This document shows positions 1 to 55,652 of a DNA stretch of 55,652 bases, piece after piece. Position 1 is the first letter of the stretch. Every line of letters starts with the position of its first letter. Both the position numbers and the translations under genes were made by a program. Below the pieces are notes generated by a model. That model did no database searches. It had not been told where the DNA came from and saw only the letters and a list, made by a program, of their open reading frames with translations. The stretch is from Akkermansia sp. Lineage in GTDB: Bacteria > Verrucomicrobiota > Verrucomicrobiia > Verrucomicrobiales > Akkermansiaceae. The stretch covers positions 1 through 55,652 of the forward strand of contig JAKSOT010000004.1 of the NCBI GenBank assembly GCA_024405455.1, in the 5' to 3' direction.

Positions 1-314
1 CGTTGCGGCGGGGCGTATGAGCGCCAACGCCCGCCTACCAACCACGCCGTTTCCACCCCTCATCAATCACATATTCCGGCGGTGTGCTTTCCATAACCAT
101 CAAGAAAAAGCAAAAAAAATGCAAAATTTGAAAAAAAAGGCTTGCCAAACGGGAAAAAACGGCTAGAATGAGCGCCCCTGCATGCCGTCAAACAACAGGC
201 AACACACGCAGGGAACTATCGGGTCCGCCGCCGGAAAAACGGCAGGTTTCCTCTAGGGAGAGGAACTTGCAAGATTGCCGGCAAGGTCCCGTGAACCACA
301 AACTAGAAGGAAAC
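1..314. other. Upstream region and structured leader of the ribosomal operon
   Basis: No gene was recognised here. Positions 1-141 are GC-rich, then AT-rich (runs of A around 110-140). From about 176 the sequence is the transcribed leader of rpsL. It holds a hairpin at 243-269 (stem TTCCTCT/AGAGGAA at 248-254 and 259-265, loop AGGG, extended below by a bulged stem) and a self-complementary TTGCCGGCAA near 275-285. The leader is about 138 nt long, which leaves room for autoregulation by a ribosomal protein, but no known binding site was identified. Confidence 0.5.
142..169 (+). promoter_or_regulatory. Promoter of the str-S10 operon
   Basis: A -35 box TTGCCA (142-147) and a -10 box TAGAAT (164-169) are separated by 16 nt. 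They lie about 145 nt before rpsL in an AT-rich patch. The same TTGCCN -35 variant recurs in other promoters of this window. Confidence 0.7.
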
Positions 315-701
315 ATGCCGACCATCAATCAACTCGTCCGCAAGGGACGAACCGTACCGGAAGAGAAGTCGAAGTCTCGCGCTCTTCACAGCTGCCCGCA
401 GCGCCGCGGGGTCTGCCTCCAGGTGATGACCCGCACGCCGAAGAAGCCGAACTCCGCTCTTCGTAAAGTTGCAAAAGTCCGCCTGACGAACGGCGAAGAA
501 GTGATCGCCTACATTGGCGGAGAAGGCCACAACCTGCAGGAGCACAGCATTGTGCTGGTGCGCGGCGGCCGTGTGAAGGACCTTCCCGGCGTGCGCTACC
601 ACATTGTTCGTGGCGCTCTGGACTGCCTGGGTGTGGAGAAGCGCCGCCGCGGCCGCTCCAAGTACGGTGCCAAGCGCCCCAAGGAAGCCGCCAAGAAGTA
701 A
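315..701 (+). CDS. rpsL: 30S ribosomal protein S12
   Basis: S12 lies at the decoding centre of the small subunit and contributes to tRNA selection and translational accuracy. The 128-residue product has the family hallmarks: N-terminal [12 protein letters not shown], the loop [17 protein letters not shown] where streptomycin-resistance substitutions fall, and [16 protein letters not shown] followed by a basic tail. The frame is open further upstream, but the family N-terminus and an AGAAGG ribosome-binding site at 305-310 fix the start at 315. It is the first gene of the operon, 24 nt before rpsG. Confidence 0.98.
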
Positions 702-725
702 GAACCCCTAACATAGAATACAGAT

Positions 726-1199
726 ATGGCCCGTCGCAAACGCGTCTACAAAAAGATTGAACATCGTGACTCCCGTTACGATTCCGCCCTTGTCGGCAAG
801 CTTATCGGCAAGGTGATGCTGGGTGGCAAGCGCTCCCTGGCCGAGCGTATCGTCTACAAGGCGATCGACCTCGCCAACGAGGGCACCGACACCGTGAGCC
901 CGCTTGAAGTCCTGACCCGCGCCATCGAGAACGCGAAGCCGCGCGTGGAGGTGAAGAGCCGCCGCGTGGGCGGCGCCACCTACCAGGTGCCGCTGGAGGT
1001 AGCTCCCGACCGTTCCGAGGCCCTGGCCATGCGCTGGCTGATCAACTTCGCGCGCAACCGCAAGGGCGTGCCGATGGCCAAGGCGCTGGCAAACGAGATC
1101 AAGGAAGCCGCCGCCAACCAGGGTGCCGCCGTGCGCAAGCGCGACGACGTGCACAAGATGGCCCAGGCCAACCGCGCATTCGCTCACTTCCGCTGGTAA
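726..1199 (+). CDS. rpsG: 30S ribosomal protein S7
   Basis: S7 is a primary 16S rRNA-binding protein that nucleates assembly of the 30S head. The 157-residue product shows the standard start MARRKRVYKK, the helix GGKRSLAERIVYKA, the conserved block VEVKSRRVGGATYQVPLEV and the ending MAQANRAFAHFRW. Length is normal for the family. It sits in canonical rpsL-rpsG-fusA order. No Shine-Dalgarno sequence is seen; the upstream spacer is AT-rich. S7 is the translational repressor of this operon in Escherichia coli, but whether that holds here cannot be read from the sequence. Confidence 0.98.
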   Translation: MARRKRVYKKIEHRDSRYDSALVGKLIGKVMLGGKRSLAERIVYKAIDLANEGTDTVSPLEVLTRAIENAKPRVEVKSRRVGGATYQVPLEVAPDRSEALAMRWLINFARNRKGVPMAKALANEIKEAAANQGAAVRKRDDVHKMAQANRAFAHFRW

Positions 1200-1269
1200 G
1201 CAACCGGCGGAAGTTTCTCGTTTTTTCGCAAGACGTAATCTCTGAACCCCAAACATTCATATTACTATT

Positions 1270-3453
1270 ATGGCAAGTGTAAGCAGCCCCGACCGCAAGG
1301 CCCCGCTTGAGCGCTACCGCAACTTCGGTATCGCCGCTCACATCGACGGTGGCAAAACCACGCTCTCCGAACGCATCCTCTTCTACACCGGCATGATCCA
1401 CAAGATCGGCGAGACCCACGAAGGGTCTGCGACGACCGACTGGATGGAACAGGAGCAGGAGCGCGGCATCACCATCACCTCCGCCGCCGTCACCACCAAC
1501 TGGAAACAGCTCCCCGCCGAGGGTTGCTACAAGATCTACGAGAACGAGAACTTCCAGCTCAACGTCATCGACACCCCCGGGCACGTGGACTTCACCGCCG
1601 AGGTGGAGCGCTCCCTGCGCGTGCTCGACGGCGCCATCGTGGTGTTCTGCGGTGTGGCCGGCGTTCAGCCCCAGACCCAGACCGTGTGGCGCCAGGCCAC
1701 CAAGTACAACGTGCCCCGCATCTGCTTCGTCAACAAGATGGACCGCACGGGCGCCAATTTCGCCAACGTGCTGGACGGCATCCGCAACAAGCTGCATGCC
1801 AACGCCGCCTCCATCCTCGTCCCCATCGGCGCGGAGGACCAGCTGCGCGGCCAGATCGACGTGGTGAACCAGAAGGCCATCATGTACTCGGACAACGACC
1901 GCCTGGGCTCCACCTACGAAGTGACCGACATTCCCGCCGAGCTGAAGGAGGAGGCCGAGGCCGCCCTTCAGGAGCTCAAGGAGAAGGTGGCCGACGTGGA
2001 CGACGAGCTTGCCGAGCTCTTCCTGATGGAGGAGCCGATTGACGCCCCCACGCTGAAGGCGGCCATCCGCCGCGCCACCATCGCCAACAAGTTTGTGCCC
2101 GTGGCCGGTGGCTCCGCGTTCAAGAACAAGGGCGTGCAGGCCCTGCTGGACGCCGTGGTGGACTACCTGCCCTCCCCGCTGGAGGCCAAGGTGGCAACCG
2201 TGACCTCCACCATCTCCAACGGACTCGACGAAAACGGCTACGAGACCTTCGAGACCAAGGAAATCATCCCCTCCGACGAGGACAAGCCCATCGCCCTGGC
2301 GTTCAAGCTCTGGGCGGACAAGTTCGTGGGCTCCCTCGTGTTCATCCGCGTGTACACCGGCGTCATCCACAAGGGCGACACCGTGTACAACCCCCGCACC
2401 CGCAAGCGCGAGCGCGTGGGCCGTCTCCTCCAGATCCAGGCCAACGTGCACACGGACGTGGACGCCGTGTACTCCGGCGACATCGCCGCCATCGTGGGCT
2501 TGAAGAACGCCACCACGGGCGACACGCTGGCCGCGGACGACTTCGACTACACGCTGGAGCCGCCCACCTTCCCGGACACCGTGATTTCCATGGCCGTGGA
2601 ACCCCTTACCAAGGCCGACCAGGAGAAGATGTCCAACGCCCTCCAGCGCCTCTCCGCAGAAGACCCCACCTTCCGCGTGAAGACCGATGAGGAAACCGGG
2701 CAGACCATCATCGCCGGCATGGGCGAGCTTCACCTCGACATCATCGTGGACCGCCTCAAGCGCGAGTTCAAGGTGGAGGCCAACACCGGCAAGCCCCAGA
2801 TCGCCTACCGCGAAACCATCACCAAGTCCGCTGAGCACGTTCAGGGCAAGCTCGTCAAGCAGTCCGGCGGCCGCGGCCAGTACGGCGACGTCATCATCGA
2901 CATGCGCCCGGGCGAGCGCGGCACCGGCCTCAAGATTGCCAACAAGGTGGTGGGCGGCGCCATTCCCAAGGAGTACATGAACGCCGTGTACGCCGGCCTC
3001 AACGAAGCCATGAACTCCGGCACCGTTGCCGGATACCCCGTGGAAGACGTGGAGGTGGACGTGGTGGACGGTTCCTACCACGAGGTGGACTCCAACGAAA
3101 ACGCCTTCAAGATGGCGGCCATCTTCGCCATGAAGAACGCCTTTGTGAAGTGCGCGCCCGTGCTGCTGGAGCCCATCATGAGCGTGGAGGTGACCACCCC
3201 CGCCGAGAATCAGGGCGACATCATGGGCGACCTCAACCGCCGCCGCGCCAACGTGAGCAACATGGAGCACCGCGGTGCCGAGTGCATCCTCACCGCCAAG
3301 GTTCCCCTGGCGGAGATGTTCGGCTACTCCACGGATATCCGCACCCTCTCCAAGGGCCTGGCCTCCTACTCCATGGAGCCCTCCCACTTCGAACAGGTCC
3401 CCCCGAACCTTGTCGCCCAAATCGTCAAGGCCCGTGGTGGCGACGCCAAATAA
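1270..3453 (+). CDS. fusA: Elongation factor G
   Basis: EF-G is the GTPase that translocates tRNA and mRNA on the ribosome and, with RRF, recycles ribosomes. The 727-residue product carries the GTPase motifs in order: AHIDGGKT (residues 23-30, P-loop), the RGITI switch region, DTPGHVDF (101-108) and NKMD (155-158). Domains II to V follow, with the MGELHLDIIVDRLKREF and GRGQYGDV blocks. It is slightly longer than the roughly 700-residue norm. tuf, which often follows fusA, is absent; rpsJ follows after 37 nt. The start lacks a Shine-Dalgarno sequence and lies in ATTACTATTATGG. Confidence 0.98.
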   Translation: MASVSSPDRKAPLERYRNFGIAAHIDGGKTTLSERILFYTGMIHKIGETHEGSATTDWMEQEQERGITITSAAVTTNWKQLPAEGCYKIYENENFQLNVIDTPGHVDFTAEVERSLRVLDGAIVVFCGVAGVQPQTQTVWRQATKYNVPRICFVNKMDRTGANFANVLDGIRNKLHANAASILVPIGAEDQLRGQIDVVNQKAIMYSDNDRLGSTYEVTDIPAELKEEAEAALQELKEKVADVDDELAELFLMEEPIDAPTLKAAIRRATIANKFVPVAGGSAFKNKGVQALLDAVVDYLPSPLEAKVATVTSTISNGLDENGYETFETKEIIPSDEDKPIALAFKLWADKFVGSLVFIRVYTGVIHKGDTVYNPRTRKRERVGRLLQIQANVHTDVDAVYSGDIAAIVGLKNATTGDTLAADDFDYTLEPPTFPDTVISMAVEPLTKADQEKMSNALQRLSAEDPTFRVKTDEETGQTIIAGMGELHLDIIVDRLKREFKVEANTGKPQIAYRETITKSAEHVQGKLVKQSGGRGQYGDVIIDMRPGERGTGLKIANKVVGGAIPKEYMNAVYAGLNEAMNSGTVAGYPVEDVEVDVVDGSYHEVDSNENAFKMAAIFAMKNAFVKCAPVLLEPIMSVEVTTPAENQGDIMGDLNRRRANVSNMEHRGAECILTAKVPLAEMFGYSTDIRTLSKGLASYSMEPSHFEQVPPNLVAQIVKARGGDAK

Positions 3454-3490
3454 ACCAACCTATTACTAACCTAAACATAACCGCACGTTC

Positions 3491-3799
3491 ATGCAAAGTC
3501 CCAAAATCCGCATCCGTCTCCGTGCATTTGACAGCCGCGCCATCGACCACTCCGCCTCGGAGATCGTCGAGACCGCCAAGCGTACAGGTGCAAAAGTCGC
3601 AGGGCCGATTCCTTTGCCGACTCGTATCGAGAAGTTCTCTGTGAACCGCTCGGTCCATGTTAACAAGAAATCCGCCGATCAGTTTGAAATCCGCACGCAC
3701 AAGCGTCTGCTCGACATCGTCGACCCGACCTCGCGCACGGTGGAAGAGCTCAAGAAGCTCAACCTGCCGGCCGGCGTGGATATCATGATCAAGATCTAA
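3491..3799 (+). CDS. rpsJ: 30S ribosomal protein S10
   Basis: S10 belongs to the 30S head and doubles as NusE in transcription antitermination complexes. The 102-residue product shows the family pattern: [15 protein letters not shown] near the N-terminus, [19 protein letters not shown] in the middle and [17 protein letters not shown] toward the end. It directly follows fusA, so the str and S10 operons are joined here without tuf. No Shine-Dalgarno sequence precedes the ATG. Confidence 0.98.
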
Positions 3800-3837
3800 G
3801 CCCTGACATTATCAACCCTCAACTCTGATTTACGAAC

Positions 3838-4482
3838 ATGTCTTTAGGACTTATCGGTAAAAAGGTTGGCATGACCCGCGTCTTCAACCAGGAGACCGGA
3901 GCCATGATTCCCGTCACCGTCATCGACGTGGCAGGCAACACCTTCGGCCAGGTCAAGACCGCCGAGAAGGACGGCTACACCGCCGTTCAGGTGGCTTTCG
4001 ACGCCCAGAAGGAGAGCCGCCTCTCCAAGCCGGTGGCCGGCCATTTCAAGAAGCTGGGCATAGCCCCGGCGAAACTGCTCAAGGAGTTCCGCGTGGAGGC
4101 CTCCGAGCTGCCCGCCGAGGGCGCGGCCCATCCCGGCTGCGAGCTCTTTGAGGAGGGCGCCTGGGTGGATGTCATCGGCACCTCCAAGGGCAAGGGCTTC
4201 CAGGGTGTGATGCGCCGCCACAACTTCCACGGCTCCCCCATGGCCCACGGCTCCATGATGCACCGCCGCACCGGCGGCGTGGGCGCCTGCGCCACCCCCT
4301 CCCGCGTGTGGAAGGGCCAGAAGATGCCCGGCCACATGGGCAGCGAGCAGCGCACGGTCCAGAACCTCAAGGTTGTTCAGGTGCGCAAGGAGGACAACGT
4401 GATCCTCATCTCCGGCCCGGTTCCCGGCGCCAAGGGATCCTACGTGGTCATCCGCCCCGCCAAGAAGAAGAACGGCAAATAA
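3838..4482 (+). CDS. rplC: 50S ribosomal protein L3
   Basis: L3 is an early-assembly 23S rRNA-binding protein whose loop reaches the peptidyl transferase centre. The 214-residue product starts MSLGLIGKKVGMTRVF and contains GTSKGKGFQGVMRRHNFHGSPMAHG and the MPGHMGSEQRTVQNLKVV block expected of bacterial L3. It lies between rpsJ and rplD, 38 nt after the former. The start follows an AT-rich spacer without a Shine-Dalgarno sequence. Confidence 0.98.
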   Translation: MSLGLIGKKVGMTRVFNQETGAMIPVTVIDVAGNTFGQVKTAEKDGYTAVQVAFDAQKESRLSKPVAGHFKKLGIAPAKLLKEFRVEASELPAEGAAHPGCELFEEGAWVDVIGTSKGKGFQGVMRRHNFHGSPMAHGSMMHRRTGGVGACATPSRVWKGQKMPGHMGSEQRTVQNLKVVQVRKEDNVILISGPVPGAKGSYVVIRPAKKKNGK

Positions 4483-4507
4483 ACAAACGAACTAGGAGAA
4501 CCTATCT

Positions 4508-5116
4508 ATGTCCGCTAACCAATTGACAATCGAGGCCGCCACAGCCGCCAACATCGTGACCGTGGGACCGGAGAAGGGCAGCCAGGCCGTGCATGACCTG
4601 GTGACCGCCTACCGCGCCAACAGGCGCACCGGCTCCGCCAACACCAAGACCCGCGCGGAAGTGGCCGGCAACAACAAGAAGATCTATCGCCAGAAGGGTA
4701 CAGGCAACGCCCGTCACGGCGACCACCAGAGCCCCATCTTCGTGGGTGGCGGCGTGGTGTTCGGCCCGCGCCCGTGCGACTACTCCAAGAAGGTGAACAA
4801 GAGCACCCGCAAGCTGGCCCTGCGCCGCGTGCTGGGCGACATCATCTCCGGCGGCAAGGTGGTCACCGTGCCCTCCTTCTCCATCGAGGACGGCAAGACC
4901 AAGAGCTTTGTGGCCGCCGTGGCCGCCATTGCTGAAGGCAAGAAGATCCTCATCATCGCTGAGTCCTTTGACGAGAAGACGAAGCTGTCCGGCCGCAACG
5001 TTGCGGACGTGCTGCTCATGTCTGCCGCAGAGGTGAACGTGGAGCAACTGCTTGACGCCCGCAAGGTCGTCATCGTTGAATCCGCCTTGGAAACAATCGC
5101 CAACCGCACCAAGTAA
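4508..5116 (+). CDS. rplD: 50S ribosomal protein L4
   Basis: L4 is an early-assembly 50S protein lining the exit tunnel; in E. coli it also represses the S10 operon. The 202-residue product contains the basic loop around TKTRAEVAGNNKKIYRQKGTGNARHGDHQSPIFVGGGVVFGPRPCDYSKKVNK, cited here only as the region of residues 45-100, plus the C-terminal fold ending in LETIANRTK. It is preceded by AGGAGA, one of the few clear Shine-Dalgarno sequences in the operon. rplW starts 3 nt after its stop. Confidence 0.97.
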   Translation: MSANQLTIEAATAANIVTVGPEKGSQAVHDLVTAYRANRRTGSANTKTRAEVAGNNKKIYRQKGTGNARHGDHQSPIFVGGGVVFGPRPCDYSKKVNKSTRKLALRRVLGDIISGGKVVTVPSFSIEDGKTKSFVAAVAAIAEGKKILIIAESFDEKTKLSGRNVADVLLMSAAEVNVEQLLDARKVVIVESALETIANRTK

Positions 5117-5118
5117 CC

Positions 5119-5403
5119 ATGAACGACATCTACGACGTTATCAAGAACCCGCGCGTGTCCGAAAAGGCGACCGTGCTTCACGAGGCCAACGGCGTGATCA
5201 CGCTGGAGGTGGACGTGAAGGCCACCAAGGTCGACATCAAGAAGGCCGTGGAGAAGGCATTCGGCAAGAAGGCCGTCTCCGTTCGCACCGCCAACTACGA
5301 CGGCAAGGAGCGCCGCAAGCGCACGAAGGCCGCCGGCACCTCCCCTGCGTGGAAGAAGGCGTACGTGCGCCTGGCGGCCGGTGAGAGCCTGGACCTCGTA
5401 TAA
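5119..5403 (+). CDS. rplW: 50S ribosomal protein L23
   Basis: L23 sits at the exit of the nascent-peptide tunnel and docks trigger factor and SRP. The 94-residue product shows the family features: MNDIYDVIKNPRVSEKAT at the start, FEVD-like TLEVDVKATKVDIKKAVEKAF and the basic hairpin KERRKRTKAAG. It begins 3 nt after rplD stops, which suggests translational coupling. It is followed by rplB in standard order. Confidence 0.97.
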   Translation: MNDIYDVIKNPRVSEKATVLHEANGVITLEVDVKATKVDIKKAVEKAFGKKAVSVRTANYDGKERRKRTKAAGTSPAWKKAYVRLAAGESLDLV

Positions 5404-5431
5404 CCCGGAACCCCCAACCAAGTAAGCTATT

Positions 5432-6265
5432 ATGTCACTCAAGTCATTCAAGCCTACCACGCCTTCCAACCGCTACAAGGTGCTGCCCTCGTATGACGAG
5501 ATCACGAAGGGCAAGCCCGAGAAGAGCCTGCTGGAGCCGATCCGCAAGAGCGGTGGCCGCAACAACAACGGCCGCATCACCACCCGCCACATCGGCGGTG
5601 GCCACAAGTTCCACTACCGCCTGGTGGATTTCCGCCGCACGCGCCGCGAGGCGGCCACCGTGCTGGCCATCGAGTACGATCCGAACCGCACCTGCCGCAT
5701 CGCCCTGGTGCAGTACCCGGACGGCGCCAAAAGCTACATCCTGGCTCCTGCCGGCCTGAACGTGGGCATGACCGTGCAGAGCGGTGAGAACGTGGCCCCG
5801 AAGGTGGGCAACGCCATGCCGCTCAAGAACGTGCCGCTGGGCACCGCCATCCACAACATCGAGGTGCGCCCCGGCACCGGCGGCAAGATTGCACGCTCCG
5901 CCGGACAGCAGGCCGTGCTCTCCAACCGCGACGGCGAGTACGCCCTGGTCAAGATGCCCTCCGGCGAAATCCGCAAGTTCCGCGTGGAGTGCTACTGCAC
6001 CATCGGCCAGGTGGGCAACGCCCAGCACATGAACGAGTCTTCCGGCAAGGCCGGCCGCACCCGCTGGATGGGCATCCGCCCCACCGTGCGCGGTATGTGC
6101 ATGAACCCTGTGGACCACCCCAACGGCGGTGGTGAAGGCAAGTCCAAGTCCGGTGGCGGTCGCCAGCACCTGAAGTCCCCCTGGGGACATGTCAAGGGCC
6201 AGAAGACCCGCCGCATCCGCAAGCCCTCCGATGTGTTCATCGTGCAGCGCCGCAACGCCAAGTAA
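5432..6265 (+). CDS. rplB: 50S ribosomal protein L2
   Basis: L2 is a universally conserved 23S rRNA-binding protein needed for subunit association and peptidyl transferase assembly. The 277-residue product has [20 protein letters not shown]-type N-terminal sequence, the [11 protein letters not shown]-like block, and the conserved C-terminal signature around GVAMNPVDHPHGGGEG, here read as [19 protein letters not shown]. The His-to-Asn change in DHPNGGG is a minor deviation from the common DHPHGGG. The start follows AAGTAAGCTATTATG with no Shine-Dalgarno sequence. Confidence 0.97.
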
Positions 6266-6294
6266 TCATCAACCCTCAACCATAGACTAGAACA

Positions 6295-6564
6295 ATGGGA
6301 CGTTCCCTCAAAAAAGGACCCTTCGTAAGCCAGCCTCTTCTCGACAAGGTTGACGCCCAGCTGCAGAGCGGGGACCGCAAGCCGATCAAGACGTGGAGCC
6401 GCGCCTCCATGGTGATACCGGACTTCGTGGGCCTCACCTTCCTGGTGCACACGGGCAAGGCATTTGCCACGGTGTACGTCACGGAGAACATGGTGGGCCA
6501 CAAGCTCGGCGAGTTTGCCCCCACCCGCATCTTCAAGGCGCACGGCGGCATCGGCAAGAAGTAA
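6295..6564 (+). CDS. rpsS: 30S ribosomal protein S19
   Basis: S19 is in the 30S head near the A and P sites and forms a complex with S13. The 89-residue product begins [19 protein letters not shown] and contains [21 protein letters not shown] and [17 protein letters not shown], all typical of S19. It follows rplB by 29 nt. The next gene should be rplV; instead an exported coiled-coil protein gene is inserted. Confidence 0.98.
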
Positions 6565-6588
6565 ACCACAACTGATAGAAACCAAGCC

Positions 6589-7302
6589 ATGGGCTCCATC
6601 CTGCGCAGCATCTCCCTCCTCTCCCTCACCCTTGCGGTGGCGGGCGCGGCGGCGTGCGCACAGGATACCCCCACCCCCGGCAAGGACGCCAGGATCAGCC
6701 AGCTGGAGCGCCAGCTCGCAACCCTGCGCGAGAGCTACGCCATTGCCAGGGCGGATGCCGACGAGGCGCGCAAGCAGCTCCGCGAGGTCCGCTCCCGAAT
6801 GGAGGCCCTGGGCGGCTCCGCCCTCGGCAACCGTGAGGAAAAGCTCATCGAAACCGCCGCGCAGCTGGAATCCGTGCGCGCAGAGCTTGACGCCGTGCGC
6901 CAAAGCTCCCTGCGCCTCACGGCGGCCCTGGTGGCCTACATGCGCAGCGCGCTGGTGGAAGACCAGGCGGCGCGCGAGTCGCTGGAGACCGCCGTGCGCG
7001 ATCTGGACGTGGCCCTGGGGCTGCGCCGCGCGAAGGCGGACGAGCTGGCGGGCGGTTCCGTGGATGAGGCCAAGGTGCTGAGCATCGACTCGGAGTCCGG
7101 GCTCATCGTCATCAACGCGGGCCGCGAGGGCAAGGTGGAAGTGGGCATGTCCATGGAAATCTCGCGCGGCGACCAGGCCATTGCCATGGCCGTGGTCACC
7201 GATGTGCGCAAGACCGTGGCGGGCCTCCTGGTGCAGCAGCACCTCAACCCCGCTCTCTCCGTCGCCGTCGGCGATATGGTTTCTGTCAAATCCAACGATT
7301 AA
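6589..7302 (+). CDS. Exported coiled-coil protein inserted in the S10 operon
   Basis: The 237-residue product is not a ribosomal protein. It has an N-terminal signal sequence (residues 1-24, ending AAACAQ; Cys23 could be a weak lipobox). A charged, Leu/Ala-rich predicted coiled coil follows (about 33-140), then a compact beta-rich C-terminal module (about 161-237). That module follows a pattern of I-D, hydrophobic strand, G-x3-G-x3-G, RGD and a final VGDMVSV. The same module ends the two coiled-coil proteins at 33719-34621 and 34646-35479. It is co-directional, with 24 nt to rpsS and 22 nt to rplV, so it should be co-transcribed. Function unknown; an envelope or periplasmic role is inferred from the signal sequence. 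Confidence 0.8.
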   Translation: MGSILRSISLLSLTLAVAGAAACAQDTPTPGKDARISQLERQLATLRESYAIARADADEARKQLREVRSRMEALGGSALGNREEKLIETAAQLESVRAELDAVRQSSLRLTAALVAYMRSALVEDQAARESLETAVRDLDVALGLRRAKADELAGGSVDEAKVLSIDSESGLIVINAGREGKVEVGMSMEISRGDQAIAMAVVTDVRKTVAGLLVQQHLNPALSVAVGDMVSVKSND

Positions 7303-7324
7303 CCTTCAACAAATACTAACACCA

Positions 7325-7663
7325 ATGGAAGTGAAAGCAGTATACAAGAATGCCCGCATCTCCGCCAAGAAGATGCGCGACGTGGCCGCAGCCGTCCAGG
7401 GTATGTCTGTCTCCCAGGCTACCGACGTGCTCAGCTACTCCCCCAAGAAGGGCGCTTATCTCCTGAATAAGACGCTCAAGTCCGCCGTGGCAAACGCCGA
7501 GAACAACAACGGCCTCTCCGCCGACGAGCTCGTACTCAAGAGCGTCATGGTGGACGAGGGCGTCACGTTCCGCCGCACCATGGCACGCGCTCGCGGCTCC
7601 GCCAACGTCATCCGCAAGCGCACATCCCACATCACCATCATCCTCGCCAACGCCGAGGCATAA
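7325..7663 (+). CDS. rplV: 50S ribosomal protein L22
   Basis: L22 lines the exit tunnel and contacts all 23S rRNA domains. The 112-residue product starts MEVKAVYKNARISAKKMRDVAAAV and holds the SAVANAENNNGLSADELVLKS block and the tunnel-hairpin region VTFRRTMARARGSANVIRKRTSHITI. The frame is open upstream, but the family N-terminus places the start at 7325. It is separated from rpsS by the inserted coiled-coil gene. No Shine-Dalgarno sequence is present. Confidence 0.97.
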   Translation: MEVKAVYKNARISAKKMRDVAAAVQGMSVSQATDVLSYSPKKGAYLLNKTLKSAVANAENNNGLSADELVLKSVMVDEGVTFRRTMARARGSANVIRKRTSHITIILANAEA

Positions 7664-7686
7664 CCAACATTAACTGACATAACACT

Positions 7687-8454
7687 ATGGGACAGAAAGT
7701 AAATCCGATCGGATTCCGTCTGAGCGTCACCAAGGACTGGCGCTCCAAGTGGTATGCTACGGGCAAGGACTATGCCACGAAGCTCCACGAGGATATCAAG
7801 ATTCGCAAGTTCATCAAGGACTACACCGCGGATCTCAACAAGGACCTCAAGGGGTCTACCCCCGCCATCTCCCGCATCTCCATCGAGCGTGCCTGGAACA
7901 ACGTGCGTGTGACCATCCACACCGCCCGCCCCGGCATGATTATCGGGCCCAAGGGGGAGAACATCGCCAAGCTCACGGACGCCCTCGCCAAGCTGTGCAA
8001 CGGCGCCGTTGTGAAGCTGGACATCATGGAAATCCGCCAGCCGGAGCTGGACGCCCAGCTTGTGGCTGAGAACATCGCCACGCAGCTGGAGCGCCGCGTC
8101 TCCTTCCGCCGCGCCATGAAGCGCGCCGTGCAGGTGGCCATGGACTTTGGCGCGGAAGGCATCCGCGTGCGCTGCGCCGGCCGCTTGGGCGGTGCGGATA
8201 TCGCACGTGCGGAGCAGTACCGCGAGGGCAAGGTGCCGCTGCAGACCCTGCGCGCCCCGATTGACTACGGCTTTGCGGAGGCCCGCACGCTGTACGGCCT
8301 CATCGGCATCAAGTGCTGGATCAACAAGCGCCCGGACGCCGGCAACAACGCCCCCCGCCGTGACCGCGACCGCGGTCCGCGCCCCCCGCGCCCGCGCCGC
8401 GAGGGCGGCCGCGATTCCCGCGAACGCCAGGAACCCCAGCATACCGAAGGCTGA
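7687..8454 (+). CDS. rpsC: 30S ribosomal protein S3
   Basis: S3 lines the mRNA entry channel and takes part in mRNA unwinding. The 255-residue product begins [22 protein letters not shown] and contains the KH motif [16 protein letters not shown] and the conserved [19 protein letters not shown] block. The C-terminal tail (from about residue 215) is unusually rich in Arg, Pro and Asp, extending the protein beyond the 210-235 residues common elsewhere. Gene order (rplV-rpsC-rplP) is standard. Confidence 0.98.
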
Positions 8455-8492
8455 ACCCCACTGAACACTTAAACGAATAAGGAGATTACACT

Positions 8493-8927
8493 ATGCCTTT
8501 AATGCCAAAACGAGTAAAGGGTAACCACCGCAAGATGCACCGCGGCAACCGCGGCGGCAATGCCACCAGCGGTGATTACGTGGCCTTCGGCGACTACGGC
8601 CTGCAGGTTCTCACCCGCGGCTGGGTCACCAACAACCAGATCGAGGCCTGCCGTATCGCCATCAACCGTTACCTGCGCCGCCGCGGACGCGTCTTCATCC
8701 GCATCTTCCCGCAGAAGTCCTTCACCAAGCGCCCGCCGGACACCCGTATGGGCAAGGGCAAGGGCGCCGTGGAAGGATGGGTGGCCGTCTGCCGCCCCGG
8801 CAACATCATGTTCGAGGTCGGCGGCGTCACCGAATCCGCCGCCAAGGAGGCCCTCCGCCTCGCCTCCAACAAGCTCGGCATCCGCACGCGTTTCGTCTAC
8901 CGCCAGGGCGTGGAGCCCCAGGCCTAA
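8493..8927 (+). CDS. rplP: 50S ribosomal protein L16
   Basis: L16 helps shape the A site of the 50S subunit. The 144-residue product shows [19 protein letters not shown], the [38 protein letters not shown] block and [20 protein letters not shown] strong AAGGAG ribosome-binding site lies 9 nt upstream of the ATG at 8493. An internal ATG at 8502 would give the more usual MPKRVK start but is further from that site. Confidence 0.97.
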
Positions 8928-8960
8928 ACTGAATTATCAACCCTAACACCATTCATTATT

Positions 8961-9173
8961 ATGCCTGTCAAGAAAGCCAAAGACTTCCGCGGTATGCCCG
9001 CCAAGGAGCTCCAGGCCCACATCCGTGAGCTGCGCAAGGAGTACTTCGACCTCCGCATCCAGAAGGCCACCGGCCAGCTGGAGAACAACCAGCGCACGCG
9101 CATCGTCCGCAAGGAGCTCGCCTGCGCCCTCACCGTGCTCGGTGAAGGTGCCGCCAAGACCGATGAAGCATAA
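8961..9173 (+). CDS. rpmC: 50S ribosomal protein L29
   Basis: L29 is a small two-helix protein at the tunnel exit next to L23. The 70-residue product has the family pattern LQAHIRELRKEYFDLRIQKATGQLENNQRTRIVRKELA. It lies between rplP and rpsQ as expected. Its start is in the AU-rich context CATTCATTATTATG with no Shine-Dalgarno sequence. Confidence 0.95.
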   Translation: MPVKKAKDFRGMPAKELQAHIRELRKEYFDLRIQKATGQLENNQRTRIVRKELACALTVLGEGAAKTDEA

Positions 9174-9194
9174 CACCGAACCCAAGGACTTATT

Positions 9195-9467
9195 ATGAGC
9201 GAAGATACTACTACGACCAAGCCCCAGGGCCTTCGCAAGACCCGCGTCGGCGTTGTTGTCTCCACCAAGATGAGCAAGACCATCGTTGTGGAGTACGTGG
9301 CCCGTGTTCCCCATCCCACCTTCAAGAAGATCGTGAAGAAGAGCAAGCGCTTCTACGCCCACGACGCCGAGGAGGTGGCCAAGCTGGGCGACAAGGTCCG
9401 CATCCGTGAAACCCGCCCGCTTTCCGCGCTCAAGCGCTGGGAGCTCGTGGAGATCCTCAAACACTAA
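9195..9467 (+). CDS. rpsQ: 30S ribosomal protein S17
   Basis: S17 is a primary 16S rRNA-binding protein with an OB-fold. The 90-residue product contains [44 protein letters not shown] across residues 14-57 and the terminal [18 protein letters not shown]. The N-terminus ([11 protein letters not shown]) is a short family-variable extension. A weak AAGGA lies upstream of the start. Confidence 0.96.
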
Positions 9468-9491
9468 TCACTGGAAAGGAGATTACCTACC

Positions 9492-9857
9492 ATGCTCCAG
9501 ATGGAATCACTCGTTCAGGTCGCCGATAACACCGGCGCCCGCACCGCCAAGATGATCGGCGTTATCGGCAAGGCAACCGCCCATGCCCACATCGGCGACA
9601 TCATCACCGTCCACATCCGCGAGTCCATACCCACCGCCGCCGTCAAGAAGGGCTCCGTGGTGAAGGCCGTCGTCGTCCGCACCGCCGCCCCCATCCGCCG
9701 TGATGACGGCTCCGTGCTGCGGTTCGACTCCAACGCGGTTGTCTGCATCGACAAGGACAACAACCCGCGCGGTACCCGCATCTTCGGGCCGGTGGCCCGC
9801 GAGCTTCGTGAAAAAGGCTTCATGAAGATCGTCTCCCTCGCTCCGGAGGTGCTGTAA
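9492..9857 (+). CDS. rplN: 50S ribosomal protein L14
   Basis: L14 is at the subunit interface and is the target of the silencing factor RsfS. The 121-residue product starts [18 protein letters not shown] and ends with [28 protein letters not shown], both diagnostic. A good AAAGGAG lies upstream. In most bacteria rplX, rplE and the rest of the spc genes follow; here a terminator and an unrelated gene follow, so the operon is split after rplN. Confidence 0.98.
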
Positions 9858-9895
9858 CACGGAAAGTATTTGTTGAAGAAATCACTTCCCTTGGC

Positions 9896-9928
9896 GGGGG
9901 CGGCTGCACACAGCCGCCCCCGGTTTCT
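9896..9928 (+). terminator. Terminator of the ribosomal operon
   Basis: A perfect 11-bp GC-rich stem (9896-9906 with 9911-9921) closes on a CACA loop and is followed by a short T-rich tail (GTTTCTGTT). It lies 38 nt after the rplN stop and separates the operon from the next promoter. Confidence 0.85.
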
Positions 9929-9929
9929 G

Positions 9930-9958
9930 TTGCCATTCCGCGCGGATAGCCGTACAAT
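9930..9958 (+). promoter_or_regulatory. Promoter of the phosphoesterase gene
   Basis: TTGCCA (9930-9935), a 17-nt spacer and TACAAT (9953-9958). Only 6 nt separate the -10 box from the ATG at 9965, so transcription should begin at or next to the start codon. It overlaps the tail of the preceding terminator. Confidence 0.7.
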
Positions 9959-9964
9959 GCCGCC

Positions 9965-11110
9965 ATGCGCACCGTCTTCATCGTGTATGCGGTCCTGATG
10001 CTCTACATCGCCCTGCGGGTGGTGCTTGCCACGCCAAAGCGTAGCGGCGGCGGGGGGCCGCTGCGCGTGAAATGGTGGTGGAAGGTGCCGATGCTGCTCC
10101 TGCTGGCGCTCGGCGCGTTCAAGTTCAGCATCCTGGACTGGGTGAACCCCGGCGGGCGCTACTTTGCGCCTGAGGTGGATGCGCGCATCCTGCTGCCGCT
10201 CACCTGGCTGAACATCTTCGTGATTTTGCTGGGCATCCTGCTGCTGTTTGCGGAGCTGCCGCGCGCGGTGGGGTGGCTCTTCGTGCGCGGGCGCTTCCGC
10301 AACGCCGTGAACATGGCGCTTGTGGCCCTGGCGGGCATCGCCACCACCGTGGGCATGTGCAACGCCCTTGCCATGCCGCAGGTGCACCGCGTGGATATCT
10401 CCCTGCCCGGCATGCCCGCGGATGCACGGCCCGTCACCCTCGCCCTGCTGGCGGATTTGCATGCCGACACCGTGAAGCGCGAGCCATACTTCCGCGCGCT
10501 CGTGGACCAAGTGAACGCCCTCGGCGCGGATGCCATCGCCATCTGCGGCGACTTTGTGGACGGCACCGTGGCCGACCACGGCAGCGATTTGGAGCCGCTG
10601 GCGGATTTGCGCGCGCCGCTCGGCGTGTTCGGCGTGCCCGGCAACCACGACTACCCCTCCGGCTATGCCGACTGGATGGATTACTTCACCCGCCACGGCA
10701 TCCGCATGCTGCCCAATGCCCATGTGCAGCTGGCGCGGGGAATCGTCCTAGCGGGCGTGACCGACCCCGCCGCCGCTTGGCAGCGGGAGGAGGCGCCCGA
10801 CCTCGACAAGGCGCTGCAGGGCGCGCCGGCGGGGCTTCCCGTGGTGCTGCTGGCCCACCAGCCCTCCATGGCCCCGGCTATGGCGCAGGACGGCCGTGTG
10901 GCATTGCAGCTCTCCGGCCACACCCACGGCGGCATGTTCCCCGTCCTCTCCAATATCGTCTCGAAGTACAACGGCGGCTACCTGGAGGGCCTGTACCAAG
11001 TGGACGGCATGCAGCTCTACGTCACCCCCGGCACCAGCCTCTGGTCCGGCATGCTCATCCGCCTCCTCCACCCCGCAGAAATCACCCTCATCACCATGCG
11101 CCCACAATGA
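9965..11110 (+). CDS. Membrane-anchored metallophosphoesterase (YkuE/YaeI-like)
   Basis: The 381-residue product has about four hydrophobic segments in residues 1-140, then a calcineurin-like phosphoesterase domain. The metal-binding motifs appear in order: DLHAD (from residue 164), GDFVDG, GNHDY, the AHQPS motif and SGHTHGG. This layout matches the YkuE/YaeI group, whose members act on membrane or UDP-linked phosphodiesters; the substrate here cannot be told. Its stop overlaps the next start (ATGA), suggesting coupling with the DNA repair gene. It likely has a leaderless or near-leaderless transcript. Confidence 0.85.
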   Translation: MRTVFIVYAVLMLYIALRVVLATPKRSGGGGPLRVKWWWKVPMLLLLALGAFKFSILDWVNPGGRYFAPEVDARILLPLTWLNIFVILLGILLLFAELPRAVGWLFVRGRFRNAVNMALVALAGIATTVGMCNALAMPQVHRVDISLPGMPADARPVTLALLADLHADTVKREPYFRALVDQVNALGADAIAICGDFVDGTVADHGSDLEPLADLRAPLGVFGVPGNHDYPSGYADWMDYFTRHGIRMLPNAHVQLARGIVLAGVTDPAAAWQREEAPDLDKALQGAPAGLPVVLLAHQPSMAPAMAQDGRVALQLSGHTHGGMFPVLSNIVSKYNGGYLEGLYQVDGMQLYVTPGTSLWSGMLIRLLHPAEITLITMRPQ

Positions 11111-11769
11111 ATATCAGCGAAATCAGGGCGCGCCTGCAGGAAATGGCGGAGCCGCGGTATGCGGCGTTCGCGGGTGGCCTGCTGCCGGACAACCGACACC
11201 CCCTGCTCGGGGTGAGGCTGCCGCGGCTGCGCCGATTGGCGCGCAAATTGGCACACGCGGACGATGCGCGCGCCCTGCTGCGCCGCACGCCGGGCAAGCG
11301 CGCCGCGTTCGAGGAAATCATGCTCCGCGGGTTCGTGGCGGGATACGCGCCCGGGCTGCACTTCGCGGAACGCTGCGCCTGCATCGACCGATTGGTGCCG
11401 TTCCTGGACAACTGGAGCCTGTGCGATTCCTGCTGCGCCACCTACCGCTTTGCCCGCCTTAACCGCGGGGCCGCCTGGGATTGGCTGCTGCCCTACACCC
11501 GCAGCAACGCGGAATACGCGCGCCGCTTCGGCATCGTCATGCTCCTGGACCACTTCATCCAAGACCCCGCCTGGGCCCCGCGCGTGGCGCGCCTCCTCCC
11601 CACCGTCACCCCCGGTGCCCACTACAGCGACATGGCCGTCGCCTGGTGCGCGTGCGAGCTCTGTCTCCGCCACCCGCACCTGGCAGATCCCCTGCTCTCC
11701 TCCCTCCCTCCCGCCCTCCTCCATCTCACCCGCCGCAAACTCCGCGAATCCCGGCGAAAGCAGCGGTGA
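11107..11769 (+). CDS. DNA alkylation repair protein (AlkD-like)
   Basis: The 220-residue product resembles the HEAT-repeat DNA alkylation repair family. It has LLGVRLPRLRRLARKL near residue 35, FEEIMLRGFVAGYA, the WSLCDSCC block corresponding to the conserved W(x)xCD motif, and a late CELCLRHP/LRESRRKQ helix pair. Members excise or bind alkylated bases; some relatives are structural only. Its length (about 220) fits the family. The ATG at 11107 overlaps the previous stop. Confidence 0.75.
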   Translation: MNISEIRARLQEMAEPRYAAFAGGLLPDNRHPLLGVRLPRLRRLARKLAHADDARALLRRTPGKRAAFEEIMLRGFVAGYAPGLHFAERCACIDRLVPFLDNWSLCDSCCATYRFARLNRGAAWDWLLPYTRSNAEYARRFGIVMLLDHFIQDPAWAPRVARLLPTVTPGAHYSDMAVAWCACELCLRHPHLADPLLSSLPPALLHLTRRKLRESRRKQR

Positions 11770-11885
11770 TGAAAAGCGCGGGTAGTTGGTTGGCGGGCTA
11801 TTTTTCGCCATTTTGGCAAGGTGGGACTTCCACGCATTTCCGCCGCCCGCCGCGATTTATCCTTTCAGGCGAAAGCGGGATTTGG

Positions 11886-11891
11886 TATAAT
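11886..11891 (+). promoter_or_regulatory. -10 box upstream of ligA
   Basis: A perfect TATAAT lies 10 nt before the chosen ligA start at 11902. No good -35 box is present (TTTCAG at 17 nt spacing). An upstream ATG at 11890 would overlap this box, which argues for 11902 as the start. Confidence 0.5.
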
Positions 11892-11901
11892 GGCGGGCAG
11901 G

Positions 11902-14217
11902 ATGGACTTGTTCGATTTTGCAGCTTCACAGGGGGAGACGGACCGGGAACGGTACCGCGGGCTCTGCGCCATTGTGCGGCGCAACAACGAGCTGTACTAC
12001 GCCAAGGCCACACCCGAAATCAGCGACGCGGAATACGACCGCCTCTACCGCGAAATCGAGGAGCTGGAGCGCGCGCATCCCGACTGGGTGACGCCGGACT
12101 CCCCCACCCAGAAGGTGGGCAACGACCTCAGCGAGGGGTTTAAGAAGGTCACCCACCCCGCGCCCATGCAGAGCATCGATGACATCTTCGAGCACAAGCC
12201 GGAGCAGGGCGAGACGGATGCCGAGCTGGTGGCGTTCTACACGGGTCTGGAGAAATCGCTGGGCATATCCGCGCCCAAGGTGGTGGTGGAGCCGAAAATC
12301 GACGGCTGCGCCGTCACGCTCATGTACCGCAACGGCAAGCTGCAATACGCCGCCACGCGCGGCGACGGCCACACGGGCGACGACATCACGGAAAACGTGC
12401 GCACCATCCGCAGCGTGCCGTTCACGCTGCCCGCAGGCGCGCCGGAGGTGCTGGAGGTGCGCGGGGAAATCTTCATGCCGTCCGCGGAGTTCGATGCCAT
12501 GAACGCGCAGCGCGACGCGGACGGCCTGCCGGCGTTCGCCAACCCGCGCAACGCCACCGCCGGAACCATCAAGCTGCTGGACCCCGCGGAGGTGGCGCAG
12601 CGCCCGCTGCGCTTCCTCGCCCACGGCATCGGCGTGTACGAGGGCGACGAGCTGCACACCATGGACGACTACGAGTCCCTGCTCTCCCGCATGCAGATTC
12701 CGTACAACAAGCCCATCCTGCGCGCGGAGGGGCTGGAGGCCGTGCGCGCCGCCGTGGCGGAAATCGACACCACGCGCCGCGGGCTGGGATTCGGCACGGA
12801 CGGCGCGGTCATCAAGCTGGATGATTTCCGCCTGCGCGAGCGCATGGGCTCCACCGCGCGCGCGCCGCGCTGGGCCGCCGCGTTCAAGTACCTGCCGGAG
12901 CAGAAGGAAACCCGGCTGCTGGGCATCACCATCCAGGTGGGCCGCACCGGCGTGCTCACCCCCGTGGCGGAGCTGGAGCCCGTGAAGCTCAGCGGCACCA
13001 CCGTCTCCCGCGCCACCCTGCACAACGCGGATGAAATCGAGCGCAAGGACATCCGCATTGGCGACACCCTGCTCATGGAGAAGAGCGGCGAAATCATCCC
13101 CGCCGTGGTGCATGTGGTGGAATCCAAGCGCCCCGCGGACGCGCAGAAGTACAGCCTGTACGATGCCGTGAACGGCGTGTGCCCCGTGTGCGGCGCGCCC
13201 ATCTCCCGCGAGGACGGCCAGGTGGCCTGGCGCTGCACCAACCTCACCTGTTCCGCGCAGGCCGCCATGCGCACCACCTATTTCTGCAAGCGCGAGGCCC
13301 TGGACATCGAGAGCCTGGGCGGCACCGTGGCGGAGGCACTCGTCAACCGCGGTCTCATCCAATCCCCGCTGGACCTCTTCCGCCTCACCGTGCAGGAACT
13401 CGGCGCGCTCAACCTCGGCACCGACGACGAGCCCCGCCGCTTCGGCGAGAAGAACGCCGCCAAGGCGCTCGCCGCGCTGGATGCCGCCAAGGCCCTGCCG
13501 CTGGAGCGCTGGCTCACCGCCTTCGGCATCCCCACCATCGGCACCGTCACCGCGCGCGCCGTGGCCAAGTACCATCGCGATTTGCACGGGCTGGCGGATT
13601 CCGCCTACCTGCGCGATTTACTGAAGCTGGAGAAGGACATCGACCGCTACAACGAGCTCAGCCCCGGCGCCAAAGCCAACAAGGGGCTGGACAAGGAAGC
13701 GCTGGAGGCGCAGCGCGCACCCATCCGCGCGGGGCTGGAGGAGCTGGCCGCGCCGTACATCGCGCGCGGCTACCTGTGCGTGGAAGAGGACGGTCCCAAC
13801 AAGCTCAAGCTCGCGAACCCCATCGGCTCCGTCTCCACACACAATATCGTGCGCTACTTCGACTCCGCCGCCGGGCGCGGCGTGATGGACACCCTCGCCG
13901 CCTACGGCATCAACCCCGCCTCCCCCACGTTCACGGAGAACATGAACGCCGTGGCGGAGGGGCCGCTCTCCGGCAAGACCTTCGTGCTCACCGGCGCGCT
14001 CAGCAGGCCGCGGCCCGACTTTGAGAAGATGATTGCCGCGGCGGGCGGCAAGGCCACGGGCTCCGTCACCAAGAACACCACCTACCTGGTGGCGGGAGAG
14101 GGCGGCGGCTCCAAGCGGGACAAGGCCGCCAAGCTCGGCATCCCCGTCATCGGCGAGGATGAGCTGCTTGCCATGATAAACGCTTCCCAAGGGGAGGAAC
14201 CCTTCACCCTGTCATGA
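11902..14217 (+). CDS. ligA: NAD-dependent DNA ligase LigA
   Basis: LigA seals nicks in DNA during replication and repair using NAD. From 11902 the product has 771 residues. It shows the Ia domain (YYAKATPEISDAEYDRLYRE), the adenylation motif KIDG with Lys132, the four-Cys zinc finger (CPVCGAP ... WRCTNLTCSA), helix-hairpin-helix repeats and a C-terminal BRCT domain (LSGKTFVLTGALSRPRPDFE). It is about 100 residues longer than E. coli LigA, with extra sequence between the HhH and BRCT regions. The frame is open further upstream, but the -10 box position favours this start. pfkB-type kinase overlaps its stop (ATGA). Confidence 0.96.
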   Translation: MDLFDFAASQGETDRERYRGLCAIVRRNNELYYAKATPEISDAEYDRLYREIEELERAHPDWVTPDSPTQKVGNDLSEGFKKVTHPAPMQSIDDIFEHKPEQGETDAELVAFYTGLEKSLGISAPKVVVEPKIDGCAVTLMYRNGKLQYAATRGDGHTGDDITENVRTIRSVPFTLPAGAPEVLEVRGEIFMPSAEFDAMNAQRDADGLPAFANPRNATAGTIKLLDPAEVAQRPLRFLAHGIGVYEGDELHTMDDYESLLSRMQIPYNKPILRAEGLEAVRAAVAEIDTTRRGLGFGTDGAVIKLDDFRLRERMGSTARAPRWAAAFKYLPEQKETRLLGITIQVGRTGVLTPVAELEPVKLSGTTVSRATLHNADEIERKDIRIGDTLLMEKSGEIIPAVVHVVESKRPADAQKYSLYDAVNGVCPVCGAPISREDGQVAWRCTNLTCSAQAAMRTTYFCKREALDIESLGGTVAEALVNRGLIQSPLDLFRLTVQELGALNLGTDDEPRRFGEKNAAKALAALDAAKALPLERWLTAFGIPTIGTVTARAVAKYHRDLHGLADSAYLRDLLKLEKDIDRYNELSPGAKANKGLDKEALEAQRAPIRAGLEELAAPYIARGYLCVEEDGPNKLKLANPIGSVSTHNIVRYFDSAAGRGVMDTLAAYGINPASPTFTENMNAVAEGPLSGKTFVLTGALSRPRPDFEKMIAAAGGKATGSVTKNTTYLVAGEGGGSKRDKAAKLGIPVIGEDELLAMINASQGEEPFTLS

Positions 14218-15146
14218 GTGCGCGCGCGGTCATCTACGGCACCATAGCCATCGACACGCTCATCACGCCGGGCGGGCGGGCGAATTCCGTGCTGGGCGGT
14301 TCCGGACCGTATGCGGCGCTGGCGGCGCGGCTGCTGACGGACCGCGCGGACCTGGTGGGCGTGGTGGGGGATGATTTCCCCGCGGAGTTCACGCAGGCGC
14401 TGGAGGCGCGCGGCGTGGGCATGTGCCACGTGGACCGCGCGGCGGGGAAAACCTTCGCCTGGACCGGCGAGTACGAGGAGGACATGAACAACCGCCGCTC
14501 CGTCTCCACGCTGGAGGGCGTGCAGGAAACCTGGCAGATGAACCTTTCCCCAGAGCTGCGCGAGAGCGAGCTGGCGGTGGCGTGCAACGTGACGCCGCGC
14601 CTGCAGCTGCGCCTGGTGGAGCAGTGCAGCGGCGCCAAGTTCACCATGGCGGACTTCATGGAATCCTGGATTTTGCGCGAGCGCGACTACGTGGACGCCC
14701 TGCTGGCGCGCGTGGACCTGGCGCTGATGAACGACAGCGAGGCGCGCGTGTTCGCCGGGACGGACGACTCCATCGAGGCCGGGCACGCGCTGCTGGCGGC
14801 GGGCCCGCGGTACGCCATCGTGAAACACGGCAGCGCGGGCGCCACGCTCTTCCACAGGGAGGGTGGGGGAACGCGCATCTTCCGCTGCCCGGCCTGGCCG
14901 CTCATCCACCCGCAAGATCCCACGGGCGCGGGGGATTCCTTCATGGGCGCGTTTGCGGGCTACCTCACCTCCTGCCTGAACGGCGGCAACCCCGCGTGGG
15001 AGGACATGAAGCGCGCCATGGCCATTGCCACGGTGGTGGCCGCCGCCGTGTGCGAGAAGTTCGGCACGGTCTCCCTCTTCGCCCTCACGCGCAACGAGCT
15101 GGCGCACCGCTTGGCGCAGTTCCACGCCATGACCGCGTGGGATTAG
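14214..15146 (+). CDS. PfkB-family sugar kinase
   Basis: The 310-residue product is a ribokinase/PfkB-type kinase. It has an N-terminal GGSGPYAALAARLL motif, the conserved late signature DPTGAGDSFMGAFAGYL with the catalytic Asp in GAGD, and NDSEARVF in between. These enzymes phosphorylate sugars or nucleosides with ATP; the substrate is not evident. It overlaps the ligA stop by 4 nt and may be translated by coupling. Confidence 0.85.
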   Translation: MSARAVIYGTIAIDTLITPGGRANSVLGGSGPYAALAARLLTDRADLVGVVGDDFPAEFTQALEARGVGMCHVDRAAGKTFAWTGEYEEDMNNRRSVSTLEGVQETWQMNLSPELRESELAVACNVTPRLQLRLVEQCSGAKFTMADFMESWILRERDYVDALLARVDLALMNDSEARVFAGTDDSIEAGHALLAAGPRYAIVKHGSAGATLFHREGGGTRIFRCPAWPLIHPQDPTGAGDSFMGAFAGYLTSCLNGGNPAWEDMKRAMAIATVVAAAVCEKFGTVSLFALTRNELAHRLAQFHAMTAWD

Positions 15147-15201
15147 GGAAAATGTACTTCCACTAAAAGGCGGGATGGTGTAGAATGGAGCGGTACGCAT
15201 C

Positions 15202-16437
15202 ATGGACATCCTCAAATCCATCGGCAACTGGTTCGTTGACAAGACCTTCATCTCCTGGTTCACGCCCAAGTGGCGCAAGCAGGGGTGCGAGACGGCCGGC
15301 GTGCTGACCCGCTACATCCACACCTACAGCCACAAGCTGCCGCCGGAGGAGCTGGCGGAGTGCTCGGACATGCTGCGCAAGCTGCGCGCCGCGCTCCACG
15401 GCTGGGACGCCGATGAAACGGACCGCATCACCAAGCAGGTGAACGTGCACTGCGAGAGCATGCCGGGCTTCAAGCGCAACCCCGTTCTGGAGGTGGTGGA
15501 GTCCTTCTTCGTCATCATGGTGGTCTTCCTGGGCATCCGCACCTACTACGCGCAGCCCTTCCGCATTCCCACGGGGTCCATGCAGCCCACGCTCAACGGC
15601 ATCATCGTGCACCAGGTGGATGAAATCCCCGGCGCGCCCAAGCGGATATGGGACATGCTGACGCTGGGCAGCTCCTACGTGGAGGCGGTGAGCGACGGCA
15701 ACAAGCAGCTGGTGGACATTGAGGACCACCCCAAGTGGCTCCTGTTCACAGAGACGGTGCTGAGCTTCGACGACGGCTCCAAGGTGGCGCTGCCGTCCGC
15801 CAAGGGCGCGGTCATCCAGTACCTGCAGGAGCAGGGCAAGATCCGCACCACGCCGTCAGGCGTGATGAAGCTGGGGCGCTTTCGCACCGGGGAAACCATC
15901 ATCCGCGCGCGGGTGGACGCGGGGGACATGGTGATTGTGAACCGCATGGCGTACCATTTCCGCAAGCCGGAGCGCGGCGAGCCCTTTGTGTTCGACACGC
16001 GCGGCATCAACACCAGCATGCAGACGCCAGCCCTGGGGCAGATTGAGGACCAGATGGCCGGCACGCACTTCATCAAGCGCCTGTGCGGCCTGCCGGGCGA
16101 CCAAGTGTACATAGACACGCCCACGCTCTTCATCAACGGCACGCCCGCCGCGGAACCCGGCATGCAGCGCGTGATGGCGCGGCAGGCCCCGTACAACCCC
16201 GTGGGCTACCAAACCCTGGAGAAGAGCCGCAACCCCATGGCCTACCTCACGAACGAGGGGCACAAGGTGCTGCAAAACCCGCCGGACGCCAACCTGCGCG
16301 AGTACCTGGCGCTGGGCGACAACACCGTTAAATCGCTGGATTCCCGCTTCTGGGGGCCGGTGCGCCAGTTCAACGTGCTGGGGCCGGCCTGGTTCACCCT
16401 GTGGCCGTTCACGGAACACTGGGGCGGCATTGATTGA
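15202..16437 (+). CDS. lepB: Signal peptidase I with Arg at the catalytic Lys position
   Basis: Signal peptidase I cleaves signal peptides of exported proteins at the membrane. The 411-residue product has a cytoplasmic N-terminal extension, one TM segment (about 98-115), the nucleophile box IPTGSMQPTL (Ser126), box C GDMVIVNRMAYHFRKPERGE, box D IKRLCGLPGDQV and box E LGDNTVKSLDSRFWG. In box C the usual general-base Lys is Arg248. About 115 residues separate Ser126 from box C, roughly twice the E. coli distance. A TAGAAT -10 box at 15182-15187 lies 14 nt before the start. Confidence 0.9.
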   Translation: MDILKSIGNWFVDKTFISWFTPKWRKQGCETAGVLTRYIHTYSHKLPPEELAECSDMLRKLRAALHGWDADETDRITKQVNVHCESMPGFKRNPVLEVVESFFVIMVVFLGIRTYYAQPFRIPTGSMQPTLNGIIVHQVDEIPGAPKRIWDMLTLGSSYVEAVSDGNKQLVDIEDHPKWLLFTETVLSFDDGSKVALPSAKGAVIQYLQEQGKIRTTPSGVMKLGRFRTGETIIRARVDAGDMVIVNRMAYHFRKPERGEPFVFDTRGINTSMQTPALGQIEDQMAGTHFIKRLCGLPGDQVYIDTPTLFINGTPAAEPGMQRVMARQAPYNPVGYQTLEKSRNPMAYLTNEGHKVLQNPPDANLREYLALGDNTVKSLDSRFWGPVRQFNVLGPAWFTLWPFTEHWGGID

Positions 16438-16461
16438 TTAAACTATACCCCCTGCCCCGCC

Positions 16462-17358
16462 ATGCCGGAGACGGAATCAGACACCATCACGCGCAACGCC
16501 AAGTCCAACCTGGCGTTCACCCTGGCCAACCTGCCGGAGGACGTGCGCATCCACATGTCGCAGTTCTATGCCTTTTGCCGCATAGTGGACGACATAGTGG
16601 ACGAGCCGGGCATGAGCCCGCAGCAGCGGCACGCGGCGCTGGACCGCTGGGTGTCCGTGGTCACGGGCGCCGTGGAACCGGAGCCCGGAATCGAGCGGGA
16701 GGTGCGCACGCTGATTGATGATTTGCACCTGGACACCGCGCCCATGCTGGAGCTGATAGCGGGCTGCCGCGGGGACATATCGCCCGTGCAGCCGGCCACG
16801 CGGAAGGAGCTGCTGGCGTACTCCTACAAGGTGGCGGCGTGCGTGGGGCTCACCAGTGCCACCGTGATGGGCGCGGGCGACGCCGCGCGGGACTACGCCG
16901 TGGCGCTGGGGTACGCGCTGCAGCTGGTGAACATCCTGCGCGACGTGGCGGAAGACTGCCGCAAGTACGGGCGCTTCTACCTGCCGCAGGACGACATGGA
17001 GCTGTTCGGCGTGACGCGGGAGGACATAGCGGACCAGCGGTACAATTACCGCGTGCGGCAGCTGCTGGCGTACGAGGCTGCGCTGGCGGAAAAATATTTC
17101 TGCGAGGCGGAGGAGCTGTACCAGGCCCTGTCCGCGGAAGACAGGAACGCGCTGATTCCCGCGCAGGCCATGAGCCTCATCTACCACACCATTTTGGAAA
17201 AAATGCAGGCGGACGAGTACCGCGTGTTCGAGCAGCGCTACAGCGTGGGCAACTTCCGCAAGCTGTGGTTCATGCTGCGCGCGCGGCTCGGCACCGTGGA
17301 GATGCCTGCCATGCCCGGCCTGGCGGATTGGAACTTCCTGAAGGGGAAGGACAACTAG
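16462..17358 (+). CDS. Squalene/phytoene synthase family protein
   Basis: The 298-residue product has the two Asp-rich prenyl-diphosphate motifs: DDIVD (residues 43-47) and NILRDVAED (around 155-164), followed by GRFYLP. The family condenses two prenyl diphosphates head to head for squalene, hopanoid or carotenoid synthesis. No partner terpene gene is nearby, so the product (squalene, hydroxysqualene intermediate or phytoene) cannot be assigned. It converges with the next gene, with a 4-nt stop overlap. Confidence 0.88.
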   Translation: MPETESDTITRNAKSNLAFTLANLPEDVRIHMSQFYAFCRIVDDIVDEPGMSPQQRHAALDRWVSVVTGAVEPEPGIEREVRTLIDDLHLDTAPMLELIAGCRGDISPVQPATRKELLAYSYKVAACVGLTSATVMGAGDAARDYAVALGYALQLVNILRDVAEDCRKYGRFYLPQDDMELFGVTREDIADQRYNYRVRQLLAYEAALAEKYFCEAEELYQALSAEDRNALIPAQAMSLIYHTILEKMQADEYRVFEQRYSVGNFRKLWFMLRARLGTVEMPAMPGLADWNFLKGKDN

Positions 17359-17945
17359 GGCAGTTCCGCGGCGGCCTTGCGGCCGTACACCGTTTCCGGG
17401 AAATCCGCGGCCGCCTTGCGGCGCAGGGATTCCGCCAGCGCGGCATCATGCACCGCGGCTTCCGCCACATGCGCCGCGCGGTACAGCAGCATGGCCGCAT
17501 CCTGCGGGTCCTCCACCGCCGCGGCGCCCTCCTGCAGCGTGCTGCACGCGGCGGCGGGATTGGAGAAGACATCCCGCTGGATGGCGGCAAGCTCCATCCA
17601 CCCGCGGTAGCGCCAGCCCTGCCCGCGCACGGCCTTCTCCAGCTTGGCGAGCTGCGCCTCGTCGCGGGACCCGCGCACCTTGTCCGCCAGCTGCACCAGC
17701 GGATCATCATCCGGCACGTAGCTGCCGGCATAGATGCGCTCCGCCACCTTCTCCCCCCAGAGCGGGATGAGCACGCGGCGCAGGTAGATGCCCTCCACCA
17801 GCGCAAAGAGCGCCAGCATGCCGATAAGCCAGCAGATGCCCCGCAGGCCTTCTCCCGCCGTGAAGAGGTGGTCCACCCACAGCAGCCCCAGTGCAAAGGC
17901 CACCAGCGGCAGCAGCGCGAATATCACCAGTTTGGAGCGGCTCAT
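17355..17945 (-). CDS. Membrane protein with TPR-like cytoplasmic or periplasmic tail
   Basis: The 196-residue product is not recognised as a named family. It has two hydrophobic segments (about 6-24 and 34-56), then a soluble Ala-rich helical region with TPR-like pairs such as GWRYRGWMELAAIQRDVFSNPAAACSTL and DAAMLLYRAAHVAEAA. It lies 18 nt downstream of the LolA-like gene on the same strand, so the two are likely co-transcribed and may share an envelope role. Confidence 0.6.
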   Translation of the reverse strand: MSRSKLVIFALLPLVAFALGLLWVDHLFTAGEGLRGICWLIGMLALFALVEGIYLRRVLIPLWGEKVAERIYAGSYVPDDDPLVQLADKVRGSRDEAQLAKLEKAVRGQGWRYRGWMELAAIQRDVFSNPAAACSTLQEGAAAVEDPQDAAMLLYRAAHVAEAAVHDAALAESLRRKAAADFPETVYGRKAAAELP

Positions 17946-17963
17946 GGCGGGAGCGGATGGGGG

Positions 17964-18701
17964 TTACTTCTTGATGTCGTCCATCTCCAGGTAATCCAGC
18001 GCGACGGTGCGGTCCGGGTTCTCCGGGTTGCGCACCTCCACCTTCATCTGCTTGAAGAACCAGGTGCCGTCGGAAAGCTTTTGCACGGAGGTGATGGAGA
18101 AGCGCTTCTTCAGCTTGCCGTCACGCCCGTAGCCGTCAATCTGCCAGGAGGTGCCGTTCTCCTTGTCCACCCACAGGCGCACCCACGCGAACTGGCCGGT
18201 GGAGGGGTTGGGGTTGGTGACCTGCACCACCCAGCAATCCCGCCCCTTCACGCGGGGCTCCACGCCCTCGGTAACCACCTTGCCGTCCTTCCAGTACAGG
18301 AAGCGCAGGGAGAGGTCCTCGTAGCACACATCCGTGCCGGCGATGGTCTGCGCGTAGGAGGAGGGCGCCATCACGCGCGCCTGCCCCTTGCCGTCCACCT
18401 GCAGCAGGTCCACGTTCTTCTCCTTGATGCGGGCATCAAACCGGTGCCAGGCGTTGTCCTGGTTGTACTGAAACACGATGGTCTCCCCGCGCGCGCTCAG
18501 GGAGAACGGCACCTTGAGCTTGTTCTTGCGGATGGTGCCGGTGACATCCCTGTTGCCCTGGCTCACCGTCATGTCGCGCATGGCCTTGAGCAGCACGTCC
18601 GCATCCGGAGTTTCCTCCTCCTGCGCATACACACCCGCACCCGCCGCCAACGCCACGGCGGCGGCACACAAAAGCGTCTTGAGCATTCCCATGGCTTTCA
18701 T
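17964..18701 (-). CDS. Periplasmic LolA-like outer-membrane lipoprotein-sorting protein
   Basis: The product (245 residues from 18701) has a signal peptide (LLCAAAVALAAGAGVYAQ) and a LolA/LolB-like beta domain. Matches to the outer-membrane lipoprotein-sorting family include GTIRKNKLKVPFSLSARG, TIAGTDVCYEDLSLRFLYW and RLWVDKENGTSWQIDGYGRDGKLKK. It probably binds lipid or lipoprotein acyl chains during envelope sorting. Starts at 18692 or 18686 are also possible; a TATATG -10-like box at 18699-18704 lies 6 nt before the ATG at 18692 and would make that start leaderless. Confidence 0.75.
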   Translation of the reverse strand: MKAMGMLKTLLCAAAVALAAGAGVYAQEEETPDADVLLKAMRDMTVSQGNRDVTGTIRKNKLKVPFSLSARGETIVFQYNQDNAWHRFDARIKEKNVDLLQVDGKGQARVMAPSSYAQTIAGTDVCYEDLSLRFLYWKDGKVVTEGVEPRVKGRDCWVVQVTNPNPSTGQFAWVRLWVDKENGTSWQIDGYGRDGKLKKRFSITSVQKLSDGTWFFKQMKVEVRNPENPDRTVALDYLEMDDIKK

Positions 18702-18758
18702 ATACCACATGGGCGCACGGCTGCACAGCATTTATTCAGGCATGGACAGGCATAAATC

Positions 18759-18787
18759 TTGACCCGCGGGCTTTTCCATAGTATAAA
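18759..18787 (+). promoter_or_regulatory. Promoter of the CoA-transferase gene
   Basis: TTGACC (18759-18764), a 17-nt spacer and TATAAA (18782-18787). The ATG follows at 18805, preceded by the purine-rich GGGAAGCGAGG. Confidence 0.75.
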
Positions 18788-18804
18788 GCACGGGAAGCGA
18801 GGCT

Positions 18805-20295
18805 ATGATATTTCCCATTCTCACACCGGAAGAAGCTGCCGATTTGATTCAAAACGGGGAAGCCGTGGGCATCAGCGGGCTCACTCCCGCCGGTGCCGTG
18901 AAGGTGGTGCCCGGTGCCATCGCCCGCAAGGCCGAGGCCGAGCATGCGGCTGGCAGGGAGTTCAAGATTGCCCTCTTCACAGGCGGCTCCAACACGCAGG
19001 AGGTGGACGGCGCGCTCTCCAACGCCCACGCGCTCATCAGCCGCACACCCTTCCAGTCCAACCCGGACCTGCGCGGCCACATCAACGTGCCGGACCTGCA
19101 CTACTACGACCTGCACCTCTCCGTGGTCACCCAAAACATGCGCTACGGCCACCTGCCGAAAATCAAGACGGCCATCGTGGAGGTGTGCGACGTGACGGAC
19201 GACGGCGAGCTCACCTTCACCACCGGGGCCAACAACGCCGCAGGCTTCTGCATGCTGGCAGACCGCATCATCCTGGAGCTGAACACCTACCACAGCCCGA
19301 AAATCCGGGAGATACACGACATCTACCTGCCGCGGGACTACACGGAGCGCAAGGCCATTGAAATCTACCGCCCGTGGGACCGCATCGGCACCAAGACGCT
19401 GAAGGTGGACCCCGCCAAGATAGTTGGCGTGGTGGAGACTCACCTGCCGGACGGCGTGAAACCCTTCAAGCCCGGCAACGAGACCACGGACCGCATCGGC
19501 AGGAACATCGTCTCCTTCCTGGAGCACGAGTACCAAATCGGCCGCATTCCCAAAGAATTCCCGCCGCTGCAAAGCGGCATCGGCAACGTGGCCAACGCCG
19601 TACTGGCATCCATGGGAGAATCCAAGATCCTGCCTCCCTTCAGCATGTACACGGAAGTGGCGCAGGACACCGTGTTCCAGCTGCTCAAGAGCGGGCGCTG
19701 CAAATTCCTCTCCAGCACCACCATCACCTTCACGGAGCCGTTCATGACGGAGTTCATGGAGAACTTCGACCACTACAAGGACCGCATCCTGCTGCGCCCC
19801 ACGGAAATCTCCAACAACCCGGAGGTCATCCGCCGCATGGGCGTCATCAGCATGAACACCGCGCTGGAGCTGGACATCTTCGGCCATGTCAACTCCTCCC
19901 ACCTGTTCGGCTCCAAGATGGTCAACGGCATCGGCGGCGCATGCGACTTCGCGCGCGCGGCCTCCCTCACCATCTTCTCATGCCCCAGCGTGGCCAAGGA
20001 CGGCACCATCTCCGCCATCGTCCCCATGGTCACCCACGTGGACCAGCCGGAGCACGACGTGGACGTCATCGCCACGGAACAGGGCGTGGCAGACCTGCGC
20101 GGCCTGGACCCGCGCCAGCGCGCGGAGGCCATCATCGAGAACTGCGCGCACCCGGACTACCGCCCGCTGCTGCACCGCTACGTGGAAATGACCCCCGCCG
20201 GGCACACCCCGCACAACCTGGAGCACTGCTTCGATTTCCACAAGGCCTACCAGAAAACCGGGGACATGCACAACGCCGCGGAACTGCTCAAATAG
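18805..20295 (+). CDS. Succinyl-CoA:acetate CoA-transferase (acetyl-CoA hydrolase family)
   Basis: The 496-residue product belongs to the acetyl-CoA hydrolase/transferase family (Cat1/AarC type). It has SGLTPAGAVKVVP near the N-terminus, GNVANAVLASM, the likely catalytic Glu284 in MYTEVAQDTVF, and GIGGACDFARAAS plus ATEQGVADLRGL in the second half. The family moves CoA between succinyl-CoA or propionyl-CoA and acetate, consistent with a succinate/acetate fermentation alongside the Sdh/Frd genes 4.6 kb away. It has its own promoter and a purine-rich ribosome-binding region. Confidence 0.88.
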   Translation: MIFPILTPEEAADLIQNGEAVGISGLTPAGAVKVVPGAIARKAEAEHAAGREFKIALFTGGSNTQEVDGALSNAHALISRTPFQSNPDLRGHINVPDLHYYDLHLSVVTQNMRYGHLPKIKTAIVEVCDVTDDGELTFTTGANNAAGFCMLADRIILELNTYHSPKIREIHDIYLPRDYTERKAIEIYRPWDRIGTKTLKVDPAKIVGVVETHLPDGVKPFKPGNETTDRIGRNIVSFLEHEYQIGRIPKEFPPLQSGIGNVANAVLASMGESKILPPFSMYTEVAQDTVFQLLKSGRCKFLSSTTITFTEPFMTEFMENFDHYKDRILLRPTEISNNPEVIRRMGVISMNTALELDIFGHVNSSHLFGSKMVNGIGGACDFARAASLTIFSCPSVAKDGTISAIVPMVTHVDQPEHDVDVIATEQGVADLRGLDPRQRAEAIIENCAHPDYRPLLHRYVEMTPAGHTPHNLEHCFDFHKAYQKTGDMHNAAELLK

Positions 20296-20319
20296 GGCGG
20301 CACCCGCCTACTTTCGCAC

Positions 20320-21390
20320 TCACTGGCCCTTGGCTTTCTTGGGCAGTTTCATGTGCCCCAGATAGGGCATCAGGCATGGCGTGTACCTCTTCATCAGCAG
20401 GAAGAACGCGCATATCACCACAAAGGCGGGGATGGGCAGCAGCAGCATCCAGTGGGAATACAGGATGGAATCCGGCAGGAAATGGCACATCACCCGGAAA
20501 CACGGCTTGTGCAGCATGAACACCAGGAAGCACGCCGGACCCAGCGGCGCCAGCCGCTTGGATAGTTTGGGCCAGCACTTCTCGATGATGACCCCCGTGT
20601 ACGCTATCATCAGCGCTCCCACAAGCATGCCAAGCAGCGTACGCGGAACCCCCATGCCGTGGAACACGGACGAGGATATGCAGAACACCAGCGCCGTCAC
20701 CCCCACAATCACAAACACCGGCAGGAATCGCCCATTGAGGATGCGGTAGGCATCGCTGATGCGGTATTCGCACAGGCACACGCCAAACAGGTAGAAGAAT
20801 ATGGTGGAGGGGGAAAGCATGACTATCTGCGTGTAATTCTCCACGCGCGCGCAGAATATGACCGCCCACGCCACCAGCAAGGCCGGCAGGTATCTCTTTA
20901 TCTTGATGATGAGGGGCGTGAGGAGCGACAGCACCATGATGTCGCGCAGGAACCATGAGGGTCCCAGAATAGGCGCGCAGTTGCCCCGATCCGTGAATTG
21001 CCAGGTATCGCTGAAAATGGAGCCCACGCCCATGATGTCAAGGAACGAATATGTGGTATGCTCCACCACCATGCGGGGATAGACAAACACAAGATTCCAG
21101 ATGGCAAAGGGGATAAACAGCCACAGAAAGCGGTCCCACGCCTTGCTCCACGTGATGTTGCGGGCCAGGAAATACCCCGCCAGTATCAGGAAGAACGGTA
21201 CCCTGCCGCACAGTGTGGTGTGGTGCACCAACTGGTACACCATGCCGTTGTTCACCAGCGCATCCGCCGGCAGGTGCACCGGCACGTGCACGTACATAAT
21301 CAGGAACGCCGCCACGATGCGCGCGTTGTCTATCCACTCGTAGCGCTTTTTGACCGGCAGGGCCGGCACCTCTGGAGCCTGTTCTGTCAT
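20320..21390 (-). CDS. Acyltransferase 3 family membrane protein
   Basis: The 356-residue product (from the ATG at 21390) has the acyltransferase-3 signature RYEWIDNARIVAAFLIMYVHV with the conserved His, followed by about ten hydrophobic segments. Such proteins transfer acetyl or other acyl groups to surface polysaccharides. A GTG at 21423 would add 11 residues (mostly Cys/Pro), which seems less likely. It is divergent from a second acyltransferase at 21642, and the shared spacer carries paired palindromes. Confidence 0.85.
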   Translation of the reverse strand: MTEQAPEVPALPVKKRYEWIDNARIVAAFLIMYVHVPVHLPADALVNNGMVYQLVHHTTLCGRVPFFLILAGYFLARNITWSKAWDRFLWLFIPFAIWNLVFVYPRMVVEHTTYSFLDIMGVGSIFSDTWQFTDRGNCAPILGPSWFLRDIMVLSLLTPLIIKIKRYLPALLVAWAVIFCARVENYTQIVMLSPSTIFFYLFGVCLCEYRISDAYRILNGRFLPVFVIVGVTALVFCISSSVFHGMGVPRTLLGMLVGALMIAYTGVIIEKCWPKLSKRLAPLGPACFLVFMLHKPCFRVMCHFLPDSILYSHWMLLLPIPAFVVICAFFLLMKRYTPCLMPYLGHMKLPKKAKGQ

Positions 21391-21433
21391 GACGCATTTG
21401 GGCGGGCAACACCAACACCCCACCCGGGAGTAT

Positions 21434-21461
21434 TTTATAGTATTCCCAATACTGTAGTCAA
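21434..21461 (-). promoter_or_regulatory. Promoter with internal palindrome, leftward acyltransferase
   Basis: On the minus strand TTGACT (21456-21461), a 16-nt spacer and TATAAA (21434-21439). The spacer is almost entirely the palindrome AGTATTGGGAATACT (21439-21453), a classic place for a repressor operator. The same 15-nt core occurs inside the larger inverted repeat at 21582-21618. Confidence 0.6.
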
Positions 21462-21581
21462 GCCGAATTTCTATTTCTCCCTTGATTTAGCGTTTTTAAC
21501 ATCCCCGGAAACTCTGAAGAAAAGGCGCCGGGAATTTCATCCAGGCGATAATTTGCGAACAGTCAATATGTTAGATTGCTG

Positions 21582-21618
21582 CCGAAGCATACAGTATTGG
21601 GAATACTGTATGCTTCGG
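21582..21618. repeat. 17-bp perfect inverted repeat between divergent acyltransferases
   Basis: Left arm 21582-21598 and right arm 21602-21618 are exact reverse complements around GGG. The core AGTATTGGGAATACT is shared with the leftward promoter spacer at 21439-21453. It could be an operator for both genes or an RNA hairpin in the leader of the rightward gene. No T-run follows, so it is not an intrinsic terminator. Confidence 0.75.
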
Positions 21619-21641
21619 GCAGGGGGGGGAGGGATAGCAGA

Positions 21642-22601
21642 ATGGAAGAAAGAAAACGCGAACCCTACTGGGATGCCGTCAAAGCACTGCTGATTATCTT
21701 GGTTGTTGCGGGGCACGCCATCCAGTTCCTGCTGGGCGGGAATTTCTGGAGCAATCCCGTATTCAAGGGGATATACATGTTCCACATGCCTCTGTTCATC
21801 ATGGTGAGCGGCTATTTCGGCATCAAGGGCATTGAAATGCGCGGGTGGGGCGCGCTTATGCGCCTGGCCCAGCGCCTGCTGCCGCCGGTGGTCTTCCTGT
21901 ACATCCTGCGCGCCGCCATTTCCATCTGGATGCTCAACCTGCCGCTTTCGAGAGCCGTCGCCTCGGGCGATGGAGCGCTCTGGTTCCTGGTGGTGCTGCT
22001 GGAGTGCACTCTCTTCGGCTGCGTTTTGATGAGCGTAAGGAACGCGGTGTGGTGCGTCATTTGGCTGATTGCCCCGCTTGCTGTGGGAATATGCGCAGAG
22101 GGCATTCTGCCGTACGCCACCTATTTCACCACCATGTGGCCCTGCTACCTAATCGGTGCCGGCATGCGCAAACTGGATTTCCGTCCCGGCTCCATAAACG
22201 CCAAATGGCTTGTCTTCATTCCCCTTTATGCGGCAGCCTACCTCTGTTTCCAGAAAGAGTGGTACATGTACCTGACGCCATTGGACCTGGATGCCGCCGG
22301 CATATACGCATGGGGTGCCAGGCTGGTGTGCGCCGTCATCGGCTCCGCGAGCTTCCTGTATGTGGTGTATTTGTGCGGGGCGGCACAATCCCGGATGCTC
22401 TGCAAACTGGGTCTCTGCACCATGGCCATTTACGTGCTGCAGGCATTGTCCTACAAAGGCATATGCATGTTTTTCCCCATCCACTGCGGAAACACCGCCG
22501 TTGCGCTGCTCGTAGGCCTGCTTGTCACATGCTGCCTGTATCTGGCATATCGGCTGACGCGGCGGGTGAAGCTCATCGCGCGGCTGCTGTACGGGGAATG
22601 A
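21642..22601 (+). CDS. Acyltransferase 3 family membrane protein
   Basis: The 319-residue product starts MEERKREPYWDAVKALLIILVVAGHAIQ, with the early His typical of acyltransferase 3. MFHMPLFIMVSGYF and eight to ten hydrophobic segments follow. It probably acylates a surface glycan. The start is chosen at 21642, after the purine-rich GGGGAGGGATAGCAGA; the frame is open upstream through the palindrome. A run of eight G (21622-21629) lies in the leader. The glycosyltransferase at 22644 follows with its own promoter. Confidence 0.83.
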   Translation: MEERKREPYWDAVKALLIILVVAGHAIQFLLGGNFWSNPVFKGIYMFHMPLFIMVSGYFGIKGIEMRGWGALMRLAQRLLPPVVFLYILRAAISIWMLNLPLSRAVASGDGALWFLVVLLECTLFGCVLMSVRNAVWCVIWLIAPLAVGICAEGILPYATYFTTMWPCYLIGAGMRKLDFRPGSINAKWLVFIPLYAAAYLCFQKEWYMYLTPLDLDAAGIYAWGARLVCAVIGSASFLYVVYLCGAAQSRMLCKLGLCTMAIYVLQALSYKGICMFFPIHCGNTAVALLVGLLVTCCLYLAYRLTRRVKLIARLLYGE

Positions 22602-22604
22602 CGC

Positions 22605-22633
22605 TTGACACGGAACGCGCGGCATGATAGTGT
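22605..22633 (+). promoter_or_regulatory. Promoter of the GT4 glycosyltransferase
   Basis: A consensus TTGACA (22605-22610), a 17-nt spacer and TAGTGT (22628-22633). The ATG at 22644 is 10 nt downstream, so the leader would be only a few nucleotides. Confidence 0.65.
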
Positions 22634-22643
22634 GGGCGCAGGC

Positions 22644-23894
22644 ATGGAAGGGAAACGCCTCAAGGTACTGGTTGGCTCGTACGCCTGTGATCCCGGGTAC
22701 GGTTCAGAACCCGGGATGGGGTGGAATTTCGTGAGCAATATTGCACGTTTCCATGAGGTTCACGCCATTGTGGAGGAGGGGGAGTTCAAGGAAACTCTCA
22801 CCAGGTTTGCCGCAGAGCACCCGGAGGCCGTGGAGCACATCACCTTCCACTTTGTACCGCGCACGCACCACAACCTGTTGCGCAAGATCTGGCCGCCCAG
22901 CTACTACTGGTTCTACCGCGCCTGGCACAAGCGGGCGTACAAGCTGGCCAGGGAACTGGACAAGCGGGAGAATTTCGACATCGTGCACCAGGTGACCATC
23001 TCCGGGTTCCGCTGCCCGGGCTACCTGTGGAAGCTGGGCAAGCCGTTTGTGTGGGGCCCGCTGGGCGGGTTCACGGACACGCCGTGGTGCCTGCTGCGCA
23101 GCCTGGGTTTGGGCGGCGCCATCCACTTTGCCGTGCGAAACATCGTGAACGGTTTCCAGAAGCGCTGGGGGCGGGAGGCCCGCGCCGCCGCGCGCCACTC
23201 CGCCGCCATCCTCACCAGCACCACACAGGCCGTGGATGAAATCAAGCGCTTCTGGAAGAGGGACGCCGTCCTGATGAACGAGGTGGGCCTGGAGAAGTAC
23301 GAGGGCACGGAGGGTTTCACCCCGTCCATGCACGAGCCGGGCACGCCGCTGCGCATCTGCTGGGCGGGCGAGCACATCCCGCGCAAGGCGCTGGACCTGC
23401 TGCTGCGCGCCCTGCCGCTCTGCAAGGAAAAGGTGGAACTGCACGTGCTCAGCAAGGGCCCGCGCATGGAGGCTTGGAAAAAGCTTTCCCGCAAGCTGGG
23501 GCTGGACGGTGTGGTGACCTTCCACGGCTTCGTGCCGCGCGAGGAGGCGTTCCGCATCATGTCCACCAGCCACGTGTTCTGCATCACCAGCGTGCGGGAG
23601 GACACCTCCACCGTCGTCTTCGAGGCCTTCCGCTACGGGCTGCCCATCATCGCCCCGGACCACTGCGGATTCGCCACGGTCATTAACGAGACCTGCGGCA
23701 TCAAGATACCCATCAACTCCCGCTCCCAGGTGATAGGGGACTACGCGCGCCACCTGGACCACCTGGCCACGCATGAAGAGGAACGCCGCCAACTCTCCGA
23801 AGGCGCGCTGAGACGCTGCCGGGATTTCACCTGGGACGCCAAGATGGAGGTGCTTAACCGCCTCTACGCGGATGCGGCGGGGAGGAACGCTTAA
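22644..23894 (+). CDS. Glycosyltransferase family 4 protein
   Basis: The 416-residue product has a GT-B fold layout: N-terminal VLVGSYACDPGYGSEPGMGWNF, a middle LRICWAGEHIPRKALDLLLRAL at the start of the nucleotide-sugar domain, and EDTSTVVFEAFRYGLPIIAPD, the E-x7-E-like region. It probably adds a sugar to a cell-surface glycan. It ends convergently with a GT2 gene, sharing 4 nt. The start is chosen from the promoter position; an in-frame ATG further upstream at 22605 overlaps the -35 box. Confidence 0.87.
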   Translation: MEGKRLKVLVGSYACDPGYGSEPGMGWNFVSNIARFHEVHAIVEEGEFKETLTRFAAEHPEAVEHITFHFVPRTHHNLLRKIWPPSYYWFYRAWHKRAYKLARELDKRENFDIVHQVTISGFRCPGYLWKLGKPFVWGPLGGFTDTPWCLLRSLGLGGAIHFAVRNIVNGFQKRWGREARAAARHSAAILTSTTQAVDEIKRFWKRDAVLMNEVGLEKYEGTEGFTPSMHEPGTPLRICWAGEHIPRKALDLLLRALPLCKEKVELHVLSKGPRMEAWKKLSRKLGLDGVVTFHGFVPREEAFRIMSTSHVFCITSVREDTSTVVFEAFRYGLPIIAPDHCGFATVINETCGIKIPINSRSQVIGDYARHLDHLATHEEERRQLSEGALRRCRDFTWDAKMEVLNRLYADAAGRNA

Positions 23895-24778
23895 TCCTCC
23901 GAGACGGTTCTGCAGCCCCAGTGGGCCGTGGGGTGGTGGATGGGCAGCTCCGTGCGGGCGGGGTCTTCCGCCAGGTAGATGGAGTAGGCGGAGGGCTGGG
24001 AGCAGCTGCGGTCCGTGAGGCGGCGCTTCAGGTTGCACCATCGGAAGGCCAGGCCGTGGCGGCGTGAAACGTACCAGGGCAGCAGCTTCTGCTCCGCCTC
24101 CCACTCGCGCTGCGAGGTCTCGCTCCAGGCCAGGTTGTCCCCCGTGACGGTGAAGGAGGTGGTGTAGAGCTCCGGGCAAACGGCGCAGGGCACGCCGTGG
24201 TTCACGATATCGCGGAAGAACACCACGTCCGCCAGGGAGCGGTACTTGGTGTTGAAGCGGATGCCGTGGCGGCGGAAGGGTTCCGCGCGGTGGAAGCAGG
24301 AGCAGGTGATGATCTCGCACACGGTGGCGCTGGTCCAGCGGTGCGGCTTGATGGGCCGGCGGTGGCAGATGTAACGCTGGTCCTTGTCGATGATGATGTA
24401 GGTGCCCAGCACGATATCCGCCTTGGGATGCGCCGCCAGGGCCATGGAAACGCCCAAGAGGGCGCCCGGCAGGTACTGCTCGTCGCAGTTGATGTGGGCG
24501 GTCACGGCGGCCTCCGCGGGCATCTTGGCCCAGGCGGTGTTGATGGCGTCGTACATGCCCTTGTCCGGCGCGCTCTCGTAGGTGAAGGTGTAGCCGGGTG
24601 TGCCCCGGTGCTCGTTCTGCCATTGCTCCAGCCAGGCGGGCGTGCCGTCTGTGGAGGCGCCGTCCTGCACGTGGTGGTGCACCTCCACGCCGTCGCACAC
24701 CTGGTCTGCCACGGAGCGTATGCAGCGGCGCAGCCAGGGAAGCGCGTTGTAAGAGGGTGTGACGATGTAGAAAAGCAT
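23891..24778 (-). CDS. Glycosyltransferase family 2 protein
   Basis: The 295-residue product has the GT-A start MLFYIVTPSYNALPWLRRCI, the nucleotide-binding DGASTDGT, ESAPDKGMYDAIN and HINCDEQYLPGAL in place of the common DxD block. The second half contains CSCFHRAEPFRRHG. It probably transfers a sugar in surface-polysaccharide synthesis, like its convergent GT4 neighbour. Confidence 0.87.
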   Translation of the reverse strand: MLFYIVTPSYNALPWLRRCIRSVADQVCDGVEVHHHVQDGASTDGTPAWLEQWQNEHRGTPGYTFTYESAPDKGMYDAINTAWAKMPAEAAVTAHINCDEQYLPGALLGVSMALAAHPKADIVLGTYIIIDKDQRYICHRRPIKPHRWTSATVCEIITCSCFHRAEPFRRHGIRFNTKYRSLADVVFFRDIVNHGVPCAVCPELYTTSFTVTGDNLAWSETSQREWEAEQKLLPWYVSRRHGLAFRWCNLKRRLTDRSCSQPSAYSIYLAEDPARTELPIHHPTAHWGCRTVSED

Positions 24779-24783
24779 CAGGG

Positions 24784-24818
24784 AATTTACAATTGACGAT
24801 TTACAATTGACAATTTTA
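24784..24818. repeat. Heptad repeat tract (5 units)
   Basis: Five 7-nt units of the RATTTAC type: AATTTAC, AATTGAC, GATTTAC, AATTGAC, AATTTTA. It lies between GT2 and sdhB, 10 nt from a GC hairpin. Confidence 0.85.
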
Positions 24819-24828
24819 TTTTGTCAAG

Positions 24829-24862
24829 GGAGGCCGGGCTGTGCAGTGGCAACCCGGCCTCC
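24829..24862 (-). terminator. Hairpin downstream of sdhB
   Basis: A perfect 10-bp stem GGAGGCCGGG/CCCGGCCTCC (24829-24838 with 24853-24862) lies 28 nt after the sdhB stop on the minus strand. The following sequence is AT-rich but without a clean T-run, so termination is likely but not certain. Confidence 0.55.
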
Positions 24863-24889
24863 GGTAGTGGTTCAGTGTGCGCGGCTCAA

Positions 24890-25657
24890 TCAGGAGAACA
24901 CGCCCACGGCCTCGGAGGCGCAGGCAATCATGTAGTCTCTGTTGAGCTTGGCGATGTTGTCCACGGTGATGCCCTTGGGGCATGCGGCCTCGCACTCGTA
25001 CTGGTTGGTGCAGTTGCCGAAGCCCATGGCATCCATCTGGCGGACCATGGCGAGGACGCGCTTGTTCTTCTCCGGCTGGCCCTGGGGCAGCAGGTTGAGG
25101 TGCGCGGCCTTGGCGGAGGTGAAGAGCATGGCGGAGCTGTTCTTGCAGCTGGCCACGCAGGCGCCGCAGCCGATGCAGGCGGCGGCGTCGAACGCGGCGT
25201 CCGCGGTCTTCTTGCGCACGGGCACGTTGTTGGCGTTGGGGGCGGAGCCGGTGCGGATGTCCACAAAGCCGCCCGCGGCGATGATCTTGTCCAGCGCGGA
25301 GCGGTCCACCATCAGGTCGCGCAGCAGCGGGAACGCCTTGGCGCGGAACGGCTCGATCCAGATGGTGTCGCCGTCCTTGAACTGGCGCATGTGGAGCTGG
25401 CAGGTGGTGACGTGCTTGCCGCCGTGGGGCACACCGTTGATGGTGAGCGAGCACATGCCGCAGATGCCCTCTCGGCAGTCGTGGTCAAAGTGGATGGGTT
25501 CCTTGCCCTCGTGGACGAGGCCCTCGTTGACGATATCGAGCATTTCGAGGAAGGAAGCCTCCTCGGGGATGCCGGTAGCCTTGTATGTTTCGATTCTGCC
25601 CTGCGCCTGGGCGTTTTCCTGCCTCCAGACCTTGAGCGTGAGATTCAGATTAGCCAT
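24890..25657 (-). CDS. sdhB: Succinate dehydrogenase/fumarate reductase iron-sulfur subunit
   Basis: SdhB/FrdB passes electrons between the flavoprotein and the quinone site. The 255-residue product carries the [2Fe-2S] motif CREGICGMC plus a downstream Cys in TTCQLH, the [4Fe-4S] motif [11 protein letters not shown] and the [3Fe-4S] region [15 protein letters not shown]. It is the last gene of sdhC-sdhA-sdhB, 39 nt after sdhA. Sequence alone does not decide between succinate oxidation and fumarate reduction; the nearby CoA-transferase and the menaquinone genes favour fumarate respiration. Confidence 0.95.
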
Positions 25658-25696
25658 AATCGTAAAAATGCTTGGGGTTGATGTTGAAACTCGGGA

Positions 25697-27661
<1,965 letters not shown>

Positions 27662-27683
27662 AATCGGCTTGAGAGGTTGAGGT

Positions 27684-28355
27684 TTAGTGCAGGATTCCGG
27701 TAAGCACGGCCACCGGGATGGAGATGAAGGCGCCGCAAATCACCACGCCGAAGAGCACGGCGACGATGTTGTAGAGCGGGCGCACCTTGCGGGTGTTCAG
27801 GCCGAAGGTCTGGAAGACGGATTGCACACCGTGGCGAACATGCATGAACAGGCAGCACAGCGCCACAATGTAGAACAGGGAGCACCACCCGTTGCGGAAC
27901 GCCGCAATCACGTGGTTGTAGCAATCATGCGGGTCGCCGTTGAAGGTGAGCTGCCACAGGTGCCAGCACAGGAAGCAGAAGATCATGATACCGGTGAGCA
28001 CCATCGTGCGGCTGGAAAGCGTGGCCTTCATCGTGCCCTCCTTCTGGTAGTGCGTGCGGGCGTGGTAGTTCTCCCACTTCAGAACCAGCGTGAAGCACAC
28101 GTGGATCAGCAGGATGAGCAGCAGCCCCAAACGGATGGACATCAGCAGCCATACGGGCATGGAGTGCAGACCCGTGGCGTACGCGTCAATCCAGGAGGGC
28201 TCGCCCTGCGCCGGGCAGCCTCCGTAGATGGTCATGTTGCCGGCCAGGTGTCCCACAAGGAACAGGAGGAGACACGATCCCGTCAGGGCCACGATAATCT
28301 TGCGGCCAATCGAGGACGTGACGAACTTGCATGCGGTCGTGATAATGTCGTTCAT
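27684..28355 (-). CDS. sdhC: Succinate dehydrogenase/fumarate reductase cytochrome b subunit
   Basis: The 223-residue product is the single membrane anchor of a B-type complex II. It has five hydrophobic segments and several membrane His residues suited to two hemes (GHLAGN, LHSMP, IHVCF, WHLWQL, MHVRHG). It should bind menaquinone. The start at 28355 ([19 protein letters not shown]) matches the family; the frame is open upstream to 28409 but crosses the promoter. It is the first gene of the operon and no Shine-Dalgarno sequence is seen. Confidence 0.92.
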
Positions 28356-28380
28356 AGTGCAATACGTCTTTGCGGGGGCG

Positions 28381-28409
28381 ATTATACGGCTTCCCGAACT
28401 AAAATGCAA
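28381..28409 (-). promoter_or_regulatory. Promoter of sdhCAB
   Basis: On the minus strand TTGCAT (28404-28409), a 17-nt spacer and a consensus TATAAT (28381-28386). The sdhC ATG lies about 20 nt after the predicted transcription start. Confidence 0.8.
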
Positions 28410-28424
28410 GCAACAATCCGCATG

Positions 28425-28459
28425 TATTTACAATTTGCGATGGACGCTTGACGATTTTT
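28425..28459. repeat. Degenerate heptad repeat tract
   Basis: Five 7-nt units in register: TATTTAC, AATTTGC, GATGGAC, GCTTGAC, GATTTTT. A GC hairpin (GCGGC-CAC-GCCGC, 28470-28482) follows 10 nt later. It lies between the divergent sdhC and abiE promoters. Confidence 0.65.
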
Positions 28460-28524
28460 GAAGTTCGGCGCGGCCACGCCGCAAGCCGCAACGAGGCGGT
28501 TGTGCGCACTTTTTGAAAATTGTG

Positions 28525-28552
28525 TTGACAAACTCTATCATTTGTATACAAT
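28525..28552 (+). promoter_or_regulatory. Promoter of the first AbiE pair
   Basis: TTGACA (28525-28530), a 16-nt spacer and TACAAT (28547-28552). The palindrome TTGTATACAA (28542-28551) overlaps the -10 box, and a wider TTTTGAA/TTCAAAA pair flanks the promoter. AbiE operons are typically repressed by their AbiEi product at such repeats. Confidence 0.65.
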
Positions 28553-28569
28553 TTGTTCAAAAGGACAAC

Positions 28570-29109
28570 ATGGCGAAGAAACAGGAAGTATCGCGCGGCA
28601 CGCTGTACTATCGGGAAGCAAAAGGCGACCTGATACGGCTGATGCCGGGCTTTTTCGTGAATGCCGATGAGCTACCCACGGAGGAAAAGATGATTCAATG
28701 GATCACGGCGCGCCAACCGGCAGCGACCATGAATCTGATATCAGCGCTGAGCCATCACGGCATCACCACGCAGATACCGGCATACCTGTCGGTGGCGCTT
28801 CCCAGGGGGGTGCGGATGCCCAGGGTGTACGACTATCCGGTCAAGGCATGGGCAACCAAGAGGGAATGGGCGGAAATAGGCGTGGACGAATATCATGGCG
28901 AGTTCGGACCGTACCGCGTCACGTCTCCCGAGCGCACGCTGGTTGATTGTTTCCGCTACCGCCATAAAATCGGGCTGGATGTGTTTATGGAGGCTCTGAC
29001 CATGGCGCGACAGCAAAAGAAGCTGGACACATGGAAGCTGGATGACATTGCCCGCCGCCTTTCCGCAAGCCGCCTCATAACCCCGTACCTGAAGATGGCA
29101 CTCGCATGA
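28570..29109 (+). CDS. AbiEi-family antitoxin, N-terminally short
   Basis: The 179-residue product matches the C-terminal part of AbiEi (type IV toxin-antitoxin antitoxin): GDLIRLMPGFFVNAD, MNLISALSHHGI, and FGPYRVTSPERTLVDCFRYRHKIGLDVFMEAL. AbiEi normally begins with a winged helix-turn-helix that represses its own promoter. Here only the wing remains and the helix-turn-helix is missing. The start at 28570 has a good AAAAGGA site. It overlaps abiEii (ATGA). The pair is probably horizontally acquired. Confidence 0.85.
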   Translation: MAKKQEVSRGTLYYREAKGDLIRLMPGFFVNADELPTEEKMIQWITARQPAATMNLISALSHHGITTQIPAYLSVALPRGVRMPRVYDYPVKAWATKREWAEIGVDEYHGEFGPYRVTSPERTLVDCFRYRHKIGLDVFMEALTMARQQKKLDTWKLDDIARRLSASRLITPYLKMALA

Positions 29110-30002
29110 ACATTCGCCAAACACTCGCCGCGCGCGCCAAGGAAACCGGCTGCTCGTACAAGCAGCTGCTCACGCACTATGCCATGGAGCGCTTCCTGTA
29201 CCGGCTTTCATGTTCGCCGCACGCCGGCTCCTTCTTTCTGAAAGGGGGCATGCTGCTCATGGGGATGGGCACGGCGCCCGCCCGCACCACCATGGACATA
29301 GACCTGCTGGGACGGGTGGATAATTCCCCGGAGAACATCGCCCGCGTGTTTCGTTCCATCCTGCACGCCAAAACGCACGGTTCCGACAACGTGACCTTTG
29401 ACGCAGGCAGTATGCGCACCTCCGAAATCATGAAGGACGCGCTGTATGTCGGCGTTCGCGTGACACTAAACGCGAATGTTGCAGGCGAACCCTGTGTAGT
29501 GTCGGTGGATATCGGATTCAGCGATGAGATATACCCAAAGCCTGTGGAGCTGCAATACCCGCCGACGATACCCGGTCAGCCCACGGCCAAACTGCTCTGT
29601 TACTCGCGGGAATCCATGGTGGCGGAAAAATGGCAGGCCATGGTGGAACTGGGGCGCTTCAATTCCCGCATGAAAGACTTTTACGACCTCTGGTTCCTAA
29701 TGCACCACTACGCATTCAAGAAGGCAAGCCTGCAGGAAGCCATTCGGCAGACCTTCAAGCGCCGCGGGACATCTCCGGAAAAATACGTATCGCTCAGGAA
29801 TGCTGATTTCATCGACTCCCACCAGCCTGAATGGGCGACCTATGTCACCAAGCTCAAATCCGCCACATACATGCGAAAACCCAAGGTCGAGCTTCCGGTC
29901 AAGGATTTCGCAGCGGTTATGGCGGAGATTTTGGAATGGCTCGGTCCAGTCATGGAGCAAAGCTCCTACACCTCATGGAAACCCGGGAGAGGATGGCGTT
30001 AG
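29106..30002 (+). CDS. AbiEii-family nucleotidyltransferase toxin
   Basis: The 298-residue product is a DUF1814/AbiEii nucleotidyltransferase-like toxin. It shows FFLKGGMLLMGMG, the metal-binding region ARTTMDIDLLG and the conserved SRESMVAEKWQAMVELGRFNSRMKDFYDLW. AbiE systems give abortive phage defence or plasmid-like stabilisation by inhibiting growth. It overlaps the antitoxin stop by 4 nt and ends 3 nt before the convergent LysE gene. Confidence 0.9.
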   Translation: MNIRQTLAARAKETGCSYKQLLTHYAMERFLYRLSCSPHAGSFFLKGGMLLMGMGTAPARTTMDIDLLGRVDNSPENIARVFRSILHAKTHGSDNVTFDAGSMRTSEIMKDALYVGVRVTLNANVAGEPCVVSVDIGFSDEIYPKPVELQYPPTIPGQPTAKLLCYSRESMVAEKWQAMVELGRFNSRMKDFYDLWFLMHHYAFKKASLQEAIRQTFKRRGTSPEKYVSLRNADFIDSHQPEWATYVTKLKSATYMRKPKVELPVKDFAAVMAEILEWLGPVMEQSSYTSWKPGRGWR

Positions 30003-30005
30003 CCC

Positions 30006-30626
30006 TCACTCCACGATGATGAGGATGGCGAAAATGGCGAGGAGGACGGCGAAGGTGGCGTCGATGGCGGGAGCGTGGCGGAGGTAGAAGGCGCGGATGG
30101 GCTGGCGCTGGAGGAGCCAGCTCCAGAGCATCCATCCGAACTGGCTGGCGAGGATGAGGCCGACGGCGAGCGCGGGGGTGAACCAGGGGATGGCATCGCC
30201 GTAGATGCCGATGGGGCCGAGGCTGAGCCCGCTGATGAAGAGCAGGCATTTCACGTTGAGGACGTTGCAGAGGAAGCCCTGCAGGAAGAGCGCGCCCTTG
30301 CCGGGCTTGACCTGCGGGGAGGAATCAATCTCCACGGCGCCGAACTTGCGTGGGAAGATTTTCCAGGCGAGGTAGAGGAGCCAGAGCGCGGCGGCCACGA
30401 GCAGCCACCTGCTCCACGGCTGGTCCATGATTTGCGTGCCCACGGTGCACACCAGCGCGGTCTGGATGGCGAATCCAGCGGTGATGCCGGTGACCACCAT
30501 GCACGCGGAGCGGAAGCTGCGCGACATCGCCGTGTACACCACCAGGAACAAATCCGGCCCGGGGCTCAGCTGTGAAAGCACCAGCAGGGCGCACACGGAG
30601 AGGATGGTGAGCGCGGCCTCGATCAT
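30006..30626 (-). CDS. LysE/RhtB-family amino-acid exporter
   Basis: The 206-residue product has six hydrophobic segments and the LysE-family signature near the N-terminus, LVLSQLSPGPDLFLVVYTAMSRSFRSA. GFLCNVLNVKCLLFISGL, a typical mid-protein block, follows. It probably exports an amino acid; the substrate is not evident. Its start overlaps the stop of the upstream HD-domain gene (ATGA), so the two are coupled. Confidence 0.88.
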   Translation of the reverse strand: MIEAALTILSVCALLVLSQLSPGPDLFLVVYTAMSRSFRSACMVVTGITAGFAIQTALVCTVGTQIMDQPWSRWLLVAAALWLLYLAWKIFPRKFGAVEIDSSPQVKPGKGALFLQGFLCNVLNVKCLLFISGLSLGPIGIYGDAIPWFTPALAVGLILASQFGWMLWSWLLQRQPIRAFYLRHAPAIDATFAVLLAIFAILIIVE

Positions 30627-31651
30627 GCCTGCTCACAGGGCGGCAGCGGCCGCACCACATTGGTGGGCAGCGGCGGCTTTTTCTGCAGGATGCCCTTGCC
30701 GATTTCCGGCTGGGTGGCGTACGCCTGCGCGAACATCTCCATCTTGGCGTCCATGTCGTCCGCGTGGTGCAGGATGAGCGCCTCCGGGGTCTTGGGCATC
30801 ACGGGGGAGCCGTACTCCAGCAAGCCGTGGTGGGAAGCAACCAGGTGCAGCAGGTGCAGGCGCACCTGTTCGGAGGCGGGGCATAAATCCTTCCACTGCT
30901 CCTTGCGCTCGTCGGTGTAGATGCGCGCCCAGAGCTTGTTGATGATTTCAATGCCCATGGTGATGTGGCCGAGCATTTCGCCGCTCTCCACATAGGGCAT
31001 CACAAAGCTGTGCTCCTCAAAGCAGTTCTCCCACATCTTGCCGCAATCGTGGAACAGCGCGCCCGCCAGCAGCAGGTCGCGGTTCAGCTGAGGGTACGCG
31101 CCGCACAGGGCATCCGCGTTGCGCATCACGCCCGCCGTGTGCTCCACCAGGCCGCCGCGCCGCGCGTGGTGAAACCCGCGGGCCGCGCCGGAGCGACGAA
31201 AACGCGCTTCAAAGGTCTCCAGCAGCGCGCGGCAGAGCATGTTCAAGCGCGGGTCGCGTATGCCCTCCGCCATCTCGGTGATCTGCGCCCAGTCGTTCTC
31301 CTGGCGCTCATGCAGCTGCGGGCTGCCGGAGAGCATGGCCTCCTCCTCGTCCGGGGTGAGCGGGCGCACGTCCAGGTCTGCGGCATCCATGCCGTACTGG
31401 TTCATCTGCCAGTTGCCGGTGACGGCCACGGCGGTGTTGGGCTGGAGCGGGGCGAAGGAGCCGTGCCACGGCGCGTTGTCCCACACCTTGATGGACATGC
31501 TGCCGTCGGCGTCCGCCAGCACGATTTCCAGGTAGGGCTTGCCCTGCTTGGTGGTGCGGGTGTTGTTCTGGGCCACCTGTGCGAAGACGGTGCCCTGCAC
31601 GGTCTCCTTGGCGGCCTCCGCGGTCAATTGGGTGAGGCTGTCGAACTTCAT
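30623..31651 (-). CDS. OB-fold plus HD-domain nuclease (YhaM-like)
   Basis: The 342-residue product joins an N-terminal OB-fold (about 15-100: KETVQGTVFAQV ... LEIVLADADGSMSIKVWD) to an HD domain. The metal-binding HD motif is FHDCGK (His201-Asp202), with His171 in GLVEHT upstream and LVASHHGLLEYGSP after it. This layout is that of YhaM, a 3'-5' exoribonuclease. The start MKFDSLTQL at 31651 is chosen; the frame runs on into the secG tail. It is followed by the coupled LysE gene. Confidence 0.83.
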   Translation of the reverse strand: MKFDSLTQLTAEAAKETVQGTVFAQVAQNNTRTTKQGKPYLEIVLADADGSMSIKVWDNAPWHGSFAPLQPNTAVAVTGNWQMNQYGMDAADLDVRPLTPDEEEAMLSGSPQLHERQENDWAQITEMAEGIRDPRLNMLCRALLETFEARFRRSGAARGFHHARRGGLVEHTAGVMRNADALCGAYPQLNRDLLLAGALFHDCGKMWENCFEEHSFVMPYVESGEMLGHITMGIEIINKLWARIYTDERKEQWKDLCPASEQVRLHLLHLVASHHGLLEYGSPVMPKTPEALILHHADDMDAKMEMFAQAYATQPEIGKGILQKKPPLPTNVVRPLPPCEQA

Positions 31652-31688
31652 GGCTGGTTGGGGTTGGGAAAGGGTGTATGCGGGAGCA

Positions 31689-32234
31689 TCAAGACTCCGC
31701 GGGAGCGGGAGCCGGGGTTTCCGCGGGAGCGGGCTGCTCAGCGGCAGGCGCGGGAGTCTCAACAGCGGGAGCGGGGGTCTCGGTGGCGGGTGCCGCAGGC
31801 TGCTCGGCCGCGGGGGCGGGGGTCACCAGGTTCTCCAGGTTGTCCTGCGCGGGGGTGGCAGGGGTTTGCTCTGCCGCGGGGGCGGGGGTCTGCTCCTTTT
31901 GGGCGTCCTCCTGCTTGGGCTGCTGGGCTTGCTGCACCTCCGTGGTGGCGGCGGGCACGGCCTGGGTGCCCAGCTGGGACTTCTGCAGCTGGAAGCGGTG
32001 GTTCATCAGCAGGGTGAGCGCGAAGCACAGCACCATGAACAGCGTGCCGAAGAGCACCGTGCCCTTCTTGAGCACATCCGTGGTCTGCGCGCCGAACGCC
32101 TGGTCGGTCATCTGCGCGCCGAACGCGGCGCCGAGGCCTTCCTGCTTGGGGCGCTGCATGAGCACCACGAGCAGCAGCAGGGCGCAGACGATGAGAAGAA
32201 TGGCAAAGACAATGTAGATGGCGGCGTTAAGCAT
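31689..32234 (-). CDS. secG: SecG with long Pro/Ala-rich tail
   Basis: SecG is a small subunit of the Sec translocon. Residues 1-80 are typical: two TM segments, and between them the loop MQRPKQEGLGAAFGAQMTDQAFGAQTTDVLKKGT. From about residue 90 the 181-residue product carries a long tail of repeated PAPAAEQ/ETPAPA units, making it about twice the normal length. The tail is compositionally simple and its DNA is repetitive, so slippage or assembly error in this stretch is possible. Confidence 0.9.
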   Translation of the reverse strand: MLNAAIYIVFAILLIVCALLLLVVLMQRPKQEGLGAAFGAQMTDQAFGAQTTDVLKKGTVLFGTLFMVLCFALTLLMNHRFQLQKSQLGTQAVPAATTEVQQAQQPKQEDAQKEQTPAPAAEQTPATPAQDNLENLVTPAPAAEQPAAPATETPAPAVETPAPAAEQPAPAETPAPAPAES

Positions 32235-32272
32235 GGCTGGATTTTATCTGATGGTTGGGGGTTTGTAAAGGC

Positions 32273-32611
32273 TCAGGCGATGATTTCGTTTTTCTCGTTG
32301 CAGATGATGCGCTGCGGCGTGATGGGCTTGTCGTCCAGGGCGAAGCTCATGATGATGACGCGCTCGCCGGCCTTGACGAGATGCGCGGCGGCGCCGTTGA
32401 CGATGATCTGGCCGGTCTTGGGCGGCCCCACCAGCACATAGGTTTCGAAGCGGTTGCCCGTGGCCACGGAGGCCACCAGCACCTTTTCCCCGGGCCACAG
32501 CCCGGCCGCTTCCACCAAATCCTGGGGGATCTCGATGCTTCCCTCGTACTCCACATCGCCACGGGTCACCATGGCGCGGTGTATCTTCGATTTAAGCTGA
32601 CAGACCAACAT
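32273..32611 (-). CDS. panD: Aspartate 1-decarboxylase
   Basis: PanD makes beta-alanine from aspartate for pantothenate and CoA synthesis. The 112-residue product starts MLVCQLKSKIHRAMVTRGDV and has the self-cleavage site YEGS with Gly24-Ser25, where Ser25 becomes the pyruvoyl group. The catalytic/structural blocks GNRFETYVL and NGAAAHLVKAGERVIIMSF follow. It is slightly shorter than the E. coli enzyme (126). The start at 32611 is set by the family N-terminus. Confidence 0.95.
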   Translation of the reverse strand: MLVCQLKSKIHRAMVTRGDVEYEGSIEIPQDLVEAAGLWPGEKVLVASVATGNRFETYVLVGPPKTGQIIVNGAAAHLVKAGERVIIMSFALDDKPITPQRIICNEKNEIIA

Positions 32612-32711
32612 GATTCGATAACGACGGGCGGGTATCAAACCACTTTTCCCGCCAAAGGTCAAGCCTAATCCGCGCGTGCGGGTGGAAATAATTTGGACGC
32701 ATGAGATGCGT

Positions 32712-32747
32712 AATTAGGATTAGGATTAGGATTAAGATTAGGATTAG
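32712..32747. repeat. GATTAG hexamer tandem repeat
   Basis: Six units: AATTAG, GATTAG, GATTAG, GATTAA, GATTAG, GATTAG. It overlaps the last codons of nth by a few bases at its right end and fills the spacer toward panD. It is period 6, unlike the period-7 tracts elsewhere. Confidence 0.9.
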
Positions 32748-33367
32748 GAACGCGCCGCCAGCTGCGCGCATATCGGGCATGCGGGGTTGCAGCCGCGGGC
32801 GGGGCAGCGGGTGCGGCCCCAGAGGACAAACTGGATGTGCACCCTGCCCCACGAGTCCACGGGAAAGGCCTTTTTGAGGTCGGCCTCCACCCTCTCCACG
32901 GTGGAGCCGCGGGAAAGGCGCCAGCGGCGCGCGAGGCGGAAAATGTGGGTGTCCACGGGGAACGCGGGGTGTCCGAACGCCTGGTTCATCACCACGGATG
33001 CGGTCTTGTGGCCCACGCCGGGCAGGGCCTCCAGCTCCTCAAAGGAGGACGGCACGGTGCCGCCGTGGCGCTCCAGCAGCAGGCGGGAGGTCTCCACAAT
33101 GCGGCGCGCCTTGGTTTCCGTGAGTCCGCAAGTGGCGATGTAGCGGCGCACCTTCCGCCAGCCGAGCTCCACCATGGTCTGCGGGTTGGGCGCAGCGGCA
33201 AACAGCGCGGGCGTCACCATGTTCACGCGCGCATCCGTACACTGTGCGGAAAGCATCACCGCCACCAGCAGCGTGTAGGCATCGCTGTGGTGGAGCGGCA
33301 CCTCCGGGTGCGGGAACGCGCGGTTGAATTCCGCCGCCACCAGCGCTGCACGCTCGGCACGGGTCAT
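32744..33367 (-). CDS. nth: Endonuclease III
   Basis: Nth removes oxidised pyrimidines and cleaves abasic sites. The 207-residue product has the helix-hairpin-helix LPGVGHKTASVVMNQAF with catalytic Lys121 and the following VDTHIFRLARR with Asp139. The C-terminal cluster loop reads CPARGCNPACPIC (Cys188, 193, 197, 200), a C-x4-C-x3-C-x2-C spacing. The standard spacing is C-x6-C-x2-C-x5-C, and no Cys follows. Whether it binds a [4Fe-4S] cluster is unclear. The small lipoprotein gene lies 27 nt upstream. Confidence 0.93.
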   Translation of the reverse strand: MTRAERAALVAAEFNRAFPHPEVPLHHSDAYTLLVAVMLSAQCTDARVNMVTPALFAAAPNPQTMVELGWRKVRRYIATCGLTETKARRIVETSRLLLERHGGTVPSSFEELEALPGVGHKTASVVMNQAFGHPAFPVDTHIFRLARRWRLSRGSTVERVEADLKKAFPVDSWGRVHIQFVLWGRTRCPARGCNPACPICAQLAARS

Positions 33368-33394
33368 GGTTGCACGCGGTGTGTTGCGGGATGC

Positions 33395-33613
33395 CTATCG
33401 GCGCTCGGAGAGGCCACTGAGCGGGCCGAGCGCGGCATCGCCCTCCTGCTTGGTGGGATTGCTCCAGGGCTTGAGTCCCTCACTGGAGCCGCGGGGAGCC
33501 ACCACGGTGCGGTTGTGGTTGCTGGCGGGCACGGCGGGCATGGCTTGATGGCAAGAGGCGAGCGCGAGGGCTGTGAGCATGCACAGGGAAAGGAGCTTGG
33601 CGGTGGTGTTCAT
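33395..33613 (-). CDS. Small putative lipoprotein
   Basis: The 72-residue product has a lipoprotein signal peptide with lipobox LASC (Cys21), then a short Pro/Ser/Asn-rich chain with no recognised domain. It lies between the terminator of the coiled-coil gene and nth, 27 nt before nth. Function unknown. Confidence 0.6.
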   Translation of the reverse strand: MNTTAKLLSLCMLTALALASCHQAMPAVPASNHNRTVVAPRGSSEGLKPWSNPTKQEGDAALGPLSGLSERR

Positions 33614-33647
33614 CTTGGCGGTGTTTTTCGGTGTTGCGGTGTTTTGG

Positions 33648-33682
33648 AAAAAAGGCCGCCTGCCCTTTTGCAGGCAGGCGGC
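33648..33682 (-). terminator. Terminator of the coiled-coil gene pair
   Basis: A perfect 10-bp stem GCCGCCTGCC/GGCAGGCGGC (33655-33664 with 33673-33682) is followed on the minus strand by CTTTTTT. It lies 36 nt beyond the stop of the gene at 33719. Confidence 0.8.
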
Positions 33683-33718
33683 GGATGGGGAAAAAATCCT
33701 TGCGCGCTGCGCAGCGTG

Positions 33719-34621
33719 TTAGCGGCCGAGCGGCTTCAGGCGGAAGACCGTGTCGCCCACGCGCGGGTGGTTCACGGTGGCGGGGTTGGTCAAGTGCGGC
33801 ACCTCGCAATCGGAGTACTGCGCCACCACCAGGCCGTCGTCGATGCTCATGATCTTCAGGTTCGCCACGGACTGCGCGCCGCGCTTCACCACGAGGGTCT
33901 TGTCGTCGCCGGCCACCAGGCCGCTGTCGTTGCCCACGAAGAAGGTGACGTAGTTCCAGCGGCGGTCAACGGCCACAATGGGGAACTCGTCGTTGTTCTT
34001 GCTGTAGTCGTTGAAGAAGTTGGTGTTCACGCGGGTGGCGCGGGCCAGCTCGTCCTTCTCGCCGGCGAGCTTGACGGCTGCGGCCTTGTGGGCGGCGATG
34101 GCGTCCTTGAGCTGCTGGTCCAGGTCCTTCTTGCGGGCCTGCTGGCGAGCCACGAACTCACGGATGCTCTCCAGCACCTCGGAGCACGCCTGGTCGGCGG
34201 AGATGTCCGGGATGCCTGCGGATTCCAAATCCTTGAGGGATTCCTTGATGGAGGCGATGAGGGCCTCCACGCTGGCGTGCTGGGCGTCCACGCTGGCCTG
34301 CACGTCCGCCAGCTCCTTCTTGTGGGTGTTCAGGAGGGTCTCGGCGTCATCGCGCTGGTTGTGGTGGTCGTTCATCACGTTCTGGGCGCTCTCTGTGGCC
34401 TTGATGGCGGCGGCGCGCTCCTCGGAGATGCGGGCGGCCTCAGCCTCCAGCTCGGAGTTCACCTTGCGCAGGCCCTGCGCGTCAACATCTGCCACCTGCT
34501 GGCCGCCACCGTGCGTGGCAATCAAGAGGTCCATCACCTTGTCCTGGTCGCAGGAGTAGTAGATGGCTGCTCCACCGAAGAGCAGGATGACGAGCGTGAG
34601 TATCAACTGGTAAAGTTTCAT
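33719..34621 (-). CDS. Membrane-anchored coiled-coil protein
   Basis: The 300-residue product has an N-terminal TM segment (about 5-22), then a long charged helical region predicted as coiled coil (about 50-215). The C-terminal beta-rich module contains VDRRWNYVTFFVGNDSGLVAG, VVKRGAQ and RVGDTVFRL. The same module ends the proteins at 34646-35479 and 6589-7302. It follows the 34646 gene by 24 nt in an apparent two-gene operon. Not assigned to a named family; an envelope structural or sensing role is an inference. Confidence 0.75.
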   Translation of the reverse strand: MKLYQLILTLVILLFGGAAIYYSCDQDKVMDLLIATHGGGQQVADVDAQGLRKVNSELEAEAARISEERAAAIKATESAQNVMNDHHNQRDDAETLLNTHKKELADVQASVDAQHASVEALIASIKESLKDLESAGIPDISADQACSEVLESIREFVARQQARKKDLDQQLKDAIAAHKAAAVKLAGEKDELARATRVNTNFFNDYSKNNDEFPIVAVDRRWNYVTFFVGNDSGLVAGDDKTLVVKRGAQSVANLKIMSIDDGLVVAQYSDCEVPHLTNPATVNHPRVGDTVFRLKPLGR

Positions 34622-34645
34622 ATCAGTATGGGAGAGAGGTTGTTC

Positions 34646-35479
34646 TTACTTGTCTTCGCGGACGGCGTACACGTGGTCACCGGGAAGCACGCGGTCACCC
34701 GGGCGGATGGTGCTGTAGATGATGTCGCAGCTGGAGCGGTTGGATTCCACCAGCGTGACGTCAAGCTCGCAAATCTTGCGGTCGCCGCGCATCACCACCA
34801 GGCGGGAGCCGATGACGATGCCCTTGTCGATGCCGGCGTCAAGGATGACGTAGTCCCACTTGGGATCCGCGGAGATAACCGCGCAGCGCAGCTCTGCGGG
34901 GGAGAGGCGGGCGAGGCGGTCCGCATGGAGGCGCTTGGCGGCGCGTGTGCCGGCGATGGTGCGCGTGCTGGCCTTGCCGAGGGTTTCCGTGATGCTGAGC
35001 TCCTTGGCGACCTCGGCCTCGGTCTTGTCGTTGTGGTTCTTCAGCTCGGCGATGGCCTCGCCGACATCACGCAGGGAGTCGTCGTCCACGTCTTCCAGGC
35101 TGAGCATCTCGCGGGTTTCGCGCTTGAGCTTGTTGAAGTCCTCCTGGAGCTTGTTGTACTCCTCCTTGGCCTGGTCGAGTTCCTCCTGCTTGCGCTGGAT
35201 CTCGGCGGGAAGCGGGGCGTCCTGCTCCTCGATGGCGGTTCGCTCCTGGTCGAAGCGCTCGGTTTCCTGGTTGAAGAAAGCTGTGCGGAGGACGGCGTAC
35301 TGCTTGATGGCCTTGTCGAGGTCGATGTCCTTGCTCTTGCGGATGGCATCGGCAAACCTGTTCTGGACGGTTGCCACTTCACCATCTGCGGGGAGTGTCA
35401 TGGCCTCGTAGTTTTTGTAGAAGATGAAAGTGCCAGCGAGGAAGAGGACTGCTGCGCCTGTATTAATGTATTTCCACAT
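34646..35479 (-). CDS. Membrane-anchored coiled-coil protein
   Basis: The 277-residue product (from the ATG at 35479) has a TM segment at about 7-22 and a long coiled-coil region (about 35-160, e.g. RKQEELDQAKEEYNKLQEDF). The C-terminal module contains ISADPKWDYVILDAGIDKGIVIG, VVMRGDRK and VLPGDHVYAV. It is first of the pair with 33719-34621. An in-frame GTG at 35506 lies 7 nt after a TGG-TATAGA extended -10 box (35514-35519), so a leaderless start nine codons upstream is possible. Confidence 0.75.
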   Translation of the reverse strand: MWKYINTGAAVLFLAGTFIFYKNYEAMTLPADGEVATVQNRFADAIRKSKDIDLDKAIKQYAVLRTAFFNQETERFDQERTAIEEQDAPLPAEIQRKQEELDQAKEEYNKLQEDFNKLKRETREMLSLEDVDDDSLRDVGEAIAELKNHNDKTEAEVAKELSITETLGKASTRTIAGTRAAKRLHADRLARLSPAELRCAVISADPKWDYVILDAGIDKGIVIGSRLVVMRGDRKICELDVTLVESNRSSCDIIYSTIRPGDRVLPGDHVYAVREDK

Positions 35480-35603
35480 GGTATAAGCTGATTTGCGGCT
35501 GTTCACTAGTTAATCTATACCAGTTGGGCTCCCTTTGCAATCAAAAAAAGCGGTTCCCTGCAATTTTTTTGCAAATTTCCGCGGATTGTGCGCGGGCGGG
35601 CGT

Positions 35604-35639
35604 AAAAAAGGACCGCCCCCGGCGTGCGGGAGCGGTCCT
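35604..35639 (-). terminator. Terminator of pnp
   Basis: An 8-bp stem AGGACCGC/GCGGTCCT (35609-35616 with 35632-35639) is followed on the minus strand by TTTTTT. It lies about 30 nt beyond the pnp stop. A ten-T run at 35646-35655 on the plus side would let it work in both directions. Confidence 0.8.
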
Positions 35640-35670
35640 GCGTGATTTTTTTTTTGCGGATGCGCCTGGC

Positions 35671-37821
35671 TTATTCCGCTGCGCCGGCGGCCTCGGCCTC
35701 TGCGGCCTTCTTGTCGCGCAGCGCCGCGCGGATGGACATCTTCACACGGCCCTTGTCATCGATGCCGATGCACTTGGCGGTGACGATGTCGCCAACCTTG
35801 ACGACGTCCTCGGTCTTCTGGGTGCGTCCCTCCGCGAGCTCGGAGATGTGGATGAGGCCGTCCTTGCCGGGCAGCACCTCCATGAACGCGCCGAATTCCT
35901 TGGTGGAGACGATCTTGCCCTCGTAGGTCTCGCCCACCTCGATTTCCTTGAACATGCGGGAGATGAGGTCGAGCGCGCGCTGCACGCCCTCCTGGCGGTT
36001 GCCGTAGATGCGCACGGTGCCGTCCTCCTCGATGTTGATGTCGGTGCCGGTCTCGGCCTGGAGGGCCTTGATGTTCTTGCCGCCGGGTCCGATGAGCTCG
36101 CCGATGCGGTCCTGCGGGATGGTGGTGGACTCGATGCGCGGGGCGTACGGACTCATCTCCTGCGGGGCGGCGATGGCGGCGTTCATGGTGTCCAGCACCT
36201 CCAGGCGGCCCTTGCGGGCCAGGTGGATGGCGTCCTCCAGGATGTAGAGCGGGATGCCGGGCAGCTTGAGGTCCAGCTGGTATCCGGTCACACCTTCCGT
36301 GGAGCCGCACAGCTTGAAGTCCATGTCGCCGTAGAAGTCTTCCGAACCGATGATGTCAAGCAGCGTCTTGTAGCGCTTGGGCTCGCGGTCGCCCGCGTTC
36401 TCGAACTCCGTCACCAGGCCCACGGAAATGCCGGAGACCGGGCGCTTCAGCGGCACGCCGGCGGCCAGCAGGGACATGGTGCCGGCGCAGACGGAGGCCA
36501 TGGAGGTGGAGCCGTTGGACTCCATGATTTCGGAGGACACGCGGATGGCGTAGGGGAACTCGTCCTCGGAGGGCACCACGGGAGCGATGGAGCGCTCGGC
36601 GAGGGCGCCGTGGCCGATTTCGCGGCGGTTCTGGCCACCGAAGCGGCCGGTCTCGCCCACGGTGAACGGCGGGAAGTTGTAGTGCAGGATGAAGCGCTTC
36701 TCGGAGACGGAGCCGGTGTAGTTGTCCAGGTACTGCTTCTCCTCAAGCGGGGCGAGCGTGGCCAGGCACAGGGACTTGGTTTCGCCGCGGGCGAAGAGGG
36801 AGGAGCCGTGCACCTGGCGCGGCAGCACGTTCACCTCCGCCAGCAGCGGGCGGAGCTGCTTGATGGCGCGGCCGTCCGCGCGCTTGTCGTGCTCCATGAT
36901 GGAGATGCGGAACGCCTTCTTCTGGATGTACTCGAAGACCTGCTCCACATCGAAGTCGGTGGCTTCCGGGTGGGACTCTTTAATGGCGGCCTCCACCTCG
37001 TCGCGCAGGGCGCCCACCTGCTTCTGGCGCTGGATCTTGTTGGGGGCGTAGATGGCCTCCTCGATGCGGTCGCCGGCAATCTGGTAGCCGATTTCCAGCA
37101 GCTCGGGCTTGGCGAGCGTGAGCTCGTACTCGCGCTTGGGCTTGCCGCAGATGCCGCGCAGTTCCTCCTGCGCCGCGCAAATCTTCGCCACGTTCTCCTG
37201 CGCGCAATGCAGGGCGGCGATGAAGTCCTCCTCCGGCAGCTCCTTGGCGGAGCCCTCGATCATGATCACCTGGTCCTTGGAACCGGCGTACACCAGGTCA
37301 AGGTCGGATTCCAGGCGCTGGCTGTTGGTGGGGTTGATGACGAACTGTCCGTTGATGCGGCCCACGCGCACGGCGCCCACGGGCTCCGCGAACGGAAGGT
37401 CGGAAATCACGCAGGCGGCGGAGGCGCCGTTGATGCTCAGGATGTCAGGCTCGTTCTCCCCATCCGCGGAGAGCAGCAGCGTGATGACCTGCGTGTCGTA
37501 GAAGTAGCCTTTCGGGAACATCGGGCGCAGCGGGCGGTCCGTCATGCGGCATGTCAGGATTTCCTTCTCCGTCGGCCGTCCCTCGCGCTTGAAATAGCCG
37601 CCGGGGAACATGCCTGCCGCCGCCGCCTTCTCCTTGTACTCCACAGAGAGCGGGAAGAACGTCTGGCCTTCTTTTATCTTGGTGGCGCTCACCACGGTCA
37701 CCAACACCATCGTATCACCACAGCGAACAGTCACGGCGCCGTCTGCAAGCAGGCCAATCTTTCCGGTCTCAATGGTGATGGGATTTGCGCCAACGGCGCA
37801 TGATACGGAATGTATACTCAT
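35671..37821 (-). CDS. pnp: Polyribonucleotide nucleotidyltransferase
   Basis: PNPase degrades RNA from the 3' end by phosphorolysis. The 716-residue product has two RNase PH-like domains (first from residue 10, second from about 320 with HGSSLFARGETKSLC), the active-site block GSEDFYGDMDFKLCGSTEGVT, a KH domain (IGPGGKNIKALQAETG) and an S1 domain (GKIVSTKEFGAFMEVLPGKDGLIH). The start at 37821 (MSIHSVSC) follows a purine-rich AAGAAAGAAAAGAAA stretch. It is monocistronic here, with its own promoter and terminator. Confidence 0.97.
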   Translation of the reverse strand: MSIHSVSCAVGANPITIETGKIGLLADGAVTVRCGDTMVLVTVVSATKIKEGQTFFPLSVEYKEKAAAAGMFPGGYFKREGRPTEKEILTCRMTDRPLRPMFPKGYFYDTQVITLLLSADGENEPDILSINGASAACVISDLPFAEPVGAVRVGRINGQFVINPTNSQRLESDLDLVYAGSKDQVIMIEGSAKELPEEDFIAALHCAQENVAKICAAQEELRGICGKPKREYELTLAKPELLEIGYQIAGDRIEEAIYAPNKIQRQKQVGALRDEVEAAIKESHPEATDFDVEQVFEYIQKKAFRISIMEHDKRADGRAIKQLRPLLAEVNVLPRQVHGSSLFARGETKSLCLATLAPLEEKQYLDNYTGSVSEKRFILHYNFPPFTVGETGRFGGQNRREIGHGALAERSIAPVVPSEDEFPYAIRVSSEIMESNGSTSMASVCAGTMSLLAAGVPLKRPVSGISVGLVTEFENAGDREPKRYKTLLDIIGSEDFYGDMDFKLCGSTEGVTGYQLDLKLPGIPLYILEDAIHLARKGRLEVLDTMNAAIAAPQEMSPYAPRIESTTIPQDRIGELIGPGGKNIKALQAETGTDINIEEDGTVRIYGNRQEGVQRALDLISRMFKEIEVGETYEGKIVSTKEFGAFMEVLPGKDGLIHISELAEGRTQKTEDVVKVGDIVTAKCIGIDDKGRVKMSIRAALRDKKAAEAEAAGAAE

Positions 37822-37931
37822 TTTCTTTTCTTTCTTCTTGTTGCCGGTTCCGGGCATCGTCTCGGCAGAGGGGAACCGGCATGGTCCCTGCCAGACAAGC
37901 GGCCGCGTGGCAAACACGCAACCGCGGGAAG

Positions 37932-37958
37932 TTTATATGATATTTCAACGCTTGGCAA
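37932..37958 (-). promoter_or_regulatory. Promoter of pnp
   Basis: On the minus strand TTGCCA (37953-37958) is followed 15 nt later by TATAAA (37932-37937); an overlapping TAAACT would give 17 nt. The leader is about 100 nt and contains a stem (GCGG/CCGC around GCGTG/CACGC, 37899-37925), as expected where pnp controls its own mRNA. Confidence 0.55.
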
Positions 37959-37965
37959 GACTAAA

Positions 37966-38000
37966 GATTTACAATTTACGATTTACGATTTACAATTTGG
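37966..38000. repeat. Heptad repeat tract (5 units)
   Basis: GATTTAC, AATTTAC, GATTTAC, GATTTAC, AATTTGG in perfect 7-nt register, followed 8 nt later by the hairpin CCGCGCC-ATGC-GGCGCGG (38009-38026). Confidence 0.9.
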
Positions 38001-38169
38001 GAATATCGCCGCGCCATGCGGCGCGGAGGCGGGGTGAATGTGTGGTTGGCGAGGGAGGCGAGCGCATGGGTGGAGCGAGTGTTGGTGTGAACGAGCGTTG
38101 TTTGTTACGCACGCCGACACCGGCTCACACCGCCATTCGGCGGCGTTACCGTGGTGTGTATGCGGGGGT

Positions 38170-38203
38170 GGTGACCCACGGGTTAAAGAACCCGTGGGTC
38201 ACC
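38170..38203. repeat. 15-bp perfect inverted repeat
   Basis: Arms 38170-38184 and 38189-38203 are exact reverse complements around AAAG. No T-run follows on either strand, so it is not a standard terminator. Two smaller hairpins follow at 38228-38247 and 38261-38290. Confidence 0.85.
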
Positions 38204-38355
38204 CGGCATGCCAACCAATTCACGGCAACCCCGCCGTATGGCGGGGTGGGTTGCACCAAGGGTGGCAGCTCTCATAGGTTCGTTGCCACCCTGATTTCCC
38301 TCCCACGCATCCTTTTTTCTTCCATGAGCGCGGCATATCGTGTAGGATGGACGGC

Positions 38356-39075
38356 ATGGAAGATTGCGACGACGAGCCGACGCTGCAGATGCGTGATTTC
38401 GTGAAGGAGGACCTGCCGCGCGAGAAGCTGCTGAACCATGGGCGCAGCGCGCTGACGGACGAGGAGCTGATTGCCATCTTCCTGCGCACGGGGCTGCACG
38501 GGTGCAACGTGCTGGAGCTGGCGGGGCGGTTGAAGCGCGCGGCGGGGTCGCTTTCCGAGCTGGGGCGCATGGAGGCGCGGCAAATCATGGACTGCTGCAA
38601 GGGCATCGGCTCGGCGAAGGCCGCCACGCTGGCCGCCGTGTTCGAGCTGGGACACCGCACGTTGAGGGAGGAGCTGCGCAGCGAGGACATGATGAACCCC
38701 GGCGTGGTGTACAAATACCTGGGCAGCGACCTGCGCTACCGGCCGGAGGAGAACATGGTGGTGCTGCTGCTCAACGCGCAGCGGCGGCTCATCCGGCGGT
38801 GCGACATCGCGCGCGGCACGCTCACGCGCGTGCTCGTGCACCCGCGCAGCATCTTCAGGGAGGCCGTCATCCACAACGCGTGCTCCATCCTCCTGGCGCA
38901 CAACCACCCCAGCGGGGATCCCCGCCCCAGCAAGCAGGACATGGAGCTGACCGACTCCATCAGGAAGGCGGGCGAAATCATGGGCATCCCGCTCAAAGAC
39001 CACATCATCCTGGGAGCGGAAGGCAGCGGGGAGCTGCCCTACTACAGCTTCCGCAACCACGGCCTGCTGCCATGA
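38356..39075 (+). CDS. radC: RadC-family protein (JAB domain)
   Basis: The 239-residue product has an N-terminal UPF0758 region with helix-hairpin-helix (DLPREKLLNHGRSALTDEELIAIFLRTG) and a JAB/MPN metalloprotease-like domain with HNHPSGDPRPSKQD. Named RadC from an old repair phenotype; the molecular role is uncertain. A TAGGAT box at 38343-38348 lies 7 nt before the chosen ATG at 38356; the ATG at 38347 overlaps that box. It overlaps the next gene (ATGA). Confidence 0.92.
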   Translation: MEDCDDEPTLQMRDFVKEDLPREKLLNHGRSALTDEELIAIFLRTGLHGCNVLELAGRLKRAAGSLSELGRMEARQIMDCCKGIGSAKAATLAAVFELGHRTLREELRSEDMMNPGVVYKYLGSDLRYRPEENMVVLLLNAQRRLIRRCDIARGTLTRVLVHPRSIFREAVIHNACSILLAHNHPSGDPRPSKQDMELTDSIRKAGEIMGIPLKDHIILGAEGSGELPYYSFRNHGLLP

Positions 39076-39686
39076 AGGACTACCACACCCACCGCCCCGC
39101 GCCGGACGGCGGCTACCTGTGCGCCGTGACGCGCGCGGACTGGGAATCCGTGGCCGCGGCGGAGGGCATGGACCCCTGCTTCGGCATCCACCCCTGGCAC
39201 GCGCACGAGGTGGACCCCGCGGAGATTGCCTTTGAGCTGGACGACTGGCTCACGCGCCACCCGAATGCGGGCGTGGGCGAGACCGGGCTGGACGCCGCGC
39301 CCGCGCACGCCGCCACGCTGGAGGCGCAGCGCCTGCTGCTGCAGGTGCACCTGGGCGCCGCCTTCCGGCATGAGCGCATGGCGCACCTGCACGGCGTGCA
39401 CGCCTGGGCGGAGATTCTGGAGCTGCTGAAACAGCGCGAGCGCGCCGGCACCCTGCCCCGCGTGCTCCTGCACGCCTGGAACGGCTCGCACGAGATGGCT
39501 CGCGAATTCCTCCGCCTCGGCGCCGTCTTCTCCGTAGGATTGCGCGAATTGTCCTCACCCAAGGCGCAGGAGAGATACGCCCGCATCCCCGCGGAGCGCC
39601 TCTTCCCGGAATCCGACGGTCACCCGGAGGATTTTCCCCGCGCCGCGGCCCTGCTGGCGGTCGTCAAAGGCTCGTTTGGTGCGTGA
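39072..39686 (+). CDS. TatD-like metal-dependent hydrolase
   Basis: The 204-residue product is a short TatD-type amidohydrolase fold. Metal-site motifs appear in order: DYHTHR at the start, FGIHPWHAH, VGETGLD, LHGVHAW, LLHAWNGS and ESDGHPED. It is about 50 residues shorter than typical TatD nucleases, with a compressed N-terminal region, so nuclease activity is uncertain. It is translationally coupled to radC. Confidence 0.78.
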   Translation: MKDYHTHRPAPDGGYLCAVTRADWESVAAAEGMDPCFGIHPWHAHEVDPAEIAFELDDWLTRHPNAGVGETGLDAAPAHAATLEAQRLLLQVHLGAAFRHERMAHLHGVHAWAEILELLKQRERAGTLPRVLLHAWNGSHEMAREFLRLGAVFSVGLRELSSPKAQERYARIPAERLFPESDGHPEDFPRAAALLAVVKGSFGA

Positions 39687-39724
39687 CAGCGGGGCAATCA
39701 CCCCTAGCACGCCCAATTTCCCCC

Positions 39725-39753
39725 TTTCCACCGCGCGGGGAATTTGGTAGGAT
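39725..39753 (+). promoter_or_regulatory. Promoter with -10 box 6 nt before the start codon
   Basis: TTTCCA (39725-39730), a 17-nt spacer and TAGGAT (39748-39753). The ATG is at 39760, so the mRNA of the exported protein is predicted to be leaderless. Confidence 0.55.
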
Positions 39754-39759
39754 AGCGCC

Positions 39760-41559
39760 ATGCGGACAGTCTTGGCGGCAGCAGTTCTGTTGACCCTTGC
39801 GCCTCTAGCGGCACAGGGGGAGGATGCGCCGCTGGACGACGAGACCATCATTGAGGACGGGCGCGGCGAGCGCGTGGTGATACCCGATGTGACCCCGCCC
39901 AAGCCGCGCGATTTCGTGGATGCGACGGATGAGAAGGGCAACACCGTGGCGCGGCCAGTCGGCGAAATACAGAGGAACAACAAGCCGGACAAGGTCGTGG
40001 AGCCGGAACCCGTGGCGCCTGTGCCGCAGCCAGCGCCGCAGGTGGAACCGCAGCCGACTCCCCAGCCCAAGCCTCTGCCTGCGCCGCCGCCCGACACGGA
40101 CGACGCCCACGACGCCGAGGTTCCCCCGTGGGTGCAGGAGGGCGAGGATATGGAGCGGCAGCAGGAGCTGGAACGCCTGAACGCCACCGCGGAGGAACGC
40201 CGCCGCGCGCGGGAAAGCGCGCCCCCGCGCGTGGAGAAGGACCAGCATGTGGTGTCGCAATCCCGCCTGTTCTCGGTGAGCGGCGGCGACTCGCTGCGCA
40301 TGGGAGCCATCGCCACGCACGCGGACGGCGTGTACTCGCGCCTGTGCTCGCTGCTGGAGCTGCCGCGCGACTGGAAGAACGCCATCTCCATCCGCCTGGT
40401 GGGGCAGCCCACGGACCAACCCGTGCGCAACCCCATCCGCATGCGCGTCACCATCATCGGCGGCGCGCCCAACTTCCAAATCCGCATCTACCCCGGCGGC
40501 GGCATCGATATGGAGCGGCTGGACGACGCCATCGTCACCATGGTGCTGTACGAGCGCGCGCTGAGAGACCTCTCGGCGGATGCGTACCCCGATGAGGTGA
40601 GCCTGCCGCAATGGCTGGTGAGCGGCATCCAGCAGGCCATGCTCTGGCGCGCCGGAAAGGCCGACAAAAAACTCTACCGCAACCTGTACGACCGCGCGGA
40701 AATGATACCGCCGGAGGAAATCATCGGCATCGAAAATCCCGGGCGCTTGGACGCCGCATCCCGCCAGATCTACGACGTCTCGTGCGGCGTGCTGGTGATG
40801 AGCCTGCTGGACAGCCCGAACGGGCTGGACCAGTTCAAGAGCCTGCTCAGCGAGGCTGCCGTCACGGACCTGCCCGCCAAGGACTTCATTGCCGCGCACT
40901 TCTCGGAGCTCGCCACCAACAAGGACATGCTGGACAAGTGGTGGGCGCTGGAGCTCGCCGCCCTCTCCCTGCCCAAGGCCTCCGACGCCATGTCGCCCCT
41001 GGAATCGGAGAAGCAGCTGGCGGAGGCCCTCACCGTGGTGTACTTCGACTCCGAGACGGAAAGCGCGCGCACCGTGAGCATCGACAACGCGTACGAGCTG
41101 ATGGAGGTGCCGGAATGGGAGAGCCTGCTGCGCCCCAACATCGAGCGCCTGGTGTCGCTGAGCGCCACCGCCTTCCCCGCCTACCGCCAAATCGTCATTG
41201 AATACTGCCGCGTCCTCTCCTCGCTCATCAACGACAAGGACCCCGACGCCGCGCAGAACACCCTCGGCCCGCTCAAGGAGCTGCGAGCCGCCTACACCGC
41301 CGCCGCAACCCGCGGGCGCGACTACCTGGACTGGTATGAAATCACCCACCTGGGCCACACGGACACGCGCTCGTTCGACGCCTACCTGGAAGCCATGCAC
41401 GCCATGCGCATGGAAACCGAGGGCGCGGAAACGCCGCTGAGCCGCTACCTGCGGGACATCGAGGCCCTGCAGCGCCTCAAGGCGGACGACCCGCTGCCGG
41501 AGGACATCCTCGAACTCATCGGCAACGACCCGCAACAGAACGACAACGCCCATGAGTGA
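39760..41559 (+). CDS. Large exported protein resembling an inactive peptidase
   Basis: The 599-residue product has a signal peptide ([15 protein letters not shown]), a Pro/Glu-rich linker (about 85-125), then a globular region. That region resembles gluzincin (peptidase MA-like) folds: [15 protein letters not shown] ... [16 protein letters not shown] corresponds to the HExxH helix and the following L-P-x-W-L-x-E-G segment, but the zinc-binding HExxH is absent. It is not assigned to a named family. rnhB begins 8 nt before its stop. It is probably periplasmic or outer-membrane associated. Confidence 0.65.
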
Positions 41560-42181
41560 CGGACCGGACATGCTCGCGGAGCAACAGGCGCACGATGACG
41601 GGTTCGCCATCGTGGCCGGAATCGACGAGGCGGGGCGCGGCCCGCTGGCGGGTCCCGTGGTGGCCGCCGCGGTGGTGCTGCCGCCGGGGTTCGCGCTGGA
41701 CGGGCTCAACGACTCCAAGCAGCTCTCCGCCAAAAAGAGGGAGGCGCTGTTCGCCGCGCTCATGGCAGACGACCGCGTGCAAAAGAGCGTGGCGCAGGCG
41801 AGCGTGGAGGAAATCGACCGCCTGAACATCCTGCGCGCCACGCACCTGGCCATGGCCCGCGCCGCACAGGGGCTGCACCCGCAGCCGCACATGTGCATCA
41901 TCGACGGCCTGCCCGTGCCGAACTTCCCCCTGCCCTCCCGCAACCTGGTGAAGGGGGACGCGCGCTGCCTGAGCATCGCCGCCGCCAGCATCCTCGCCAA
42001 GGTCACCAGGGACCGCATCATGCTGGAGCTGGACAAGCAGTTCCCGCAATACGGGTTCGCCCGCAACGCCGGATACGGTACCAAGGAACACCTCGCCGCC
42101 ATCCACACCCATGGAATCACTCCACACCATCGCCGCTCGTTTGCGCCTGTTGCACAAATGGAGCTGCCCCTGGGACTTTGA
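41552..42181 (+). CDS. rnhB: Ribonuclease HII
   Basis: RNase HII removes ribonucleotides and RNA primers from DNA. The 209-residue product shows [22 protein letters not shown] (catalytic Asp25-Glu26), [23 protein letters not shown] and the [23 protein letters not shown] block with the later catalytic Asp. It overlaps the exported-protein gene by 8 nt and the YraN gene by 71 nt, a compact arrangement. Confidence 0.95.
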
Positions 42182-42566
42182 CACCGTCCCTCCGCGCGGG
42201 TTCGTCGGCCGCTACGGCGAGAAGGTGGCCGCCTCCTGGCTGCGCGCCCACGGCTATAAAATCCTGCGCCGCAACTTCCGCCTCGGCTCCGGCGGAGAGG
42301 TGGACATCGTCTCCCGCCAGGGAGACACCCTGGTGTTCACCGAGGTGAAGAGCAGCACCAGCCCCGCCTCCGGCGCGCCCTCCCGCATGGTGAACCACGC
42401 CAAGCGCGAGCTCATCCGCCGCGGTGCCAGAAACTGGCTGCTCATGCTCGGCCGAGAGGTTCCCTTCCGCTTCGACATCATCGAGCTCATCCTCCTGCCC
42501 CGCCAAACCCCACAGGTCAACCTCATGCAAAACGCCTTCCACATGCACGAGGGGCGGCGGCGCTGA
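42111..42566 (+). CDS. YraN/UPF0102 family protein
   Basis: The 151-residue product has the UPF0102 nuclease-like core: [47 protein letters not shown], with the D-(x)n-E-x-K layout of restriction-endonuclease-like folds. The family commonly sits next to rnhB. A 30-residue N-terminal extension is coded inside the rnhB 3' end (71-nt overlap); no other good start exists before the core. Confidence 0.87.
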
Positions 42567-42574
42567 AAAGGCGC

Positions 42575-42603
42575 TTGACCCGCCGCGGCGCCACGCATAG
42601 AAT
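42575..42603 (+). promoter_or_regulatory. Promoter of the U32 gene, near-leaderless
   Basis: TTGACC (42575-42580), a 17-nt spacer and TAGAAT (42598-42603). The possible starts GTG 42610 and ATG 42613 lie 6 and 9 nt after the -10 box. Confidence 0.7.
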
Positions 42604-42612
42604 GGCGGGGTG

Positions 42613-43872
42613 ATGCAGGAGCTGGAAATCATGGCGCCGGCGGGGTCGTTCGAGTCCCTGGCGGCGGCGCTGCGGGCCGGGGCGGACAGCGTGTACTTCG
42701 GCGTGGGCATGTACAACATGCGCGCCCGCTCCACCGTGAACTTCACGGAGGACGACCTGCCGAAGGTGGTGCGCCTCTGCCACGCATGCGGCGCCAAGGC
42801 GTACCTCACCTGCAACATCATTGTGTACGACGAGGAGCTGGCGGGCATGGAAAGCCTGCTGGAGCGCGCCAAGGCGGCGGGCGTGGATGCCGTTATTGCG
42901 GCGGACATGGCGGTTATCACGCACGCCCACAAGCTGGGGCTGGAGGTGCACGTATCCGTTCAGGCGAACGTGTGCAACGTATCCGCCGTGCGCTTCTTTG
43001 CGCAGTATGCGGATGTGATGGTGCTGGCGCGCGAGCTGAAGCTCTCGCAAATCCGCCACATCATCGGCGCCATCCGCGAGGAAAACATCTGCGGACCGTC
43101 CGGCAACCCCGTTCGCATCGAGGTCTTCGCCCACGGTGCCCTCTGCATCGGCATCTCCGGCAAGTGCGGCATGAGCCTCGCCGCCTACAACCACAGCGCC
43201 AACCGCGGCCAGTGCTTCCAGCTCTGCCGCCGCAAATACCGCGTCACCGACACCGAGACCGGGTTCGAGATGGACGTGGACAACCAGTACATCATGTCGC
43301 CCAAGGACATCTGCACCATCCGCGTCATCGACCAGCTGGTGGAGGCGGGCGTGTCCGTCTTCAAGCTGGAGGGCCGCGGGCGGTCGGAGGCGTACGTCTC
43401 CACCGTCACGCAGGTGTACAAGGAGGCCGTGAAGGCGTGCGCGGACGGCACGTGGAGCCCGGAGAGGGTGGCCGCGTGGGAGGAGCGCCTGCTGCAGGTG
43501 TTCAACCGCAAGTTCTGGCACGGCGGCTACTACCTGGGCGAGGAGTGGGACACTTGGAGCGGCTGCTCCAACAGCCTGGCCCTGGAGCAGCGCCGCCACC
43601 TCGGCCGCGTGGTCCGCTGGTACCCCAAGGCCAAGGTGGCGGAAATTCGCCTGGAGGCGGAACCCCTTTCCCCCGGCGACAAGATTGAAATCACAGGCTG
43701 CACCACCGGTATCGTCCGCGTGGAGGTGCAGGAGGTCCGCTGCGACGACGCGCAGGGCGTCACCCACACCGTCCCCACCGCGCCCAAGGGAGCCGTGGCC
43801 ATGGTGGCCGTGGACACCAAGCTGCGCCACGGCGACAAAGTCTATCTGGTAACGCGCCGCAAGCTGTCATGA
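42613..43872 (+). CDS. Peptidase U32-family protein (TrhP/RlhA-like)
   Basis: The 419-residue product belongs to the U32 family, whose studied members hydroxylate tRNA or rRNA or act on ubiquinone precursors rather than cleave protein. It has MAPAGSFESLAAALRAGADSVYFG at the N-terminus, IEVFAHGALCIGISGKCGMS and RGQCFQLCRRKY. The spaced Cys residues probably bind an iron-sulfur cluster. A GTG three bases upstream (42610) is an alternative start. It is coupled to hpt by an ATGA overlap. Confidence 0.88.
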   Translation: MQELEIMAPAGSFESLAAALRAGADSVYFGVGMYNMRARSTVNFTEDDLPKVVRLCHACGAKAYLTCNIIVYDEELAGMESLLERAKAAGVDAVIAADMAVITHAHKLGLEVHVSVQANVCNVSAVRFFAQYADVMVLARELKLSQIRHIIGAIREENICGPSGNPVRIEVFAHGALCIGISGKCGMSLAAYNHSANRGQCFQLCRRKYRVTDTETGFEMDVDNQYIMSPKDICTIRVIDQLVEAGVSVFKLEGRGRSEAYVSTVTQVYKEAVKACADGTWSPERVAAWEERLLQVFNRKFWHGGYYLGEEWDTWSGCSNSLALEQRRHLGRVVRWYPKAKVAEIRLEAEPLSPGDKIEITGCTTGIVRVEVQEVRCDDAQGVTHTVPTAPKGAVAMVAVDTKLRHGDKVYLVTRRKLS

Positions 43873-44396
43873 ACGGAGAGGGACACATTCGCGAGCTGTT
43901 CGGCGCGGCGGACATCCGCCGCGGGGTGGAGCGCGTGGCGCGGGAGGTGCTGGCGCACTTCGGCACGCAGGACGAGGTGCTGGTGCCGGTGGTGCTGGAC
44001 GGCGGGATGATGTTCGCGGCGGATCTGCTGCGCCTGCTGCCCGTCAACTTCCGCCTGGAAACCATGCGCGTGTCATCCTACGGCGCGGGCAAGGAGAGCA
44101 GCGGCGAGCTGCAGTGGCTCACCCCGCCGCCCAATGTGGCGGGGCTCCGCGTGCTCGTGGTGGACGACCTGGCGGATTCCGGCATCACCCTGAACCAAAT
44201 CTGCCGCCGCCTGGCGGATATGGGCGCCGCGGAGGTGCGCTGCGCCGTGGCGGTGGACAAGACCGGGCGGCGGGAGGCCGGCTTTGCGCCGGATTTTGCC
44301 GCCCTCCACACGCACGGCGGCTTCCTGGTGGGTTACGGCATGGATTTCGCCGGAAAGTTCCGCAACCTCCCCTTCATCGGCGTGCATGAGGACTGA
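43869..44396 (+). CDS. hpt: Hypoxanthine phosphoribosyltransferase
   Basis: Hpt salvages hypoxanthine and guanine with PRPP. The 175-residue product shows [19 protein letters not shown], the PRPP-binding loop [13 protein letters not shown] and [21 protein letters not shown], matching the purine transferase layout. The flexible-loop region [18 protein letters not shown] is also typical. It starts inside the U32 stop codon, so it is probably translated by coupling. Confidence 0.9.
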
Positions 44397-44443
44397 TTTC
44401 CGCCCTCCCGCGCACATTTCTCAAAAAAATCTCGTCCTTTTGC

Positions 44444-44472
44444 TTGACATTGTGGCGCGGCGGTGGTATTTT
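44444..44472 (+). promoter_or_regulatory. Promoter of rpsP
   Basis: A consensus TTGACA (44444-44449), a 17-nt spacer and TATTTT (44467-44472), giving a leader of about 60 nt before rpsP. Confidence 0.75.
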
Positions 44473-44538
44473 GGCGTCCCGCATTGGCGGCAATGCCCGC
44501 CCGTGCACCACAAATCAACCTCTAAGCAACTTCATTAT

Positions 44539-44784
44539 ATGGTAGCAATTCGTCTTACACGCCAGGGCGCCAAGAACCGCCCCTACTACAAGGTTATCGT
44601 CGTCGATAGCCGCAACCGCCGCGACGGCGCCTACATCGACCAGCTCGGCACCTACGACCCCATGGCCGAGGGCGTGAACTACAGCATTGATGTGGAGAAG
44701 GCCGACAAGTGGATCGCCAACGGCGCCCGCCCGTCCGTCACCGTCGCCTCCATCATCAAGAAGGCCCGCGCCGCCAAGGCCTGA
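44539..44784 (+). CDS. rpsP: 30S ribosomal protein S16
   Basis: S16 binds 16S rRNA early in 30S assembly. The 81-residue product has [42 protein letters not shown] across residues 1-42, as in all S16 proteins. Here it stands alone with its own promoter and terminator, whereas in many bacteria rpsP leads rimM-trmD-rplS. The start follows TTCATTAT without a Shine-Dalgarno sequence. Confidence 0.97.
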
Positions 44785-44822
44785 GCCTCCCTCCCCCTTT
44801 TTCATTATTGATTTGTGTTTGG

Positions 44823-44854
44823 CACACCTGCACCACGGGTGCAGGTGTGTTTTT
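44823..44854 (+). terminator. Terminator of rpsP
   Basis: A perfect 12-bp stem (44823-44834 with 44838-44849) with an ACG loop is followed by TTTTT. It lies 38 nt after the rpsP stop. Confidence 0.92.
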
Positions 44855-44876
44855 GTTGCCCCGGGAAAGGCGTGAT

Positions 44877-44911
44877 TCCATTTGGAATTTTGAATTTAGC
44901 ATTTAGAATTT
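44877..44911. repeat. Heptad repeat tract (left boundary copy)
   Basis: TCCATTT, GGAATTT, TGAATTT, AGCATTT, AGAATTT in 7-nt register. Its reverse complement (AAATTCT, AAATGCT, AAATTCA, AAATTCC) closely matches the tract at 45057-45098, so the two form imperfect terminal inverted repeats. Confidence 0.8.
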
Positions 44912-45056
44912 GTTTGTGCGCACGCCATGCAAGCACACACACGGGGTAGTCGGAATGCAGGGCGCATGGGCGGATGAGCGTTGTTTGGTTTTGGAAAACG
45001 TTTTGAATGGGCATGCCATACACGCCAAACCCCGCCCACCACATCCGCATACACAC

Positions 45057-45098
45057 AAATTCTAAATCCTAAATTCAAAATTAAAAATTCCCAATTCC
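45057..45098. repeat. Heptad repeat tract (right boundary copy)
   Basis: AAATTCT, AAATCCT, AAATTCA, AAATTAA, AAATTCC, CAATTCC in 7-nt register, inverted relative to 44877-44911. Confidence 0.85.
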
Positions 45099-45163
45099 CC
45101 CGTCCGCCATCCACGAAAATCCACGCACACACGGAAATATTTCGGAAAAGTTACATATTCTGC

Positions 45164-45193
45164 TTGAAACGTGGCGGGGTGGGGATATATAAT
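45164..45193 (+). promoter_or_regulatory. Promoter of murC-murB
   Basis: TTGAAA (45164-45169), an 18-nt spacer and a consensus TATAAT (45188-45193). The ATG at 45206 is 12 nt downstream, so the leader is very short and has no Shine-Dalgarno sequence. Confidence 0.7.
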
Positions 45194-45205
45194 CCACGCG
45201 CAAAG

Positions 45206-47506
45206 ATGATAGAGCAGCTGCGCAAGAGACTACTGGACCGGGAGCACCCGGAACGCATCCACCTGATCGGCGTGGCCGGGGCCGGGATGAGCGGCCTGGC
45301 ACGCATGCTATTGGAGATGGGGCACCGCGTGAGCGGGTGCGACCGCGTGACGAGCGAGGAGACGGAGCGCCTGCAGCAGGCGGGGCTGGCGTTCTCCTGC
45401 CCGCACAACCCGGATGCGGTGAAGGATGCGGAGGTGGTCATCTACTCCAGCGCCATCCGCGAGGACAACGTGGCGCTGGCGGCGGCGAAGGCGCACGGCA
45501 TCCCGTGCTTGCGCCGCGCGGAGTGCCTGGCCGCCATCCTGAACGGCAAGAAGGGCGTGGTGGTGGCCGGAACGCACGGCAAGACCACCACCTCCTCCCT
45601 CACGGCGCACCTGCTGCGGGAGGGGCGCCTGCGCCCGTGCCACTACGTGGGCGCGGAAATCCCGGTTCTGGGTGCCAACGCGCACTGGAACGAGGACAGC
45701 GAGTACCTGGTGGCGGAGGGCGACGAGAGCGACGGCACCCTGGTGAACTACCTGCCGGAGCACAGCATCATCCTCAACATCGAGGCCGAGCACCTGGACT
45801 TCTACCGCGACCTCGACCACATTAAGGAAGTCTTCCACACCCTCTGCAAACAGACCCGCGGCAAAATCTTCTACTGCAAGAGCGAGCCCGGCGCGTGCGA
45901 CGTCTGCTCCCAGTACCCCAACAGCGTCTCCTACGGCTGGCAGGATGCCGACTACACCGCCACGGACATGAGCGTGAAGCGCGGCCGCACCCTCTACACC
46001 ATCAACTACAAGGGAGAGCCGCTGGGCCGCGTGGAGCTGGGAATCCCCGGCCGCCACAACGTCCTCAACTCGCTGGCCGCCACCGCCGCCGCCCTGGAGA
46101 TGGGGTGCGACTTCACCAGCATCACCCGCGGCCTCGCCTCCTTCGCAGGCGCACGCCGACGGTTCGAGACCAAGTACCTTTCCAAGGAATACCGCGTGGT
46201 GGACGACTACGGCCACCACCCCACGGAAATAGCCGCCACGCTGCAGACCGCGCAGAGCCTGAAGCCCAAGCGCCTGGTGGTGCTCTTCCAGCCGCACCGC
46301 TACACGCGCACCCAGCTGCTGCGCGACGACTTCGGCAAGGTGCTGCAGGCGGTGGACAAGCTGTACGTGGCGGACGTGTACCCCGCCAGCGAGCCGCCCA
46401 TCCCCGGCATCAGCGGGCAGACCATTGTGGACGCCGTGACGGAGAACGGCCCCGTGGAGGCGCAGTTCCTGCCGAACCTGGCGCTGGCGCACCACGTGGT
46501 GGGCAACGAGCTGCGCCCGGGCGACCTGTTCCTGACGCTGGGCGCTGGCAACGTGCACGAGGCCGGCACGCGCATCGCCAAGGACCTGTGCCTCATGGCG
46601 GCCATGGCGGCGGAATGCGGCAAGGACGTGGACTACCGCCTGTACGAGCCGATGAGCCGGCACACCACGCTGGGCGTGGGCGGCGAGGCCCAGTACTGGG
46701 TGGAGCCCCGCACCTTCGCGGCCATGCAGGCCGTCGTCAACTTCTTCAAGGACCGCAACATCCCCGTCCACATCGTGGGCCGCGGCTCCAACCTCGTCGT
46801 TCGCAACGGCGGCATCCGCGGCGCCGTCATCCACCCCGCCGCCGGTATCTTCGACAAGCTGGAGCTGCAGGGCAACCTCATCGTGGCCGGTGCGGGCGTG
46901 AAGCTCAAGAAGCTCGCCTCCTTCGCCGCACGCCACGGCATCAGCGGGTTCGAGTGGATGGACGGCATCCCCGGCTGCGTGGGCGGAAGCCTGCGCATGA
47001 ACGCAGGCTGCATGGGCGGCGACATGTGGGGCGTATTCCGCTCCGCCACCGCGCTGGACGAGGACGGCGAGCTCGTCGAGTTCGAGAAGGACCGCATGAA
47101 GGGCGCACAGTACCGCCTCATCCCGGAGTTCGACTCCAACATGGTCATGCAGGCCGCATTCGCCGGAACGCCCGCCGACGCGCAGTCCATCGGCGCCGCC
47201 ACGGACGAGTTCCGCGCGCGCCGCAAGAGCTCCCAGCCCAAGGAGCCCAGCGCAGGATGCACCTTCGTCAACCCGGATGAAATCCCCGCCGGCAAGCTCA
47301 TCGAGGAGCTCGGCCTCAAGGGCTACTCCATCGGCGGCGCCAAGGTTTCCGAGAAGCACGCAAACTTCATCGTCAACACCGGAAACGCCAGCGCCACGGA
47401 TGTCACCAGGCTCATCGACTACATCCGCGAGAAGGCCAAGGCCGAGCGCGGCATCACCCTGCGCACGGAGGTCCACGTCATCGGCGACCGCGAGCCGCAA
47501 TTCTAA
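45206..47506 (+). CDS. murC: MurC-MurB fusion (UDP-MurNAc-Ala ligase and UDP-MurNAc reductase)
   Basis: The 766-residue product joins two steps of peptidoglycan precursor synthesis. Residues 1 to about 465 are MurC: IGVAGAGMSGLARMLLEMG, the P-loop VVAGTHGKTTTSS (119-131), NIEAEHLDFY, VDDYGHHPTEI and QPHRYTRT. Residues from about 475 on are MurB: HTTLGVGGEAQYW, VHIVGRGSNLVVRNGGI, IPGCVGGSLRMNAGC and PSAGCTFVNP. In the last motif the usual catalytic Ser is Cys685. The start at 45206 fits MurC and the promoter; the frame is open far upstream. ddl follows after 18 nt. Confidence 0.95.
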   Translation: MIEQLRKRLLDREHPERIHLIGVAGAGMSGLARMLLEMGHRVSGCDRVTSEETERLQQAGLAFSCPHNPDAVKDAEVVIYSSAIREDNVALAAAKAHGIPCLRRAECLAAILNGKKGVVVAGTHGKTTTSSLTAHLLREGRLRPCHYVGAEIPVLGANAHWNEDSEYLVAEGDESDGTLVNYLPEHSIILNIEAEHLDFYRDLDHIKEVFHTLCKQTRGKIFYCKSEPGACDVCSQYPNSVSYGWQDADYTATDMSVKRGRTLYTINYKGEPLGRVELGIPGRHNVLNSLAATAAALEMGCDFTSITRGLASFAGARRRFETKYLSKEYRVVDDYGHHPTEIAATLQTAQSLKPKRLVVLFQPHRYTRTQLLRDDFGKVLQAVDKLYVADVYPASEPPIPGISGQTIVDAVTENGPVEAQFLPNLALAHHVVGNELRPGDLFLTLGAGNVHEAGTRIAKDLCLMAAMAAECGKDVDYRLYEPMSRHTTLGVGGEAQYWVEPRTFAAMQAVVNFFKDRNIPVHIVGRGSNLVVRNGGIRGAVIHPAAGIFDKLELQGNLIVAGAGVKLKKLASFAARHGISGFEWMDGIPGCVGGSLRMNAGCMGGDMWGVFRSATALDEDGELVEFEKDRMKGAQYRLIPEFDSNMVMQAAFAGTPADAQSIGAATDEFRARRKSSQPKEPSAGCTFVNPDEIPAGKLIEELGLKGYSIGGAKVSEKHANFIVNTGNASATDVTRLIDYIREKAKAERGITLRTEVHVIGDREPQF

Positions 47507-47524
47507 AATAGAAAAAAATCCGCC

Positions 47525-48448
47525 ATGAAAGATTTAACGAACGACACCAAGATAGCGCTGCTGATGGGCGGTCCCGGGTCGGAGCGCGAGGTTTCCCTCG
47601 TCTCCGGCAAGGCCGTGCTGGAGGCGCTGCAGGAGGAGGGCTTCACCCACGTCACCCCCGTGGTGGTGGACGGCGAGCGCCCGCCCATCCCGGAGGGAAC
47701 GGAGCTCTGCTTCAACATCATCCACGGCACCTACGGCGAAGACGGCGGCCTGCAGGCCTATCTGGAGGAGCTGGGCATCCCCTACACCGGGGCGGGCTCG
47801 GAAACCAGCCGCAACTGCTTCGACAAGCTGCTCACCAAACAGGCGTTCGTGGCGGCGGGCGTGCCCACCCCCAGGAGCGAGGTGGTGCCGCACGGCCAGC
47901 GCCCCACCCTGCCCTGCCCCTGCGTGCTCAAGCCCCCCTGCGAGGGTTCCTCCGTAGGCGTGGAGATTGTGCATGAGCAGGCGGAGATGGATGCCGCGCT
48001 GGAGCGCGACGCCCGCTTCCCCGGCCCCCTCCTCGTGGAGGAATACGTCAAGGGCAAGGAGCTCACCGTCGCCATCCTGGACGGCACCGCCCTGCCCGTC
48101 GTCCACATCTGCCCCCGCCAGGGATTCTACGACTACCGCAACAAGTACCCCTCCATGACCGGGGCCGTGGGGTCCGACTACATCTGCCCCGCCGACATCA
48201 CGGAGGCGGAGACCAAGGCGGTGCAGGAGGCCGCGCTGGCCGCCTACCGCGCGCTGCACGTGGAGGTGTACGGCCGCGTGGACGTGCTGCTCACGGACGA
48301 CGGCAGGCCGTACGTTCTGGAAATCAACACCATTCCCGGCATGACGGGAGCCTCCCTGTTCCCGAAGGCCGCCAAGGCCGTGGGCATCGGCTTCGGCGAG
48401 CTCTGCCGCCGTATCGCGCAAATCTCCCTCAACCAGCCCCGCGCCTGA
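47525..48448 (+). CDS. ddl: D-alanine--D-alanine ligase
   Basis: Ddl makes the D-Ala-D-Ala end of the peptidoglycan stem. The 307-residue ATP-grasp product has LLMGGPGSEREVSLVSGKAV, FNIIHGTYGEDGGLQAYLEELGIPYTG (around residues 63-90), CVLKPPCEGSSVGVEIV and the terminal VLEINTIPGMTGASLFPKAA with metal-binding Glu/Asn. It follows murC-murB by 18 nt and precedes ftsQ by 9 nt, in the order of a reduced dcw cluster. Confidence 0.96.
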   Translation: MKDLTNDTKIALLMGGPGSEREVSLVSGKAVLEALQEEGFTHVTPVVVDGERPPIPEGTELCFNIIHGTYGEDGGLQAYLEELGIPYTGAGSETSRNCFDKLLTKQAFVAAGVPTPRSEVVPHGQRPTLPCPCVLKPPCEGSSVGVEIVHEQAEMDAALERDARFPGPLLVEEYVKGKELTVAILDGTALPVVHICPRQGFYDYRNKYPSMTGAVGSDYICPADITEAETKAVQEAALAAYRALHVEVYGRVDVLLTDDGRPYVLEINTIPGMTGASLFPKAAKAVGIGFGELCRRIAQISLNQPRA

Positions 48449-48457
48449 TTCCTCCCC

Positions 48458-49360
48458 ATGCACGGCAACCGCAACAGGTACCGAAAAGCCCCCAAGAGCG
48501 GCGACAACGTGCGCGCCGTGGAGGGCAGCATGACCTTCGGCGAGAAATACTTCAACTCGTCGTTCCTGCGCCGCAGCTGGGCCGCCGTGAAGAAGTGCGC
48601 GCGCTACGCGCTCATCGTGGTGCCGGTGGCACTGCTGCTCTTCTACGGCATCCGCTACGCCATCGCACGCGCGTACCACATGGAGCTGGACAACATCTCC
48701 TACGAGGCCGAGCACAAGATCATCAGCCGAGAGCAGGCGCTCGACCTGCTGGGCATCCACGACAGCATCAACCTCACCGAGCTCAACCCCGTGGACTGGG
48801 AAAACAGGCTCATGGCGCACCCGTGCATCGCCTCCGCGCACATCCACGCGGAGCTGCCGGACACGCTGCACATCGAGGTGGAGGAGCGCATCCCCGTGGT
48901 CTTCGTGGAGATGGAGAGCGGGGCGGGCACGGGCAACCGCGCCAAGCTGTACATGGACCAGAACGGGCGCCTGTTCCCGATTGTGCCGGAGTTCCACCAA
49001 AAGTTCACCAACCTGCCGGTGTGGTACCTGCAGGTGGGCGACCTGGCGGAGTTCAAGCCGGGCGCCGACGTGGCGGAGAAGGCCTACCGCCCCATCGTGG
49101 AGCTGGCCGCCGCCGCCAACCACTACTCCCTGGAGGAAATCCCCTCCATCAAGGAAATCTTCCGCCCCAAGGAATGGAAGATCATCCTCACGCTGGACAA
49201 CGGCGCGGAGGTGCTCATGCAGGTCTACGACATCAAGGGCCAGATGGAGCGCCTCGCCATGATTATCGAGCACGCCGCCGCCGTGGGAAAGCGCCCCGTC
49301 AGCATTGACGTCATCCCGCGCATCAACCCCACCGTCATCTACGCCAAGGAGGGCAAGTGA
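48458..49360 (+). CDS. ftsQ: FtsQ-type cell division protein
   Basis: FtsQ links early and late divisome proteins. The 300-residue product has a cytoplasmic basic N-terminus, one TM segment (about 46-66: ARYALIVVPVALLLFYGIRYAI), a POTRA-like domain (LDNISYEAEHKIISREQALDLLGI, HPCIASAHIHAELPDTLHIEVEERIPV) and a beta domain to the end. Family identity is weakly conserved by nature; position after ddl supports it strongly. The expected ftsA and ftsZ do not follow; the menaquinone fusion gene does. Confidence 0.85.
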   Translation: MHGNRNRYRKAPKSGDNVRAVEGSMTFGEKYFNSSFLRRSWAAVKKCARYALIVVPVALLLFYGIRYAIARAYHMELDNISYEAEHKIISREQALDLLGIHDSINLTELNPVDWENRLMAHPCIASAHIHAELPDTLHIEVEERIPVVFVEMESGAGTGNRAKLYMDQNGRLFPIVPEFHQKFTNLPVWYLQVGDLAEFKPGADVAEKAYRPIVELAAAANHYSLEEIPSIKEIFRPKEWKIILTLDNGAEVLMQVYDIKGQMERLAMIIEHAAAVGKRPVSIDVIPRINPTVIYAKEGK

Positions 49361-49364
49361 CGCC

Positions 49365-51368
49365 ATGCGGACCCGCATTGCAGAGCAAGTGCTGGAGTTC
49401 GCCTTCCCCGCCGGAACCTCGCGCGGCGTCTACACCACACACCGCGTCTGGCGCGTGGAAGTGCAGGACGACACCGGCCGCGTGGGCATCGGCGAGTGCG
49501 CGCCGCTGCCGGATTTGAGCTGCGACGCCCTGCCGCCGCGCGAGTACCGCGCCAAACTGGAGGACGCATGCGCCGAGCTGGCGCGCACCGGGGAAATCCC
49601 CGCGGGGAGCCTGCGCGAATACCCGTCCATCCTCATGGGGCTGGAGACCGCCGTGCAGCATTTGCGCGCGGGCGGCTGGCGCCTGTGGGACACGCCGTTC
49701 AGCCGCGGTGAGGAGGGAATCCGCATCAACGGACTCATCTGGATGGGCGACTTCCCCACCATGCTGGAGCGCCTGGAACGCAAGCTGCAGGCGGGGTTCA
49801 AGTGCATCAAGGTCAAGATTGGCGCCATCGACTGGCAGCGCGAGGTGGACCTCCTGCGCCGCATCCGCGAGCGGTACTCGCCACAACAGGTGGAGCTGCG
49901 CGTGGACGCCAACGGCGCGTTCTCCCCGCAGGACGCTCCCGCGCGCCTGGAGCAATTGGCCGCGTTCGGCATCCACTCCATCGAGCAGCCCATCCGCGCC
50001 GGGCAATGGAGCGACATGGCGCGCCTGTGCAGGGAATCCCCCGTGCCCGTTGCGCTCGACGAGGAGCTCATCGGCGTGAACGATCCCGCCCGCAAGGCGG
50101 AACTGCTGGATGCCGTCCGCCCGCGCTACATCATCCTGAAACCCACGCTGCACGGCGGATTCCGCGGCGCGGAGGAATGGATGCGCCTCGCGGATGCGCG
50201 CGGCATCGGGCACTGGGTCACCTCCGCGCTGGAATCCAACATCGGGCTGAACGCCATCGCCCAATGGTGCGCCGCGCGCCGGCACGACATGCCGCAGGGC
50301 CTCGGCACCGGGCAGATCTACACCAACAACGTCGCACCCTTCCCGCTCTCCATCCGCGGCGAGCAACTGTGGTTCGACCCCGCAGCCGCCGCGCCCTGCA
50401 CGGAGTTGAACGCCTTCCTCGACGACTGGAACGGCCCCGCCGAATGCATCACCGTGCACACCTCCGGCTCCACCGGCGAACCCAAGCCCATGCAGGCCCG
50501 CAAGGAATTCATGGAGGCCAGCGCGCGCATGACCTGCCGCTTCCTCGGGCTGCGGGAGGGCGACTCCGCGCTGCTCTGCCTGCCGCTGCGCTTCATTGCC
50601 GGAAAGATGATGGTGGTGCGCTCCCTGGTGGCGGGGCTGCGGCTCATCCCGTGCGAACCGTGCGGGCACCCGCTGCGCGGGCTGCAGGAGCCGCCGGACT
50701 TCGCCGCCATGGTGCCGCTCCAGGTCTTCAACTCCCTCCAAGTGCCGCAGGAGGCCGAGATGCTGCGCGGGATCAAGAACCTCATCATCGGCGGCGGCCC
50801 CGTGGACGACGACCTCGCCGCGCAATTGAAAAAATTTCCCAACGCCGTGTGGTCCACCTACGGCATGACCGAAACCCTCTCACACATCGCCCTGCGCCGC
50901 CTCTCCGGCCCATCCGCCGATGCCTGCTACACGCCCTTCGACGGCGTGCAGCTCGCCCTCAACGAACACGGCTGCCTCGTCGTCACCGCCCCACACATCG
51001 GATGCCATAACCTCGCCACGCACGACATCGTCGAGATGGACTCCCGCGGCCGTTTCCGCATCCTCGGCCGCAGCGACAACACCATCAACTCCGGCGGCAT
51101 CAAAATCCAGCCCGAGCAAGTGGAGGAAACCCTCCGCCGCAACGGCCTGGCGGACGTCCTGCTCACCTCCGTCCCCGACCCCAAATTCGGCGAATCCACC
51201 GTCCTCCTCACCACCGCCGACCCCACAGAGGCGGAGCGCATCTGCCACTCTTGTCTCCCCCCCTACTCCATCCCCCGCCGCATCCTCCGCGTCCCCGCCC
51301 TTCCCCTCACCCCCACCGCCAAACCCAACCGCCCCGCCGCCCACCGTCTGGCCCAATCAAACATCTAA
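49365..51368 (+). CDS. menC: MenC-MenE fusion (o-succinylbenzoate synthase and ligase)
   Basis: The 667-residue product joins two consecutive menaquinone-pathway steps. Residues 1 to about 335 are MenC of the enolase superfamily: KVK (Lys149, Lys151), Asp181 in RVDANG, Glu207 in IEQP, Asp232 in ALDEEL and Lys259 in LKPTLHGG. From about residue 360 it is MenE, the acyl-CoA ligase: HTSGSTGEPKPM, TYGMTET and GRSDNTINSGGIKIQPEQVEE. It starts 4 nt after ftsQ. The 3' end of this gene is duplicated at 53187-53257. Confidence 0.92.
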   Translation: MRTRIAEQVLEFAFPAGTSRGVYTTHRVWRVEVQDDTGRVGIGECAPLPDLSCDALPPREYRAKLEDACAELARTGEIPAGSLREYPSILMGLETAVQHLRAGGWRLWDTPFSRGEEGIRINGLIWMGDFPTMLERLERKLQAGFKCIKVKIGAIDWQREVDLLRRIRERYSPQQVELRVDANGAFSPQDAPARLEQLAAFGIHSIEQPIRAGQWSDMARLCRESPVPVALDEELIGVNDPARKAELLDAVRPRYIILKPTLHGGFRGAEEWMRLADARGIGHWVTSALESNIGLNAIAQWCAARRHDMPQGLGTGQIYTNNVAPFPLSIRGEQLWFDPAAAAPCTELNAFLDDWNGPAECITVHTSGSTGEPKPMQARKEFMEASARMTCRFLGLREGDSALLCLPLRFIAGKMMVVRSLVAGLRLIPCEPCGHPLRGLQEPPDFAAMVPLQVFNSLQVPQEAEMLRGIKNLIIGGGPVDDDLAAQLKKFPNAVWSTYGMTETLSHIALRRLSGPSADACYTPFDGVQLALNEHGCLVVTAPHIGCHNLATHDIVEMDSRGRFRILGRSDNTINSGGIKIQPEQVEETLRRNGLADVLLTSVPDPKFGESTVLLTTADPTEAERICHSCLPPYSIPRRILRVPALPLTPTAKPNRPAAHRLAQSNI

Positions 51369-51377
51369 TCACCGCGG
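51310..51377 (+). repeat. Direct repeat, copy 1 (3' end of menC-menE)
   Basis: This stretch, ending just past the stop codon, is matched at 53187-53257. The first 61 nt show four mismatches without gaps, then a 3-nt insertion precedes a shared ACCGCGG. The two copies bracket the second AbiE pair and its repeats. Confidence 0.85.
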
Positions 51378-51397
51378 CATTGAATGCCGCCATTAGA
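51364..51397. repeat. Hairpin after menC-menE
   Basis: TCTAAT/ATTAGA outer and GCGGCATT/AATGCCGC inner arms (51364-51369, 51374-51381, 51383-51390, 51392-51397). It starts at the menC-menE stop and may act as a terminator, although no T-run follows. A second hairpin CGCGCCC-TGC-GGGCGCG lies at 51418-51434. Confidence 0.7.
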
Positions 51398-51443
51398 TTC
51401 CCCGCGCGTAGACAGACCGCGCCCTGCGGGCGCGCTAACTCTT

Positions 51444-51478
51444 TCCAAATTGTAAATCGTAAATTGTAAATCGTAAAT
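51444..51478. repeat. Heptad repeat tract (5 units)
   Basis: TCCAAAT, TGTAAAT, CGTAAAT, TGTAAAT, CGTAAAT in perfect register. It lies 10 nt after the hairpin at 51418-51434. This is the reverse complement of the RATTTAC form. Confidence 0.9.
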
Positions 51479-51494
51479 CCCCTTGCCTTCCGCC

Positions 51495-52334
51495 TCACGG
51501 CGTCCACCCCGCCATCAGCTCGGCAACCGCCGCCAGCGTGCTTTCCAGCGAAATCTCTCGCGCATAGGGGAACTTGGTGCTGTACACATTCCACTGTGCA
51601 TGCAGCGCGGCGCTTTGCTTCAGCGTATCCAGCCGCTCGGCGGCATCATTCAACACGGCGGCTGTGCCCCTGTGTTCCGCCGTGGCGAGCAGGGCCTCTT
51701 TGAACAGGGCCGGGCTGAACTGCCCCGCACGGCTCAAGATGTAGACATCGTAAAAATCCCTGGGGCGCGTGCTCAGCGTGCCTAGGCTCAGGATGGCCTC
51801 CACCTTTTCCGCAAGTATGGTTTCCACGTTGTAGCCCCAAAGGGATATTTTCGTCTCGTCGCCGAACATGCCGCCGAACTCGTACTCCACCGGATGCGGA
51901 GTTATGGCGTCGCCCGTGGAGATATCGATGGACAGCGGCGTGCGCAAGGTGTCGTACAGCGCATCCAGTCGCACGCGGAAGCCGCCGTAGACGTCATCCT
52001 TGCGTATCGGCTCCATGCCGATGCTCTCGAATGCGGTGCCGTCTCCCAAATCAATGGCGGCAATGGCGTTGACCGCTTGCAGCACGGCCTCGCCCGTGAG
52101 CGGCATGCGCCGCAGCGTGGCGTCCAAATCCATGGTGGTGCGGGTGGCCAGTCCCATCAGGTGGCTCACCAGCATGCCGCCCTTGATGACGAAGTGGTCT
52201 CGGTACGGCGAGCGCGACAAGCGCTCCAGGAAGCGCTCGAACATGTAATTCTGCAACGCCACCTGCGCCGGAACCCCGCAGCGGGCGGCGTAGTTTTTCA
52301 GCAAGGCTTTCAATCTCATTCCCTGGGCACTCAT
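51495..52334 (-). CDS. AbiEii-family nucleotidyltransferase toxin (second pair)
   Basis: The 279-residue product shows the DUF1814/AbiEii features: FVIKGGMLVSHLMGLATRTTMDLDATLRR with the metal-binding DLD, and YNVETILAEKVEAILSLGTLSTRPRDFYDVYIL. The start MSAQGMRLKALL at 52334 overlaps the antitoxin stop (ATGA). It is clearly different in sequence from the toxin at 29106-30002, so the two pairs were probably acquired separately. Confidence 0.9.
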   Translation of the reverse strand: MSAQGMRLKALLKNYAARCGVPAQVALQNYMFERFLERLSRSPYRDHFVIKGGMLVSHLMGLATRTTMDLDATLRRMPLTGEAVLQAVNAIAAIDLGDGTAFESIGMEPIRKDDVYGGFRVRLDALYDTLRTPLSIDISTGDAITPHPVEYEFGGMFGDETKISLWGYNVETILAEKVEAILSLGTLSTRPRDFYDVYILSRAGQFSPALFKEALLATAEHRGTAAVLNDAAERLDTLKQSAALHAQWNVYSTKFPYAREISLESTLAAVAELMAGWTP

Positions 52335-52924
52335 AGCAGTAATCCGGCAAACATTCGCAATTCCTTCTCCACCCCGAACATGGCCCCGTACTGCCCCAGC
52401 AGGTGGAGATCCTTCTGCGGGGAAGCGGCATAGTTTTTCAGCGCGGCGTGCAGGGCCTCCACATTGGTGCGCTTGCTGCAGCGCAACATGTCGCACAGCG
52501 TCCTCTCCGCGTTGTAGCAGCGCACGGGATTGCCGAACGGCGTGCGCCGCTCCGCCATGCCCACGGAATACCAGGCCGGCTTCACGTAAAAGCATTCGCA
52601 CTCCCCCGCCAGCGCGCTGGAAAGCGACGCCTTGCGCGGCAGCGTCACCGCATACGCAAAGGGCGTGCGCTCCCCGATGCCGTTCAGATACAGCGCCGTT
52701 TCATGGGAAAACACAGCCTTGGATTGGCACAGCTGCAACGTGTACATCTCGTCGTGCACCGTATCGGGCAACCCATACACCCCGTGCCGCAAACGCTCCA
52801 GCTTTCCGCGCCGCGCATAGTCCAGCATCAGCTGCCGACTCACCCCAAGCTCCGCCGCGCGTGAAACCGTGATGATTCCACCCGTTTTCCCTGCCTCCTC
52901 GGCCACCTGTTCATAGAGACTCAC
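52331..52924 (-). CDS. AbiEi-family antitoxin with HTH (second pair)
   Basis: The 197-residue product has an N-terminal winged helix (YEQVAEEAGKTGGIITVSRAAELGVSRQLMLDYARRGKLERLRHGVYGLPD). The AbiEi C-terminal domain follows (HETALYLNGIGERTPFAYAVTLPRK ... VRCYNAERTLCDMLR). It should neutralise the adjacent toxin and repress the operon. A GTG at 52924 places the start just before the winged helix; a TTG at 52984 would overlap a TTGACT -35-like element and is less likely. Confidence 0.85.
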   Translation of the reverse strand: MSLYEQVAEEAGKTGGIITVSRAAELGVSRQLMLDYARRGKLERLRHGVYGLPDTVHDEMYTLQLCQSKAVFSHETALYLNGIGERTPFAYAVTLPRKASLSSALAGECECFYVKPAWYSVGMAERRTPFGNPVRCYNAERTLCDMLRCSKRTNVEALHAALKNYAASPQKDLHLLGQYGAMFGVEKELRMFAGLLL

Positions 52925-53148
52925 CTCGTATTCACTTTCCTTTGCAACGGCAATTTGCCACAACGCCGCCCAAAAGTCAAACAAAATCGCAAACTTTTCT
53001 CGCTTTTGCCCGGTAAACGAGCGCTGAATAAGGGGGCGGCGGAATGTTTTTTATGCGCAGGGAGATAGTAGTGTGGGGGTAGTAGTGTGTCGCGCAGCCT
53101 ATGGCGCGCCGCTCGTTGCTCCGCGCCGCAAGGCGCGCGCTATCCCGA

Positions 53149-53176
53149 TTTGTACATTGTCCTTTGTCCTTTGTAC
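53149..53176. repeat. Heptad repeat tract (4 units)
   Basis: TTTGTAC, ATTGTCC, TTTGTCC, TTTGTAC in 7-nt register. It lies 11 nt after the hairpin CGCGCC-GCAA-GGCGCG (53122-53137). Confidence 0.75.
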
Positions 53177-53186
53177 ATCTTGTTGC

Positions 53187-53257
53187 CCCCCACCGCCAAA
53201 CCCAACCGCCCCGCCGCCCACCGCCTCGCCCAATCCCACATCTAATCTCCACCGCGG
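53187..53257 (+). repeat. Direct repeat, copy 2 (menE 3' remnant)
   Basis: Copy of 51310-51377. It keeps the menE frame (TAKPNRPAAHRLAQSHI followed by TAA), so it is a remnant of a menE-like 3' end and not chance similarity. Confidence 0.85.
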
Positions 53258-53313
53258 ACGCCGCCGGCAAAAACAACACAAGAATTTCGATGGGGAATAG
53301 GCCTTCTGCGTCA

Positions 53314-53331
53314 GCAGCTAAATGATAATTT
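53314..53331 (+). repeat. hsdS recombination repeat, copy A
   Basis: GCAGCTAAATGATAATTT on the plus strand, coding the LNDNL motif at the start of the conserved central region of HsdS. It is exactly repeated in inverted orientation at 54022-54039. Confidence 0.9.
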
Positions 53332-54046
53332 GGAGGCCATGGCACAGGCTCTGTACGACTACTGGTTCGTGCAGTTCGATTTCCCAGATGAAAACGGCAA
53401 GCCCTACAAGTCCAGCGGTGGCAAGATGGTGTGGAATGACAAGCTCAAGCGTGAGATACCGGAAGGGTGGACAACAGAAACGGTTGGCGAGATTACTATG
53501 TGCCATGATTCTCGCAGGATTCCCTTATCGGGGAAAGTGCGTGAGACAATGCAAGGCGATATCCCTTATTACGGTGCAACAGGCATTTTTGGATATGTGA
53601 ATCGTCACATTTTTGAAGGAGACTTTGTATTACTAGCTGAGGACGGCTCAGTGATGACAGAAAAAGGACGACCGATTGTCCAACGCGTATCTGGCAAGGT
53701 ATGGATAAACAACCATGCCCACGTCTTGCAACCCAGCAAGGAACACGGTTGCAAGTTGCTAATGATGATACTTTCTGAAATACCTGTTGAAAAGATAAAG
53801 ACAGGTTCAATACAGGCCAAAATCAATCAAGCGAATCTGAGCGCATATTGTCTGGCAAAAATACCCCGCACCCTTATTTGTCGGACGAATAAGATTCTTG
53901 ATGAAATAGATTCAAGACTACTAGCGCTAGCAAGAGAAATAAATACTCTTACCAAGCAGCGTGACCTCCTCCTGCCCCTGCTGATGAGCGGTCAGGTGCA
54001 GGTCAAGCCGCAAGGGGAGCTAAATTATCATTTAGCTGCCGATTAA
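53330..54046 (+). CDS. hsdS: Type I restriction specificity subunit, C-terminal half (partial hsdS)
   Basis: The 238-residue frame is the second half of a type I restriction-modification specificity protein. It begins in the central conserved region (LEAMAQALYDYWFVQFDFPDENGKPYKSSGGKMVWN). A second target-recognition domain follows (IPEGWTTETVGEITMC to LAKIPR) and the C-terminal coil (REINTLTKQRDLLLPLLMSGQVQV). The frame is open back to 53246 but has no ATG and no first recognition domain. The first codon given here is TTG. The last residues (GELNYHLAAD) are read through repeat copy B. As it stands this is a silent half gene. Confidence 0.85.
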   Translation: MEAMAQALYDYWFVQFDFPDENGKPYKSSGGKMVWNDKLKREIPEGWTTETVGEITMCHDSRRIPLSGKVRETMQGDIPYYGATGIFGYVNRHIFEGDFVLLAEDGSVMTEKGRPIVQRVSGKVWINNHAHVLQPSKEHGCKLLMMILSEIPVEKIKTGSIQAKINQANLSAYCLAKIPRTLICRTNKILDEIDSRLLALAREINTLTKQRDLLLPLLMSGQVQVKPQGELNYHLAAD

Positions 54047-54521
54047 GGCGGATTTTCCGAGAAAGCACAGCATTTAATAGGCCGATGTGGTGTTCTTCCT
54101 CTTCAGAGAGGTCAGGAACGAGGAATCGCATGATTTGCTGTTTGTCACCCCTTGGCATTTTTGCTCCCTTCTTCCCAGCCATTGCGTGGTCAAAGAAAGC
54201 ATCCTGCATGAGCACTGCATATAGGAAATCTGGAGAATGATGTGGATGGACACGGAAGACTAATACATCTGGGGAACATCCCCCTGTGCAGTCGGCTTGC
54301 CAAATCTTCTTCAGATAGGGTCGTATGTTTGCCACCAGTACGTCGCCTGGTTCGAATTTTGTCAAGGAGACCTTATTGGGCGGGAGTTTTTGTGCTGTTT
54401 CTCTCCCTGCCTTGTTTGGCATGAGAGAATCTGTGGTCACGTATGTCTCCAGCGAAACAGCATCACTGCTGATTCGCTCCCCTACATAAGTGGCAAGCAT
54501 CGACAATGCAACGTGGCTCAT
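54003..54521 (-). CDS. hsdS: Type I restriction specificity subunit, N-terminal half (partial hsdS)
   Basis: The 172-residue product has a first target-recognition domain (MSHVALSMLATYVGERISSDAVSLETYVTTDSL ... FRVHPHHSPDFLYAVLMQ). It is followed by the central coil EEEHHIGLLNAVLSRKIRLNRQLNDNL. It then breaks off after reading through repeat copy B (LAPLAA, stop). Full HsdS proteins have two recognition domains and about 400 residues. It has its own promoter. Inverting the DNA between copies A and B would continue it into the half gene at 53330-54046. Confidence 0.87.
   Translation of the reverse strand: MSHVALSMLATYVGERISSDAVSLETYVTTDSLMPNKAGRETAQKLPPNKVSLTKFEPGDVLVANIRPYLKKIWQADCTGGCSPDVLVFRVHPHHSPDFLYAVLMQDAFFDHAMAGKKGAKMPRGDKQQIMRFLVPDLSEEEEHHIGLLNAVLSRKIRLNRQLNDNLAPLAA
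54022..54039 (-). repeat. hsdS recombination repeat, copy B (inverted)
   Basis: Reverse complement of copy A, 18 of 18 nt identical. The surrounding bases form a small palindrome AGCTAAAT-TATC-ATTTAGCT. Copies A and B bound a segment of about 0.7 kb that could invert. Confidence 0.9.
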
Positions 54522-54530
54522 GCAAGCGCG

Positions 54531-54559
54531 AGTATACGCCAATCCGCCCCAAAAGGCAA
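54531..54559 (-). promoter_or_regulatory. Promoter of the hsdS N-terminal half
   Basis: On the minus strand TTGCCT (54554-54559), a 17-nt spacer and TATACT (54531-54536). The ATG at 54521 follows after 9 nt, so the leader is only a few nucleotides. Confidence 0.65.
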
Positions 54560-54592
54560 GCGTTTCACGCCTTGTATAGAGAGCCAGGGTTG

Positions 54593-55582
54593 CTAACTAA
54601 TATATTTTCGGTGAGCCAGTTTAACATTGTTTTGGTTGACCTGTGCGTAATGCAGTGTGGTGTCTACTCGTACATGCCCCAGAAGTTTTTGCACCTGCTC
54701 GATGGGCATCCCTTTATCGATAGCCATGGTCGCCATGGTGCGGCGGAACTTGTGGGGGTGAATATGGTGGATGTTGGCGCGGGAGCCGACGGCGCGAAGA
54801 CGACTTTCCACCCCACCGATAGTCAGGCGGGAATGAGGAGCATGCAGTGAGACGAAAAGCGCTGGGTTATCATCGGAGCGCTCGCGTAGATAATTGAGCA
54901 AATGAATCTTTGCGCGGGCGTTGAAGTAGACCTCACGCTCTTTGTTGCCTTTGCCAAATACCACACATTGGCGTTCTTGGAAGTCGATATCCTGCCGGTT
55001 CATCTTGACCAATTCGCCGACGCGAATGCCGGTGGACACGAGGAGGTCAATCATGGCCAAGTCGCGGGGTTCGATGCAGGAATCACGCAGGACTTCCAGA
55101 TTCTCATCGGTCAGCACTTCCTTGATGAGTGACTCTGCTCGCACCTTGCGGATGCGGCGCACAGGGCTCTTGCGGATGAGGTCTTCATCCTCCAGCCATG
55201 AGAAAAAACTGGAGAAGATGCGGCGGATATTGTCAATGGTCACGCGGCTGAGCGAGCGGGTTTCCTGGATAGAGGCGAGGAAGCTGCGGATGTCTGCGGT
55301 AGTGATGGCATCCATAGGTTTATCAATGGCGGTCAACAGCTTGTGGAGTGTAGAGTGGTAGTAGGTCAAGGATTTCTCAGAGCAGCCCTCCAAACGCTTT
55401 GCGGCGATGAACGCCTGCTCCAGATCGTTGTTTTCTCGCATGCATCGCACGCCATCGGATTCTCTCGGCGTTATCTCCACCTGTTCCAGTTCTTTGAGCA
55501 GGACTTCTCGAAGAGCATCCCTTTCTGCCTGCGGGAAGTGGGATAGCTTAGCCAGTACGTTGTTGATGAGATTCTGCTTCAT
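54593..55582 (-). CDS. Tyrosine recombinase, likely hsdS invertase
   Basis: The 329-residue product has an N-terminal SAM-like DNA-binding domain (about 55-145) and a complete tyrosine-recombinase catalytic domain. The catalytic residues are Arg in TGIRVGELVKM, Lys in GKGNKER, His-x2-Arg in HPHKFRRTMAT, His in LLGHVRVDTT and the nucleophile Tyr in TLHYAQV. It lies between the two hsdS recombination repeats B and C, so its likely job is inversion at those sites, as with Xer-like enzymes of other phase-variable hsdS loci. It also resembles XerC/D; integration or dimer resolution is the alternative. Confidence 0.9.
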   Translation of the reverse strand: MKQNLINNVLAKLSHFPQAERDALREVLLKELEQVEITPRESDGVRCMRENNDLEQAFIAAKRLEGCSEKSLTYYHSTLHKLLTAIDKPMDAITTADIRSFLASIQETRSLSRVTIDNIRRIFSSFFSWLEDEDLIRKSPVRRIRKVRAESLIKEVLTDENLEVLRDSCIEPRDLAMIDLLVSTGIRVGELVKMNRQDIDFQERQCVVFGKGNKEREVYFNARAKIHLLNYLRERSDDNPALFVSLHAPHSRLTIGGVESRLRAVGSRANIHHIHPHKFRRTMATMAIDKGMPIEQVQKLLGHVRVDTTLHYAQVNQNNVKLAHRKYIS

Positions 55583-55591
55583 GGTAGGGCT

Positions 55592-55620
55592 ATTATATCA
55601 GCTGGGCAAAATCCTGCCAC
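55592..55620 (-). promoter_or_regulatory. Promoter of the recombinase gene
   Basis: On the minus strand GTGGCA (55615-55620), a 17-nt spacer and a consensus TATAAT (55592-55597). The ATG at 55582 is 9 nt downstream. Confidence 0.6.
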
Positions 55621-55637
55621 CCGCTACCTGGCGTAGA

Positions 55638-55652
55638 GATAAATGATAATTT
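55638..55652 (+). repeat. hsdS recombination repeat, copy C (cut by window edge)
   Basis: GATAAATGATAATTT at the last bases of the window shares 13 contiguous nt (TAAATGATAATTT) with copy A and has the same orientation. In the matching frame it reads EINDN, the same HsdS position, so another hsdS segment probably continues to the right. Confidence 0.7.

Follow-up and report, generated by a model that had tools for sequence, protein, structure and literature searches.

The window analyzed here is the whole of contig C89 (55,652 bp) of an Akkermansia MAG (G000; genome of 2.35 Mb in 154 contigs). Its right-hand end very probably belongs to a four-site locus in which a tyrosine recombinase inverts DNA between short core sequences and so switches hsdS, the specificity gene of a type I system. 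The proposed order is site a, C2, site d, recombinase, N_b, site b, C1 and site c, where N and C denote N-terminal and C-terminal halves of hsdS. This explanation draws on the gene content, on the sites and the in-frame joining of the halves across them, on the layout and alternative states found in relatives, and on contig junctions that overlap or compete with one another.

The hsdS halves and recombinase of the window

At the end of the window two halves of hsdS face each other. The C-terminal half C1 (53330-54046, plus strand; an ORF of 238 aa) contains the central conserved region that follows the residues NDNL, then TRD2 and then the C-terminal helix. It matches Pfam PF01420 (Methylase_S) above the cut-off (E 1.8e-9) and positions 180-399 of the PADLOC profile Specificity_I (E 5.5e-52). 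The N-terminal half N_b (54003-54521, minus strand) begins with an ATG at 54521, stops at 54003 and is in the split state, reading out of the invertible segment that holds C1 (53332-54021) after 172 aa. A Pfam search with N_b alone gave no match, and its identity as HsdS is therefore taken from its ortholog in a related Akkermansia locus (L015, described below), from the PDB matches of the joined product and from a structural model of the ortholog. Adjoining the two halves is a complete XerA-like tyrosine recombinase of 329 aa (54593-55582, minus strand; PF00589, E 6.7e-34), which scores over the cut-off of the XerA-like NCBIfam model NF040815 and carries the catalytic motifs GIRVGE, HPHKFR and LLGH together with Y312. 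Both halves and the recombinase had been described in an earlier note on this DNA, and every coordinate was confirmed.

Two promoter-like sequences accompany these genes. Upstream of N_b lies TTGCCT-17-TATACT (54531-54559, minus strand), a sigma-70-like element by consensus match only, and TATA-box-like elements occupy the equivalent place in L015 and in a further Akkermansia locus, L017. Sigma-70-like matches in the region number five against 2.4 +/- 1.6 expected, barely over chance, so that the promoter previously ascribed to N_b exists as a sequence but is weak as a claim. The element of the recombinase gene, GTGGCA-17-TATAAT with an extended -10 (55592-55620, minus strand; 10 of 12 matches), sits between site d and the recombinase ATG, and the GATTTTGCCC and GCTGATA elements beside it are kept in L015 and L017.

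The locus is adjoined by an AbiEii/AbiEi-type toxin-antitoxin pair (51495-52984, minus strand; Pfam and PADLOC matches). The AbiE genes are bracketed by a C-rich 69-nt repeat of 90% identity at 51310-51378, where it overlaps the end of a coding frame, and at 53187-53255, just left of site c.

Inversion of the segment in silico brings residues 1-166 of N_b into frame with the C half, and the product, which ends at the C1 stop, is exactly 404 aa long, the single HsdS that the earlier note had predicted. Joined in silico to the C half, the second N half of this genome, N_a, gives a product of 414 aa. Residues 56-167 of the joined window product match two HsdS structures, 3okg and 5ybb (E about 7e-4). 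As this protein is absent from the present DNA, the naturally joined HsdS ortholog of L015 was modeled with AlphaFold (mean pLDDT 85, pTM 0.74; 20-sequence alignment). In the model each of two recognition domains is followed by a long helix (140-180 and 357-396), which supports the proposal that the joined protein has two such domains, and the NDNL residues (164-167 in L015) fall within the central helix. Its ten best PDB matches in Foldseek are nine HsdS/S-type subunits and the specificity subunit of BsaXI, a related system, with 1yf2 first (E 4e-23).

Core sites, contig C79 and alternative states

The 18-nt repeat GCAGCTAAATGATAATTT is found at 53314-53331 and, inverted, at 54022-54039, as had been noted earlier, and is part of a 21-nt pair of 95% identity; by chance the 2.65-kb region should contain about 5e-5 inverted 18-mer pairs. 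Within it lies a 13-nt core, TAAATGATAATTT, which encodes the N-D-N-L residues of the HsdS central helix. Chance predicts about 0.006 copies of the core in the 2.35-Mb genome; exactly four exist, all of them at this locus. Site c (53319-53331, plus strand) is an exact core at the left end of C1, site b (54022-54034, minus strand) marks the end of N_b, and site d (55640-55652, plus strand) is formed by the last 13 bases of contig C89. The fourth core follows N_a on another contig, C79, at position 23009 (plus strand). A near-match on contig C98 (TAAATGACAATTT) was judged to be due to chance, lying in unrelated sequence with no hsdS. The core is directional, with an a, b, c or d end always at its left and an x or y end at its right. 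Here a is the end of N_a, b is the end of N_b, c is the chromosomal flank at 53318 and d is the recombinase-promoter side; a C half has x as its 5' end and y as its 3' end. Known continuations past the core start with G for x and with A for y, and they diverge at the very next base after site d.

The hsdM and hsdR genes expected to the right of the window were both found, but on contig C79 (23,062 bp) and abutting N_a, a different N half. This contig carries hsdR, hsdM, N_a and the core, in that order, with the ATG of N_a overlapping the end of hsdM, and runs 41 nt past the core before it ends. Pfam and PADLOC matches bear out the identities of HsdR, HsdM and N_a (Pfam HSDR_N/SWI2_SNF2 and N6_Mtase; PADLOC MTase_I, E 1e-228). 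The last 54 nt of C79, core included, are identical to the window minus strand from 54034 to 53981, the 3' end of C1. It is this overlap and synteny with L015, not continuous sequence, that tie the hsdR and hsdM of the locus to C89.

Three distinct hsdS halves were found in G000, namely N_a, N_b (32% identical to N_a) and C1. Two C halves are needed, however, because the four left ends a, b, c and d require four right ends. A search of the assembly for the second, by tblastn and with a 30-nt y-end pattern, returned the known copies alone; it is assumed to have been lost as a contig of ~0.7 kb, which could have been filtered out. The complete locus is predicted to run hsdR, hsdM, N_a, C2, recombinase, N_b and C1, with four sites. 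The one invertible segment proposed earlier is well supported, but by this geometry and by comparison with L015 it belongs to a locus of four sites and two C halves; the third core (55640-55652), the fourth core beside hsdM and the second C half had all been absent from that account. C79 shows N_a split and the window shows N_b split, and the assembled genome contains no full-length hsdS. With both N halves split in the contigs, functional specificity subunit may have been scarce in the sampled majority.

What does the locus look like in its relatives? L015, from an Akkermansia MAG of water buffalo, has a recombinase 91%, an HsdM 92% and an HsdR 86% identical to those of G000. On a single contig it carries hsdR, hsdM, N_a, a reversed C2, the recombinase and an in-frame fusion of N_b with C1, together with four cores. 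The N_b halves of L015 and the window share 75.4% identity, against 21-38% for other N-half pairs; this is therefore one first recognition domain, split in the window and joined at the site in L015, in support of the view that the window captured a split state. N_b is likewise joined to a C half in L016. In L017 (SIG73; from MAG G023) the recombinase-N_b block is flipped, N_b is split and, on the hsdM side, a C half has been joined to N_a. At every Akkermansia junction that was read, an N or flank end meets an end of a C half, as the four-site model requires. Within the genus, 8 of 59 genomes searched contain a full-length recombinase with at least 56% identity to that of the window. L017 also has a RhuM-family gene between hsdM and hsdS (3033-4052, minus strand; Pfam E 4e-100). 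More distant recombinase copies of Akkermansia (58-60%; L098-L101, from G028, G052, G043 and G024) also flank hsdS. Their sites are other than TAAAY....ATTT or lack an obvious form of it, and the G052 copy (L099) has TAAATCAAAATTT twice.

Within MAG G023 itself, one contig has N_a joined to C1 and recombinase side d joined to the start of C2, while a second contig opens with 30 nt of that N_a, here followed by C2; 91 nt are common to both N_a contigs before they diverge. The final base of the window contig is also the final base of core d, and in G007, too, a contig terminates exactly where a core does. Contigs would be expected to stop at the x/y divergence because assemblers stop there when reads hold both junctions. 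Such contig ends and overlaps are indirect signs that switching may be ongoing, though they could also have arisen as artefacts of assembly.

The recombinase, which has its own promoter-like sequence, would invert segments between oppositely oriented cores. C1 and C2 could each flip, as could the recombinase-N_b block, and recombination between the outer sites would swap C1 with C2. Because the a, b, c and d ends must each join x or y, 2 x 2 x 2 x 2 = 16 arrangements are possible. Pairing N_a or N_b with C1 or C2 would yield four full HsdS proteins, and there would also be split states, with an N half truncated once past its own recognition domain; in the window, C1 lies in the orientation that leaves N_b split. 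N_a is probably translationally coupled to hsdM by their overlap, whereas N_b has promoter-like sequence only. Switching is predicted to change methylation, and the expected outcome is a population of cells that differ in the specificity of their methylation and restriction, or that have little specificity function.

The recombinase family and competing explanations

The 80 best relatives of the window recombinase are found in Bacteroidota, Bacillota, Verrucomicrobiota and a small number of MAGs that bear a proteobacterial label. Nearby hsdS-like frames occur in 74 of the 80, and 62 of the 68 loci that have at least two such frames contain inverted repeats of at least 13 nt (one, L066, counting through masked N alone). 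Most family loci have common arms, TAAAY....ATTT, and identical cores number at least two in 67, at least three in 60 and at least four in 41 of 74 loci. Tyrosine recombinases need identical spacers in partner sites, and uniform spacers are therefore expected within a locus. Among the 40 loci having sites tied to HsdS junctions, the spacer is uniform within 34 and varies between loci. The other six differ only by opposite-strand reading of a near-palindromic site, and all 40 are uniform once this is considered; shuffling spacers between loci left 4.6 of 40 uniform on average and 10 at most. Coding conservation fails to explain the pattern, since the residues encoded there differ between loci. 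The recombinase of the window is likely to be the enzyme that acts on the cores.

In six Bacteroidales loci (L061, L080, L082, L088, L090 and L092) the hsdS genes are arranged in tandem and point the same way. Two spacer classes of the same-armed site occur there in direct copies: TAAATGATAATTTA lies between the recognition domains, and TAAATTCCCATTTATGG or TAAATTCTCATTTATGG lies at the gene start, overlapping the stop of the preceding hsdS as well as the start of the following one. This tandem layout suggests cassette-like excision and insertion, not inversion. A broader reading, plausible but short of probable, is that recombinase and site form one hsdS-shuffling module over several phyla, with fixed arms and the 4-base spacer as a locus-specific address; in some Bacteroidales, two direct-orientation spacer classes, one separating recognition domains 1 and 2 and the other placed where the hsdS gene begins, might then allow the same recombinase to shuffle these domains separately as cassettes.

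Could the window instead hold a static, decayed hsdS pseudogene, left by an ancient inversion or domain loss, whose repeats are merely homologous NDNL coding sequence? The assembled genome does lack a full-length hsdS, with both N halves split in its contigs. The halves are nevertheless open, conserved in orthologs and able to join exactly in frame, the recombinase is intact and 85-91% conserved, and joined genes exist in the orthologous loci L015, L016 and L017. The core is also present at sides c and d, which are not hsdS, and a spacer that is uniform per locus yet varied between loci is not what coding conservation predicts. Decay is accordingly very improbable as an explanation.

Slightly less probable still is an assembly chimera formed at the repeats, such that the C half and N half are not truly adjacent in the split orientation. 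Contigs do break at these sites, and C-half y ends are near-identical over tens of bases. Unique sequence, however, namely the left flank of site c and N_b, lies on both sides of the ~700 bp C segment, and the split-facing layout recurs in long independent contigs, including those of isolates (for example S. suis L067, Ruminococcus L028 and Hespellia L049). A genuine, recombinase-inverted locus thus remains the preferred explanation.

Relation to characterized systems

The closest characterized system is SsuCC20p of Streptococcus suis, which has four TRDs, xerD inside the locus and 14-bp repeats, TAAATCATCATTTA, in two identical sets. A single isolate was found to contain several alleles, switching was lost in xerD deletions, and the hsdS located downstream of the recombinase makes a contribution to methylation as well (PMC10790761; PMC5198162). 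In common with the predicted complete Akkermansia locus it has hsdR, hsdM, four TRDs of which two are repeat-flanked, a recombinase within the array, the position of the repeats at the central codons and the gene order. An S. suis relative in the family set, L067, has the same layout and the site TAAATCATCATTTA, with a recombinase ~60% identical over its full length. Of this design four cores were found in G000, whose assembly lacks the second C half; all parts are present in L015. The window differs in its spacer (TAAATGATAATTT), phylum and TRDs, and SsuCC20p alone has two extra hypothetical genes as well as proven switching and methylation. The suggestion in the earlier note that the arrangement, with its break at these codons, may be a new variant is therefore not upheld: the architecture and a site with the same arms, at the same codons, have already been described for SsuCC20p, and both recur in dozens of relatives. 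Its suggestion of recombinase-driven hsdS switching fared better, and the S. suis precedent and the joined L015 ortholog both argue that such switching may take place here.

Other systems were compared by their published descriptions. In pneumococcal cod/SpnIII (SpnD39III) a locus-encoded tyrosine recombinase, PsrA/CreX, likewise inverts hsdS segments at a 15-bp repeat, IR1, but there are three hsdS genes, further repeats of 298 bp (IR2) and 85 bp (IR3), and partly PsrA-independent inversion (PMC4948785, PMC7096588, PMC4190663). With its single short repeat class in four copies, the Akkermansia locus has in SpnIII a more elaborate cousin. Pneumococcal tvr/SpnIV also exchanges hsdS segments through a recombinase, but by excision and reintegration, whereas neighboring sites in the window are inverted (PMC6265443). 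Promoter invertons of Akkermansia share the genus and the invertible DNA, but have the motif CGGATT..AATCCG and are associated with promoters and capsule genes, not hsdS coding halves (PMC13343947; group 138 in PMC11892184). The main text of a REBASE survey of such loci makes no mention of Akkermansia or Verrucomicrobia, and no report of hsdS switching in Akkermansia was found in the full-text literature searched, a body that mostly excludes subscription journals. The kind of locus is already proven in S. suis, and its occurrence in Akkermansia is what is new.

hsdS switching at this locus may be a continuing process. With these findings Akkermansia, a gut genus that attracts broad interest, gains a type I system that a recombinase very probably switches. 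They offer an explanation for the breaks in MAG assemblies at such loci and a compact, testable site for a recombinase family whose genes neighbor hsdS in numerous gut bacteria. Within one population, cells could then differ in their methylome and in their barriers to phages and plasmids.

Follow-up and report, generated by a model that had tools for sequence, protein, structure and literature searches.

The last 13 bases of the window, by which we mean the whole stretch of DNA analyzed, the entire 55,652-nt contig C89 of the Akkermansia genome G000, are very probably one of four sites that let a recombinase built into the locus reshuffle two N-terminal and two C-terminal halves of hsdS at a type I restriction-modification (R-M) locus. 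A preliminary description of this DNA had claimed a third recombination repeat at the window edge, oriented like copy A, with copies B and C inverted relative to each other. An exact match search agrees on each count: the 13-base repeat TAAATGATAATTT occurs three times in the window, with copies A and C on the plus strand and copy B on the minus strand, and the assembly stops at copy C. The G000 genome (2,346,285 bases in 154 contigs) contains four copies in total, every one at the type I R-M locus, the fourth being located near the end of contig C79 (C79:23009-23021). A chance origin of the third repeat is ruled out, as matches were present in 0 of 100 dinucleotide shuffles of the window and a control pattern, the repeat read backwards, has 0 copies across the whole G000 genome. 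Copy A sits in a 21-nt arm that is inverted with respect to positions 54022-54042 with a 95% match.

The features of the locus are listed in Table 1. On the evidence of their reading frames and of full-length relatives, the hsdS halves are identified as a C-terminal half, C1, and an N-terminal half, N2. A domain search with N2 alone returned no Pfam match; over 171 aa it shares 74% identity with the beginning of a full-length HsdS ORF in the related locus L060. In its present state N2 ends with the residues ...NDNLAPLAA. The C1 frame is open through copy A, and when the segment between copies A and B is inverted in silico, N2 reads into C1 without a stop to give a 493-aa product, the last 89 residues of which derive from the outer flank because the C1 stop codon lies beyond copy B. 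The preliminary description had read copy C in a frame spelling EINDN; these letters can be read in the plus frame, but the frame is incidental, as copy C is located in the recombinase leader. Copy C as the end of an hsdS N-half is rejected by its position between the recombinase start at 55582 and the contig end. Genes for an AbiEii-type nucleotidyltransferase toxin and an AbiEi antitoxin (window 51495-52984, minus strand; PF08843 1e-39, PF13338 2.8e-9) adjoin the hsdS locus. The 69-nt end of an upstream AMP-ligase-like gene is duplicated at 90% on either side of the AbiE pair (window 51310-51378 and 53187-53255), as if the pair had been inserted with duplication of that gene end.

Table 1. 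Features of the hsdS locus in the window, and the related locus found complete on a single contig.
Feature	Position or accession	Strand	Basis or remark
Copy A, taken as outer site R4	53319-53331	+	Exact match
hsdS C-terminal half C1, now inverted relative to N2	53318..54046	+	PF01420, E 1.8e-9
hsdS N-terminal half N2, own ATG, downstream of recombinase	54003..54521	-	ORF
Copy B, taken as site R3, N2/C1 junction	54022-54034	-	Exact match
Tyrosine recombinase	54593..55582	-	PF00589, E 6.7e-34; NF040815, 233 bits (cut-off 220)
Recombinase leader, start codon to copy C	55583..55639		Position only; spacing class as in L060
Copy C, taken as site R2, contig end	55640-55652	+	Exact match, final 13 bases of the window
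Locus L060	JAFYWX010000027.1		Akkermansia sp. RGIG7496, water-buffalo colon; complete locus on one contig

Contig C79 carries, in order, hsdR, hsdM, an hsdS N-half (N1) and the fourth repeat. A further repeat, hsdM and hsdR had been expected beyond the window edge, and all of them are thus found on this contig of the same genome together with an additional N-half. HsdR, HsdM, N1 and C1 carry Pfam domains, and the genes of a type I R-M system occur together: hsdR, hsdM and N1 are adjacent on C79, C1 and N2 are on the window contig, and all share one contig in L060. An in-silico fusion of N1 with C1 at the repeat keeps its frame open for 414 aa. The fourth repeat begins 54 bases before the end of C79, and these final 54 bp are the reverse complement of window positions 53981-54034, taking in the repeat and 41 bases from the 3' end of C1. 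With one base added, C79 would share 55 bases with copy C joined to the same sequence. A value of 55 is a common assembler k-mer, and because the shared length matches it we infer that the ends of C79 and C89 are forks in the assembly graph. A DNA search of G000 with window positions 53311-55652 found no further C-half, so the cassette adjoining copy C is absent from the assembly. Across the whole genome, the Pfam Methylase_S profile detected N1 and missed C1; weak members therefore escape it, and this search cannot prove a further half absent. Judging by comparison with relatives, the layout in G000, including the join of C79 to the window, would be hsdR-hsdM-N1-R1>-[C-half, not assembled]-<R2(=C)-recombinase-N2-R3>(=B)-[C1, now inverted]-<R4(=A)-AbiE-like genes. 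As assembled, N1 (at the tail of C79) and N2 (in the window) are both joined to inverted C sequence, which leaves no complete HsdS and sets assembled G000 apart from nearly all of its relatives. Because both halves sit on contigs broken at sites, a mixture of two states in the population is, in our reading, the simpler account of this arrangement.

Relatives within the genus display the locus in other states. L060 reads hsdR-hsdM-N1-R>-[C-half]-<R-recombinase-N2-R>-[C-half]-<R, with sites of alternating orientation at 9223+, 9938-, 11552+ and 12285-. Its N1 is followed by an inverted C-half and a recombinase 91% identical to that of the window, and its N2 is fused to a C-half in one 432-aa ORF; N2 is likewise naturally open into a C-half in G051:C80. 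In G023, a metagenome assembly of a sister species, contig C32 has a fusion of N1 with a C-half, Ca, and the segment of recombinase plus N2 is oriented opposite to that in G000 and G062, in keeping with the earlier proposal that this segment can flip between copies B and C. On C32, 125 bp of a second C-half come after the counterpart of copy C before the contig breaks off. In that assembly, contig C2 opens with the final 30 bp of N1, then the repeat and a C-half, Cb, and from the repeat onward it is identical to the right end of C32 at 125 of 125 positions, as against 95% to Ca. The G023 assembly therefore holds N1-Ca, N1-Cb and third-site-Cb junctions. The expectation that an N-half would be joined to either of two partners is realized here by the N1 end on two contigs, and the predicted second C-half beyond the edge lies after the copy C equivalent in G023, although none was found in G000 itself. 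A recombinase match at E ≤ 1e-40 is present in 9 of the 76 genomes of the genus, the closest four (G000, G062, G023 and G051) having recombinases at least 85% identical, and an hsdM match at E ≤ 1e-100 is present in 8 of the 76, G000 included.

Because the four sites alternate in orientation, recombination between neighboring sites would flip either a C-half or the segment of recombinase plus N2, whereas recombination between R1 and R4 would reverse the entire order. Either N1 or N2, when joined to either C-half, would give an open HsdS whose central conserved region is encoded across the repeat. As many as four DNA specificities would result, along with states in which HsdS is truncated. The preliminary description had allowed for at least two alternative specificities; the notion of alternatives stands, and their number is corrected to up to four, from two N-halves and two C-halves, and a fourth site is added. 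Shuffling would depend on the recombinase encoded in the window, and the HsdS proteins formed would be active.

The different junctions could instead stem from homologous recombination or cassette exchange between strains and not from site-specific inversion within a cell. The C-halves have a conserved stretch in common at their 5' and 3' ends, and the hsdM-N1 regions of G007 and G023 are 99.5-99.6% identical (N1, 99.6% over 540 bp), yet G007 N1 is fused to a different C-half, only 76% identical to G023 Cb. Since these genomes have the same N1 and different C-halves, cassettes have probably also been exchanged between lineages. As the source of the junctions as a whole, we nevertheless consider strain exchange unlikely: the inverted matches among the window's sites are only 13-21 nt long, the recombinase has a fixed place between the sites, and site cores, though variable from one locus to another, agree within the locus in 39 of the 41 four-site loci described below. 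We give hardly any weight to a decayed relative, in which sites and recombinase persist in a fixed arrangement and low coverage alone explains the contig break, for although neither N-half is joined in frame to a C-half in assembled G000, and G004, G017 and G045 have the 13-mer at both ends of a C-half with no recombinase match at E ≤ 1e-40 genome-wide, the reading frames are intact, the four core sites are identical, sister contigs also end at or near sites (G007:C69 starts inside the repeat, and G023 C32 ends 125 bp from the site start), and two N1 junctions are present in one sister assembly (G023).

Several other arrangements were noted in Akkermansia. The same 13-mer is inverted at both ends of an hsdS C-half in L173, at 6340 (+) and 7032 (-), and similarly in G017, G045 and G068. 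Such flanked C-halves in several genomes have no close recombinase of the same family beside them, and it is possible that they are a one-cassette on/off version of the system or a remnant. A RhuM-family gene follows hsdM in L164 (5032-6048; PF13310 2.8e-100, the profile having been run on L164 only), and ORFs similar to it follow hsdM in L163, L165, L166 and L029, making five sister loci in all; in G000 and L060, N1 comes directly after hsdM with no RhuM-family gene between them. Contig C11 of G023 (L030) carries a second recombinase, 56% identical, accompanied by hsdS-like genes of its own, so two shufflers may coexist in a single genome.

The wider recombinase family was surveyed through 402 relatives from one contig scan, the best 80 of which were kept. 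Four sites in the order > < recombinase > < were called around the recombinase in 41 of these best 80. An earlier, stricter site rule, which gave four sites in 30 of the 80 loci, partial sets in 41 and none in 9, was replaced by this one, which is tied to each locus's own third site. The inner 11 bases are identical at all four sites in the 39 loci mentioned above, an identity that is partly selected for, as sites 1, 2 and 4 were sought as near matches to site 3, and nine different cores occur between loci. The remaining two loci look miscalled at their first two sites; on inspection, sites were miscalled in L076, L070, L084 and L139. Strand exchange by tyrosine recombinases needs the sites within a locus to be identical and is compatible with variation between loci. 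Records labelled Bacteroidota, Clostridia, Listeria and Verrucomicrobiota all contain examples of the four-site layout. The position of hsdM allowed 45 loci to be classed, 34 as F, with the recombinase segment pointing away from hsdM, and 11 as R, with the segment pointing towards it; the middle segment thus occurs naturally in either orientation. The other 35 of the 80 were dropped because no N-half or site followed the recombinase, the contig lacked hsdM, or the layout differed. Huang et al. 2020 (NAR), on epigenetic invertons, may reportedly already list some of these recombinases. Six alternating sites in L081 (2894-8126), with the spacing of two recombinase-plus-N2 modules, suggest a larger array. 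In a different layout, recombinase relatives lie directly after an hsdM-like gene in L100, L106, L107, L119, L125, L127, L133, L135 and L137, from Prevotella-like and other Bacteroidales/Bacteroidia records. Recombinases 60-65% identical are also present in the phage records MT838471, MT835621, MT839915 and MT840076 ('Bacteriophage sp.', human faeces, unannotated).

The classed loci were tallied by which N-half is completed by a C-half. Among the 31 clear F loci, only N1 is complete in 20 and only N2 in 11, with both complete in 0 and neither in 0 (Fisher p = 1.2e-8 for N1 versus N2 state, uncorrected for shared ancestry); the remaining 3 of the 34 F loci are ambiguous at contig ends and were left out of the tally. 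The two cassettes are oppositely oriented in F loci by 31:0, versus 4:6 in R loci (Fisher p = 4.7e-5, and 6.4e-5 after removal of two near-duplicates, both uncorrected for shared ancestry), the R tally covering the 10 of 11 loci with a judgeable far cassette. In R loci the geometry always leaves one N-half complete, and the orientation of the far cassette is free. L103, one of the dropped loci, breaks the pattern, with both of its N-halves open. We put at even chances a general rule whereby four-site loci across phyla have one complete hsdS at a time, the cassettes of F loci being nearly always opposed and the far cassette of R loci, which no N-half can read, being free. If the rule holds, states with zero or two specificities would be selected against, or flips would be coupled.

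The system that the locus most resembles is SsuCC20p of S. suis, to which type we assign it from its sequence. According to the S. suis paper (PMC10790761), SsuCC20p comprises hsdM, hsdR, four TRD halves and xerD, and identical 14-bp inverted repeats (TAAATCATCATTTA / TAAATGATGATTTA) flank both C-half TRDs, TRD2 and TRD4. A complete hsdS forms after hsdM or after xerD, the post-xerD hsdS being active, and shuffling requires xerD by a mechanism that the authors left open. The paper further reports that inverted xerD is absent from assemblies but was seen in reads and confirmed by PCR, that the assemblies follow the same one-hsdS pattern, and that the locus lies in a prophage region, its layout being called 'restricted to streptococci'. 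The two loci are alike in geometry, in their near-identical 14-bp sites and in having recombinases of one family, each flanked by two C-half cassettes; they differ in host (Verrucomicrobiota for Akkermansia), in site core (TGATA, as against TCATC in S. suis) and in that the middle segment is present in both orientations among Akkermansia genomes, unlike in the S. suis assemblies. Identity between the recombinases of the window and of S. suis 10581 (L112) is 60%, and the L112 locus too displays the same four sites. One of the two cassettes flanking the recombinase is in the window and both are present in L060 and G023; the four G000 sites are spread over two contigs, with their alternation visible on one contig in L060; and a second N-half is present, N2 being open into C1 after inversion in silico and into its C-half in the two relatives noted above.

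Two other descriptions fit less well. In the S. pneumoniae cod locus, SpnD39III (Spn556II), as PMC4948785 and PMC7096588 describe it, the tyrosine recombinase PsrA/CreX is encoded in the locus and inversion swaps hsdS parts, as in Akkermansia. There, however, three different repeat pairs of 15, 85 and 298 bp are used, the 15-bp inverted repeat being recombinase-dependent, and hsdSB and hsdSC serve only as donors, whereas the Akkermansia locus, instead of several repeat pairs and one expressed hsdS beside hsdM, has a single type of site in four copies and, in N2, a further N-half that carries its own start codon. A REBASE survey of inverting type I loci (PMC7394358) likewise concerns hsdS genes with inverted repeats inside one locus; it demanded identical repeats of at least 20 bp, a rule that would miss the 13-bp Akkermansia sites unless their flanks also matched. 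In literature searches on Akkermansia with hsdS inversion, no listed publication described the locus in its title or the start of its abstract, PMC11892184 being the nearest.

These results add Akkermansia, a major genus of the gut, to the bacteria that carry a restriction switch of up to four specificities, and they place an SsuCC20p-like layout in several phyla, a wider range than stated in the S. suis paper (PMC10790761). New here are that breadth, the identity of sites within a locus alongside cores that differ between loci, and the single complete hsdS in 31 of 31 clear F loci. At 13-14 bp, the sites let loci of this kind slip easily through repeat surveys and tend to fragment assemblies, and a contig that ends within hsdS may therefore often mark such a switch. 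With the tally of states, whether cells can live with zero or two complete HsdS proteins becomes a testable question, and, if the one-hsdS rule is true, the unexplained TRD shuffling of SsuCC20p would reduce to simple inversions plus selection.
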